Of a stretch of 64,000 nt of DNA, positions 1 to 64,000 are shown one piece after another. The stretch lies in assembly GCF_000165425.1 (NCBI RefSeq), contig NW_001799411.1:186001-250000 (forward strand), read 5' to 3'. A program made the translations under genes and the position numbers. Source of the stretch: Paramecium tetraurelia. Lineage: Eukaryota; Ciliophora; Oligohymenophorea; Peniculida; Parameciidae. Every line of letters starts with the position of its first letter. Position 1 is the first letter of the stretch. The notes beneath the pieces were generated by a model. That model saw only the letters and a list, made by a program, of their open reading frames with translations, was not told where the DNA came from and made no database searches.

Positions 1-458
1 GAAAGAAATTTCCAAAACTTAACTTAAGTGATATAAGTGATTCATTTTGGTTGAGTAAAATGATTCTATCTTTATTCACTTATGTATTCAAAATGGAAGA
101 TTGTATAAGATGTTGGGACTATTTGATGGTCCGTGGCATGATCCGTGGTATTCCTGAATTGATTCTTGCATTCATAGATGCTACTTACACTTAATTATGT
201 AAATTCCAGGAGGAAGATTTTGCTTATAATTTTAAAGGTCCTGAAACTACAACAATCAAATTTAATGTTGGTGAACTCATATATTTAGCCAAGTCTAATC
301 ATACCTTAGACAGATCATTCATATCTAAATTCGCCAAGAAAATGAGAGATAAAAATAACCCTTCGTAATTATTAGACCTTTTATAATATTACAACAATCC
401 TCAACTCTACAAGAAGCAAGTATCATTCTATATTAACACTATTTATTATTAATGTTGA
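1..458 (+). CDS. TBC-domain (Rab GAP) protein, C-terminal end
   Basis: This is the 3' end of a gene entering from the left. It is open in frame 3 from the first bases to a TGA at 456-458, with several in-frame TAA codons read as Gln. Early residues (SFWLSKMILSLFTYVF, then IRCWDYLMVRGMIRG) match the last helices of a TBC domain, where a hydrophobic helix is followed by the R-x-W-D-x-x-x-x-x-G signature. TBC proteins speed GTP hydrolysis on Rab GTPases in membrane traffic. The catalytic Arg and Gln fingers lie upstream, outside the window, so activity cannot be judged. About 90 residues follow the domain, ending in a Lys/Tyr/Asn-rich tail. No intron is needed. The alternative is a TBC-fold protein without GAP activity. 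Confidence 0.72.
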
Positions 459-1422
459 TTTATATATATATATTAGTCTTAACAAATATTATTTGATTAT
501 TAATTGTTCTTTATTAATCCATTTATAATTTAGATGTAATGTAAGAAATTTATTTGTATATATAAATATTAAAAATTGTAATTTGCAATAAGGGATAATT
601 TAACTTGTCGTTAAAAAATAAAATTAATTATTATATTGTAATGATTATTATTAACTTTAATTACAAATTTTGACATTCAATCAAGATGCCTATAAATTTT
701 GTAAGTAAAAGGAAATGGGCTTTCAAAGAGAAAAATATATTAAAAGATTAGAAATATTAAGAAAGGATTTAATTTAATTGATATTATTAACGAAATAATT
801 TAGAAATATATTTGTTATTAAAGATATATAAAAGCAAGCACATAAACAAACAGCAATCTGATAAATATTATAATAATAAATACATATCTGAATAGTGATT
901 CTGTTATTGCTCATTTCTTTGCCAATTTTCAATATTGAATAATTAAAGTCCATAAAGGTTTCAAGGTGAATTATAAAAATCAAACTATGAAAGAGCCTTG
1001 CTGCAATTGGTTGAATTAAATTCAATGGCAGGAAAATCTCAAGGATGGACTTGAATTTTTTGACTTCAATATTAAGATTAAAATAGATTAAGAAGGCTTA
1101 AGTGAAGAAATTCAAAATTCATCTCAAGAAGTTAGAACCAATCATCAAATCCAGATGCAAAATTACTTCTTTCTTAAAACTTTTAACGCATTTGATTTGA
1201 TATTTTTATTAAATTCTATTATTGAATCAGAATCGATCAATAATATTTCCATAAGATTTTTCATAAATTGATATAAAAATTCAAATGTTTTTTGAGTGTG
1301 TTTTTTTACTTTATTTATTTTTTCTTTTAATTAAAGAGCCATAAATATATGATGTATTCTTAATTATATATTTGAATTCAGATAAGTTGATTACAATTAA
1401 TATTGTAATAATTAAATTAATT
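459..1422. other. AT-rich spacer with no convincing gene
   Basis: Nearly 1 kb, unusually long for this window. 459-713 is strongly AT-rich with no sustained frame. 714-860 has a short open stretch on the plus strand that stops early. The only longer open stretch is listed separately at 987-1271. I see no RNA gene, no transposon ends and no repeat. The final part probably holds the promoter of the gene starting at 1423. Confidence 0.5.
987..1271 (+). pseudogene. Possible decayed coding fragment
   Basis: A 94-codon frame runs from an ATG at 987 to TGA at 1269-1271, reading TAA as Gln (MKEPCCNWLNQIQW near the start, then an acidic middle and a hydrophobic end). The same frame continues upstream of the ATG with protein-like composition (SDSVIAHFFANFQY) but is cut by a TGA at 936-938. 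No GTA...TAG intron obviously removes that stop. The stretch may therefore be the remnant of a duplicated gene, a common fate of duplicates in Paramecium, or a short real gene. I do not recognise a family. Base composition is only slightly richer in G+C than the flanks, so a chance open frame cannot be excluded. Confidence 0.25.
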
Positions 1423-2785
1423 ATGAGAAAGAAGAGTCAAAGTAAGGGAAACACCCAAAAATTATAAGTTGAAGTTGATATTATGGTTTGATTGTTCTAT
1501 ATACTCGTAGGAATAACGAATTGTTGGACTTAAATAAATATTGCAATCTCAAAAAGAGTCTGCTAAAGAAAAAATGCAAATGAGCTAAGGATCCACAAGA
1601 TGGTCGGCAGCTTCCACTAATGTTCCTCTTAGAAGTACGTGAGTAATTACTAAGATAGATTATGGGAAACATGTTTTAGAAAAACATAGGGAAGTTGCAA
1701 AGACATTCCAACAGAAAAATAAATTAAACAAAGTGCCATCTAGGCCATCCTCTCGCTCTAGTTCACTTTCTAAACAGAGCAAGCAATCAGAAACTTAATC
1801 ATAATAGAATCAGAGCTATTTGACTTAGAGTCTGAATTTTGCAGGGAAGAATTCAGCAAATGAAAATTTGAAACGAGCACTTCAAGTCTAATAATGTAAA
1901 TCTAACAGACTTAGATTAGTTAGAATACTCTAATGAAGTTGTCAAATTCCTCAATTCCATTAATCTTGATAAACATGCTGGCGTAATACTTGAAAATGGA
2001 TTTGACGAGATGGAACTTCTAAAGGAAATATCAGTCGATCATTTAAAAGATATGAATATTCCACCGATGGAAGCAAGGAAGTTATTGAACCGAGTGCAAA
2101 AGTTAGTGGAAACAGAGGAAAGGAAGCTGCTTCAATCTTAAAAATAAGCTTAGCGTTTGAAGGAATCCTAAAGTCATATAGAGGAGATTGCTAACTCAGA
2201 GATCTATGATGAGGAGGAACAACACAGGTTATTTTAGGAAGCAGTTATGGAGTATAGACAATAATAGAATTAATAGAAAGAGTAGAAGGAATAGAAGGAA
2301 TAAGCTATATAGCATACAGAGGAAATATTAATTGAAGATGAATCATTAGGGTACATATCAAGTAGACAGAACAAAAAAGAAGAATAATAAAGAAATAAAA
2401 TGAAGTTTCTCTTATCAGGAGCTAATGAATGGAAGATGTTTGATGTCGATTATGATTAAAAATAAGGGACTGATTAATAACCTGTTATAATTGATAAAAC
2501 ATCCTGCTATTAATGTTATAAGTTGTTCGATTAAAAGTTTGCAATAGGCAACAACGGCAGAGAATTTTGCACAAAAGAATGTCTTGAATCATATAAACTA
2601 TAAAATTTAGTAAGTAGTTTTCATATGAATTTTAGTATCTCTGTAGGTCTCAGTCATGTGCTAAACAAATTGATATAGCTTAGGCATATTATGAAATTGG
2701 GCAATGGTTCTGTAATTAGGACTGTTTTAAATAGTATCAATGGGAAAGTGTCAACATCAGAGGAAGAACCCACATTAGTTTATGA
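1423..2785 (+). CDS. SAM-domain protein with two FCS-like zinc fingers
   Basis: Four short introns join into about 422 residues: a GTT-start one near 1475-1500, 24 nt at about 1627, 19 nt at 1896-1914 and 26 nt near 2611. The N-terminus is basic and low complexity. A SAM domain follows (SNEVVKFLNSINLDKHAG, ending with LKDMNIPPMEARKLLNRV), then a long Gln/Glu coiled coil. Near the C-terminus are two cysteine clusters: CYQC, spaced from FCTKEC, and a second set ending in WFCNQDC. Both resemble FCS or MYM-type zinc fingers (C-x2-C...FC-x3-C). SAM domains mediate protein-protein polymers. SAM plus FCS finger recalls animal polyhomeotic-type proteins, but the order here is SAM first. That link is inference and no nuclear signal was tested. 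The first intron is the least certain. Confidence 0.72.
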
Positions 2786-2853
2786 TAATTAAATATATAT
2801 ACATTCATAACTATAGAGTTTTAGATAATATTTTTCATATGTATTTTTAATAA

Positions 2854-3833
2854 TCAAATTTTAGGATGAGGAATGTGCACCTTTGAAGGAACCTTGACCA
2901 TTAACTGCTTGAAGTGTCCAACTTTGGCCTCTCTTGTGGACTTTCCTACGCTGAATGCAGGATAAGATTTCTTTTTGGAATTCACTTATACTCCCACGGC
3001 AATCCTTTTTATCTTATTAAGTTTACTATTTGGTATCATATGTTTGATTCTTATCCCAACCCTCAAAGATCTTGCCTATCTTTGGTCCTTTTGGAATGGT
3101 CCAATGGGCAGGATCTTCCAAATTGCTTGTGTTAGCAGGAGGCTTTTGCAAATAGGCTCCAGGTCCAACGATCACTGGAGTCGAACATGTGGGTGCTAAT
3201 GCTGATGCTCCTGGGATATCTCTTCTATATCCAAAGGAAAATTGAGGTGGAGTTGGGACTTCAGGTTTGATGGCTGGGTCATATTGAGGTCCAGGGGTTC
3301 CTTTGAGTCTTTTCTCAGGAGGGAACTATAAGTTATGACGAAAGTGATACTCTTGATTCCAATCCTATTTTGACATTTGGAGCTTTAGTCTTTCTAATTA
3401 GATCAGCTTCTTGGGGTTCAAACTTGAATAGAATGAGTGTTTACATCGACATCCTTTCTTTGATAATAATCAAATTTGGCTCCTGTGTTGAGTGTGTTAC
3501 GAGGATCTGTTCCGAATTTAGTTTCTGCGTCCTTTGTGTAATAAAATTGATCTCCTCCTCTAACATTGTAGACAGGTCCAGGACTTCCCTTTCCTTAAAG
3601 GACTAAGTTGGATTGATACCTGCAAAATCAATTCTGGCAAGTTCTTTATTATGATAGAGCTTTGCTTGATTGGCACGCTCAGCAGAACCGAAACTGTAAC
3701 TTGGCAGTGTTTGTTTGGTGGAAATGGGCATTTTGCCTATGGAACTAAAAGCTTGTTTATTTTCGAATTCGGTCAAGTCTGCATAGGAATACACTTTTGG
3801 CTGAGCTTTAACTTCTTCTTTTGTTTCTGCCAT
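2854..3833 (-). CDS. Sperm-tail PG-rich (SHIPPO) repeat protein
   Basis: Minus-strand gene with start codon at 3831-3833 (MAETKEEVKAQPKV) and TGA at 2854-2856. Four introns of 22-26 nt give about 294 residues. The 3' sites of the first and last introns (AAG) are uncertain; a 17-nt alternative for the first also keeps frame. The protein carries the PG-rich signature several times: GSPGPVYNV, KGTPGPQYDP and VGPGAYLQ, each followed by a conserved basic/aromatic stretch, and it ends with YPAFSVGKSTRE. Proteins with this repeat (ODF3 and STPG family) sit on or inside ciliary doublet microtubules, so an axonemal role is the likely inference. No membrane segment or signal peptide. A longer upstream frame adds an AT-rich, membrane-like peptide and was not used as the start. 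Confidence 0.8.
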
Positions 3834-4014
3834 TTTATATATTAATATTATTAAAATTAAATATATATAAAACTTATCAACATATAACTCAAAACTATAG
3901 ATGAATAGTATTTTCACTCCTGTCTTTCTTTTGAGTTTCACTTCTAATGCATTGGGCTATTCTAAAGAGCACCAGTCTATAATCATGAATAATTGATTAC
4001 TTGATCACCTTTGG

Positions 4015-5531
4015 CTTGAGTTTATTGTTCTCCCATAAGGGTAACAAATACTCTTAAGTGATTTTGCTAACTTGAATATTGATTCTAATTAAGTGATTAC
4101 TTGATACTTCTAGATTGCAGGCAAGTCCATGATCGCCTGTCCAATTTTACCATCCATTTAACTCTACTATTCAAGTTTAAATGTAACACATCCACATATC
4201 AACTGTTTGTCATCGTAGAAATCTAAACCATCATTTTTGATTTCATATAACACTCCTTCAAAATTTGATTCATCCAAACAATCTACATCGAAAAAATTAA
4301 TCTCTTTCTATTGATCCACTTTTTCATAGAGAGTAATGATGTTCTAAAGGATTGCATCAAGGTAATTCTCCATGACGAATCCTCCATCTCTAAAGGAGTC
4401 TTGGTATGGCTATGTAGTTACATATTCCATTTTGATATTCTGCACCAAAGTGAATATTATCTACAATTGTTATAAAGCTTACTTTTTCCCACTTTTAAAT
4501 GTCATTGCACCAATCCAATAGTTCAAGGAAGGAGATTAAGACCGCTTTAGGATTCTTATGACTAAAAGCCACTTATATCTTATCAAAATTGTATTCGTGA
4601 TTGTTAATGTGATTCATCAATGAGTCAATAATAAAGAAATTGGTTTTCTTCTTCTCATATATATCTGATATGAATTGCAATGGTTTGAATGCCAAGGGAT
4701 CATTTGTTTCTGCTAAGCGGATCTCGTCTAAGTGAGAGCAATATGGCATCCACAACCTTTCGATAATTTGCTTAACTTAATCAATCCAATCAATAAAATG
4801 TATTTAGATGGTGATGTTGGACAACACTAAATTGTTATTTTAAGACTAAAACTTCTTTTTCCATAATTTCAGATTCTAATCAAAACTTTAATTCTTGTAT
4901 AGATTATAGTGGATATAATTTCTAATGAAATCTATTACAATATAACTAAATTACCTTACCAAATTATTAATCCTAATTTATCTTAGTCATGAAGGTTTTA
5001 GTTTCTTCCAAATCCAATTGTATATGAATTTCTTTATCCTTTAAATAGATTTCCAAAAACAATTACCTTGAATAATTCATCAATTGCAGTATCTTACGCA
5101 TTTACGTTTCTCAATGTGTTGATCATATGATTCTTCAGTTTGATCGTCGCTAATGCTAAAGCATATTGATTTTAACCAAATAACTTTTAGAATCCAGTCA
5201 CAAACTTATTGGAAATTCTAACCAAGTAATAAACACAAAAAATACAATTTCTTCTCTATCATGCCATCACCCAAAATTTGCTTAGAAATTACAGCATTTA
5301 TATGATCTTCCAATAAGTTATTTTGTTTGAGAATCTAGAAGAGTTGGATGTGTTTTTGGAATATATGATAAATTTTGGTAACTTGAATTATAATCTATTT
5401 AACAAAATACTTAATTCCTAATTGTCTTGATCGAATAATAAGGATTCTACAAGTGTCTTGTATTTCAGATCTCCAAATTACATCCTTGAGTTAATGAAGG
5501 ATTGCAGCTAATGTTCATCCAATCTATTCAT
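4015..5531 (-). CDS. Unrecognised helical protein, six exons
   Basis: Start codon 5529-5531, stop 4015-4017. Five introns (35, 28, 28, 28 and 25 nt by my reading) connect frames into roughly 455 residues. The first, 35-nt intron is the weakest, and the exon total misses a whole number of codons by my count, so one boundary may be wrong. The protein is soluble, mixed charged/hydrophobic and helix-rich, with no transmembrane segment. Recognisable stretches include NLLEDHINAVISKQILG, HYNLYKNQSFDQNLKLWKKK, IDWIDQVKQIIERLWMPYC and LLDWCNDIQKWEKVSF. I do not recognise the family; the repeated W-containing helices loosely recall large tethering or cytoskeletal scaffolds, but that is not evidence. 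It is divergent from the RING gene starting at 5576, with 44 bp between start codons. Confidence 0.6.
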
Positions 5532-5575
5532 GTCTATTATAATTGTTAGGAATTGTATTAATAATTTAAATTCTA

Positions 5576-6730
5576 ATGCAATTGTCAAAATAAGAAGCAA
5601 TTCTAAAGGAATTATTTGAAGATGATTATTTTACTCAAATCATTCAACATCCCTCTGTGCAATCCCCATATGAGGAACTTATCTGTGCAATTTGCTATAA
5701 CCTCCTTGAAATTCCAATCGTACTACCAGATTGCAAACATACATTCTGCAGAGACTGTCTCGATGCATGGGTTGGCCAATAAGCAATGAATTGTCCTTAT
5801 TGCAGAATCGATGTCTCACATTATTTATGTATTGATGTCTCTAACATTTTTAAAGCAAATAACTAATTGAAATTCAGTCTCATAGATTTCAATACAATGT
5901 TTTTGATCGACAACATTGAGATTAAATGTCCCGATTGCAATTGGAAAGGTAAGACGAAAGATCTCAAACTTCATCAATAAAAGTATTGCAATCTAATGTC
6001 ATGTCCACTAAAATGCAATCAAAAATTCACCTCAGAAGAACTCGAACTCCATAAAGATATTTGCCAAAATAGAATCATTAAATGTCCTCAATATTGTGGT
6101 GAAGAATTTGAGGCACATAAAGTGTTTTCTCATCTCTAAAACTGCATGTACACTTATAAAGAGTGCAACAAATGTAATTGTATTTTGTAGGGTGTAAAAA
6201 TATTGAATCATAATTGTAATATTGAATCTTGTAGAAATTCTTAATTTGGGTGCAAAAAACAAGAGATGCATTAAAATTGTGAATTTGAATTAAATTATTG
6301 TAAGTATTGTTTCAATTTTTTAATGAACAAAGATCTAGAGACACATATTTGTTAAATATAGAGTAGCATACAAGATGTTTTAAATTCATTTTAAAAGCAA
6401 CTGCTAGAGTCCTTATAACCAGTTAAACATGATTTATAATTATTGCAAAATGCCATGAAAAAATGTCAATAAGAGTCAATTCTATTGTTAGATGTACCAA
6501 CGGACAGAATAAACATAGTGGAAATATTGTAATTATTTGGGCCGGTTCAAAATCTGAAACAATACTTGAACCTCCCTAATCTTGACTAAAAAAAAGTAGC
6601 TGTTAGATATTTCCACGAAAATGCTGCACTCTGTTGTAAGCAATACATGAAGATATTGGGAATAACAACTTAATCTTTGGAAATGGGGGAAAAATAGGTT
6701 AAAATTTAACCAAAATAAAAAATTTCATGA
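5576..6730 (+). CDS. RING finger/TRAF-type zinc finger protein with RRM-like tail
   Basis: One uninterrupted frame of 384 codons, ATG 5576 to TGA 6728-6730. Residues about 35-80 form a C3HC4 RING finger (CAICYNLL...CKHTFCRDCL...CPYC), the signature of E3 ubiquitin ligases that recruit an E2. From about 120 to 260 come TRAF-type zinc fingers: repeated C-x2-C, H-x3-5-C units such as CPDCNWKG, CPLKCNQKF and CPQYCGEEF. After a short coiled coil, the last 90 residues have the beta-alpha-beta-beta-alpha-beta look of an RNA-recognition motif (SILLLDVPTDRINIVEIL, then VAVRYFHENAAL). The RRM call is inference from pattern and needs structural confirmation. It starts 44 bp from the divergent gene on the other strand, so the two may share a promoter. 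Cytosolic; substrate unknown. Confidence 0.85.
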
Positions 6731-6764
6731 TTTATTTGAGTGTATAATTAAATAATTAAGTATA

Positions 6765-7828
6765 ATGAATTACTTGTTTTATGGATTTATAGGATATTGC
6801 ACTTTATCATTAACCTTTTTTGTATTCCCTTACAAGAAAAAGAATGTCTTCAAGCACTCGAAATACCAAAAATATCTTCAAAGAAAAGCTATCCTTCACA
6901 TATCTCACAGAGGTGGATGTAGGGAAAATGTAGAAAATACAATGCAGGCCTTTTAACATGCATATGATCTAGGTACCGATTGTTTAGAAATGGATTTGTG
7001 CATGACAAAAGATAAGAAAGTACTTCTCATCAACATTGTTAGGTTGTAGTCTTGCATGATTCCTCTTTATTAAGAATGTGTGGTGTAGAAGCACATGTGA
7101 AAGACTATAATTATAAAGACTTGCCAAAATTCCTAGATAAAGTCAGACTGGATTTTGCTCCGAATGATTACATTTCAACTTAAAATTGCAAAACTCCTTA
7201 TCTTCCTTTATTTGAAGATGTTCTTAAAAAGTTCCCTGATGTCTTAATTAATGTTGAAATTAAGACACCAGATCCAGAAGTAGTCAAAGCAGTAAACGAT
7301 CTAATTCTTAAGTACTAAAGACAAGATACAATCATATGGGGTGCTAGATGTATATTAATATCTAATATCATAGTTTAAAAGTAGAACGAATTACTTAAAT
7401 CAATTAATCCTGCCATACCAAGATTTTTCACTGTGGAAGGTATTATGAGGGTGTATTTACTCTACATAACTGGACTATTACCATTTTTCGATATCCCAGA
7501 TGATTCAATGTAAGCACCCCTTTACACTGATGACTTTTACAATTGGAAACTCCATGTCGCAAATTCAACTTCAGAGAAGTTATAGCAAATGTTTTTGTAA
7601 TTTAATTTTCTATTTTGAAGTCATAATTTTGTTTGGTTTTTGGGGTTAATTTCTAAACCTCTATTTTATCACTTACATAATAGGGGGATTTTTGTATATT
7701 ATTGGGTTTTGAACAACGAAAATGAATATGAGAGAGCTCTTAAAACTGGTTGTCATGGGATTATGACTGATTGTCCAACTCTGCTGAAAGAGCATTTAGT
7801 CAAAAAAAAACTATATGGAAAATAGTGA
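6765..7828 (+). CDS. Glycerophosphodiester phosphodiesterase family protein
   Basis: Starts at 6765, 34 bp after the previous stop; three introns (23, 24 and 24 nt) give 330 residues, ending at TGA 7826-7828. An N-terminal hydrophobic segment (LFYGFIGYCTLSLTFFVF) suggests a membrane anchor. The GDPD barrel follows with the catalytic set: HRGG with downstream E-N-x-x-x-T (HISHRGGCRENVENT), the metal ligands CLEMDL, the VVLHDSSLLRMCG strand, NVEIKTP, and the C-terminal VYYWVLNNENEYERAL...GIMTDCP. These enzymes hydrolyse glycerophosphodiesters to glycerol-3-phosphate and an alcohol, using a divalent metal. All expected His, Glu and Asp positions that I can place are present, so it is probably active. 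A second hydrophobic stretch (VYLLYITGLLPFF) lies in the middle. Closest by layout to the membrane-bound animal GDPD1/3 type. Confidence 0.88.
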
Positions 7829-8210
7829 TCTCTATATAAACAGATATAAATATATTTTTAAAATAATTATTTATTAAATACTGAATTAATACAAATGCCT
7901 GGTTTTATGAGTTGAATAATAAAGGATTTAAGTTAATCTGATAAAATAAGAAGCTGAATGTAGAGACCTATTATTATTTGTACTCATGAAATCAAAAACG
8001 TATTCCATGATCATCAAAAATGTATTCCACGATTATCAAAGTTTGCTGTGCTGTTGGAATTTTAATAATATTGTTTTTACTAAAGAAATGTAAGATTATC
8101 TCTTTTCTGATATTTCTACTTTAGGATTGTGATAACTAATAAATCTAATATAAATGATAACATATTAACATAATTTTAATATATATATTTAAATAGATAT
8201 CTAATACCTA
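7829..8210. other. AT-rich intergenic region with a small direct repeat
   Basis: About 380 bp with no frame longer than a few tens of codons on either strand. It contains the imperfect 22-bp tandem repeat listed separately and otherwise only A/T runs. It probably holds the 3' end signals of the phosphodiesterase gene and the old promoter of the damaged gene that follows. Confidence 0.5.
8000..8043. repeat. Imperfect 22-bp tandem duplication
   Basis: Two adjacent copies of a 22-bp unit beginning GTATTCCA, TGATCATC in the first and CGATTATC in the second, differing at about four positions. It lies between genes. It could be a small replication slip or a pair of binding sites; nothing distinguishes these. 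Confidence 0.45.
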
Positions 8211-9055
8211 ATGTAAGGCTACAGTTATGATAAAGTGTTTAAGGATGGTGGCACGAATATTAAGGCGGAGATTTAAGAAGAGTCCTTTGGATTTAGTCAA
8301 AGAAATATTACATAATTCGGAAGATCGTTAATGTTATTCTCAAATTAATATTAATAATTGATAATAATATTAAAAATTAATAAAAATCAACGCGTATTAT
8401 CTCAACAGTTAATTTATTTTATTCTGATTAAGAGGATATCATAATTCAAAAAATTTAAGAATATGTGGGATTTTAAATTGAAGTTCCTGTTCGAAACAGA
8501 TTGTGATTAATTGAGGAATCATTTTATGGATAAAATTATTGAAATTAGTTTGGGTAATTTGATGTGATACCTGGTAAATTATTTATGAGGGTCAGTTCTG
8601 TTCACACTGGAGATATTTATGCTGAATTAAGAAAAAAAAATATATTTTTAATTAAAAATACTCTAGCATTTAAAGATTTTATGAAGCCAACATATGTTTA
8701 TTCAAATCCTGTGCTGAGTCTTCTGAGCTCCAACTCAACTTAGAGTAGTCCAATGACTACAAGTGAATTGAATGATTCGATCGAATACTATATGGACCAA
8801 AAAGACTATCAGACTGAAGTAGAAATAGTTAAATATCTGCATGGTTTGGGAGTGCGGACAAAAACAAACCCACTGATTAAAGAGTAACAATATTGGGAAG
8901 AAAGAAAACAGAAGAGCCAAATAATGTCAGAGACCATCGTCAACTCTTCGGAAAGGTTGGTGTTAAATCCAACCGTAAATCGATTGATGAGAAAGAATGT
9001 AATATAAATACCAAGGAATTCAAATAGTCCCTATTTCTTACTGGATTAATTATGA
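8211..9055 (+). pseudogene. Probable damaged gene, family unknown
   Basis: Protein-like composition runs from an ATG at 8211 (MQGYSYDKVFKDGG) to a TGA at 9053-9055, but I cannot make one coherent model. The first 50 codons are in one frame. A middle segment (VGFQIEVPVRNRL) is in another and meets two TGA codons near 8500 and 8540 that no plausible GT...AG intron removes. The last 160 codons are cleanly open (PGKLFMRVSSVHTGDIYAEL, then a Ser/Thr-rich linker and a basic coiled coil). A nucleotide-binding or PX-like beta fold could underlie the GKLFMRVSSVHTGDIY stretch, but this is a guess. Either it is a decaying duplicate of an intact gene elsewhere, or the sequence has indels. The next gene converges on it. 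Confidence 0.45.
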
Positions 9056-9126
9056 TTCTCCTTTTTATCAAATCACAAATATCTCTATATATAACTGAAT
9101 TCAATAAACCATAATTAATTAGTTAT

Positions 9127-12100
9127 TCATTAATAAACAAAGTAGCCTGATGTCTTTCTCTCGATAGATTCAAACTCAATAGATTGCTTATATTCGAATC
9201 TAAACAGATCAGGGAATTCCCTCTCAATAATGTCCTTAGTTTCTTGAGACACCTGCACAAACCCTTTGGCTCCCTTGGACTCCATTTTATTCGCAATCAA
9301 AACATCAGGCCCATAAATATCATACCTAACCAACTCAGTGCCAAGAACACCCCCAATGATGGATCCCTAATAAAGTCAAATTGAACAAACTTACAGTATG
9401 GACTCCGATTCTCATGTCCAACGTGGGATGATTGATGTGGGCTCTCACTCTTCTGATCGCATCGATCATTGCGAATCCCATTCTTACGACATTGACTGCT
9501 TCTTATGAGGGATTCCTTTGGATTCCCTTGCCATAATCGACCATTCCCATGACAACGTAGCAATCTCCAATGGTGTAGAGTTTGAAGACGTTATGCAGAA
9601 GACTATTTTTATCAAATTCAGTAAAGAGGTTTCTCAACATATTAACTACTTATTCAGGTTGTACTTTGCTCGAATACTCAGTAAAACCTGCAATATCAGC
9701 AAAGAGCAAAGTTACTTCATCAGCCTATTCTCTTAGTACACGTTTCTCCTCGTTTGGCCTGAAAAACTCCTCAAGGACCTTGTTTGATAGAAATAAATTA
9801 ATTATACATTTTTAGGCAATAAATAATTCAATAAATACTGGTACTTGATTGATTTTTCAATTAATTATTTGTTGACATTATAGGAATTGACATTCTTCAA
9901 AAACATGAACAATTAAATGCAAAAGGCGAATATCGAAATCACAGCACAATAATAGAATCTACTCCATGGCCAATCATTCACTATGATGGCAGCAATTGTC
10001 ACTCCCAAAAACAGAACCAGATAAACCAACTTATTTTAATGTCTAAGAACTCTGTTAAGAAGAACACTTAAACAATAAATGATCCCTTTGGCCATCTAAA
10101 TCTCGTAATGATCTGTGATTAAGAAGCAATCCAAGGCGTAACTTCCAAGTAACAAATACGCTAATATCAAGAAGTATATGACATTATAGAATGATTCGTA
10201 TCTGTGGATCAGAGTGCACTACAGCAAATGCAATAGACCCACCATGACTCCAGTTATCAAATTCGCCAAGTATATCTATCCATTCAAACTCACGCAAGAC
10301 ATTGAACTTATAAGAACACAAGAGCCTATAGTCAATAAATATTGAACTGCAAATGGTCTATACAACGATGATAGAAATTCGTAAAACTCTAATGTGACAG
10401 TGGCATCTTCATTGAATTCCAAATACAACTTCTTTGGATTAAGAGTCAATAATAAGTTTTGACCTTAAGCATCCTCATCGACACTATAAAGAGCCCTGAT
10501 CTTATCCTTTTCCACATGGTATTCCATATTTAATTGATAATCAGAAACATTTAATTCACATCGAGTCTTCCTCTCCAACAATTGAATTAGATCTTGATGT
10601 TTTTAATGTCTATCATCATACCCTTAGGATTATATCCCTCCCATAATGGATTGAGAAGCATAATTTTTTGAAGACCCCCCTCCTTGATTTAATTAATGCT
10701 TGAGACTATGTAGAAGAGCATTTATTATTGAAGCGATTTGTTTGGACTCTCAATGGAAATTTACTTTTGTGTTTTTGTTACGAAACTGTAAATTTCACTT
10801 TTCTGCTTTTTATTCAGAGTCACTGGTTAAGGATCTTCATTTCTATTCACAAGAGGTTATACTTCCCTATTTGAACCAATGCCAATTTCTGATAGTTAAT
10901 TCTCATGGACTTAATCCAAGTTTTAATAGTCTTTTGGATCTCTAAAGGGTTGTTTTGGAGGTCTTTGAATCATGATTGTCTACTTTCTTTACTTCCCTCC
11001 CCTCTTGGTGTTAACAACATAAGTAATCAATTTCCCCTTCCCCTTAGCAACTACGTCTCTCTAGACATACACTAATTCATATTTGTTAGTCTATCGATAT
11101 GCCTATTCAGAAATGGCAACATCCCAAGATTCAGCCGTCGAACATATTCTACTTGCTGTATTGATAGTGTCACCAATCAAACTGAATTAGGGCTTATGAT
11201 GTCCAATGACTCCAGCAATGACATTCCCATAATGAATACCAATTTTAATTTAAAAGGTCTCATTAGACATCACATACCTTTTCATATCCAATGCCAATGA
11301 AATCACCTTATTGACAGGATTGGACTTCTAACTAACATGAATTTTGAGTCCAGCAGCAGCCATATAGGTTTTGCCCACAGTCTCGATTTTCTGAACTTCA
11401 TGTTGTTAACAAAGTAAATCAAATCTTCTGAATAACTTATCTAAGATGTCAACTACATTGGATTGTTCATTCTTTATTAATTGATCGAAATCAATGATGT
11501 CGCAAAACAACACTGCCACCATTCCTTGATCTTCCTGAATGTCATATTGACCAGCCTTATTGATGCGATCTCTGATAAATTGAGGAAGGAGAATAGAGAG
11601 GATGTCACTCATTATTTGGTTTTCCTTATTCATATTGATTCTGCCTAAGAAGACCTCCAAGAATATGTGAATAATCCTTCTGAATGTCAAGACCAATAGG
11701 AATAATGATGCTATGCTCATCACGTATTGATTGATCAGAATATAGACATCATCCTCATTTGATTTTTTGATTAAGTAAATCGCCACGTAAATGGCCGAAA
11801 ACACTTAACTAATGAGTGGTTATTCTTGGTAATGATAGATATTGACTGCCAAACTCAGTTATAACATATTGAGATTCATTCCTCCTACTGATTAATCCTG
11901 GTTGAATAACCATATAATTATTGAGGAGCATCGAATAAACAAGATGATGAAGTTTACTTCGAAGAAATACAATTTATAATAGCGAGACCAGCAAAATAAC
12001 ATAAGCAATAGTAGTACTCCAAACATACAAATGTAATAGTAATCAGTCCAATAAGATAATGTAAAACTATCAAAGGCTAACAGGATTATAATATATGTGG

Positions 12101-15100
12101 CTACTTCATAGAATAAAAATGTTATTGCCACTATTATTCTATAAGTACGCACAACATATTGAAGAGTATCTTCAGTGAACTTATTTTATAACAATTGAGA
12201 TTTGAATCTGAGAGTGATTGAATTTATGGAGTTTTCAGTCTCATCAGCAAATGCTCCGCTCAACATCTACTTAATGATTGGATCCATGTCTTCATCACCA
12301 TTAAAGAGCTTCCTTGCAAAGTAAGAGATTTTCTCTATCGTTGCTCTATGTAACTTGATTTGTTTAGCCAAATCACCTGAGATCTTATTATAGATTTTCA
12401 AGATCTCGTCATATTCCTTACTTGTCTAAATGGCCAGAGGCATAAAGAAAGGCCTGTTAATGTGATACAGTACCAAATTAAAGATGCAATGGATTGCTAC
12501 TATGAATACGAAGGAAAATAGAATTTAAACGGATGCTGCCCATTAATAGATGATGGAGATTGAATCAAATTGAAGAGATATCAGTGTATATAATCCAAAG
12601 GTTAATCCTATATTAAATACAAACTGTTTTTAGGTGATGTAGTTTCTTTGCACCAATTTCGAAGCATCTACAGTTAATAAGAGTAGAAAGAGGCCAGATC
12701 CTAATTCACTTGATGTTAGAACTATTCCATTTTGATTTGATAGATCTGCATATTAAGTGTATAGATTGATGAGCAAGGCTTGAATAAGTGGGAAGAATGT
12801 GATTCGTGCTATGTATTTACCAAACTTATTATGGTTCAACTCTAATTAATCATTTTTGAATACGAAATACATGAATTCATTGTGATTGAAATTTTCAACC
12901 TTCTCACTGATTTCGCTTATAATAAAGGAACTTGAAAGTAAAAAGAAGATGTTGGAGTGAAACTTTAAGTAATCCTTAGTTATCACAACAATTTCATCTC
13001 TAATCAATTAGGTCACACACAACAAATAGATTATTCCAAAACTTCTGAATAATGCAAAGATCAGAATTCTCTCAAAGTACAAAGCTGCCTTTCTGGAATC
13101 CAATGCTATCATTTTGTGTATCAACTCAAAATCCTTAATATAGACATCACTATTGTACAATGGTTCAATAAAACCATGATCTTATTTGTGCTAACAGAAC
13201 TATGATTCTTAATCCAATTATTTTATTGAAACTCTTCCATGTTAGAGATCTTCAAAATTATTCTTATCATGTGGAAAGATCTATCTTCCAGATTGCATTT
13301 AAAATGTGAAATCCGAATGATTAAATAAATTGATATCACTAAAACTATCTCCTATGGACAATATAAATTTATAATTCAACTTCCTATCTTTTAGTAATTT
13401 AATTAAAATCGACTTCTATTATGGTGTCATCCGATAACCAATGAAATTAGAGGTAAATTGAAATAGGAATTAAAAATGTTTCTTTAAATAAGCATCTCTT
13501 AAGATCTACTCTAAAGATTCTCCGCTTATCACAATTTGAAATGGTTTTATATGTAAATTCTTCTATCCACTCGAAATCCATCTCGGACTACAAGTAAATG
13601 AGCCTTTTTTATGAATTAAAGTATCTGAATGTTTTAATTCTTTCTTATTTGAATGTGATCTCAATTAACCACTCAAACTTTATAACAATTGTTTTAATTA
13701 TAGGAACAATTCATCCTAAGTTTTTGCTTAGATATGAACCACCGTATCATTTTGATTTAACAATTAAACCCTATAGGCTATAGGTAACACTTTCTCATAA
13801 TTGTCTCCACTAACTACCCAACATGGGAGTCCTAATTATTTGATATAATTTAATGTTGGAGTCACATTCTTATTGACTTTTTCTTGTACTCCTATCACAC
13901 TCACAAGATCGCAATTCTTTTCGAATTCATGCATCAAAAACTAATACTCATGCATGAATTCAATTTTATTTGATTGAATGTCTAATAATTTATTGGCCTC
14001 TTTATTGAAGGTCTGCATTTAGCTTTCAGTCATCAAACTTCTATAAAACAACACTGGTCTGCTACCTTAGACTTGTAAGTCCTTAATCATTAGATCTAAT
14101 TTAGCCACTTAATCCTTTTCCAAAGACAAACAACCTATCATATCTAAGCTGTCATCTCTTAAGTATTACAAGTATTGTGAGTCTTCATTCTCTAATCCTA
14201 ATTTGGTGCATAATTCTTCTTGCAATTTGATAATGATACTAAATTTTCTGGAATTAAACGAATGTAAAGACATGACATCAATCAAATGGATTTCTTCCCC
14301 ATCTTGAATTACATATCTCATTTGATTTTCCTATTTGCTCCTACAAATGAATTTAAAACCATAATGCTTGCACAAATATAACTACTACTTATCCAACTCT
14401 GAACTATATTCATAGAAGAACGAGTCATCACTTTTTTAATAAAGTGATCTTGTGTTCTAACATACCACTAAAGCGAACATGGCTTCAAAATAATGAGGTT
14501 TGAATTCATCATCTTGAATTCTTCTAATCAAAGTGATTTCATTTCCAGAGAACTCCACTTCTGAGACTATTTCTAAATTTGATGGAATTCTAGGAGCATG
14601 GAACTTTTAACTACCTCTTTAGTAAGTCAATTATCTTTTGCTTTCATGGAGACTGTTGACAATGAGACTGCTGCCTCTTGCTAAAGATTACTTTTAAATT
14701 TAGGCTCCTTCAGCACTTTGATCGAATTGACTGCTGAGTTAAGATTCAGGTCTGAATCTGGGCGGTTAAGTACGATGCAACTCATCATATGGAGGATGAT
14801 CATCATCTAAATCTTCTATTTTGAAATTGACCTCTTCATTATTATTGCATTTAATCATGGGAGTAGATTCAGGTTCTAATCTTTCATCGATTGGTTGATT
14901 CAATTCCTGTCTTATTTTAGTTTGCTTGAGTGCATTTTGAAACTCCTTCTCTGCAAATGCTTTGTATCTCAATTTGTAGAGGGAATCAAAGATGAAGATC
15001 CATTTGATCTTAAAATTGGGCATCGTCAAAGTTCCAGTTTTATCAATAAGGACATGGTTTATCAATGATAAATTGGAAATCGGAGAGTAATTCACTTGCA

Positions 15101-16448
15101 AATGGTTTAATTTTATGTGTGCATTATCCAATAAGGGATTAATTTCTTTGAGTGGGTGCTTTGAGTTACCTTTTTCCTTAAGAAATAAGTAATTATTGTA
15201 CAACATTTGAGTGAAATAAAGTAGGTCAATCAGAAAGTAAAAATACAGAGGCAATAAACCAGAATAGTTCATTAATTAAAATTCTAAATTGTTATGATGT
15301 TCACCATAATATTCAATAGTATACTAAATCACACTGAGCAGGATTAAAGACAGTATGGCTATAAGGAAGTACAAATTCGCCTTTTTTTCAAAAAATAACC
15401 ATACTTTTCTTACATGTTTAAATGACTTATAGCATCTGCAATCAAGACCAACTGAGAGAATTACTCCAAACAAGTACAAGTCATTTAAGAGTAATTGTTC
15501 TCTGAAGAAGATGTTTTCTTTGTTTATTTCCAAAGGTTTTGGATCCTTCTTCAATTTTACCATGCCCTTATAATATTGATCTGAGTCAGTCTAATCATAT
15601 CTAATAACCCCATTCAAAATAGTGCGATAATCAAGCAATTGTATTTTGTGTTCTTTCGATATTGTAGTTAAGGGACATGCTCTCTTTCTAACTTCATTTG
15701 TATTTCCACTCATCACAGTATTGCTAGCCATACTAACTGATTGACCCATGTCCAAAATCAAGACATCGGCAGGACATATTTCATTATTTTTTAAATATAT
15801 GATATCCCCTACTTACAGTTAATCCCATCGCTTCATAGTAAATAAAGGAATTCTAGATTATTTGTCCTATCGATACGTCACAGTATCTATGCTTACTTTT
15901 CTCATGCAAATATCCTTTTGGTAATTGTTGTTATTAACCAAGTTTTCGTGCTCAACGATATTCTAATTTAGTGATTTCCTTCCTCCCAATTTAATTAAAT
16001 TTTGGGATGCAACACTTTAGACATTTTTTTTTAAATCAGCAAACACGGTTGCCTAACGAGAGTTGACGATTTCATCACGTTTCCGCTTTTGAGTATCGAA
16101 GTACAATTCAATTATTATGTGTATAGTAAATGTTAATAGAAGTGAAATTAGATAGTTGTAGTCTAATTAGATCATGTTGATGACAAATAAGTACAAATTC
16201 AGAAATCGCTTAAAAAATTTAATTATCAACACATATAAACAGTTAGTTAATGTGTATCGACTCGTCTTTACCAAATTGAATTGGTTTTCGTTTCCTCTCA
16301 CATTTACACTCTCTCCATTTTCCAAAACAATCTATTGATAGATGAATCATACCTTCTTTGAGTACTGTTAATTCTCATGCAAATGATCATTATTAGTCTA
16401 AGGAACTTCTGATTTGAATATTTAAGACAATCTTCTCAAAAGACCCAT
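9127..16448 (-). CDS. Bifunctional P4-ATPase/guanylyl cyclase
   Basis: About 2,400 residues from the start at 16446-16448 to TGA 9127-9129, with introns of 21 nt (near 16350) and 28 nt (near 9380) among others. The N-terminal half is a P4-ATPase: FNLVKTSRYTLTN before the first helices, VGDIIYLKNNEICPADVL, the phosphorylation motif DKTGTLT (near 15040), SGDN, and GDSFSD. The C-terminal half has two sets of about six membrane helices, each followed by a class III cyclase domain. The first (near 11100-11600) has LFCDIIDF, KIETVGKTYM and GDTINTASRM; the second (9130-9730) has LLFADIAGFTEYS, YTIGDCYVV and a degenerate YGPDVLIANKM. Glu in KIETVG is the guanine-type residue. This fusion is known from ciliates and apicomplexans. 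It makes cGMP at membranes. The ATPase half lacks the usual DGET motif (SGNTN instead), so transport may be lost. Confidence 0.95.
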
Positions 16449-16918
16449 TATAATAAAATTAATAAATTCATTTCATATGAATAACTCCTCAATCTCTCCT
16501 TGAATTACTTATCAATCTGACTCTTCTTCTGCTCCAACTACAATAACTGCTACTACTCCTTCTCCCTCAATTGATTCTTCCACTGATTCTTCTAATTGGT
16601 CCTCTCATCTACTCCCCAATTCTTACCTACTTAATCTGAAGCTACCTAATAGATCTCTGGAATCTCGCATCCAATTCCTTTGCCAATCTCACAGGTACTT
16701 CGACTGGTAAGGTCAATTGCTTCAATGATTGCAGACTTGAATTCTCCTACTATTGAAATTTAAGAATATCATCCAATTTATACGAAATTTATTCAACATC
16801 TAGATTGATCTCAATCTCTACATTACTAATTTTGAGCCTATTTTAACCGCTCTCCGATCTCCTCCTATTGTTTAGTGATATAGTTTTTCGATTATTTGAT
16901 AATTATATATATATTCAT
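16436..16918 (-). CDS. Small coiled-coil protein
   Basis: Proposed start 16916-16918, introns of 22 and 35 nt, stop 16436-16438, giving 141 residues. The reading is heptad-rich throughout (ITKQQEEIGERLKQAQNQ, then DDILKFQQQENSSLQSLKQ, LAKELDARFQRSIRQL and REKEQQQLLQLEQKKSQID), typical of a soluble coiled coil; no family recognised. Two oddities: its ATG overlaps the TGA of the upstream gene (ATGA), and its stop falls 13 bp inside the start of the cyclase gene. If the 35-nt intron is not removed, translation would stop at 16567-16569 instead, leaving 118 bp to the cyclase start. I prefer the longer version because codon content stays coding-like to about 16480. It might also be a 3' extension of the upstream gene. 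Confidence 0.5.
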
Positions 16919-18252
16919 AATTTAATCCAAGCATCCACTTATTCCAAAACGCGAATTAGCTTAACTATTAGATCAGTTATACACTAAGCATCCTTCCTCT
17001 CAAAATAAGGATCCATGTTATGAGTCAATTTATAATTGGAAATTGCCTTGTTCAGTTCAAGAAACTGGTAATTCACCAATTGCCTATTGGGACTTAGATG
17101 ATTCAACATCACTGGCAATTGATTAGTATTTCGAGTCTTGATTTTATTATCCAAAAGATGAAGACTCCTATGTTAGAAGATGAGGTTCTTTCTGATTGGG
17201 TAATTAATGAGGCTTTTCCTCTTGCCATCCTAAACCAATTGATCCATTTTTTGTATTGCAACCTTATTGGGAAGAGTGTCGTCATCATTGAATATCAACT
17301 CGAATCCCTCTGCATCACTCGACACATTAATTTCATTATGTTCTACCAATCCGTAATTCTTCTTGCCCTTCCCAATTGATCCCTGCTCCAATTTCCTGAT
17401 GCCCAACACTCTCAAAGAAGAATGAGGTAACTTGAGTTAGCATTTGAATGTAATACCAAAATGGCTCCGTTTACCATCCTTTCATGAAAGATTGTGGCCT
17501 TATCGATGTCTCCCTCCTAGAAGTAGTACTTCCCCAAATATTCGTAAGCCTTCAATTCGTGATCCTTCTTGTTTAGTTTCCAACTGCACATCAAATATTT
17601 GGTAAAGTAGATTTTGGCTTGTCGGTTTCTTAATTTAAAAAAGCAGATTCCCAAGAGTTTGTAGGCCAACAATTTATATTTTAATAAATGCTCGTTGTCA
17701 GACATCCTCTTGACTATTTTGGCCAAGATTATGCTGAAGTAGAGCAATTTATAATGGCACACTACTTTGGCTAATTTTAAGTAGATGAATATTTTCAAGT
17801 CTATATAAATTACTTGTGGATCATACCTGGAATCTTGGATTTCATCACTTAATTGCTGATTTCGTTGATTATTCTTATCGCCTAATCTCGATCCTTCCGT
17901 TCTAAAAATAATTAATTTAATTGTATCAGAGTATTTTGGATGATAACTCTGTTTTATTACAACATCTCAGTACTCATGATATAAGGGTACAAACTTACAT
18001 CATCTATTGTTACTTTTCAGGCTGTCTTATCTCCTCCTTGATCTTGTCAATTTCCTCCTAAAATGCTAATTTTATATTTGAGATCATTAGAGCTTCTTTT
18101 ATAGCATTCCTTACTCTGACAGTTTGTCTACAAGTCAAATCACTCCTGAATCGAGAGTCATTAGTAGACTACAGTTGATCCTGACTGGTTTCGGTCTAAA
18201 TGTGTCCCGAATTCTTAGGTAAGCGCAATTAATTTCTTGGTCTTACTTTCAT
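16915..18252 (-). CDS. TPR-like helical protein
   Basis: Start 18250-18252 (MKVRPRNQLRLPKNSG), three 26-nt introns, TGA 16915-16917; 419 residues. After a basic Gln/Ser-rich N-terminus and a short coiled coil (AFQEEIDKIKEEIRQ), the centre has paired helices with the TPR look: KYKLLAYKLLGICFFKLRN, then KIYFTKYLMCSWKLNKKDHE and LKAYEYLGKYYFQEGDIDKA, the last matching the consensus end of a tetratricopeptide repeat. TPR arrays bind partner peptides. The C-terminal third is charged and probably disordered. Partner and location unknown. The stop overlaps the ATG of the next minus-strand gene by two bases. About 120 bp separate its start from the divergent SUMO E1 gene. Confidence 0.65.
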
Positions 18253-18376
18253 ATTTTGATAAAATAATATAATTTGCAATTAAGTTCTAACTCTACATTT
18301 TCGATTAACATTGAAATATCGATAATGTCAAAACCAAAAACATTAATTATTATAGAATTTGTTAATAAATATACTG

Positions 18377-19497
18377 ATGGCCGAACATATCCCTGAAGAG
18401 AGAGCCCTTACAGAGGAGGAAAGACAAAAATACGACCGAGCAGGGTTTATTGGGCATCAAGTCCAAAAGAGGTAATAATGCTAAGTGTGACAATAGACTT
18501 TTAGCCTCCAATATATTAATCGTAAATATGACAGGGAGCAACACCGAATTAGCCAAAAATCTCATATTAGCAGGTGCCAACATAACCATTGTGGACAATG
18601 AGATAATCAATGAAAGGGACACTGATACCAATTTCATTTTTACGAAATAATTACTAGGATAAAAAGTACTCTATTTATTAGACATCATTTTAGAGAGGTT
18701 AAATAGCTCAAGAGGAACTCAAATTGATAAATCCGTTAGTAAAAATAGATTGGCTCCAGGAATTCCCAACTCCAGACAAACTCATCAAACACAATGGCAT
18801 AGTCACATCTACCACAGATTTTGAAGAAATGATCAAGTACGACAAATTGTCAAGGGAAATCAACATCCCTTATTACAATCTAGTGTGTTGTGGACACTAT
18901 GGGTTTATGTATATAGGATTGGGATCCAAATTCACATATGAAAGAGAGAAAAAAGTGGTTATGCAGATTGTGTTTGGGAAGAAATTGTAAGAATAGGATA
19001 GATACAGAGAATTTGAAGAAGTCATTGCTCACTCTGTTCCATTAGAGGAGACATTGAATTACAATTACAAACCTCAAGGGATGTTGATCAACACCATTTA
19101 TTATTGTCTTTTGATGATGAAAAAGGCACAAGAAATTCCAGAATTGAAAGCCTATGATCCATATCAACCAAATGACGAGTTATTGGACAAATTCACTTAG
19201 ATTGGCAAGGATATCTATAAGGCTGCAAATGGGAAGGATGCTACTGAAGAATAAGCAAATACATTTAGGGATTTTGCAAGACTTTATGGAATTGACTATT
19301 GTCCAGTGTACTCTGTTGTAGGCAGTGTGGCTTCATAGGAATTGATAATTTCAACTAGTAGAATTAACGAACCGGCTCTGAATTGGTTTTGTTATGACAG
19401 TGTGTAATCATATGGTTAAGTGGAGGTGATTTAGGATGTGTCATCATTCAAAGTTAGGGATTTACCAGAGAGAAAGCAATTAGTTCCCAAAGAATGA
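18377..19497 (+). CDS. SUMO-activating enzyme subunit 1 (AOS1/SAE1 type)
   Basis: ATG 18377, introns of 25 and 28 nt, TGA 19495-19497; 355 residues, the usual size for SAE1. The start has the family pattern EERQKYDRAGFIG, then VQKRLLASNILIVNMTG, TELAKNLILAGANITIVDNE and the short INPLVKIDWL strand of the ThiF/E1 Rossmann-like fold. SAE1 pairs with UBA2 to adenylate SUMO and hand it to the E2. Subunit 1 carries the adenylation fold but no catalytic cysteine domain, consistent with what is seen. The nucleotide loop is divergent (NMTGSN where GxGxxG is usual). The C-terminus (YSVVGSVASQELI, NWFCYDSV) matches the family. The NEDD8 E1 partner is longer (over 500 residues), so SAE1 is preferred. 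Confidence 0.85.
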
Positions 19498-19611
19498 AAT
19501 ATATATTAAAATTTTTATGAATATTTTTAAAGTATTTTTGTTATGAATAAACAGTTTTACTATTTATACGCGTGAATAAAAAGTACGCAACATTATTATA
19601 AAAAATATAAA

Positions 19612-21685
19612 ATGTCAGCAACTTAAACTTAACATTTGATTTTTGGGTCAACTTGGCCCCAGGAAAATATGATCATCAAGTACTGTTCTTTACAATAGAG
19701 TTTTTAGAAAGTTCCTATCAACACTGCATTAAAGGTATATAAATTTTAAATCATTCCTAGATCAACAATTGGTCATGTGCCATTCCTTACAAGGATAATG
19801 AGATTCTAATAACAGGTGGATTGGGAAATACCAATAAAATAATCTCAAATGATGTCTATCTATTTAATACACAAACTAATTAGGTAAGGAATGTAACGCA
19901 TTTTAGTTAAGCCAATTTAGTTAATTCACCCAATCTAGATATGTTCATCAATGTGTAAGTCACAATGATAAGGTATATGTACTGGGAGGAAGACAATATG
20001 GCCCAGATTTCGAGAGTGTTCTATCACATTGTGAAGTCTATGAAGGAGGTGTGTGGAAGGTATTTCTATTTGAATTATCATAGACCATTTCCCCCATGAC
20101 CAAGAGAAGATCTAATTTCGGAGTATTCATCTACAATGATCAAATATATTGCATCGGAGGATTCGATGGAAAAAAAAATACAAAGTCTATCGAATACTAT
20201 GATGAAGTCAAAAACATTTGGGTTAGGAGTAAAATAAGGATGCCGAGAGGATTGGCAGGATTTCACTTGATCCCATTGGAAAATGAAAAAATAATGATTG
20301 TTGGAGGAATGACATTATAAGGACCATCCTAAGCTTGCATAGTCTTAAACCTGAAGAGTATTTATAATCTATTATACCCCTTAGATAATACATGTGTCTC
20401 ATACTCATAATTGAATTAAATTCGATCTCTATTTCATATGTTCAGAGATGAATTTGGTAATTATATTGTATATGGTGGAATGAATAAACAAAACACTTTT
20501 GAATTATTCAATTATGAGAACAAAATCTGGGAGGAGTTTCTGATAAATATGGATGAAAATGTTCAAGAAATCTTGAATTAGAATTTGAGAGGAATGTCCT
20601 CTGTTTAGTAGGTTTGTAGAGTAGAAAACTACTAATAACTTATGTAATAAAAATAAGAATTACAACTCTAACCAGATGATGTAGTTTTTATGTTTGGAAA
20701 CGATGAGTATCCATTTATACTCCCACTTCCTAAATAACCAACTGAAAATTTGAATCCCTTGGAAGTTCCAACATAATTATGTATGTATTCATACATGAGT
20801 GTCTGCTCAATTGATGCAGAATTGCCAAATTGCAGATAAATTCTCTTGGCAGGTGGCATTGATTCTAAAATATCATAAATTAATAAGAAGGCCTATTTAG
20901 TTACTATAATATTCCCAGAAATGAAGGTGAAGGTCAAGAAAGTTGGAAAGTTGAGTTATCATAGATATGCAGCCTCTTGTGTTTACAATGCTCCATATGT
21001 CTATTTCATAGGAGGAAGAGGATATTAGAATGATGTATTATCACTACACAGTACTGTGGAGAGATTCAATATTGATGAGGAGGAATGGGACTAAATTGCT
21101 CCCTTGAATGAGGCAAAATGCTCAATGACTGCTAATGTAATTGGAGAGAAAATCTATGTCTTTGGAGGATACGTTGGTGAAGGTAGATTCTTATAATTAA
21201 TGTATAGGACAAATTTCACATAAGATAGAATGTTACAATGAACAATCATAGGAATGGGATGTATTGAATATTGAATTGCCATTCTCATTAGAAGGGTTAT
21301 CGTCCATAGTTATAGATGATTAAGACTTATTCATCTTTGGAGGCAAAGGATTTGATGGTAGCAAGAAAGAAATCATACGATTCAATCTAGATGATTTAGA
21401 ATCGAACCAGAATGTGTCAGGGTATTCTATATATCAATAATCAATAGACAAATAGTGGGAACACTTTAACATTCTAGATCATTGCCTAAACCAATTTTAC
21501 TGGATGATAAAAACGTCTTAATTATTGGAGGTTATTTCTTTGACAATCCTGAAATCAACTTTGGAGAGATGTTTAACTTAGATAATCCTGAAGATTCCAA
21601 CAATGAATATGCCAATCAAATAGAATTAGCAATCATCTAGATGGGAGCCAACGATTCTATCAACTTATTCAGCATAACTAATTGA
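19612..21685 (+). CDS. Kelch-repeat beta-propeller protein
   Basis: ATG 19612, five introns (26, 23, 24, 25 and 26 nt), TGA 21683-21685; 649 residues. Kelch blades are marked by double glycines with spaced Tyr and Trp: ILITGGLGN, KVYVLGGRQYG, QIYCIGGFDGKKN, KIMIVGGMTL, VYFIGGRGYQND, KIYVFGGYVGE, LFIFGGKGFDG and VLIIGGYFFDN. That is enough for one or two propellers. There is no BTB, F-box or other companion domain, so it is probably a scaffold that binds protein partners; the target is unknown. The first intron sits after only 40 codons. It lies 31 bp upstream of the next gene on the same strand. Confidence 0.85.
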
Positions 21686-21716
21686 AACTATTAATTATAT
21701 ATATATTAATTTTAAA

Positions 21717-23185
21717 ATGAATTAATCATTAGTTTAAAACTAGTAGTCTTAGACCTCAATTAATTATGGGAATGTGAAGTATTCATTCAAATGTTTGCGT
21801 CGTCATCTTTTTAGGGATAAAGTTTATCATGTTCATGTACTTCACAATATGATTACTATCGGAGAGGTACACCAATAAACTAGAAGTAGCTATTTAATGA
21901 TCCAAATCCTAAGTATAAAATGGAGTTGAATCTCAAAAACACAGTTTATTGGAAATAAGAGCGTAGACAAAACAAAGCCTTCGGAATTAAATATAAGTAA
22001 GTAATTTAAACTAATATTTGAATAGAAAGAACGTAAAGTTTTTTGATGCTTCTCCTGAGCATTTAATAAAATTTCGTTAAGCCATCAGTTGTTTAATAGG
22101 GTTCCATTCTATTGAAGATCATTATAAGATAGATAGAATGATTGGACGAGGTTCGTTTTCTTAAGTCCATAAAGTTTATAGGTTACAAGACAATAAGGCA
22201 TTCGCTATGAAATAAGTGTCAAGCAAGTAGAAGACTGATAAGGAAAACATGGTATATATCAATTTAATTCAGTAATTATTGGAAAACGAAATTGGGATTC
22301 TTCATTCTTTGAACAATGAGGCCATCCTCAAAATATATGAGGTTTTTAGAATAGAAGAAAACCAATATGGCATTATAGTTGAATATGTTGATGGGATTTG
22401 TTTGGCCACACTCATTGAACAACTCAAAAAGAATCAAAATAAACTAAAAGAATACGATATCAAAATTATGTTGTAAGCAATTCTTAAAGCTTTGGTGGTC
22501 ATTCATTCGGAGTAAGTGATTCACAGGGATATTAAACCATAGAACATTATGATTTCTCAACAATCATTTAGAAATGTTAGAATTATTGATTTTGGATTAA
22601 GCATTAAAAACTAATTGTAATATAACAGATGTGGAACTCCTGGTTATATGGCTCCTGAGATAGTTAACATGAAAAAAGATGAACAAAAAGCTTGGACATC
22701 TCTATGTGATATTTTTAGTCTAGGCGTTGTGTTTTTCAAATTGTACAATATGACCACTAAATTAGATTATCCAAAGGTATCAGTTGCTTTTAAGGTCAAA
22801 CCTCAGATCAAGTCGTAGTGAGCAATAAAAAATGTTAGATCGACTGGACTATTGTTCAATAATTTAATTATTCGAAAAATTGCATCGTAAATCAATCCAT
22901 TATAATGTTAAGTCTTTATTAAAGGCAATGTTAGCTATAGATCCAGGAGAGAGGATTACTGCTGATCAAGCACTTTAGCATCCCTTCTTTGCTGATTTGC
23001 CACCAATTTTGGCAACAGACTTTGCAGGAAACTCAATGACATTTAAGTCGAAGAATCTGATAAATCAAACCATTGACAAGGCAAATCTCGATTCCATTGA
23101 AAGCTTCAATGATCTCTCTGGCATTTAGAAATAAAGAATTTACGTCAGAGAATTGAAGCCATCAAGGATTAGCAGAATAGTGTGA
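21717..23185 (+). CDS. PH-domain Ser/Thr protein kinase
   Basis: ATG 21717, five introns (17, 29, 21, 23 and 26 nt), TGA 23183-23185; 450 residues. The first 130 residues look like a PH domain (YSFKCLRRHLFRDKVYHVHV near the start, FFDASPEHLIKFRQAIS at its end). The kinase domain then shows IGRGSFSQVHKVYR, AFAMKQV with the ATP-binding Lys, HRDIKPQN, IIDFGLSI, GTPGYMAPE and a subdomain XI ending ERITADQALQHPFF. All catalytic residues are present, so it should be active. Serine/threonine specificity follows from DIKPQN. The layout, PH then CAMK-like kinase, would place activity at phosphoinositide membranes. The first intron (17 nt) is very short and should be checked. Confidence 0.85.
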
Positions 23186-23248
23186 TTTTATATTTTATGA
23201 TTTCATTTTTACATCTTTTTATATCAAAACGAAATATTTATATTTATT

Positions 23249-24629
23249 ATGTAATACACAGAAGATAACAGTAAAGAATTTTCAGATTTTTCTATCCTGA
23301 AAACCAAAAATAGCGAAACCCAAGTTGTCCAACCTACTGAAAATCCGTAAACAATCAAATTTGAACTATAGACCACCTATGAAGTTTACTTTTTAAGAGG
23401 CTGAAGAAATTATTCAAAAATTTCGTGTCTATAAACCTTAAAATAAACAGTTTAAATACGAAAGCCTACTAAAACTCTAGAATTGCAAACTCAAAATCTA
23501 CAAAGATTCATATTATTTTGGTTAATTAGTTAATGGAAAAAAGAACGGGTTCGGAGTGATCTTGAGTAATAATGGAAGAACATATGAAGGGTAATTTGAA
23601 AACGATAGAAAGCATGGATAAGGGTTTGAGAGGTTTCCTGATGGAGCTTCATATCATGGCACATACATAAATGGAAAACCTGATGGAGTAGGCAAATTTC
23701 TTTGGGCTAATGGTGAACTTTACGATGGGAGCTGGCAAAATGGATTAAAACATGGATAAGGGATATGGAATGGAATCAAAGGGGATTCATATGTTGGAGA
23801 ATGGAGAATGGGTAATCCTCAAGGCTTTGGAGTTCATGTGTGGGTGAATGGAGACAGATACGAAGGAGAGTTCCATAATAGTTTAAAACATGGAGAAGGA
23901 ATTGAGTATCTAATAAATGGAGATGTGTATAAGGGCTAGTATGTGAATGGGAAACCAGAAGGAGTTGGAGAATATTAATGGAGTTCAGGAAGTTACTATA
24001 ATGGCACTTTTTCAAATGGTCTAAGACATGGCAAGGGGTTGTGGATCAAAGATAGAAATGCCACTTTAACTGATAGTTATGATGGAGAATTTGTGAATGA
24101 TAAAAAATGCGGCTATGGAGTTTACAAATGGGCAAAGGGAAGTAAATATGAAGGGAACTTTTATGATGATCTCAGACATGGGTATGGAAGCATGTATTGG
24201 AATGATGGATCCTACTATATAGGCATGTGGGAGTAAGGATATTAATGGGGAGAAGGGGAATACGTAACATTATAATCTTAAATTTAGTGTAAAAAAGGAG
24301 AGCAACCTAAATTTGGAACATTTGAGAAAAATCTATTGGTTAGAGAAGATTAAGAAAAATTAATACAATATCATAGTAAATAACAACCTTAAATCCGCAT
24401 TAGATAATATACAAGTAAATAAATTAATTAGGTTTACATAGCTAGTTAAAGAAGTGTTAGATCTAATAGTCAAAGGCCAAGTAGCTAGAGTTAACAAAGA
24501 AATGTGAGGCCCAGTAGTGTTAAGAGTGTTAATTAAGTCAAACAAGGATCGATGGGCAATAATTAATTTTTTTGTAAGAAAAAGAGATAACCATCATTAC
24601 CAAAATAAACATTTGATTTCGATTTTTGA
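23249..24629 (+). CDS. MORN-repeat protein
   Basis: ATG 23249, one 25-nt intron near 23348, TGA 24627-24629; 451 residues. From about residue 75 to 340 there are some ten or eleven MORN repeats of about 23 residues, for example YEGQFENDRKHGQGFERF, YDGSWQNGLKHGQGIW, YVGEWRMGNPQGFGV and YEGEFHNSLKHGEGIEYL. MORN arrays bind membranes or act as scaffolds at the cortex, basal bodies and cilia of protists. The N-terminus is acidic and low complexity. The C-terminal 110 residues are Ser/Arg/Gln-rich and probably disordered (SQRSVRSNSQRPSSQS). No enzyme domain is attached, unlike MORN-PIP kinases. It lies on the same strand as the kinase, 63 bp downstream. Confidence 0.92.
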
Positions 24630-24796
24630 AGGTTTTCAAAAAATGATTTGATTTCTACTTCATTTTTAGATTTATTGAAAAAATGATCTAAAATATTCCG
24701 AACTTCTTATTTAAATCTCATTGTTTAATTTATTTATATTATTATTGGAGCTGAATTGAGGGTTGATTAATAATTTTAAATACTGATCTATATAAT

Positions 24797-25165
24797 TCAT
24801 CCAATTAAAAAATGCTTTGTCCCAAGTAGACATCCACATTCTGAACAATAATGTTGTACATCTTTAAACATTTTTAGGAAATAAACAAGAATCGCCAAAG
24901 GAATGGTAAGAATAAATACAACAAACAAAAGTATTAGTAAATAAGCACCTTTTCCAGTTTTGTATTCTAATTTAGTATTAGATACTTTTTGACAATTGAT
25001 ACACTATAATTTTTGAGATTCTCTACTTTAAGGTACCTTTGGATACGCAATATCAGTTTGGCTAATAAGAGGTAAATCTCCATTTAGTGATATAAGAACT
25101 TATTTAGTTGTTTAGCATGGTTCAGTTCGTAATTCTGTACTTTTATTATCAAGTTGATATTTCAT
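24797..25165 (-). CDS. LITAF-like zinc-ribbon membrane protein
   Basis: A single uninterrupted 122-codon frame, start 25163-25165, TGA 24797-24799. After a polar N-terminal half comes the LITAF fold: a first knuckle CINCQKVSNTKLEY, a hydrophobic segment that dips into the membrane (AYLLILLFVVFILTIPLAIL) and a second knuckle HYCSECGCLLGTK. LITAF-domain proteins are monotopic endosomal or lysosomal membrane proteins that bind zinc with two CxxC pairs. Length and layout fit the family well. Its start is only 25 bp downstream of the stop of the RCC1 gene on the same strand, so its promoter must lie largely within that gene's 3' end, or the two share a transcript. Confidence 0.85.
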
Positions 25166-25190
25166 TTATATTATATATATATATATTTAA

Positions 25191-28049
25191 TCATCTTTTA
25201 TATTTATTTGTTTCCTATCTTTTCAACTGTTAAAATTCCTATTGGAGTTCCTATTATATTTTCTGTAATTAAGTATCTGTTTTTCTAAATTACCCAGTCT
25301 AGTGAAGCTCTTTGAAGGTTTCTTAAGTGGAGAATGCTTTATCAGTAGTTTTAGTAGATTAAATGCTTTGAAGTGCTTTTGGAGTGGCTTTGACAGGATT
25401 TAATTTAGGAGGTTATGATTAAGGTTTATTTTATTGTTTTGGTTATTACTATTGATTATTTAATTATTATAACTATTATCTTTCTTATTATAAGTTTTGC
25501 ATTTATTGTTTAACTTTTTAGGTTAGAGCATTATTAGCTTATTTAATAATTTTTTTAGGTGGATTATTAATTTAATTTAATTCTTATTATTATTATTATT
25601 ATTATTACTATTATTTGACCTTATTTAAATCAAAACCACCTCCTGTTAATAAATCTTTCTTTAATAGTCTTTCCTCTTCTTTTAATCTTTTTTCCTCCTA
25701 CATTTTTAATTGATATTATTATAATTTTTCATCTGCTCTTTTCTCTAAATTAATAAAATACAATTTTACTTGTCTCTTATTATCTTTACAATAGGTCTTA
25801 TTATTATTCATTCAACAATCTCTGTCTCTCTTCTTCCTCCTATTATTTTTTTATTAACAAAGTTTGTTTCCTTTACAATTCTGCTTGTTATTGTTATTTC
25901 TTTAATTCTTCTGCTTGCATCAACTCTTCTTATCTACTTCCAGCCACTAAATTGAGATTCAAAGGACAATCAATAAGTAATAGTTCATTCAGATATAAAT
26001 ATACTTAATAATTTCCTGGTTTGTTAACTTATAAAACTAGCTTATGTTTAGAAGGTTCTTCAATCTCCTTAATTTCAGCTTTGTAGCCATCGTTCATGAA
26101 ATTAAGGTAAGTCTTATTTTCCTATTATGACTATATCTTGCTCATAGAAACAACTTGATTTTTATGTAATAATTATTCAGTAGTCATATCAGAACCATCA
26201 GTAACATAAATGTTATATCTGATTGGATGATTTTATTTAATACCATAAGGTCCATATTTATCTCCTAGATTGACAATAAGATTAATATCAGAAAAGGTTT
26301 CAAACTCTTCTTGATCTTCGTCTTCTAACTCTAATCTACACCATTCTCCTTATAGAACAGTCGATTCACAAAGCCTTATTCCCCTACACAGGTGGAGTTG
26401 TCTTACTGGGGCAGAGAAGTACAACTTAGATTTTGGTTCTTTGTCAATATCCCATTTAAATATCTTTCCTTGCAAATTCAACGCGTAAATAACTCCTTCA
26501 TATATACAAGCTTAGATGATTTGAACATCTTCATCAATTTATAGTGTTTTTGGGTAATCAATAACTTTTTCCTTGCTTACTTACCCGCAATACAAGACTT
26601 CTCCATCAGAAGTAACAAAAATGCTAGCATTTTCATTCGCATTAATATAAAAACACTCTTCATCTTAGACCTACGAATATTGCTAATGGTTATTCTCTCC
26701 TAATTGATGAAATTTATTTTATCCAATCCCCCACACTTCACCTTACGAATTGAGCGATAATAAATGATTGTCTCCACCTGCAATTTAGTCAATATTATCA
26801 GCTAATTTAGTTAGTTTAGGATATTTAATGTTTTAATCTAGTTCTCCCATGATGAACAATGACTTTCTAGCAAGGATAGCTCCATATTTGAATCCTAAAA
26901 TTATCTATTGAATATCAGCAATAGGATCTATTTTGAGTGGGTGCTTAGCTCCCCATTAATAAATGCGACCTTCTGAATCCCATGCAATTGAAGTGCTTTT
27001 GTATGCTTAAACTCCAATAATGTTCTTATTGCTTAACTAACTAATATTATAAGGAACACTAATAAAATTGCCATCTTATTCGTTCATAGTTACTTGACCT
27101 AAGAAATTCTCTCCCCAACCAAAAACTTCATTACCATTATTACATTTTTCTCCTTTGCATTAACTGACTTAATAGGGATTGATACAAGAACATCCACTAA
27201 TTAAAACTAAGACATGATGCTCTCCACATCCAACTGATAATATTTTCCTGTTTTTGAACATTTAATATTGAGTTAACTCACTGCATTATGTTAAATCTCC
27301 TTAACCCAAACATCCAGTGGCACTATTACCTTAGACACCTAAAAGAGATATCACCTTTTTGTTATCTCTCTAGATCTTAAATATAGTATTTTAATAGATT
27401 TCATCTATCTGTTTGTAAATTTACTCTGGTGTGAGATCATAAATGCCAAGATTAAAGGATGGCATTAATTTAACTGTTTCAGCATAGCTTTTTAATCTCA
27501 ACGCTTACATACATCCATTATAGGTTTCATTTGTCTCTAACTATGCCTTGCATAATGATAACAACACCTTCACTTTCTCCAATGTTGCTAATTCCTTTTC
27601 TAATAATTCAAAACACTCTGTCTTAGCCTCCTCATACATTCTATTTTTGATTAAGAAATCGCTCCTCTGTACCTTATACTGTAATTATTACTAAGGTGTG
27701 GCTTCTTTGTGATTACTTAAAGCTTTGAGGATAGTGCAAATTTGACCAATATTCTCGCATTTATTAAATTCCTTTTGCAGTTCCTTTAATGTCGCCTAAT
27801 CAATACTATGCACATAAGTTGTGGCCTTCACTTGTTTAGTATTTTGTTTCTTGAATCCCATTTCTTCCTCTGTTATGTCAACTTCCCTTAGCATACACAC
27901 TATGTACATCCTCTCTCTCGCAACAATCTCTGTGCGAATTCTTAAGCAAATCGATTGGATTCTAGATCTTAAACGTTGGTACGCACTGAAGACTTCTTTG
28001 CTTTCCTATTAAACTTTCTATAATCTTCATCAGAGGAGCTATCTGACAT
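25191..28049 (-). CDS. RCC1-repeat protein with Ig-like segment and poly-Q coiled coil
   Basis: Start 28047-28049 (MSDSSSDEDY), stop 25191-25193. With a 26-nt GTC-start intron near 27990 and a 19-nt intron near 25750 it gives 937 residues. The N-terminal 250 residues are helical. RCC1-type blades follow: GNSATGCLGQGDL, EVFGWGENFLGQV, RIYQWGAKHPL, LSLNSQGEVWGIGQNKFHQL and SDGEVLYCGQ. They are fewer and more divergent than in true RCC1, so nucleotide exchange on Ran should not be assumed. A beta-rich stretch (residues about 620-730) resembles an Ig or filamin fold. The C-terminal 200 residues are a Gln/Glu/Lys coiled coil with a run of Gln from a TAA microsatellite. Scaffold role inferred. The CDS start is 28 bp downstream of the GRDxYI gene's stop. 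Confidence 0.8.
25581..25617 (-). repeat. TAA microsatellite encoding poly-glutamine
   Basis: A (TAA)n run on the coding minus strand, inside the RCC1-type gene, with one TAG interruption. Under the ciliate code it encodes about ten consecutive Gln, so length changes add or remove Gln without shifting frame. Under the standard code the same run would be a row of stops. Confidence 0.85.
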
Positions 28050-28077
28050 TTTAAAAATATTTATATAATATAATAAA

Positions 28078-28548
28078 TCACTCCCTTTTGATTTTCGGTA
28101 ATTGCAGTCTCTAGGTTACTTGTTCCACTATTGTGCTCTATCTATAATAAATTTATAATGTTACCTAAGCTAACGCTCCTGCTCTTTTGCTGGTTTCACC
28201 AATTAGCTTCTTCTTAAAAAATCATTCTCTCTAAGTGCTTCAGGAGATGGGTCATAGTGCCTTAATCTTCCTAAGAAATTTATCCTTGGCTGAAAACTGT
28301 AGAAACCTCCCTGGGATTCGCTTTATTTTTATCTATTTGCTGTACCTGATGTATGAATCTCGACCTGTCCCATCTGTATGATAAAGATTAAATTTGCTAT
28401 TAATAATTGGCAACGAATTTTGCTTTGACAATTGGTAAAAGGACTCATCTGTATGTAATGAGTCTGCTTTATAAAATCCACCATTTCCATAATTGATATA
28501 TGTATCTCTTCCAGATCCATTTACTTTGTAATTTACCACTTTCGTCAT
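28078..28548 (-). CDS. Small protein with two GRDxYI repeats
   Basis: Start 28546-28548, introns of 25 and 23 nt, TGA 28078-28080; 140 residues. Two copies of a short motif are visible, GSGRDTYINYGNGGFY near the N-terminus and GTGRDSYI followed after the first intron by SESQGGFYSF. Between and after them lie basic, Pro/Ser-rich sequence (LRHYDPSPEALRENDFLRRS) and a Gln/Arg tail. There is no membrane segment or signal peptide. I recall similar GRDxYI/NGGFY patterns in small ciliary proteins, but I cannot name the family with certainty. Length and style fit microtubule inner proteins, which is inference only. It sits 28 bp upstream of the RCC1-type gene on the same strand. Confidence 0.7.
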
Positions 28549-28998
28549 TATTTATATTATATTTTTAGTTTTTATGATAAGTTTTAATCCATATTCAATC
28601 TTGATAATACAATAAGAGATTTTTATTTTATAAAATATAATAAACACAGGTCAATTTACCAAAACTTCCTTATATTTGGATGAGAAAATCAAGACTGCAG
28701 GGAAATGCAAAATTCATTCATTAAAAACTAAATCTTTTTAATCGTTATAATTAGAGAAATAAATTATGTAGTAAACATTCTAGGTATGGATGAAACGAAA
28801 TTTAGTGAGGCTGAATCTAACATGAATAACTTAGTATTGAGTTACGAAAATTTCAAGTTAATACTGGAAAGAAAAACAAGAATTTGGAAGAGAAGGAGAA
28901 TAAAGTTAATTGTTAATCATAACATATATATATATATCAATTACAAACAACTAATTTTGATTTCTTACTTAATACTTCAAAAAACATATATAATTAAA
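28549..28998. other. Spacer with a possible coding relic
   Basis: 450 bp between divergent genes. From about 28640 to 28910 the plus strand has coding-like stretches in two frames (a Lys/Gln-rich piece, then MDETKFSEAESNMNNL from an ATG at 28786). They do not join into one model, and the second runs into pure AT-rich sequence. It could be a small gene with an intron that I failed to see, or the remains of one. I do not use the 28786 ATG as the MYB start because 28905-28995 does not look coding. Confidence 0.3.
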
Positions 28999-30598
28999 AT
29001 GCAAAAATCAAGTCGATCTCTTTCATCCAAAAAAAATGAAAAACTCATTACCAAAAGAAATAAATCTCTTTAAGAAACTGAGAGCTATGGAAAATTTCTT
29101 GAATTTCTTAATTCTAATCAAAATTAGCCTTTCAGATAATTTTTATATATGCAAGAATTCTTTAATACTAACTTGAATTCTTTTCCTTCAGATGAGGAAA
29201 TATAAGCCATTTAATAAAGTTTATTCTCAATCTAATAAGGTATTTCAAATAGAAAAAAAAATTGGACTTTTGATGAAAAGAAAGTATTAATATGGGTCGT
29301 AGGTAAATTAAGTTAATCTCAAGATCATGATATCAGAGAACTCCCTAATAGTTTTTGGGATGATGTATCTGAATTGATTTGCAGGAGAGACCCTTAATCT
29401 TGTAAGTTAAAATGGTCATAACTTAGAAAACCAGATTTATAATAAAAACCATTCACTTAATAGGAAGATTAACTGTTATTAGATTTAATTAATAAATACA
29501 ATGATTCTGAATAAGGGAAAAAATGGTGTTAAATATCGGAAGAGCTTAATTCCTAAAATTTAAATTATCGAACTAGTAAACAATGCAGGGAAAGATGGTT
29601 AAATCATTTAAATCCAAAGATTTCCAAGTAAATTATCAAAACATAATAGGGACCCTTGGAATGACGATGAAGATATATTGTTACTAGATTTAATTTTAGC
29701 ACATGGAAGAAAATGGGCTGAAATTTCAAAATTATTTGATGGCAGGAGAAATGAGAATAATGTCAAGAATAGATTTTCTAGTTTAATCAAAAGAGAAAAA
29801 GATTTGATTGTTGAGTATGAATATTAATTTATAAATTTAAGTCTAAAAAATGGGTAAATAACAAATTTAGATGCTATTTTGGGAAATCCTACTGGGCAAA
29901 CATTAAATAATTAATCAAGTATCGCTATTGAAGTTTTAAAAAATAAAATATTGTGGAGAAAAGGTCAAAACAAATCTGGTGAACAATTCAATGATTTTAG
30001 AAGAACTTCTATCCATCAGACCTCTGGAAAATAAGAAGAATTTTACCTCAAAAGAACATCTATAGTGAAATATTCAGTAGGACATTTGGGTTAAGATGAA
30101 ATATTAAATGATGAATTAGTGCCTTGTTTAGTGAATTTAGAAAAAAATATCATTTATTTTTGCTCAAAGGAACAAATATTAAAATTATTAGAAAATTAAA
30201 TAAATTAAATTAATTATAATTTTGAACAAGCCAAGAAAGACATTAAATCTTTTGATTCAGGATTAATTAACTTTAAAACTCAATTAAGTATCATTAGTGA
30301 AATAAACGATTCAAAGATTAGCTCATTTTTATGTGGATAAGATAATGAAGATAATTATAGTTAAATTGGTAAAGTAGTTTAAAAGTAATTCATGGATTTA
30401 GAACAATATCTTAACTTAGATCCTCCTTAAAATTAATAAATAAAGCACTTCCTAAATCCAATATAATAAATACATTATAAAGCATACTATTAAATAAGGA
30501 AAGCTTGTAAATCAGAAGTTCTTTAATAAAATGTGAGAATAAGTGATTAAAAAATTCCAAGGTCTTTGCCCAATGTAATTTCTATTGTTTCTTAATGA
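28999..30598 (+). CDS. Three-repeat MYB-like DNA-binding protein
   Basis: ATG 28999, one 22-nt intron near 29628, TGA 30596-30598; 525 residues. After a 90-residue basic N-terminus come three MYB/SANT-like helical repeats with spaced tryptophans: NWTFDEKKVLIWVVGKLSQ...FWDDVSELI, PFTQQEDQLLLDLINKY...KKWCQISEEL...SKQCRERWLNHL, and DPWNDDEDILLLDLILAHG...RKWAEISKLF...NNVKNRFSSL. The second and third are close to the R2/R3 consensus, the first is divergent. MYB repeats bind DNA with the third helix of each unit, so this is a likely transcription or chromatin factor. The remaining 270 residues are Asn/Gln/Lys-rich with no other domain. The start was chosen at MQKSSRSLSSKK, where coding composition begins. 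Confidence 0.85.
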
Positions 30599-30693
30599 GC
30601 ATTTATGAGTATTAATAAATGTAACAATTTAATTAGAAATATTATTAAATAAGATAATATTGATATTATAATTCATAAATTTAGTCAAACTCA

Positions 30694-32179
30694 TCATTTA
30701 TATTTGAATTAATTGAGTTCCTTCATCAAAATATCTGTGTTTTTGCCTTCTGCCTAATATCTCTTAACCATCTAGAAAGCCCATTCATCAAATTCTTTGT
30801 CTTGATTATCTAATCTAGCTAAACACTTATCCCTTTCATCAAAATTTTTCATAATTTCTTAGGTTCTTTTTTGAGTTCGTTCATTTTCTTATTAGTGATG
30901 AAAGTCTTTTAATTCTTGATTTTTCTTTCTGATTTCCATTTTTTCTCTAAGTTCTTGTTCATGAAGTTCTTTATTTCTATTAATCCAATATTATTAAAAT
31001 TCTTAATTCAATTTTTTCTCTTCTTCTTCTTATTATTATTTAATTTCCATTTTAACTTTGTGACTATAACTTATTGCACTTTATAATTTACGTCTTTACT
31101 CTTTTTTTATTTTTTCAACTTCTTCTGCTTTAATTTCAGCTTCAACGATATTTTTATTTAATAATTTTTCTTACTCTTCTTTTTATTTCTTTAATTTTTC
31201 AGTTTAAGCATCAATTAATTTTTATCTTTAGGCTTGCTTTTCTGCCTTCCTTTATTCATCTCTAATTTTCCTAATTTCTAAGACTCTTTCCTTTTTCTTA
31301 GCATGTTCTTCTATTTTTTTTTCTTCTTCTAACAATTTCTATTTTTCCAGTTCTCTTTGCTTCTTCAATACTTCATTGCCCTAAATTAGTAATTGTTGAT
31401 TTTCCAAGATTTTATCTTTCTTCTGTTTAGCAATCCTTTGTTCTTCTTCCAAATCTGCCTGTACTTTAGCTTTCATTAATTCTCCTTCTATCTTTTCTTC
31501 TTGAACTTACTTAATAAATTTATCCTATTCTAAAATTAACACACATTACTCTCATAATATCATGCTATTTCTTAAGCATGTCATGTTGTTATTTTTTTTT
31601 CTCTAGTAATTCTTCCTATTTCTTCTTTTCTAATAAATCTTTTTCGGCCTATATTTCCAACATTTGTTCATACTGCACCTTTTCTCTTTCTTTCTCTAAG
31701 AGCTTCTGCATCTCTTTAATTTATTTTTATCCTTCTCTTTCTTAAAGTGCATCTACAACAAGCATTTTGGATTGAAACTGTCTAATACGTTCATTATTCT
31801 CATAGATTTATTTATTAGCTTTTTCTAAGATTTATTATTTGACAAGTGCCTAATATCTACGCTCATCTTCATCTATTTTTCTCCTTTCCTCCTCATCCTT
31901 CTTGAAACGTTCAAACCTTAAATGAGATTTACAAGTATGATTACTTGGTTCTGTCCTTCTAAACCTTGTTCTGTTTTAATGTGTTATTCCAATTCTTTAC
32001 ACGATCCTACGATAACTTATGCCTTTTGTGAACAGTTATTAATACAATTCAAATTTCTCAGGAGTATCTTGATGATATACTGTAATATGGTCTTGCATTC
32101 TCTTCAACTCTGATAGGGGAATCACTGCTGTGGTCTATTTACTTGAAGCTACTGCTGATTATACTCTCCGAACACTCAT
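30694..32179 (-). CDS. CFAP210 (CCDC173) homologue, axonemal coiled coil
   Basis: Start 32177-32179 (MSVRRVQSAVASSK), three introns (23, 28 and 25 nt), TGA 30694-30696; 469 residues. The entire body is a charged coiled coil in the style of CCDC173/CFAP210: QDRVKNWNNTLKQNKVQK, DEEERRKIDEDERRYQALVK, EKANKQIYENNERIRQFQSK and VVDALQEREGQKQIK, which follow the conserved NW-N-T, E-E-E-R-x-K-I-D and E-A-x-x-Q order of the family. CFAP210 is a microtubule inner protein of ciliary doublets. The assignment rests on my recollection of the family pattern, and a related coiled-coil inner protein is the alternative. Its start is only 17 bp from the stop of the upstream receptor gene. Confidence 0.75.
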
Positions 32180-32196
32180 TATATATATTATTATAA

Positions 32197-33261
32197 TCAA
32201 TTATTTTATTAGCCAGATTCTTGCATATTTGAGTTAATTTAATAAAAGTAATCTCTTTCGTTGATACTTTCCTCTAGATCTTGTGGGAGCAAGGGATTCA
32301 CTAAACTAAGATTGTTCATCTAAAATACATTCTTGTTCTTTAGAATTTCCTCTGAAAACCTCTTCTTGGACACTACTCTATGAAATGTAGGCAAAGAAGT
32401 TGAAGAATTCCCATAAGGATAGCATAGTCCAACTTATTGTACTTTGGATTCCTCCTATCTTAGAATTGAAGTTTATTTACTTCAACATTAAAGAAGGTCT
32501 CTAAGTCCATAATTGTGAATAAAAAAGAACAAAGGATTGTGATAATAGGATAAGCTAGCAATCGTTTAACAATTTTTTTGACTTCTACAAATATAATTTC
32601 ATCAATGATTTCTTCATAACTAGATTATTATTTTATGGAATGCTTTACAATTTCTTTATGTTGTACAGAACTGTCATGCTGTAGATGAGATAAAATATTA
32701 TCGGGATTTCCCATGCTATCAACTTAGTGATTTCAACCTAAATCTTTACTGCTGAAGTTTGATGAGAAGTTGTGTAAAGATAACAAAAATTATTTGTCTG
32801 CTATTCAGATGTAGCTCCATCCAAGACTGCTGGCCAAATAGCCAGGAGGATCGGAATCCCAAAAGAACAGAGTAACAGTTTAAACTCATTGTTTCTCAAT
32901 TGATTGTGCATGTTTTCCAATTCTTATAGAGATCCCCTATTTGAATATACATTAAATAGTTTTCTTGTATAGAATGAGAAATCTACTTTAATGCCCAAAT
33001 CATTATGGTGCTCCAAAATATCATTATCAATGAACCACAAATCAAAACACTAACTGATACTTTGCAGTTTGTCATTCCGTAGCTCGATGATAATTGAATG
33101 CCTATTATTTGAATCATTGATCCTATAGTAATGTAAATAATCGTGTGAGAGAAAAATCCCTGACGCAATTTCTCAAAATGGAAAAATAAGAAGAAAATCA
33201 CCAAGGCTCCACATAATGATAAGCAATTCCCTATGGTAATTATGATCTCATAAGTTTACAT
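32197..33261 (-). CDS. Seven-helix membrane receptor, cAMP-receptor-like
   Basis: Start 33259-33261, four introns (23, 29, 22 and 22 nt), TGA 32197-32199; 322 residues. Seven hydrophobic helices can be counted: IIITIGNCLSLCGALVIFF, TIIYITIGSMIQIIGIQL, VSVLICGSLIMIFWSTIMIW, KLLLCSFGIPILLAIWPAVL, LIAWEIPIIFYLIYSMTVLY, LLAYPIITILCSFLFTIM and WTMLSLWEFFNFFAYIS. A polar loop with cysteines sits before helix 5, and the C-tail is acidic and Ser-rich. The layout, with a proline in helix 6 (AYP) and a Trp-rich helix 7, fits the cAMP-receptor-like GPCR class known from protists and Dictyostelium. No ligand can be inferred. Helices 1-3 are close to the N-terminus, with no extracellular domain. The third and fourth introns each restore frame into a conserved helix or tail. 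Confidence 0.8.
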
Positions 33262-33317
33262 TTTATTTTTATAATTAAACACTATTCTATTGATTAAACT
33301 TCAAATATATATTTTTT

Positions 33318-34674
33318 ATGGATTAATCACTAAATGATGCTGAGGCCTTCCTCAAATAAAAAATCAAAATAAACCCACTCAAGGACCAGATGATATAAAA
33401 CCAAAAGAATTACGAGATCTAACTCCAAGTAGCTCATTATTTCAAGAAATCTGATACTTATACAAAAAAATCAGCAATCAAATTAATGAGTATGATTTTA
33501 TCACATATAATTATTCAGGCAATGAGAATGATGAATAACTAGTTTATTTCATATTTGGAGAACACATCCCAGATTAGAGTAAAAAGTAAGATTATGAATC
33601 CTTCAAAATTGATGTCATAGAAACAATGCATCCAAGAATAGATAGATTTTTTGTCATTGTCTTTTTCAATACGAATATGATGACCGCATCAACACTCAAT
33701 GATTTCAAAGACTTCTATGGGACACTTCCTGAAAAATACTTTTTTCATATGAAGAAATTTATAGTTCTCCATGCCAATTTTATAGTCAAAGGCGGAGGTA
33801 TTTTTGGAATGAATGAAATCAAATCGTTTTTTAAGAAAATTACTACCTTTGCTGATACGTATTATTATATATTCTATCCAGGCTCTTAATCCTATCTAAA
33901 GAAGAATGGTTTAGATACAAAATGTTAGCTGCATTACCAGAAAGTGTTAAGGCATACGATTAATCCTATAAAGACATTGAAAATCAAAGAAAAAAAACTG
34001 TTCTCAGAAAACAGTAAACCTAATAAGCAGTTGGAGATGATGATATTGATTCAGATGATAATTTTGATAAAGATTCTAAAATTTTAGGATTGAATTTGCA
34101 TGAATATGAGAGAAACAAATTTGGTATTCCAGTCATCCTCGATATGCTTGTTTAATACTTTGAAAAATAACCAGAGAAACTCTAAACAGAAGGAATATTC
34201 AGAAAATAAGCTGCTGTTTATGAAGAAAAAGTAGTTGAGGCAGCTTTAGCTTGTTAAAAAGTAGGGTTTCTGAATAAAGTTGAAAATGCTCATACCATAG
34301 CATGTGTTTTTAAACAGTTTTTCTTAAAATTGAAAGAACCTCTTATGACTTATCAATTATATGACTGGGTTGTTCAGAATAAACCATAAATTGAATAAGA
34401 TTTGGAAGTTAGTGTGCAAATGCTTTTTGATTACATGCCTGAGATGAATAGAGAAATATTACTGTTCTCCTTAGGATTCCTATATTCTGTCATCAGAGAA
34501 CAAGAACATAATTTAATGACTGCCTATAATATGGCTGTTGTATTTGGTCCCAACTTTTTTAGATCAGAAGTAGTAAAAATGGCTGATTTAGGCCATGTTA
34601 CGTAAAAATTTAAATAAATTTAGACTTTTTGTCTAAATAGTCCAGATTATGTTAGAATAGAAAAAAGATTATGA
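33318..34674 (+). CDS. CRAL-TRIO plus RhoGAP protein
   Basis: ATG 33318, introns of 29 and 20 nt, TGA 34672-34674; 435 residues. The N-terminal 200 residues have the CRAL-TRIO (Sec14) pattern: RIDRFFVIVFFNTNMM, a helix, then YFFHMKKFIVLHANFIV and GIFGMNEIKSFFKKI. A RhoGAP domain follows from about residue 230 with the arginine finger in TEGIFRKQAA, FFLKLKEPLMTYQLYD and MTAYNMAVVFGPNFF. The order matches human ARHGAP1 (p50RhoGAP), in which the Sec14 domain ties GAP activity to membranes and prenylated GTPases. It should inactivate Rho, Rac or Cdc42-like GTPases. A linker is rich in Asp. Another coding stretch starts 10 bp after the TGA, so the gene may extend further through an unspotted intron. 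Confidence 0.88.
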
Positions 34675-34684
34675 TTATAAAAAG

Positions 34685-35918
34685 ATGTTAGAAAAAAGAA
34701 GCGATAATTTAAACTTTGATGCATCTTTGGTTCCCTTTTTGCCGGATGATTTAGCCAATTTAGATGATATATTAGACATGGTCTCTGGTAAATATTGCAT
34801 ACTAAGACAATAGACAAAAATGTAGTAAACGAAACTGAGAGAAAAGAATTAAAGGCTAGATATAAATGATTTGAGTATATTGTTAAATCAAATTATTGTG
34901 ATTTTAAGTTAGTTATAATTACTCATAAGGACTCTTCAAGTGTATGCAAAGTTGTAGAGGTTAACTATTTCTTCTTAATATCTAATATCTAATTTCCAAA
35001 TATTTTTGATTCATTTTTATATCTAGTTAGTCTAAATTATTTATATGGTTAATTTGTCATGATCTGATTTCTTTGAGTGCGTGCAGATTAATATAAGGAT
35101 GGTAATCTATTATTGCATGATCGATTAATTCTCGCCTCTTTTTGTAAAATTTGGGAGATTAGTACATTATTTCTAGAAATACCCTTATTTCCATTCATTT
35201 TTAAATGAATATTTTTTATTTTATTAATGAATCCTCTACTTGACAATTTTAGACAAGAACATAAAAATTTGAAGTCATTTAAAGAACTGATTAAATTAGA
35301 AAGTAAGGCGTTGAAATAGTTTCTAAGTGAAACAATCTAATTATCCATAAAATACAATTCTTCATTATTTGATGGTTTTCATTATTTTCTGTCTAAATTT
35401 TAATCTGATCTTTAAAATCAGTATATATTATTGAAATAACTTGAGAAATACTTCTAGAAAATCAAACAAGATGTAAATTCTCATTATATTTATAAAAGGC
35501 GCAAACCTGCTTTAAAAATTTACTTGAATTTGATAATAAAGAATTCGACGAGATCGATATCGACACCAACAATGATATGCCAAAGTAATAGAATTACTCA
35601 ATGATTCTAATAGATGATGTTATAAAAAAAAAGAAATGCTTGAGGAAAAAGACAAGTTAAATGATAGAAATATTCACAGGAAAACATAATTTTACGCTGT
35701 TTAATTATCAGAAGTCAAATAATCAAGAAAATACTTTATTTTCAGAAGAAATGAATATGGGTACAAATTCTGAAGCTACCATTTTATCAAATATTATTGA
35801 ATCAATTATCTTGGACGAAAATGAATCAATTTTAGATGGTGGTTCCAGTTTTGAAAAATAGCTATTGAAAGATGGGTAATTTCATTAGATCTTGTGCGAA
35901 CCTAAGAAATAGTTTTGA
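34685..35918 (+). CDS. Unresolved coding stretch, helical; possible RhoGAP extension
   Basis: Coding-like sequence begins at ATG 34685 (MLEKRSDNLNFDASLVPFL) and continues to about TGA 35916-35918, but I could not fix one exon set. Clear pieces are a leucine-rich coiled coil (SQLQLLIRTLQVYAKLQRL), a hydrophobic segment near 35000-35180, and from 35230 a good helical run (FRQEHKNLKSFKELIKLESK, FDGFHYFLSKFQSDLQNQY, KYFQKIKQD) with a 26-nt intron near 35472. An Asp/Asn-rich tail follows (EFDNKEFDEIDID). The 35230-35470 part resembles an F-BAR or other membrane-bending coiled coil. Being 10 bp downstream of the RhoGAP stop on the same strand, it could be more exons of that gene; RhoGAP with F-BAR is a known pairing. 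Confidence 0.45.
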
Positions 35919-36020
35919 TTTATTACTTTATTAGATTATTATGATTACAAATATTGAATATGTAATTTTAGTTACTAAATAAAATTGTAATTTATTTGTT
36001 CCTTTTATATTTATTATCAA

Positions 36021-39000
36021 ATGAGGGCAAGTACAAAAATATCCTCCAAAAGGGTCACATTAACATCCGAATTAGCAAATCGTTCATTATCCTTAGCCTA
36101 AATCTATCATGGTATTATTGTTGCAATAATTGTTAAGTTGGTAAAGGTAAGAGAGAGAGAGCTGATTTCTTAAAGGATTCAAATAAGTTGAAGTTCTCTT
36201 TGCAGACATAAGCTTTCAAGAATTCATCGCATCCATCTAATATTTTTGATGATAGGTAGATTGTGAATAATAATTTAATTAAGGGGATCTGACTAGAGTG
36301 ATGATTCATTTTATTTAAGCAGTGAAAATATCTCAGAAGATTCTATTCTTTCGGTTCATGTAGTTGATAAATACAATAAAAATGATGAGGGTTCTTCTTT
36401 TAAGTAGTCAAATAATAGTTAAAGTAAACAAGAAATCGATCAGCACAAAAGCCAAATTTAAATGGATGGGATAAATTATAAATAAAATAAAAATGAAGGA
36501 GAAGCCTAATTGTAAAAGATTATAAAAAAATATTAAAAGTAAATGTAAAGAAATCCTTTGTAAGATCCATATTATGTTCAATTAAAAATATTGAGAGGCT
36601 ATGAAAGACTTAAATTCGAATTAACAGTATGAATTCTAACTTAATTAGCGCTATCACGACAAAAATAGATTTTTATAAATGAGAAAAAGGATAGTATTTA
36701 TATTTTACATTTTTCCAATAATAATAAAGGGATTAGTAAAATCGATCTATTTTAAATTGTTTATGACAACATTGATCATCTTCAACGTTGCCTTATTCAT
36801 ATATGTTAAGACCAACAATAGAAAAGACACAGATCAAATTGAACAAGTGATAACAGTGTTCTTTTTGATTGAGGTAAGCTTTAGAATTATTGCCTCAGGA
36901 GTAATTTTGAATAGAAAAAGCTTTTTTAGAAGTCCATTGAACATATACGATTTTACATTAGTTGTTCTAACAACCTTAAATTTATACAGACCTGATGTAA
37001 TAATCCTAGATCTATCTCCATTAAGAATGATCACTTTATTAAATTACTTGGGAAATGTATTGAAAGGACTATCAGTAATGCTTAAGGCATTGATATCATC
37101 TTTGAAGTTCCTTTTAGAAGCCTTGATAATAGTGGGTTTATTTTCATTATTTTTTGGGATATTTGGAGTGCTACTCTTTTAGAACTTATTTAATTACAGA
37201 TGTTAATTTGAGAATGGAGATGAAACTGAAGGGTGGATCCAATGCAATGAGAATTAGTGTCCGGAAGGTATGAGTTGTTCATATTCTGACTACACACCAA
37301 AACCACCAACTTCATTTAATAATATCATTTATTCAGTAGGACAGATTTTAAGAACAATAACTATGGATGATTGGAGTTGGGTGATGTTTTTCACTATGAG
37401 AATATTCAATCCTTGGATATGGATCTATTATTTGTTGATCATTTTTGTGGGTGGATTCTTTGGATTCAATTTAGTTATTGCTGTTTTAAAAACTCATTAT
37501 GCAGAAGTAGCATAAGAAACTGTATAGGAGGAAATTAAGTAATAAATGATGGCCAGGCTAAAGGAGAAGTAGGAAAATCCAGAGAGAGATTTGATTTAGA
37601 TCTTTGATGTAGCTGTTTTAAAGCATATTGGAATTTATAAGGCTTTCTTGAGTTATAAAAAACAATTGACTAATCCATTGTATCAATCATAATCTCATCC
37701 CATTGAGGAATTGAGCTAGGAAAATATTAAAACAAAAGTAAGGACCTTATCTGGTAGATAGAGGACAAATGAGAAAGTATTATTATTAATTATTATTTAA
37801 GAATAGAAATCAGAAAGGATTTTAAGCCTATCTGGATCAATTTAGTTTGAAATATTTATTATTGCCTAGATTTAAATATTTGGATAAATTCAAACAAATG
37901 ATTAAAGTATCCAATTACACTGATGATCCTTTGGAAATGAAATTAATATCTAGATTATTGGAGAATCAGTTCTCTTAGCTCTCTCCATATCCAAATTATG
38001 ATTTATTTCAAAATTTTAATAGTGAAGATGATGTTTTGTTAGCTTTCATGTAAATTTCATATTTCATTTAAGTGAAAAAGAAAAACAAAGGAAAATCGTT
38101 GATTAAAATTAATTGATCAAATAATGCAGATAGATTAAATTTAAACAAGTTTATTCCCTAACAAAGGTGCCAAAGTAAACCATGATTTCATCAAAAGCTT
38201 TAATTCCAATTAAATCAGCTCGGAGAAAAATAAAAACTTCTTAAATCGATTAGACGAATGATGAGATTGCATTAAAACATCTTAATGTAAATAGAGAAGC
38301 ATCCATTTAAGTAAAGATGAATAATTTTAAACATTGTTAAACCCAAAGTAGTTTTCCTTTCTCAGTAGTGAGTAAGAAGAAAATTTATGTTATGATACAA
38401 GAATAATATATTGATTATGAAGCATTATGTGAAAAAATTAATACCAAAATACCAACAATGATAGATAATTCTACTTCTAATGAATTTAAATATAGACTAT
38501 TAAGAATGAAGGAATTAAAAAAGCGAATGATAGAAAAAAAGAATTGGTCAGGAAGTGATGTATTATTGTTAGATATTTTGAGGGCAAATGAATTTAATGA
38601 AATAAAATAAAAATTGAATTATCAAGATTAGCAAATTTGGTTGACTGGATTAAAAGGAAAGATTACTACTGCAAAGAAATATTGTTATATTTTAATAAGT
38701 AGTAGGTTTAGTTAATTCTTTTTTGATTTGATAATCTTATTCAATTTTACTTTTTTATCCTTATAAGGGATAGTAAATCCTGGATTGATATCAAACATAG
38801 AAGATATCACAACCATTCTACTATGTTTTGAATAATCATTAAAATTATTCTCTTATCCATATAGAGAGTTACTCAATTATCCAAGTTAAGTTCTTTAGTT
38901 GTTCATCATAATTTTGAATTTTATTGAACTTACTCTAGGCGATTAAATAACTAATTCAAATTTGTAAACTTAAAAATTGATTAGAGGAACAAAATGTCTT

Positions 39001-42000
39001 TTATTCTATAGATGTTTAAGATACAATAAAATGGCTAGTAAGATAGGACAAATTGCATCAAAAACGTTTGAATCTTACATTTATTTGACAGTTTTAATGT
39101 TAATGGTTATTTTCATATATGCATTGATAGGAATGGAAATGTATGCAGGTTAATTTAATTAATTAGATACTTTGGGATAGTTACATTCCTTTGATAATAT
39201 CTTGAAATCATTTATGACAATTTTCAATATTATGACAAATGATGATTGGTATGGAGTCTACGTGATGGGAGGCAATATTAATTATACATTTTCAGTCATT
39301 TATTCATATTCTATGGTCATCATACTAAATTATTGTACATATGGATTAGTTTTTGCTATATTGTTAGATGGATTTGGGAAGTATCTAGGGAATTAAGAGG
39401 AAGAAATTATGGAAAAAGACGAATTGTAAAATCAATAAATAAGTGCCAATTCTGAATAGCACGAAATTACATATGATGAAACTATTGCTAATACAAATTA
39501 ATTGCAATCCAAAACTCAGAAGATTAGTTTGATATCTCACTTACTTGTATCGATTAAATCATCTTATAAAAGTATTCAAACAAAGCATTAGTCTATTTAT
39601 GAAGGAATTGAATGTCAATAGTCACTTTATCTCTTCGATTAATCCAATATATTAAGAATTGTAATTACTAAATTAGTCATTAAAATCTATTATCAATATT
39701 TCATAGATTTTGTGATCTACAGTTCTATCATAATATTTATTATCAAGACATATAATGATTTCGAAACAAATTCATCCGATATGCCAGATAAATTGCAATT
39801 TATTGCAAATATTATTATATTGACTGATTTCATTTTAAATGTAATTGCTAAAGGCCTAGTTTTAGATGCTGGCTCATTTTTAACAAATACTTGGCAACTT
39901 ATAGATGTTATCTATATAATAGCAAATCTTATACAATATTAATTAAATAATCAAATTATAAAGGTTTTGTTATTTATGGGATACTTTCGACCAATGAAAT
40001 TAATGTACAGGATTAAGTGGTTATCATAATTAAGGGCAGCATTGGGCTAAGCTCTGTTGGACATCTTAAATGTATTTATTACTCTTTTATCTGTTTGGTT
40101 AATATTTGGTGTTTATGGTATCATATTTTATGAAAAGCAATTTGGATATTGCGAAGATAAAATGTCGTTTTATGTATCCTATGATGATTGCATTGAATCT
40201 AATAAAACATGGGTGAATTATAAACATAATTTTGACAATATCACAGTTGCAATTCCAACATTGTTCACAATATCAACTTTTGATGGATGGGGAGAGATTT
40301 TATAAGTAGCTGAGAATAGTTAAACTTCAAATACTGGACCGATTCCATTCAATAGTTATTTGTATACTTACTTGTATTTAATAATCTTTTGTTTTATTGG
40401 ATCTATGTTCTTTTTGAGTTTATTTACAGGGATTCTTTTCAATAGTTTGAAAGAAAACTAATTCAAAATGGAAAATAGCCAGTATACTCAAGTTTAAAGG
40501 GAATTTATGAAAATTACTAATATCTTGATGTCAGACTTTCCATTATATTCTGCACCTCCAAAGAGCAGAGTTAGAAAGGTTTCCAGTAAGGTTGTAAACA
40601 ACACCCATATTCAATATTTTATTTATGGTTGCTTAATATTAGATTTAATAATTTTATTACTATTCAATTCAGAAATGAGTGATAACTATTTTGACATTGC
40701 CAATTCTATGCATTATTCACTTACTATCTTATACTTAATTTGGATAATATTATTATTTTTGGCTTTAGGTGTCAATAGATATTTTGATAATTATTGGAGA
40801 AGGTTCTATCTATTCTTAGTTGTAATTGGATTAGTAGATCTAATAGCTAATTCTATAACAAATTGGACTCATCTATATTTCAGATCACATCCTGGGAATG
40901 ATTATTATCAATTATTCAGGTTGTTCTTCAGTCTTAGAAGTTTAAGAATTATCTTAATCTTTCAAGGTTTAATAAGTATCCAAAGATTACTCAGAGTGAT
41001 GGTATTTGCAATGCCTTATTTGGTGAAGATTTTTACAATCCTTATTATTACAATGGTCATTTTTGCCCTTTTTGGTTGTTAACTTTATGGTAGGATAGAT
41101 TCAGGATAAGTGATGGACGATATCATTAACTTTACTAATTTTGGGAATGCCATGTTAGCTTTATTTAAATGTGCTTCAGGTGATGATTGGAGAACAATAA
41201 TGACTGATACTATGTAGCATAATCCATTATGTCAGGAAGATGACAAATATTGTGGATCTGCTGCCAATTAATTATTTTTTATACTCTTTATGTTATTGTC
41301 CAATTATGTTCTATTAAATTTATTTGTTTTAGGATTGATAGAGTAATTTGAATAGTTTTTTCAAATGCAGAATTCACAAATTCAAACTTATGTTGAGAAC
41401 ATCGACAAAATCAAAAATATATGGTGCAAGTATTCTCAAGAAACTTAAGGTTTGTCTATGCATTTTAAATTCCTCTGTAAATTTTTAATTGATATTGGAT
41501 AACCTTTGGGAGTAGATAAGGATTCTAATTTATGGGATGCTTGTAAATTATCCTCATAACTTAAATTATAAAGGTATTGTGTAATTTATAGCTAGTGACA
41601 TCCATGGGTACATTCAATATAATTTCTTGATGTATGAATTATTTAGGAGATGCTTTTATAATGAAGTGTTTAAATCCGGAAGCCAAGAGTCTATTGAACA
41701 GATAAAGAAGTTTAATAAGGAGTCATAATTTAGATTAATGTATTATAGAAAAAATAAAAATCTACCTCGTTCCAATATTAGTCCTTCAGCTACAATTCAG
41801 CCTAACATCAATCTTCTTCACGATTATTTAAATGTTTTAATCTTATTTAAAACATGGGAATAATTCAGCTAATAACTAATTGAGAAGGTGAATTAGGATC
41901 AAGATTATTTTACTGATTAAAGTGTTACAATGCCTGGAAAAATACAAAATGAGTAAGAAACATCTCCCCTATTTTAGTTATCAGCAAAGCTAGAATCACA

Positions 42001-42209
42001 TTTTATAAAATAATTAGGAAAGTGAGTTGGAAAATGAAATTATTAGTAATGCATCTGTCAGCAGACATAGTGTATCCATTAACAGTCAGATTAATAGATA
42101 TAATGATTTACCTATCTACAAGGGTAGCTATGATACATCGTTGTAGAGTGAGAACAGAGATTTCCCCTATTTCATCAAAGTCAATAAGCAAAACGAATTG
42201 GATGAATGA
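36021..42209 (+). CDS. Four-domain voltage-gated cation channel, copy 1
   Basis: ATG 36021 (MRASTKISSKRVTL), early introns of 26, 28 and 22 nt, more inside, last of 25 nt near 41954, TGA 42207-42209; about 1,950 residues. The N-terminus is a 200-residue polar cytosolic stretch. Four repeats of six membrane helices follow. The pore loops read TMDDWSW (near 37365), TNDDWYG (39240), TFDGWGE (40280) and SGDDWRT (41185), in the positions of the EEEE ring of Ca channels, so all four are Asp. The S4 helices are lightly charged in domain I and better in IV (LRSLRIILIFQGL, QRLLRVM). It should conduct cations, probably Ca, across the plasma or ciliary membrane. The C-tail is Ser/Asn-rich. The next gene is a paralogue in the same order. 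Alternatives: sodium-type or NALCN-like channel. Confidence 0.9.
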
Positions 42210-42525
42210 TAATCATTTATTTGTTTTTAAGTAATCCTTTTAGAATATATTTATTCTAAAATATCATTAATTCTATTTGAATGTGCATCAAACTACTTAC
42301 AAGCAATACTGCCGATAAGCCATCATTAATAATTAAATATTTTGTTGAAAGGAATTATCATATTTTAAGAAACTTGTCTAAATATATCAAAAATATAATA
42401 AATATAAGATTTCTATAGCTTCCTCAGAATACATTTTATTAAAGGGGTTTTAATAAAATTTAAGGAGTATTAATACATTTTCTAAAATACTTTGGAACAT
42501 AATAATTTTTCACTATTTATATTAT
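42210..42525. other. Spacer between the tandem channel genes
   Basis: 316 bp, AT-rich, no open frame of note. It holds the hairpin at 42238-42261 and short A/T runs. It must contain both the 3' end of copy 1 and the promoter of copy 2. Confidence 0.55.
42238..42261. other. Perfect 10-bp inverted repeat after channel copy 1
   Basis: Arms TTTTAGAATA and TATTCTAAAA with a 4-nt TATT loop, starting 28 bp after the stop codon. It could form a hairpin in the 3' untranslated RNA. The stem is AT-rich, so chance is possible. Confidence 0.4.
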
Positions 42526-45500
42526 ATGAATAATGAAGATTTGGAGCGAATAACATTCTCAAAGTAATTTCGATCTAATTACATAGTCAAACATCAATTT
42601 AAGGAACTGCTCATTTCAGGAGCAGACTTGGAAATGATAAATTTGAAAATATTAAATTGAACAAGCAATTAAAAAGTTAAAGCTTTAACACTTATGGAAG
42701 TGGTACACCGAAAGCAAGGAAGACAAAAAAAACTAAAACAAATATTATTTTAAGGAATGAAGAAAATGTATTTGGAAGCAGATTTGATAATGATAATTTA
42801 TCAAGAAAGGATATCTCTTCTGTTAAGATGACATTTGGTGCCAAATCTGATAAAGTTAAGTAGGACAGCACTAAATAGGTATTTGATGGTATGAGTTTAG
42901 ATAATTTAATAAATAAATGAAAAAGTATCGAAGCAGAAATACAAGTTTGCGTAGGAGAAAATGAAATGTAGAACTGAGAAGACCATCAACAATAGTGATA
43001 ATTAATTCTATAAGATGAACAAAAAGTACGAAAAAATTAAGCAAAGAATTGAATAAATTTATTTAGTTGATTTATATAAAATATATGGATATCAAAGGTT
43101 GAAATATGAATTGAATGTAATTTATTATTTAAATAGATTTATCAAGATAATTATAGTTTTTTGGAACTTAGAAAAATCATAGTCAAATTTATCTATGGAA
43201 TCCTAATTATTTTAAATCACATGCAAAGAACCATATTTTACAAAATATTTATGTCAATCGTAATATTGGTCAATCTAGTGATTTTTGTATCTAAAATCTT
43301 ATCCTTAGATGATGATAAGTTTGTAGTTTACGAAATAAGTATAATTATATAATGAAAATTAGTGGTAATTTATATCTACATTGTTGATTAATTATTCCGA
43401 ATAATCTCAAAAGGAATAATAGGGCACAAACATGCATATTTCAGAGTTGTTAAAAACTGGTTTGACTTAATTCTAACAGTCCTATAAATTAACACTACAT
43501 TAATTCGTAATATAGAATCCGTAGATTTTTCGCCATTAAGATTAATTACATTACTTTTGTATTTGGGAGATTTTGTACCAGGTATTTATACTTTCAAATT
43601 AGGGTTGAAAATCATGTTGAAATCCCTTGGTAAATCATTTAAATACCTGATCGAAGCTCTAATCATTGTGATTGTTTTTGGACTATTTTTTGCAACCCTC
43701 GGCTAGAGTCTTTTTCATGGTCTTATAAATTATCGTTGTCTACCAAGATAATATGATACTTTAGACAATTAACCCTGGATTTCATGTAGGATCACTTCCT
43801 GCCCTGATGATTTAGTTTGTCAATACGTTTAATCAGGACCAAATATTCCAACTTCTTTTAATAATATTTTTTCATCGTATGCTTAGGTCTTAAGAACAAT
43901 TACAATGGATGATTGGACTTGGGTTATGTATTTTACCCTCAAAAGCTATGGTACTTATATCTGGGTGTATTATCTATTGATCATCTTTTTTGGTGGTTTC
44001 TTTGGCTTTAATTTAGTCATTGCTGTTTTAAAAATTCATTACAGTTAGTAAACAAATCAAAAATTAAATCAACTTGAAGAAGATGATTAGCATCAATAAG
44101 AGGAGAAATTAAATTTGCAGGTCCTCAAACAAAATGGATTGTATCACCCTATTTTACAATATAAACTGTATTTGAAAGGGGACCACTAATTATTACATAA
44201 AAGTTTCTGTTCATTGGGCTCTAGTTTGTCAGAACAACCTCGTATACTATCAGGAAAACACTATTCAAAATATGATAACAATTATCAGTTTTTAAAGTAA
44301 TTTTCATTGAAGACTTTATTGCTACCTAAATTCTTGGATATTAGAAAATATTAGAATTTGCTTTAGGATTTGTATGACAATTTAATGGAGAAGCCTGATA
44401 TAAATATGCAGTGTTTGACTCATAACGAATTTACAAGATATTGGGCAAATGCAAAGAATGTGGGATACATTTCAAATAGTGCCTCTGATGTTATGCATAT
44501 TAAATCAGAAATCAGTTAGAAGATGTTAGCTTAGCAAAGAGTTTTGTAGTTTAGATATCATACTAAACCAAGAAATCATATGTAAAACTAAAAAGAGTTC
44601 AAAGTATTTCCCATATTTAAGAGCTCAAGACTAAAAGATAAAATTGCATCATTTGCTTCTAGCGGGATTACATTAATGGATATTCATCATCATCAATCTC
44701 GGGCCACTTCCCAATTACAAACTATGTCCATCCATCCTAATAATAATTTATTTGTTTCAACTTAAATTAAGAAGAATACGAATACATTTATTTTGCATAA
44801 AGAGAAAGAAATCTATGTCAAAATATATGGATTCTATCATAATTATAAAGCAGTCTCAGAGTTGATCAACAAGAAAATACAAATTAGAATTGCAGATGAG
44901 ATAAAAGATTATGAAGAGAAATATTTATAGATAAGAATGTCAGAAATGCAGACCGGAATTATTGAGTCCAAAAACTGTTCCATCTCTAGTGTTATTAATA
45001 ATTATGAACATAAAAATATTATAAAGCATTCGTTAAACCATGTTGACTATTTGATTTGGTTGTTGGGAATAAGAGGAAAAATTATAATTATTAGGAAGAT
45101 TACATTTATTATTATTACTAATAAATTTACCAATTTCTTTGTAGATTGTGTAATTTTAATAAACTTTTTATGCTTAAGTTTGATAGGCATTATATCTAAT
45201 CAATTTCTTACAGTTATAGAAGATTTCACAACAATAGTAGTTTCGCTCGAACTTGTTTTAAAGTTAATCTCTTTTTAAACATGTATTAATTATGTTTATG
45301 TTTATAATAGCAAGATTAATTTAAAAAGACTAACTAATTTTCGAATCTATTATCATTTTAATTAATTTCAGTGAAATGTCATTTAGACAGGTTTTGAACT
45401 AATAAGATATTATTGCTCGATTACTAAGAGGCACAAAAATTCTATTATTTCATAGATGTTTAAAATATATTAGAATGGCAGTGCTAATAGGTCTGATAGC

Positions 45501-48500
45501 AAAAAGAACATTTAAATAATATATCTATTTGACCTTTTTAATGTTTTTAATGATTCTTATTTATGGTTTATTGGGCATGGCTGTTTATGCAAGTAGCTTT
45601 GATGAAACAACTTTGCTTGGACATTTGCATTCCTATAAGGACCCTTTAAAGTCTTGGATGACTGTGTTTAATATTATGACAAATGATGATTGGTATGGTG
45701 TACTAGCATTAGGAACAAAAGCTAATTAAGTATTTGCATTTATCTACTCATTTTCAATGATTCATTTTTTAAATTACATTACTTATGGTTTGGTGATGGC
45801 CATATTATTGGATGGCTTTGGAGAGTATCTGATAGAGATTAAGAAAGATTAAGATATTAGGTTCAAGGATGGAGTGTCAGAGAAACATGATTCAGACTCT
45901 GACGCTGAAGAGAATGATAAAGAAAAGGAGAAAGCTACCAAATCACTTAAATAATTAGCTTAAAACCAATAAGTCTAGAAGGATACTTAATATTGGTATC
46001 TTTTAGAATCGATATGTAATATTTGATATAAACATTAATAGAATAATTAGTGAAATAGATAAAAACTAAGAGAAGAAAGATTTACTTAGGAATTAAGTGC
46101 AAGGAATCCTTATTTTGTTTTGACAAGTTTAATAAATAGAGAATACTCTGTGTAAAGACTATTAGATCGGAAATCTTCTATTGGAGCAGATTGGGATTAA
46201 ATATAGGATTTATCGTTTTGCTTGCAATATAAACATATCAAGTGGAGTATATGGTTATCGTTGACTCTTTGATTTTGATTACTAATCTATTAATAACCGT
46301 GTAGACAATTATGTTAATCATAGCATTGGGCTTAATTCATGAGAAAGGAACTTATATACAAGTATTGATAATTATATCTTTAGCATGTTTGGTAGATCAC
46401 AGACATAATGTATTTAGTATGTTATTATCTTTAATTGATTAATACTGAAAGTAGAATATTACATTTATTTTTGTATTTAAGATATTTAAGACCATTTAAA
46501 TTACTGTATTCGTTTAAACCAATAGTTAAATTGTATAATTCTTTAGTGGCTGCCTTATATAATATGAGTAATGTATTGATAACACTATTAATAATTTGGA
46601 CAATGTTTGCAGTCTATGGTATGATACTATATTAAAATAAATTTGGATTCTGTGATGACTTGATGTAGTTTGAAATCAATAAATAATAATGTGAAGATGA
46701 AGGCAGAAGATGGATTACTTATTAGCATAATTTTGATAATATCACCGTTGCTTTACCTACATTGTTTGTGATATCTACATTTGATGGTTGGGGAGAGATC
46801 TTACAAGTAGCTGAAAATTCAAGACCTTCATATTAAGGTCCATTTCCATTTGCAAATCAATTGCCCACTTATATCTATTTGACTCTGTTCTGCTTTATAG
46901 GTTCAATGTTTTTCTTAAGTTTATTTACTGGTTTATTGTTCCTAAATTTAAAAGCAAGTTAATAGAAAATAGAGTATGATGATTTAACAGTCTATCAATA
47001 AGAGTTCATACAGATCTCGCAAAAAATCCTGAGGGATTCTCCTTCATTTTCCTAGCCTCCCCGAAACATCATTAGAAGAATAGCTTAAAAATTAAATAGT
47101 AATTCCTATTTCTAATATTTATCATTTCTTATACTAATACTAGATACAATAATTTAAATGTCATTTTATTAGGATATGGATGTTGAGGTTGCATTAGAAT
47201 TGAACAAGTTCCATGAGATAATATCGGTCCTATTTACTTTTTGGGTCATAGTGTAACTATTAGATTATGGATTTAAGAGATTTATAGATGATTAATGGAG
47301 ATTATTCTATTCATTCATAGTTATAATTTCGATGTTTGAATTGATTGCTACTTAAAAATATGATCTATTTAAAATTCAATTTACATCAACAATGTTCACT
47401 GAGAATTACCAGATTATACGATTACTGTTTGCTTTAAGGAATCTTAGAATTCTGATATTATTTAAAGGATTTGATGATCTCTAGAGATTAATCAGAGTAA
47501 TGATTTTCTCATTTCCATTTTTGGGAAAGATATTATTTATTTTGATTGTAACTACACTATCATATGCTTTGTTAGGATGCTAACTATTTGGGCATATAGA
47601 TAAAGGAGTCATTATAGATTCTCAGATTAATTTTTCAACTTTTACAAGTTCTCTATTGACATTATTGAAGTGTGGATCTTGTGATAATTTTAGAAGTATA
47701 ATGACAGACACAATGATCCATAATATATACTGTTATGATGACCCTCGTTATTGTGGGTCATAATTTGCATAAATCTACTTCATTTCCTTTGTTTTCATAT
47801 CAAACTATGTGCTTTTAAATTTATTTGTCTTGGGATTGATAGAACAATTCGAGAAATTCTTCCAATCTGAGAATTCTATACTTTAAGTATACATTGAATC
47901 AATTGATAAAATAAAAACTGTTTGGTGTAAATATTCATATCAAAGACATGGAAAAGCAATGCACTACTTATAGATTTGCAAGTTTCTGTTAGAAATTGGC
48001 TAGCCTTTCACTCATGTCAAAGATAACATTTGGGATGCAGCAAGATTGGCTGGATACTTAAAAATCAGGACTGATGATCAAGGCTATATCTAATTTAATT
48101 CTTTAATTTATGAAATATTCAGAAGAACCTTCAAATAATAAGTGTTTAAATAGGGTTCTGAAGATTCCATTAAGATCATTAAAAAGTTCAATAAGGAGAT
48201 GCAAATGAGACTCTTTTATTTTAGAAGAGACAAGTTGCAAAAACGATCTTTTATTGCCACATATGTGGAATTCAACAGTAATTTTAGTATTGCCAGTGAC
48301 TATCTATCGATTTTGGTCATTTTCAAAGCTTGGTAAAACTATACTAAATAATTAATTAAAAGATCAAAACTCGAATAAGAGGATTTTTCTGATAATTCTT
48401 CTTTTGGACAAGAAGTATAGTAATTTATTTTATTTATCACATTAGAGATATTGACATATTCTCAAGAGTAGACGAGGAAGAAGAACAAAGTAAGGAAAAT

Positions 48501-48896
48501 CTAACTAGAAAGATCCCCTCGAATCCAATTAAATCTAATCAATGTTTAACATTTGAGAGTGATAACAACCTCAATTTTAAATAACTGGATTTACCTGTTT
48601 ACAATGATAACGAACATTATTTAACTCCAAAAAGAGATGTTTCCAAAATGACTTCTAATCTGCTTCAATAATTGCAAAAACGAACCATCATTAAACCTAA
48701 AAAAGATTCCACTACTCCCTCTTCTATAATCAAATAACCTACAAAGTTAGCAAGATATCCAGCTGACATAATATTTAATCCACAAAGCAATCAAAGTAAT
48801 TTCAACTAAAGTGCGAATAACTCTTTTAGATCATTTATATCGCATACAGAATCATCATTATCTTCAATTGATGGAATACCTGGGATGATAATCTGA
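42526..48896 (+). CDS. Four-domain voltage-gated cation channel, copy 2
   Basis: ATG 42526 (MNNEDLERITF), a 23-nt intron near 42568, a 20-nt intron near 43118 and several others, TGA 48894-48896. It is collinear with copy 1: domain I ends GGFFGFNLVIAVLK in both, and the pore loops are TMDDWTW (43910), TNDDWYG (45690), TFDGWGE (46787) and SCDNFRS (47685). The fourth loop differs from copy 1, with Trp replaced by Phe and Cys added. The I-II linker is longer (about 340 residues, 44040-45060) and rich in Ser, His and Gln. The C-terminal cytosolic region resembles copy 1 (FLMYEL-like helix, FKSGSQESI against FKQGSEDSI). The pair clearly arose by tandem duplication and has diverged substantially. 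Predicted function as for copy 1; conductance may differ because of the fourth pore loop. Confidence 0.88.
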
Positions 48897-48932
48897 TTAT
48901 ATTCCTATATTTATTTATGATTAATAATTAAA

Positions 48933-50170
48933 ATGAAATAGAGATTAGTAACTTAAACTGATGAAGGATCTCAAGAAAATCCAATTCAAAAGTCCAATTC
49001 ACTATAAACCCAATTTTAAATAATCTAAGTTGTAGGCAACGGAACATTTGGTATGGTTTATTTGGTAATTAACTGAATAATTTCATATATAGGCTCTTGA
49101 TACAAAAACTAATGAAAAAGTTGCTATAAAGAAAGTATTTCAAGATAGACGGTATAAAAATAGAGAACATCTCATAATATAAGAATTAAATCATCCTTGT
49201 ATTGTCAAATTAAGATAGGCATTCTTCACATAGGGAGACAATTCTAAAAATGTAATTTATAAAATAAGGAGTTTAGGCAGACGATATATTTCTGAACTTA
49301 GTCATGGACTACATTCCTGAAACTTTAAGCAAATTCATTCGAAATTACAAAAAGAATAAAAACCCATTTCCTAATGTTTTACTTAAAATTTACAGTTATT
49401 AAATGTTAAGAGCATTAGCATATTTATAAGGTAATCTAAATAACTAAGAAATTAGGAATTGGAATCTGTCATCGAGATATTAAACCTTAAAATATTTTGG
49501 TTAATCCTAATAATCACGTATTAAAAATATGTGATTTTGGATCTGCAAAACGATTAGTCCCTGGAGAACCAAATGTTGCTTATATTTGCTCTAGATATTA
49601 TAGAGCTCCTGAATTGATATTTGGAGCAACCGAATACACGACCTCTATTGATATATGGTCTATAGGTATTTATTAATGAATAACTTTAGGATGCGTCATT
49701 GTTGAAATGCTTACTGGTGAACCACTCTTTCCAGGAGAGTCAGCTACTGATCAACTGGTTGAGATAATCAAAATATTGGGTACTCCTACAATTGAATAAA
49801 TTAAAAAAATGAATCCTCAGCATTAAGAATTTAAATTCCCTTAGATTAAATGTCATCCATGGGCTAAAGTAATTTACTAAAATATTTAAGGTGTTTGCTA
49901 AATTTAAACCAGAACCTTTATTTGTTGATTTTGTTAGTAAATTACTTGTGTACCCTCCAAAGGAAAGATTGAAACCTCTGGAAGCCTTACTTCATCCATA
50001 TTTTGATGAAATTAGACAATAAGGATTTTCAATGCCAAATGTGCAATTGCCTAATTTCTTTGATTTCCAAAAAGGTAAATGATGATAGTAATATCGTAAT
50101 AGAGGAACTTTAGATTCAACCTGAAATTGCTCATAAATTAATTCCCTCTTGGTTTAAGCAAAAATAGTGA
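48933..50170 (+). CDS. GSK3-family protein kinase
   Basis: ATG 48933, six introns (28, 25, 25, 24, 22 and 28 nt), TGA 50168-50170; 361 residues, the normal size for GSK3. It shows [12 protein letters not shown], the ATP-binding Lys in VAIKKVFQD, the GSK3-type [28 protein letters not shown], and the activation-loop Tyr region [17 protein letters not shown] that is nearly diagnostic for GSK3/shaggy. [12 protein letters not shown] and GTPTIEQIKKMNP also match. GSK3 kinases prefer substrates primed by an earlier phosphate. The short N-terminus lacks an obvious regulatory serine motif. All catalytic residues are present. It starts 36 bp after the channel gene's stop on the same strand. Confidence 0.93.
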
Positions 50171-50402
50171 TTTTTTAATACATATTTTAATTCTATTCTA
50201 AATATATCAAAAATTTATGAAAATACAAATTCAAACCAATTTTCATTTCTCAAAGTGACAAATTCATTTTATGTACACCAGTTATTATCAATCTGTTACT
50301 ACAGTTGCATAAATTGTAACAATAACTTCTAAATATATTAAAATTTTGGGGAATCTTAAGATGTGTAATTTCATCTCAATAATTTAACATTATAATAATA
50401 AA
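50171..50402. other. Convergent spacer
   Basis: About 230 bp of AT-rich sequence between the GSK3 and VPS53 stop codons. No frame, repeat or RNA gene is visible; it holds only the 3' ends of both genes. Confidence 0.5.
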
Positions 50403-52506
50403 TCAATTAATCTTTGTGAAAAATTTATTTAATTGAGGAACATCTTGTCTTCTTAATTGTTTCAATCCTAGAATCTTATCTAAATCAGTAGGGGCTGATT
50501 CATATTTCTTAGCATAATCAGGGAAATTCTCAACAAATTTTTCAATACTCATTTGAATCAGCTTTAAAATGGAATCACTCCTTGATAATGTCTTCTAAAC
50601 AAAATTATTGAATGATTATTATGATTTGGATTCTTACTTTAATTTTGAAATTCTAACTAAATTTGTTTTCAATTCTGAAACATCCAACATCAATTAGGAT
50701 AATCCAATCTAAAATTGAATATAATTGATAATATACTTCACTAATTTTTTTAATTCTGAATACTGAATTTATAAACTTATTGTTTAGATATACAACAAGT
50801 TTGTTCAAATAAAATATGAGATAGGACTCTGATAGTAGATCTTTTATTGTTTTGATGTGTCCTTCCAGAAAGGAAATGGTGTCTCTAATATATTTAGACG
50901 CATCTCCCATATTTTCGAATTCATTCCAGTCGATCTTTAGCATTTATTGATAAAACTAATCTATTTTAGAATCAACATAAACTAATAAAGTTTCAATTGA
51001 TTTGTTCATCATCTAATTGAAATATTCCTCTTCGTTTGATAATTCAACTTGATCAGAAAAAGGGGAATCCAAATGTTAGACCAAACTCTCCTGTAATGCT
51101 GGAATAGTCTCTTTGCAATATTCTGCAGTATTAATCACAAAACAACATAAGATCTATGAGAGTTGTTCATTATTTCTGGATTAATTAATTTTGAATATAA
51201 TTTCATCAGAATATCTCTTTAAAGCCTTCTTTATTAATTTTTAAATATCAAACATAACCTAGGTTCTACTGTATTGTGAAGCTCTTTTGAGCATTTATTT
51301 AAAGTAGGCAAACATACTCATAGACGAATTCAAAATTTTTAAGTCCCCTTCAACATCCAATTTATCTGAGTTTAAGATTGTTTAGATGTGTTGCATAATC
51401 TCTCTCTCTTCACTATCTATGTAGGGTCTTAGGTAGGGTTCAAAACTGTCAGAAATAGCTCCTTTAATTTTGGGTAATTCTGAAATGGCAAATTGATTAA
51501 TATTCTTTTTGCCAAGCCATTCTTCATATCTTTTCTTCATTTCATCATTAAGTTTCTACTCAAATTTTAGAGTTGCTTGTAATGCTTTCATCAAAACAGC
51601 AACATCCAAATCTTTAAGAGTTTCCAAGATGTCAGTTATTTGGAGTCTAGTTACTGCACAAAATTCATAATAAATCTGACAATGTACTGCCCAATATTCT
51701 GGAAATACATTTTATGTTTTTGTATCAAAATCTTTAATGACTCTAGCCATCCAAGCATATCTTCTTTCTGTAGTTTCTAAACTTCTGTTTTCTATTTATT
51801 AAAATAATTCTTAATAAGGAGATATTATGTATTTGCATACTTTTTGAATCAACTCATCTCTGAATTTCAATCCCAAATGTTCAACTGTTTGACATGCGTC
51901 TTATAAATCTTTGACTTGCATTAAATTTGTGCCTTTTTAGAACAAGATGAAATCATCTATCAACTAGAGTTTTAGGTCCTTTATCAATTGTTCTTTTTCT
52001 CCATTTATTTCTAAAATTTATGGAATATTTTAAAATTTAACAAAGTATTATGATAATTCTGTGAATGCAGATAGAAGATTGGCTACTTCTGCATACTTTT
52101 TTTCTTTACAATGTTCTTTCAATTTCTCAATTGCTGTTAACATCATAATAAATTTTTTCAGAGCTGCAATTGAAAATGTTAGATTTCTTTTTGCAATGTC
52201 TAATGATTTTATGTCTTTGCACATTGAGTAAACTAAGTCTTCACTTTTTTCTGCTTTTTATTTGATCTCTTGAATTTCTGCAACAATTCCTTAGGAGAGT
52301 TATTCAACATCTTGGACATCTCTCCATATTTTATTTTACATGACTGCATGTTCATGGATGTCTTCTTATAATTCAGGATTAGAGTTGAGTAAGTTCAGAT
52401 TGGAGCTTCTCAATTTCAGTATCTATGCCCACGAGTGATTATTCGTTGGGAAAGAGTGTATTAATATGGCTTAATACAATCAAAATTAGCAGAAATACGG
52501 ATTCAT
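50403..52506 (-). CDS. VPS53, GARP/EARP tethering complex subunit
   Basis: Start 52504-52506, a 29-nt intron directly after the third codon, stop 50403-50405; about 680 residues. Hallmarks of VPS53: INTLFPNEQSLVGID at the N-terminus, IQEIKQKAEKSEDLVYSMC with DIKSLDIAKRNLTFSI, RRYAWMARVIKDFD, EFCAVTRLQITDIL, then MLKIDWNEFENMGDASKYI and, at the C-terminus, ILGLKQLRRQDV. GARP tethers endosome-derived vesicles at the Golgi. There is an apparent single-base frame change near 52385-52400: INTLFPN...QSELTQL is in one frame and NPELQEDIHEH in the next, with no GT donor between them to explain it by splicing. This is either a sequence indel or a damaged copy. Otherwise the gene looks complete. Only 35 bp separate it from uL6. 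Confidence 0.88.
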
Positions 52507-52541
52507 ACTTCAAATATTTTTAATTAAAAGAATTAAAAGAT
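52507..52541. promoter_or_regulatory. 35-bp shared divergent promoter region
   Basis: The start codons of VPS53 (minus) and uL6 (plus) are 35 bp apart, and the gap is a pure AT-rich stretch with TTTTTAATTAAAAG. Both genes must initiate from within or beside it, unless upstream elements lie in the neighbouring coding sequence. Confidence 0.5.
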
Positions 52542-53190
52542 ATGAAATACATCCTGACTGAGGAGCACGTTCCAATTCCTGAAAAGATTGAGATCACTTA
52601 GAAATCCAAGGTGGTTAAAGTCAAGGGTATCAAGTCATGTTATATCGTCTCTTAGGACCCAGAGGGGAATTAACCAAAAATTTCAGACATTCTGCTTTGG
52701 ACATCCAAGTTTAAAAGAAAGTGAATAAGAAGAACAATGTTGCCAAATCTAGAGTCAGCGTTAGAATGTGGCAATCATACAGAAAATAAAGATGCCAAGT
52801 TAATTCAGTTGCCTCTCAAATTAGAAACATGATTAGAGGTGTTACCACAGGTTATAAATTCAAGATGGTCTTGGCATATGCTCACTTTCCAATCATTATC
52901 AACCTTATTGGTAATGGATAAGGCGTTGAAATCAAGAATTTCCTTGGAGAAAAGATCATCAGAACCATCAAATGCCTTCCAGGAGTGACCATCACCAGAA
53001 ATGAAGCTGAAGAAAAGAGTAATAAAATCTTAATATACCCTCTATAGATGTCTTAACACTCTAAGGTAACGATTTGAATAACGTTTCACTCACCTGTGCA
53101 CTTATTCATTAAGCTTGTGCTGTTAAGAACAAGGATATTAGATAATTCTTAGATGGAATCTATGTTAGCGAAAAGCGTTTAGAAATTTGA
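52542..53190 (+). CDS. RPL9: Ribosomal protein uL6 (L9)
   Basis: ATG 52542, two 29-nt introns, TGA 53188-53190; 196 residues, typical for eukaryotic L9. Conserved stretches: [67 protein letters not shown] and [10 protein letters not shown]. It is a component of the large ribosomal subunit near the factor-binding stalk. The first intron falls inside the KVKG-PRG strand codon, a clean check of the splice. Codon use is clearly more G+C-rich and biased than its neighbours, as expected of a highly expressed gene. Confidence 0.97.
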
Positions 53191-53309
53191 TAAAATAATA
53201 TATATAAGTACAATAAGATTATTGTTATGAATATAATTCAAATCCCTCCACTTTCATAACACTCATCTTCATCATCCTTCCACACTAGAAATATAATTTA
53301 TTATTTGTT

Positions 53310-53556
53310 ATGAGTAAGAATTATGATGATATTGAAAGCACTCTTCCTAAAACTGAAGAAAACGTACTTTGGAGTATTTCTAGGGCATGGAATAAGTCGA
53401 ATAAATTTTATAAGGTATCAAATTTTATCATCCAAGAAATTTAAATTTAAAAAACATTTCGATTATTAAAATGAAATAGAATCCTTAAGCATTCTTCAAT
53501 CATTATTTACTGCTGATGATAACTATCTTTTTGTTGTCAAATATATATTTTTATGA
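53310..53556 (+). CDS. Small hypothetical protein
   Basis: ATG 53310, one 22-nt intron (near 53414), TGA 53554-53556; 74 residues. It begins MSKNYDDIESTLPKTEENVL, then WSISRAWNKSNKFYKKFKF and a short hydrophobic end. No family recognised. An open stretch continues in another frame after the stop (RAERQVIEQELQNIQKK, to 53651), but no GT...AG intron joins the two, so I left it out. The N-terminal acidic and central basic/aromatic parts suggest a small cytosolic protein. Confidence 0.45.
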
Positions 53557-53647
53557 GAGCTGAAAGACAAGTTATTGAATAAGAATTACAAAATATTTAA
53601 AAGAAAAATTGTTGTTGGAATGAAATTTAATTAATATCATTATTTAC

Positions 53648-54493
53648 ATGAACATGCCATACTTTAAGCCTCGTTCATAAGCAAGTCAGAATTCTTTTAT
53701 TAAACAATATCAAGACTTCCTATAAAAGAATAGAAAGAATACTGCATCCATCTTAGAACCAAAAAAACAATAAGCAAAATAATCATATTCTCCACTCTTT
53801 AAACAACCTAAATTAAGTTAAACAAAAGTTAAAAATTTAAGATTGCAAACTAGTCCCAGTCCTAAGAGAGCACATTGCTATTCTCTTAGTAGTAATCAAT
53901 AAACTGAAAATTCCACCTAAATAGACAGATCTTTAAGTCAATATGAATTTGAAACAAAAGACAAATCTGTAGTTAGTAGTGCCAGTCTATTTTAGGAAAC
54001 AACAAAATAATTAGAAGAAATTAAATAACAGACTCCTGAGTTACAATAAGGGATCGTTGGAATTTTGGGTTTAATTAAAAAGGAAAAATAAGTCATTTTA
54101 AATGACATGAAGCATATGACAAAGCAAATGAACAAATATAAATAACAATATGAGGAAATCTAAAAGCAATAAGAATAATTGTAGCACAAATTCAAAGTAG
54201 CCAAAGATGGCAATGAAATTCATGCTCGTTCTAAAGATAAAGTTAATGACACTTACCTTTAAATGATTTAATTGCTGAAAGGCCTTCAAGTTGAGTATAA
54301 TGATGTCTTACCTGAATTAGAATTTAGTTTACAAAATCAAATTGAAGATGTAGATGAAGAAGTAAGAATACCAGATAAAGATGAGATTATAATCTTATAG
54401 AAATTAATCATTAAAAAGCTTGTCAAGAAAATTGAGGATTAAAAACAACTAAATTAATTACTCTAAACTAAAATCAAAGAATATGAAATTTGA
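53648..54493 (+). CDS. Coiled-coil protein, unknown function
   Basis: One uninterrupted frame of 282 codons including stop, ATG 53648 to TGA 54491-54493, reading many TAA/TAG as Gln. The N-terminal half is Ser/Lys/Gln-rich and probably disordered (TSPSPKRAHCYSLSS). The second half is a long coiled coil (QQYEEIQKQQEQLQHKFK, QMIQLLKGLQVEYNDVLPEL, LIIKKLVKKIEDQKQL). No known domain. A second Met two codons later could be the real start. It is soluble with no signal peptide, and lies 23 bp upstream of the next gene on the same strand. Confidence 0.7.
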
Positions 54494-54516
54494 TTTTACT
54501 TTATATTATATATTTA

Positions 54517-56366
54517 ATGTTTATTATAATACTATTCCAAATTATTACAACAACCTTTGCATTTCCAGATGTCACGCTCTCATTTGGATCTCTCAGACCA
54601 AAATAAAAAGATCCTGAAGAAAACCTGCCTGCTGTTGTTTATGAAAATAACCAAATGAATAGGTATTTCGATTATGATCAATTCCCATTATTATCCTGTT
54701 GTCCCACCAATCTAACTAAGTATAAAGTAGATACATTAAATCTTCATGGACATGGTAAGTAGAAATTTACATTACCCTTAATCATCACAAATAATCAAGA
54801 CAAAACAATTGTTTTGAGATAATTAACAATAACAGACTATTTAGATTATTAAGACATCCCTGTTGCTCCTCAATTATCTTCTCTACCAATAATATAACCT
54901 CATTAAAGTTTTGTTGTCGACCTTATTCACAGTTGCGAAAGATAAGTTAATAACTCTAATTACTGGAGCATATAAAATGTATTTATTCGATTTCAAGACT
55001 TTTAAGGTTTGAATTTCTAATATTAATTCATATGTGATAGTGATTTTCATCCTAAAAGGTACTTAATTAATGTATAAATAGATTTGATTGGAGCAATGTC
55101 ATCTTAATTACTTTTGACTCTGTTGCTATTATTATTTTAGCGACTTTCGGAAAAATTTACTCATTTCGCATAACTTTTGTGACTCCTGCTAAAAGAAAAT
55201 AGTTTTAAGAGCAAAACATCTAAAATGTAGATCTAAGTCCTTTTTAAGGATTTTATTTATATTGGCCTTAAGCCTTGGTATACATGATGTTATTACTAAT
55301 CGCTTTGTTTACTTCAATGAGTTATAAAGAAAAAGCAGAGCAAATCATAAAAATCTTAGTCTATATAATTTGCATTTTAACTTCATTCCATTTTTTTAAT
55401 GAGATCTTTGGTAAATTTAGAAATACTCTTCCATTTTTAGCTTAAAAGATTTATTGCTTAAAAATTAGGGATTATTTCTCAATTATTTTATCAGCTCTGC
55501 TGCTATTCTTTTATCTTTATTATGAACAACCATGGTTTGTATGTATTATTTGATAACTACTCTTAGGTTAGTAATCTTTTATCAATTTGTATTTTAGGAT
55601 CTTTGATCAAATTATTCAAAATAACATCCTTAAAACATGCCCTCTAATTTTTTGTACCCCTTATGATTGTTGATATATTTTGTTCCATTTATTTGAGTTA
55701 AACTGTCAGATATGAATGGGATAGTGTTGCATTGAGATATTTCAACACTCCATTATCAGCATAATTTCCTTATTTTCGATATATATACAAGAAAAAATGT
55801 GCATGGGTTTCTATTTTCAATTTGCTGTTTCCTGGTAATTTGTTAAACTACTTATTAGGTTTCTTTTTGGGTTATGTAAACAGATTTGACAAACATAAGT
55901 AAACATACGTCTACGAAATTATTGCCTTCTTTGGATTACTTTTAGGACTCCTTTTTTGGGTTCTAATTCAATATATTTTTTCATTTCCTCTTCCAACGTA
56001 TCTAAAAATTAATATTAAAGTTCTATCTTCACAGAAGTGTTGATGATCCTAACTACCGCTTTGGTAGCAGTATAGAGAAATGAATTCAATATATTTTATT
56101 CAGGGAATTTCTATGATCAGATACTCATGGATCCATTCAAAAATGATATTGCCCTTTAAGAGCCTACAACAGTGGAAATGTTTGGATTAGGCACTACCAC
56201 TTAAGTAATCAACTAGGACACTGTATAATAATAAGACCTAGTGACTAGAGGAGAATAAGGTTTAATATTTAATAATCAACTCTTTGCTGGACTGGCTTCC
56301 ATTAATCGTTCTTAATAATAAAATGTTTTATAATCAAAACAATAAAGTCAATTTCAAAAATATTGA
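54517..56366 (+). CDS. Signal-peptide-peptidase-like membrane protein, probably inactive
   Basis: ATG 54517, several introns including 23 nt near 55058, 28 nt near 55537 and 23 nt near 55997, TGA 56364-56366. A signal peptide (MFIIILFQIITTTFAFP) leads a roughly 170-residue luminal domain with paired cysteines (LLSCCP), then about nine membrane helices in the SPPL/presenilin layout: an SPP-like WF...NLLSICILGSLIKLFK, helix 6 with PLMIVDIFCSIY (YD position kept as VD), then FNLLFPGNLLNYLLG up to NRFDK, and a PAL-like PLPTSIFTEV. The GxGD motif expected before the last helices is absent (GNLL), so the second catalytic Asp seems lost. SPPL enzymes cut type II membrane proteins; here a scaffold or pseudoprotease is inferred. 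The C-tail is Gln/Thr-rich. Confidence 0.65.
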
Positions 56367-56804
56367 AAACGATGTTGTATTTTATTACAAATTACATTAT
56401 ATAAAATTTCATATAAATATAAATAAGAACACAATATTAAAATTATTAATTTTAATAAAATCCACTTTCTCCATTATATTAAATTTTAAAGCTTAATATT
56501 ATTTGTAAGTATGAAGATCCCTGTTTGTCATAAGATTATTACTTTGAAATAATTTAAAAAGAAATTATCGGAATTAATGAAATTAGCACGAATTTATTAA
56601 CTTTAAGATTTGATATCGTAAATATTTTTATTTATAGAGAGAAAAAAATAACTCTGAACAAGTTAAATTCTTAATAAATAAAAGCCCATTTTATTAAATA
56701 TTTAATTCATACTTTTTCTAAGATCAATTTAATTAATAATATCAATGATGTAATTTCCCAAATTATTTTTGATTTTATAATATTCAACAATAATAATAAT
56801 AATA
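56367..56804. other. AT-rich intergenic region
   Basis: About 440 bp with almost no G or C, no open frame of interest and no RNA-like structure. It ends in an AAT microsatellite that runs into the ATG of the next gene. It holds the promoter of that gene and the 3' end of the previous one. Confidence 0.5.
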
Positions 56805-59395
56805 ATGAAGAGGAGTGAATAAATTAATAGTAATTTCTAGATCATATGATATTCTACTAGAAGCAATCTCTATAAGAGAAGCACAAGAAGTTGAAAACCA
56901 ACTGCTAAAATAAAATCATTGCTAAGTTTTAGGTTTTTTGAAGCATGAATAGAGATTATATCAAAGTGAAATTACAATTAACTTGAGTGAAAATTCTGAA
57001 TTAATCTTTGTTAAAGAGGGAGAAGTTCTTTCAATGTAAGTACTCCAGTTCAACTCTAGTTAAAAATATATTGATCATAATACCATTTTGAATATTAGTC
57101 CTAATTTTGAACAACTTAAGAGATTATTTTGGGTTGGATAGACCAATAAAAAGGGATAGAAGATTGGGAAATGGAATGCATTTTGGAGAGGTGAGAACCT
57201 TAATGTTGGAGGGTGTTACTATGATAACGGAGAAAAATATGGAAAATGGATTGAATTATTTGAGAATTATTGGGAGTAATTATCACGCAAAATATAAGTA
57301 AAGCCTAAGTCACATACTAAGGCTATTATGAAAATAATAAGAAACAAGGGTATTGGAAAATTCTTTCTAGTGACACAGAAATGTAAATTAGAATTAAAAA
57401 TATTAAATTAGTGGGGGTGGAGAGTATGAAGATGGGGAAAAAACTGGATATTGGGTTGATATTTACGAAAATTATAGTAGGTTGGCAATCTTATTTATAT
57501 CTTTTAGTTGGTGTAAGGTTACAGAGAGAGGGAAATATAAGAATGGGAAGAAAATAAAGGAATGGATTTAAATATATCAGAATAAAATAGTGTTTATTAA
57601 ATTCTTTATAAATTAGAGGAGCTGGAACCTATAATGATGATTATGTTAAAGCAGGACAGTGGTCTGATTTGCATGAAAACTTTTATGAGTATATTAGAAA
57701 CTAAAGAGTTTAGTTGGTGTCAAGTGACCCATGAAGGAAAGTATTAAAATGGGATAAAAAAAGGATAGTGGAAGACAATTTTTGAATAAAAAACGCTGTG
57801 AGAATTTTATTATAATCTTAGTGCATAAGTAAACTACAAAGAAGGAGGAATAAAGGATGGAGATTGGTGTGAGATTTATAACAACTTCTCTATGTAATAA
57901 TTCTATTAATTTTTATAGAAATAATTAGACAAAATACATTTGCAAATATAAAGATGGGAAGCCATGCAAATAATTGCATATAATTGATAAAATCCATACT
58001 ATGTATTATTTCAAATATAATAAATAAGTGGAGGTGGGACATTTAATGAAAATGGAATGAAAAATTGGAAATGGATAGAAATACACGAAAATTATTAAGA
58101 GTTATACATACATAAATAAAATATATTAGTTACGGTAAAGTGACTTATGAAGGAATATATAACAATGAAAGAAAAGAAGGAAAATGGCGCACTTATTATA
58201 ATTACTTTTTAATGTAATTATTTTATTTGATTCAATATTTAGAGGTGGAGGGTGTTATTAATTTGGATTAAAGTTTGGCAATTGGATTGATTTACATGAA
58301 CATTTTTAAGAGTAAATTCACAATTTATTCGAATAGTTCATGTTAGGTGAGTTTTAAAGGAGAGTACAAAAATGGAAAGAAAATTAAAAGGTGGGATACA
58401 TTATATAAATAAGAAATAATGTAAATGAAAACTGTATTAATTCTTTAGAGGAGGAGGTTAATATGATGAAAATGAATACAAAATCGGAAGATGGATTACT
58501 TTAGATGAAAATTTTGGAAGGTAGAAAATATTAGTTTAATTTATCAGTCTTTGTTAGGTTACTTGGAATGGATAATACAGTAAAGGAATTAAATTTGGAA
58601 AATGGGAAATCTATTTTAAGAATTAAATTATGTATTTTGAAATCTATTAATATAAGTGGAGGCGGAATCTATGATTATAAGGGTACAAAATAGGGCCAAT
58701 GGATTGAATTACATTCTCAGTTTTGGGAGTAAGAACCTCTTAATAATTAGCTAATAATGCATCAGATTTAGTGGAGAGTATTTTGATGGAAGAAAACAGG
58801 GATTTTGGGAGACATTGTAATAGAATAAAAGAATGTAGAATCAAATATTGTTAAATTTAGTGGAGGAGGAAAATATGATTTAGATGGCATGAAGTAAGGT
58901 AAATGGATTCAATTGCATCAAAAGTTTTTGAAGTACTTGATTTATGCTTAAGAAAGGAATAATCTATTTTTTATTGGGGATTATGTGGATTCTAGAAAAT
59001 GTGGAAAATGGGATGCCCTATTGGATCAGAAATTAATGTTAGTTTAATTTACATATTAGAGGATGTGGTTTGTATGATGATAATGGATTTAAAATTGGAA
59101 ATTGGATTGATTTACATGAGCCTTATATGAAGTAAGGAATAGTAATTGATCATAGCACTTGCATTAGTTATTTGGGGAAGTACAACAATGGAAGGAAAGA
59201 AGGAGAATGGAAGACCTTTATTTAATATCAGCAGATGTATAGGAGATTGATTATTCACATATAGCGGAGGAGGGCATTATGATGAAAATGGATAAAAAAG
59301 TGGAAAATGGATAGAATTGGATGGGAATTATAACCAAAATATATTAACTAGAGAGGCAGAATATCAAAATGGTATAAAGTAGTGAGGTTGTTTAA
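56805..59395 (+). CDS. Gene of about eleven MORN-like units, each with two introns
   Basis: ATG 56805, a 31-nt first intron near 56829, TGA 59393-59395. After a 100-residue unique N-terminus, the protein is a chain of units spaced about 205 bp apart (near 57180, 57412, 57620, 57826, 58031, 58244, 58450, 58660, 58862, 59062 and 59266). Each starts GGGxYDxxGxKxGxW (for example YDNGEKYGKWIELFENYW, YDLDGMKQGKWIQLH) and continues with a second half like GEYFDGRKQGFWETL. This resembles distorted MORN repeats. Most units carry two short introns, one just before GGG and one after the W-E-x-x-E-N-F helix, at matching positions. The 57826 unit has lost GGG. Paramecium has a lineage-specific family of this style; function unknown, perhaps a membrane or cortex scaffold. 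Confidence 0.75.
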
Positions 59396-59494
59396 TATAA
59401 ATATATACAATTTTTGAGTTTTTTTAAATAGTATTGAGGTTTGAACAAATTTATATATAATTGGTATGAGTATTTGTTTAATAAATTAAAATAA

Positions 59495-62400
59495 ATGGGA
59501 AACACCCAAGGGACACCAAGTGATTTGGACTCATTTAGGAAATATGCTGGACTAACAATTAAGCATGTTATGATGCTGAGGTACAAGTTGTATAATAGGA
59601 ATAGGGAACGGCTGGAAATGTTATCGGAGGCGGATTTAAGTATAACAAAGGACGCATTTTCTTTGGCGATGAAGACAAAGGAGGAGGAGACTGAAAGGGT
59701 ATAAGTAATATATATAATAAAGATATTTCGTATATTTGATTTGAGCAGTTCAGGTAAAATAGAAACATTAGAGTTTGTGTGTGCATTGTCATTGATGGCC
59801 TATGCAAATCTAAGGGTATGTAATAATGATGAGATAGGAAAAATGTGATTTAATGTTTGGGTTATATGACTTTGATCGAAATAGAACGATGAATAAATAG
59901 GAGTTGATCATATTGATAAAGACAGTTCTAACAACAGTGAATGCCATATCGTCGAAAGGAGAATGTTCAATATAAGAGGCAGTTGGGATAGCATAGGTCA
60001 TTTTGGATCGTTATGACACAAATGGAGATGCTTCAATATCAGCAAAAGAGTTCTACAGTTTCGTTTCCAAAGATCCTGATATAGTGAAAATGTTATTAAG
60101 CTATGGATTAATATCAATACAGGATTTGAGATTCAATTTTGGTGAGCCTTAGAATAGTGAGTTGCCAGTGCCTGAGGCAGACAGTGATTTAGAAAATGAA
60201 ATATATAAGAGCAGGATTATAAAGACAGCAGAGGATGAAGGAGTGGCTTTGGGATTAGAGACTTAGATGAAAGGGAATGGGATTGAATAGCTGGCTTGGT
60301 ATTAGTAATTATCAAAGGATAATATGATTATGGATCCAGATGATCCTGAAGATGTAAATGGGAATCCACCGAATGCAACTTTGGAGATTGATCATGTCTA
60401 TGGATTTAGATGTTTTGATACTAGAAACAACATCAAATATTCAACCGAGAATGAATTGTTGTATCACACAGGTAGTTTAGTGATCAAAGACGGAGAGAAG
60501 TAGGAATTCTTTATGGAACACACTGACGATGTGACATGCTTGGATGTATGGGAACATTTGGTGGCAACTGGATAGATGGGGTCAAAGCCATCCATATTTG
60601 TATGGGATTCAAGGTCAATGGAATTGAGAGCAGTATTTAGAGGAGTGTTAACAGTAGGAGTAAGCAATCTATGTATATCGAATGACGGAAGGAAGTTGGC
60701 AGCAGTGGGGATGGATGAAGATCAATGTGTTGTTGTGTATGATATAGAAAAAGGGTCTTAAACGAGAATGAATGGGAGGAAGGATGAGTCTTTGTTGGCT
60801 AATGGAAAAGGGCCTATTGTTGAGATATTTGATATCAAGTTTGAAAAATCTGATAAGTAGATTGTGATTGCATGTATGGGAGAAGTGAATTTTGTTACTT
60901 ATGACAACAATGTATTAAGAGTAGTAAAGGGGATGTGGGATTCTAAATATTGTTCCTATTAAGCTATTTTATCGATTGGATTGTTGGAGAATGCGGTGGT
61001 GGTAGGATCATTTAAAGGATATTTGCTCTTATGGAGAGTGGGTAGAACTACAATGGCTATTCCTGATGCTCATAAGGGACCTATTACAACCATTCATACC
61101 TGTAGTAAGAAGATTATGATCTTGACTGGAGGAAAAGATGGTTAAATTGGATGGTGGGACCACAATCTGAAGAAGATTAGAGCTTTCAATCTCGCCAATT
61201 AGAAAGATATTTAATTAAACAATATCAAAATTACTGCTTTGTATGAGAATATGGATTAAACTGCTATTTTGATAGGAACGAGAGGAGGATAGATCTTGGA
61301 ACTTAAAAACAGTGAATTGAAAGTAAGAGTAAATTCACATTTCGATGGCAAATTGGAAGCTTTAGTGTGTCATCCTACAAAAGATTTATTTTACACTTCT
61401 GGTGAGGATCAGATGTTGATGTTATGGGATCTGAGTACTAAAGAATTGAAGGAAAAGAAGAAATTTGATTATTGTATTAAGACTTTAGATGTCAATGATA
61501 AGTATTTGGTTGGTGGATGTGGCAATGGTAATGTTCTACTATTGGAGCCTTACAAATTAACACTTTTGTAAGATTTCAAAGACAGAGATAGTGAAATCAC
61601 GTGTATTAGAATTGTGGATGAATATTTAATTGCATTTTACTCATCACCATATTATGAATTCTTTGTTTATAGTATCAGGTAGAAGTTTAAGAAATTGTTA
61701 TCCATTCCAGGCAGACCTGGTAATTGCACATCTATTGATTATTCAATGACCAAAAGGATTTTAGTCACTTTTGATAATCAATAATTGTGGTGTATTGATT
61801 TGGATCAGAGATAATTGATTAAATACAAGGAAGATGATTGGAAATCCTTTACTTCTATTTATGGATGGTAGATAAAAGGAGCTTGGCCATAGAAGGCTGA
61901 TGGAACAGAAATCATTACGACTGATAGAGATAGCACAAAATCAGTCCTAGCGATTGGGGACAAATATGGATAGATAAAACTATATAAGTATCCTGCTTAC
62001 AAATTAAACTGCAGTTTCTATCGTTATTTGGGTCATAGTGGTAGAATCAGTAAGCTAAGATTCTCATTTAATGATAAATGTCTCATTAGTCTTGGAGAGA
62101 ATGAGAAAAGCATAATTCAATGGAACTTTCAGGTCGAACAGAATGTCGTGGAAAGAAGTAGTACAGCTCATTCAAGGAATCGAAGTGCTTTCAAATCAGA
62201 GTTAGATCAGTTTGATGATCAGATGGATGGTAATGATAACTAAAAGACTAACAAGCCATTCCTGGATTAAATCAAAATGGATGAGGCTGAAGAAGAATCA
62301 ATGAAGTTACCTGTTAATTATCTTAATTTGCGATATATCTTTGGAGTGTCCACCAGTTATAAAGGGAACACTCTATATTAACAACTGAAATATGCTGGTC

Positions 62401-64000
62401 AACAAAAGATCGTTTATCCAATTGGTTGCATTTGTGTGATATTGGACACCAAAATCGATTAGACTGCACCCTATCGTAAACAGAATTTCTATTATGGACA
62501 TACGCAATTAATATTATGTTTGAGTGTACATCCAAAAAGTCAGATAATAGCAACTGGAACTGTTGGTGATGAAATCAATTTATGGGATGTGGACACACGT
62601 CAGACATTAGTTCATATTAGAGGGTATCATAAGAATGGGATTAAGAATTTGAAGTTTAGTATTGATGGCACATTGTTATTGACTTGTGGTTCTGATCAAT
62701 TTAACTCAATTTGTGTATATGATTGGTAGGCAAACAGAATTATTTGTAATTCAAAAGTAGATAAGTCCCCCTTAACTGATTGTTGTTTTCTGGGTAACCC
62801 AAAGGTCATTTAATTTGTAACTGTGGGTAAATACATGAGAGTATGGGAAATTAAGGGGAGAAACCTATCTTTTGATTAGTTTCCAGGGTAATTAAGTGCA
62901 GTAACCTTTGCTTTCAACAGTGAATTGGTATGTGCAAATGACTAAGGAGAGCTAATGGTAATCAAGAATAAGCAGACCAACAGAATTCTGGGTCACTCAG
63001 GTAGAGTGAATGTACTTATAGCAGTAAAACAGAATTTGTATTCTGGTGGTGATGATGGTAAGATTATTTTGTGGCATTCCATATAGAATTAATTATAGTA
63101 GATCTAGTAGTTCATGGAAACTCAAACTCCTCCTTTATTATCTATGGATATAAGGAATGATAACATAGTGTTTTTAACAAGCACTTGTGATATAAAGGAA
63201 TTGGTGATCACAGCACAGATACATTCTATTGATATCATTAAAGGCCACGGGGATGAAGTCAAGGGATTGGCAGTTTCTAAATACAAGGTTTATACTTGCA
63301 GCAGTGATCGAACAATTAAGGTGTGGGATATCCGTAACAGGGTTTGCTCGTTAAATAGTGAGCCATATCAATTTCAATTAAGATCTATTGATGTTTATAA
63401 TAATTTAATAGTTTGTGGAGATTCAAAAGGATTTCTGTATTTGTTAGATGAGAAGCTTTCGCCCTTGGGGAGTGCGTCAACCAATTTCAATTTGAAATAA
63501 AAAACTATAGCTTATGAGATATCCAGAGTTAAGTTTGATCCAAAAGGAAAGAGAGTGTGTGTTGGAGCCTAAGGTGGTCCATCACATGTTGAAATTTGGA
63601 CGATAAGTTAGGCTGATAACAGTTACAAGTTTGATAAAGAGAAGTAGATTATCAATTGTGGTTTTACAGGAGGTATTATGCAAATGGATTGGTCTGAGGA
63701 TGGCACTCATATTTTGGCATCATCTACAAATTATGAATTGAAATGCATATCCCTTCCTAAATAACGTGATGTTTAGTATAATTACGATATCAAATGGCAG
63801 ACTTGGTCTTGTATTTATGGTCCTGGATTACAGTACATATATCCACATAATCCTGGAGAGGACATAACCTCAGTTTGGTTGCACAAAACTAAGGAGGTGA
63901 AAAGTGAGACTGGTAATGTTAAGGAGTTCGTTTTTGTGACTGGAGATCAGTTTGGCAATATCTCTTTGTTTCAGTATCCAATCACAGGCAGATGTTGCAG
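59495..64000 (+). CDS. EF-hand and EML-type WD40 protein, 3' end cut
   Basis: ATG 59495; introns of 24 and 22 nt near 59700 and 59815; open to the window end, about 1,480 residues so far. The N-terminus MGNTQGTPSD fits N-myristoylation. Three EF-hands follow: FDLSSSGKIETLEF, YDFDRNRTMNKQEL and the canonical YDTNGDASISAKEF. Then come two EML-type tandem beta-propellers (CLDVWEHLVATGQMG, VSNLCISNDGRKLAAVGMD; repeated blades such as MLMLWDLSTKELK, INLWDVDTRQTLVHIRG, GGDDGKIILWHSI, IKVWDIRNRV). EML proteins bind microtubules. EF-hand/EML fusions are known in alveolates. A Ca-controlled, membrane-anchored microtubule or ciliary role is inferred. The C-terminus is missing. Confidence 0.92.

Follow-up and report, generated by a model that had tools for sequence, protein, structure and literature searches.

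A Paramecium tetraurelia repeat gene with two phase-2 introns per unit probably grew by tandem copying of exon-intron modules

Introduction

How does a repeat gene come to carry two very short introns at the same two places in nearly every unit? The question is raised by a gene in a 64,000-nucleotide stretch of Paramecium tetraurelia DNA (RefSeq assembly GCF_000165425.1, contig NW_001799411.1, positions 186,001 to 250,000), which we call the window. The genomes of Paramecium are portrayed as streamlined, and their tiny introns number about two per gene (PMC11334263). For this gene the original prediction offered two explanations. Either the exon-intron unit itself was copied many times, or introns were inserted repeatedly at one motif. 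Here we describe the gene and its relatives in the same genome and weigh these and other explanations.

Results

Gene model and array layout

The coding region lies on the + strand, from an ATG at 56805 to a TGA at 59383-59385. It encodes 670 residues and contains 22 predicted introns of 22-31 nt (Table 1). Reading it requires the ciliate code, in which TAA and TAG encode Gln and TGA is the stop. The introns make up 568 of 2581 bp, at a predicted density of 10.9 per kb of coding sequence, and the spliced frame is closed across 671 codons including the stop. Sixteen of the 22 introns have lengths that are not multiples of three, so the frame survives only after their removal. Within the array this holds for 15 of 20, and the unspliced repeat would therefore fall out of frame. 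Among the six remaining introns, one contains an in-frame TGA and five would be translatable if retained. Off-consensus splice sites comprise four GTT donors and one GTG donor, and four AAG acceptors and one CAG acceptor. From the sequence, we infer that the predicted introns are spliced out in vivo.

Two of the introns are N-terminal and the other 20 lie in the array. As predicted, they recur at two matching sites. Intron A (before GGGxYD) stands ahead of units 2-11 and intron B (after ENFW) within units 1-10. Each site is occupied at 10 of 11 places, so the claim of two introns in each unit fails at the two ends: no intron precedes the VGG of unit 1, and unit 11 lacks intron B. The spliced profile scan found 11 units, in line with the original estimate of about eleven, with the motif GGGxYDxxGxKxGxW. 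They start at 57205, 57413, 57618, 57823, 58030, 58244, 58450, 58658, 58862, 59061 and 59266. Their spacing is 199-214 bp, not the 200-232 bp first reported. Unit 4 (57823-58002) has lost GGG and several motif residues, and both of its introns are retained in place and phase.

Each of the 20 array introns is GT...AG, 22-29 nt long, and interrupts one of two fixed codons in phase 2 (20/20; naive chance about 9e-10). The 19 internal array exons alternate between two sizes: nine short ones are 72 nt long, except for two of 69, and ten long ones are 84 nt, except for two of 81. All 19 are multiples of three with phase 2 at both boundaries. With the same intron phase on either side, such exons can be gained or lost in any number and the frame is unaffected.

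Table 1. Predicted features of the repeat gene (window positions; model, gene model; scan, spliced profile scan).
Feature	Details	Position	Strand	Basis
Gene	22 predicted introns, 670 residues, ciliate code	56805..59385	+	model
N-terminal intron	31 nt, phase 1, takes out in-frame TGA	56830..56860	+	model
N-terminal intron	24 nt, phase 2, translatable if retained; least certain	57036..57059	+	model
Leading half-unit	KKGQKIGKWNAFWRGENL; no intron separates it from unit 1	57148..57204	+	scan
Unit 1, first half		57205..57275	+	scan
Intron B, unit 1	23 nt, phase 2, acceptor AAG	57276..57298	+	model + scan
Intron A before unit 2	29 nt, phase 2	57383..57411	+	model + scan
Intron B, unit 2	27 nt, phase 2, donor GTTGGC, translatable if retained	57481..57507	+	model + scan
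Intron A before unit 3	25 nt, phase 2, donor GTTTAT	57592..57616	+	model + scan
Intron B, unit 3	25 nt, phase 2	57689..57713	+	model + scan
Intron A before unit 4	24 nt, phase 2, donor GTGAGA, in-frame TGA	57798..57821	+	model + scan
Intron B, unit 4	25 nt, phase 2	57894..57918	+	model + scan
Intron A before unit 5	26 nt, phase 2, acceptor AAG	58003..58028	+	model + scan
Intron B, unit 5	29 nt, phase 2, donor GTTATA	58101..58129	+	model + scan
Intron A before unit 6	29 nt, phase 2	58214..58242	+	model + scan
Intron B, unit 6	25 nt, phase 2	58312..58336	+	model + scan
Intron A before unit 7	28 nt, phase 2	58421..58448	+	model + scan
Intron B, unit 7	27 nt, phase 2, acceptor CAG, translatable if retained	58521..58547	+	model + scan
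Intron A before unit 8	25 nt, phase 2, acceptor AAG	58632..58656	+	model + scan
Intron B, unit 8	22 nt, phase 2	58729..58750	+	model + scan
Intron A before unit 9	26 nt, phase 2	58835..58860	+	model + scan
Intron B, unit 9	24 nt, phase 2, acceptor AAG, translatable if retained	58933..58956	+	model + scan
Intron A before unit 10	22 nt, phase 2, donor GTTAGT	59038..59059	+	model + scan
Intron B, unit 10	24 nt, phase 2, translatable if retained	59132..59155	+	model + scan
Intron A before unit 11	28 nt, phase 2	59237..59264	+	model + scan
Last exon, unit 11	no intron B, stop TGA	59265..59385	+	model + scan

In the spliced profile scan an intron could be 18-40 nt long and fall at any place, whatever its phase. 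The scan recovered the identical set of 20 in the array, at unit positions 23/24 and 51 and always in phase 2; it is not independent of the gene model, since the profile was made from the window's own units, spliced likewise. A generic spliced-ORF decoder, blind to the repeat, gave 14 of the 20 array introns exactly at an intron penalty of -5 and 17 at -3. It additionally gave a few extra or shifted introns, and its intron set varies with the penalty. We rejected the extra introns (57350, 57741 and others) and the shifted ends at 57477, 57590 and 57829, which broke or shortened the repeat, and used the profile-guided model instead; the end at 57477, an alternative start for intron B of unit 2, breaks the repeat frame. 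When nine other 6-kb pieces of the window were scanned on both strands as a control, there were five matches. Three fell in a canonical MORN gene from 23511 on, and the other two had net scores of at most 1.9, compared with 716.7 for the array.

Relatives in the genome and the state of intron B

The assembly has 69 Mb in 231 contigs and appears to be macronuclear; the GC content of the window is 0.296. Protein searches of this genome gave at least 153 and at least 130 matches, and among the matches listed for the first search 32 contigs were represented. From the genome 32 loci were taken (L034-L065; several coordinates are hand-rounded), and the spliced profile was run along both of their strands. 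Together with the window gene they yielded 457 decoded introns, of which 392 are in phase 2 at site A (248) or site B (144). After units shorter than 45 residues had been dropped, 276 units were left, which is a lower bound. Intron A is present in 230 of these and intron B in 151.

The state of intron B was then compared among 30 arrays (29 and the window's), arrays with fewer than four inner units being dropped and inner units being those after the first. Three loci, L034, L043 and L050, were each entered as a single array although they probably contain two or more genes apiece. Intron B is present in 123 of the 238 inner units and is strongly clustered by array, with a chi-square of 173 and a maximum of 60.1 in 5000 permutations. 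Eleven arrays have it in every inner unit (the window gene, L052, L060, L061 and others). Nine have it in none (L035, L037, L038, L040, L043, L046, L048, L049 and L055), and in five of these nine the first full unit keeps it. The other ten are mixed, from 4/26 (L050) to 6/7 (L047), and part of this mixture may be decoder error. In L035, L046, L048, L049 and L055 the inner units read in frame through site B with a few extra residues at most (L055), so the absence of intron B from them is real. The first unit of L046, scored as lacking B, has extra residues at site B, where an intron with a length divisible by three may have been missed. Clustering by array is unexpected if introns were inserted or lost unit by unit, and expected if units were copied with their introns.

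On a tree of the units, with six columns around site B removed, the B state is clustered and needs 57 changes, compared with 90.8 in 200 shuffles (minimum 79). Array membership, clustered as well, needs 192 changes on the same tree, compared with 230.8 when shuffled (minimum 224 in 100). On a gene tree the B state is not clustered: it needs 9 changes, the shuffled mean is 9.8, and 200 of 500 shuffles are as low. The gene tree was made from the N-terminal half-unit and first unit (29 rows, 75 columns), has one starred inner branch, and includes a few rows that are inner fragments and not gene starts. The lack of clustering on it speaks against a single loss and may mean that B was lost several times, that arrays were exchanged between genes, or that the tree is too weak. 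Intron B in the first unit of arrays otherwise lacking it, together with its matching place in both halves of the unit, leads us to favour loss over gain, with gain at a homologous place the lesser possibility.

Each unit consists of two homologous halves

When the profile of the 276 units was compared with itself, the best offset was 28 positions (equivalently 24). The two half-units, aligned on their Trp, were outscored by only 7 of 5000 column permutations. By far the commonest intron place is the same in both halves, nine codons past the Trp and in phase 2 (144 introns at B, 248 at A). Since the halves are homologous and an intron follows each Trp by nine codons, the elementary module is one hairpin per exon, and the two introns per unit amount to one per half-unit.

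An AlphaFold model of a two-unit stretch of a relative that has no introns inside (L037:1761-2096) reached a pLDDT of 88.9. Counting from the model's Trp residues puts both intron places in inter-strand loops, so that each exon would correspond to about one beta-hairpin. The best structural matches of the predicted repeat fold are MORN-type proteins, and the array may have a MORN-like, all-beta hairpin fold. The original description of the units as MORN-like agrees with the predicted fold and not with the sequence profile: a Pfam search of the window protein gave no family at E<=10, MORN (PF02493) and leucine-rich repeats included. Among 39 stretches of relatives, 37 of them one unit or slightly more, Pfam gave three weak MORN matches (best E 0.074). 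The positive control for MORN, P0001, gave E 4.6e-41. Pfam names for the joined L035 and L048 proteins were rejected as weak and unrelated (best PpPFK_gamma-like_C, E 0.007, under the cut-off), as was the single match in a sequence search of solved structures (E 1.8).

The canonical MORN-repeat gene, at 23511-24000 on the + strand, matches Pfam MORN with E 4.6e-41 and is open under the ciliate code. In contrast to the array, this stretch is one open frame and its repeats have no introns.

Traces of copying in the intron sequences

The youngest duplications in the family include their introns. In L050, units 35 and 37 have exons that are 95% identical and an intron A identical at 29 of 29 positions. 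In the next pair of the same block, units 36 and 38, intron B is 86% identical. Unit 24 is a third copy, with an intron A 93% identical. An older two-unit block was found in L034 (units 22-23 to 24-25). Within arrays, intron A pairs at exon identities of 0.65-0.75 had identities of 0.542 (0.509 shuffled; 112 pairs) and 0.558 (0.503 shuffled; 32 pairs). Above an exon identity of 0.75 the values were 0.665 (0.541 shuffled; 11 pairs) and 0.939 (0.616 shuffled; 3 pairs). Below an exon identity of about 0.65 the introns are saturated, the window gene included. Family-wide within arrays, intron A similarity correlates weakly with exon similarity (Spearman 0.06, p 0.07), and between arrays there is no correlation.

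We also carried out the check suggested with the original prediction, whether introns are as conserved as exons. The answer is no in the window gene and yes in its youngest relatives. Intron B similarity between units of the window gene has a z of -0.41, none above mixed control sets. For intron A the z is 2.86; mixed sets have a mean of 0.95 and an sd of 1.11, and the excess is not convincing. The similarity of window intron A was significant against plain shuffles (0/200), and was dropped as unconvincing against mixed sets from different arrays. As the window introns are not conserved between units beyond mixed controls, copying in this gene must be old.

Sampled intron A pairs from different arrays, grouped into five bins of exon identity, had identities of 0.500-0.517 (0.507-0.525 after shuffling). 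When sets were made with a single intron from each array, the mean z was 0.95 (A) and 0.84 (B), with z>2 in 9/60 and 7/60, a slight excess that need not be kinship. Since pairs of introns taken across arrays do not exceed shuffles in similarity, introners or mobile introns are unsupported. The exon flanks of site A are conserved (T at -1 in 95%, G at +2 in 92%, G at +3 in 86%) because these bases are dictated by the encoded GGG. At site B conservation is weak, with A at -1 in 67% and the remainder mixed. No common target motif was seen in the exon flanks of the two sites.

Genomic setting

Family loci lie near contig ends: 20 of 32 are within 20 kb, where 3.6 are expected under uniform placement. 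In contrast, this was true of 1 of 31 canonical MORN loci (from 43 of 150 matches, those on contigs of known size). C106, a 12-kb contig, and the weak C171 stand outside the 32 loci of this test. No telomere repeats were seen in the last 60 bases of four contig ends, and a fifth end reads N. Repeats of CCCAAA/CCCCAA occur at most 300 bases from the end in contigs such as C15, C48, C50, C76, C89, C127 and C158, and are also internal to a few other contigs. A reversed control pattern outnumbered the telomere pattern, and being the same C/A repeat out of register it is no true control. C15 and C158 end in telomere repeats, and in these two contigs 110 and 170 kb separate the array from the closer end. 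We withheld the label subtelomeric from the family; arrays of repeats can break an assembly too, and either cause could give the observed placement.

The units of L050 (C106:2000-11999) span about 7 kb of the 12-kb contig and include recent two-unit duplications; this locus may be an unplaced piece of a larger array. Downstream of the window gene, a second gene runs from an ATG at 59495 to about 63907 (+), with EF-hand- and WD40-like frames by eye. Over its 4.4 kb the generic decoder placed introns of mixed phase, 10 at a penalty of -5 and 17 at -4.

Discussion

We consider it probable, with good confidence, that the gene grew by tandem copying of exon-intron modules and that its introns were carried along. 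This is the first of the two original explanations, with one amendment: the clustering of intron B by array, the copied two-unit block of L050 and the homology of the half-units with their matching introns agree with it, and the elementary module is the half-unit and not the 205-bp unit. The ancestral exon would have been one hairpin of about 24 or 28 residues with phase-2 introns of about 25 nt on either side. Doubling of this hairpin exon and intron would have given sites A and B, at the same place in homologous halves. Unequal crossing-over, or something like it, may then have amplified the resulting two-exon unit together with its introns. In certain sister genes the amplified unit would be one that had already lost intron B, so that the inner units of whole arrays have intron A alone. 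The introns would be taken out by the ordinary spliceosome working on very short introns. The product would be a long scaffold of stacked beta-hairpins, probably for binding proteins or membranes. Several observations count against this reading: the five of 22 introns that could be translated, the off-consensus splice sites, the ten of 30 arrays with mixed B states, the lack of convincing similarity among the introns of the window gene, the weak correlation of intron A with exon similarity across the family, and the unclustered B state on the gene tree.

In a wider form, the second original explanation holds that the units were duplicated first and that each then acquired its introns separately at one motif, by repeated insertion or by conversion of coding sequence. 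In Paramecium, the splicing of exonic sequence is named as a major way in which introns are gained (PMC11334263). The introns of the window gene are not recognisably related, and the mixed arrays and the scatter of B on the gene tree would also fit. However, B is all-or-none in 20 of the 30 arrays, introns were copied along with exons in L050, and sites A and B, with flanks only weakly conserved at B, share no motif at which insertion could have been repeated. We therefore regard independent insertion as unlikely.

It is more improbable still that many of the intervals are translated linkers, which would make the model's intron count too high. Among the 20 array introns, four have a length divisible by three and no in-frame stop, and could be read in this way; the repeat motifs on either side of the 15 others of non-triplet length are in different frames, and the arrays lacking B show that no residues are needed at that site. 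That the gene is a decaying family copy whose frameshifts have been mistaken for introns, as the eroded motif of unit 4 might suggest, is scarcely credible for 20 GT...AG intervals of such uniform length, at the same two codons and in one phase, in a frame that closes over its whole length.

Growth by copying of exon-intron modules would have a wider meaning. We lean, by a small measure, towards a second, independent ciliate origin of uniform phase-2 genes with one exon per module, on an unrelated fold and with introns of about 25 nt, in which the intron state is an inherited mark of the amplified unit. Uniform exon arrays were previously known from Tetrahymena alone, as far as the authors who described them were aware in other eukaryotes (PMC6564038). 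If our reading is true, gene growth by copying symmetrical exon-intron modules would be a general ciliate habit and not a single Tetrahymena event. A family with nearly one intron per hairpin also runs counter to the streamlined picture of Paramecium genomes and is a natural testing ground for the spread of introns: within a single array, the duplication of units and the loss or retention of their introns can be traced and ordered by the kinship of the units. Among the matches listed in full-text literature searches, no title dealt with the present family or with uniform exon arrays in Paramecium.

Such a gene may also carry a cost in splicing. In P. tetraurelia the mean retention is given as 3.3% per intron, with rates falling as introns per gene increase (PMC5663052); a naive product of this value leaves about 48% of 22-intron transcripts fully spliced. 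No exon skipping is reported for Paramecium by the same authors (PMC5663052), so the symmetrical exons probably serve gene growth and not alternative splicing.

The introns themselves are ordinary for Paramecium, being 22-31 nt and mostly GTA..TAG where the mean is about 25 nt (PMC11334263, PMC5663052). Their number is not: ordinary genes have about two (PMC11334263, PMC5663052, PMC5014332) and this gene has 22. MORN proteins (PF02493; solved MORN1 and MORN4) have an all-beta hairpin repeat like that predicted for the window protein. In contrast, the MORN profile has no match to the window protein, and the canonical MORN gene of the window has no intron among its repeats at 23511-24000.

The closest known system is the leucine-rich repeat (LRR) genes of Tetrahymena, another ciliate, which also consist of tandem, symmetrical and uniform exons divisible by three (PMC6564038). 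In these genes more than 98% of the introns before the tandem 90-bp exons are in phase 2, and more than 96% of such exons have phase-2 introns on both sides. Their arrays have been explained by exon shuffling, unequal crossing-over and possibly retrotransposition, and a single origin was suggested (PMC6564038). The two systems share an extreme phase-2 bias, large and variable arrays, nucleotide similarity between the units of young members, and proposed growth by unequal crossing-over of exon-intron units (PMC6564038). They differ in the repeat, which is LRR in Tetrahymena and predicted to be MORN-like here. Exon size differs as well, 90 bp there and alternating 72/69 and 84/81 bp here, where none of the 19 internal exons is of 90 nt. 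Tetrahymena introns are about 50 nt or more, whereas those of the Paramecium family are about 25 nt. An association with a germline retrotransposon (REP) is given as a feature of the Tetrahymena 90-bp LRR genes (PMC6564038). Finally, the Tetrahymena arrays comprise tens of thousands of exons, and the Paramecium family at least 276 near-complete units as measured here.
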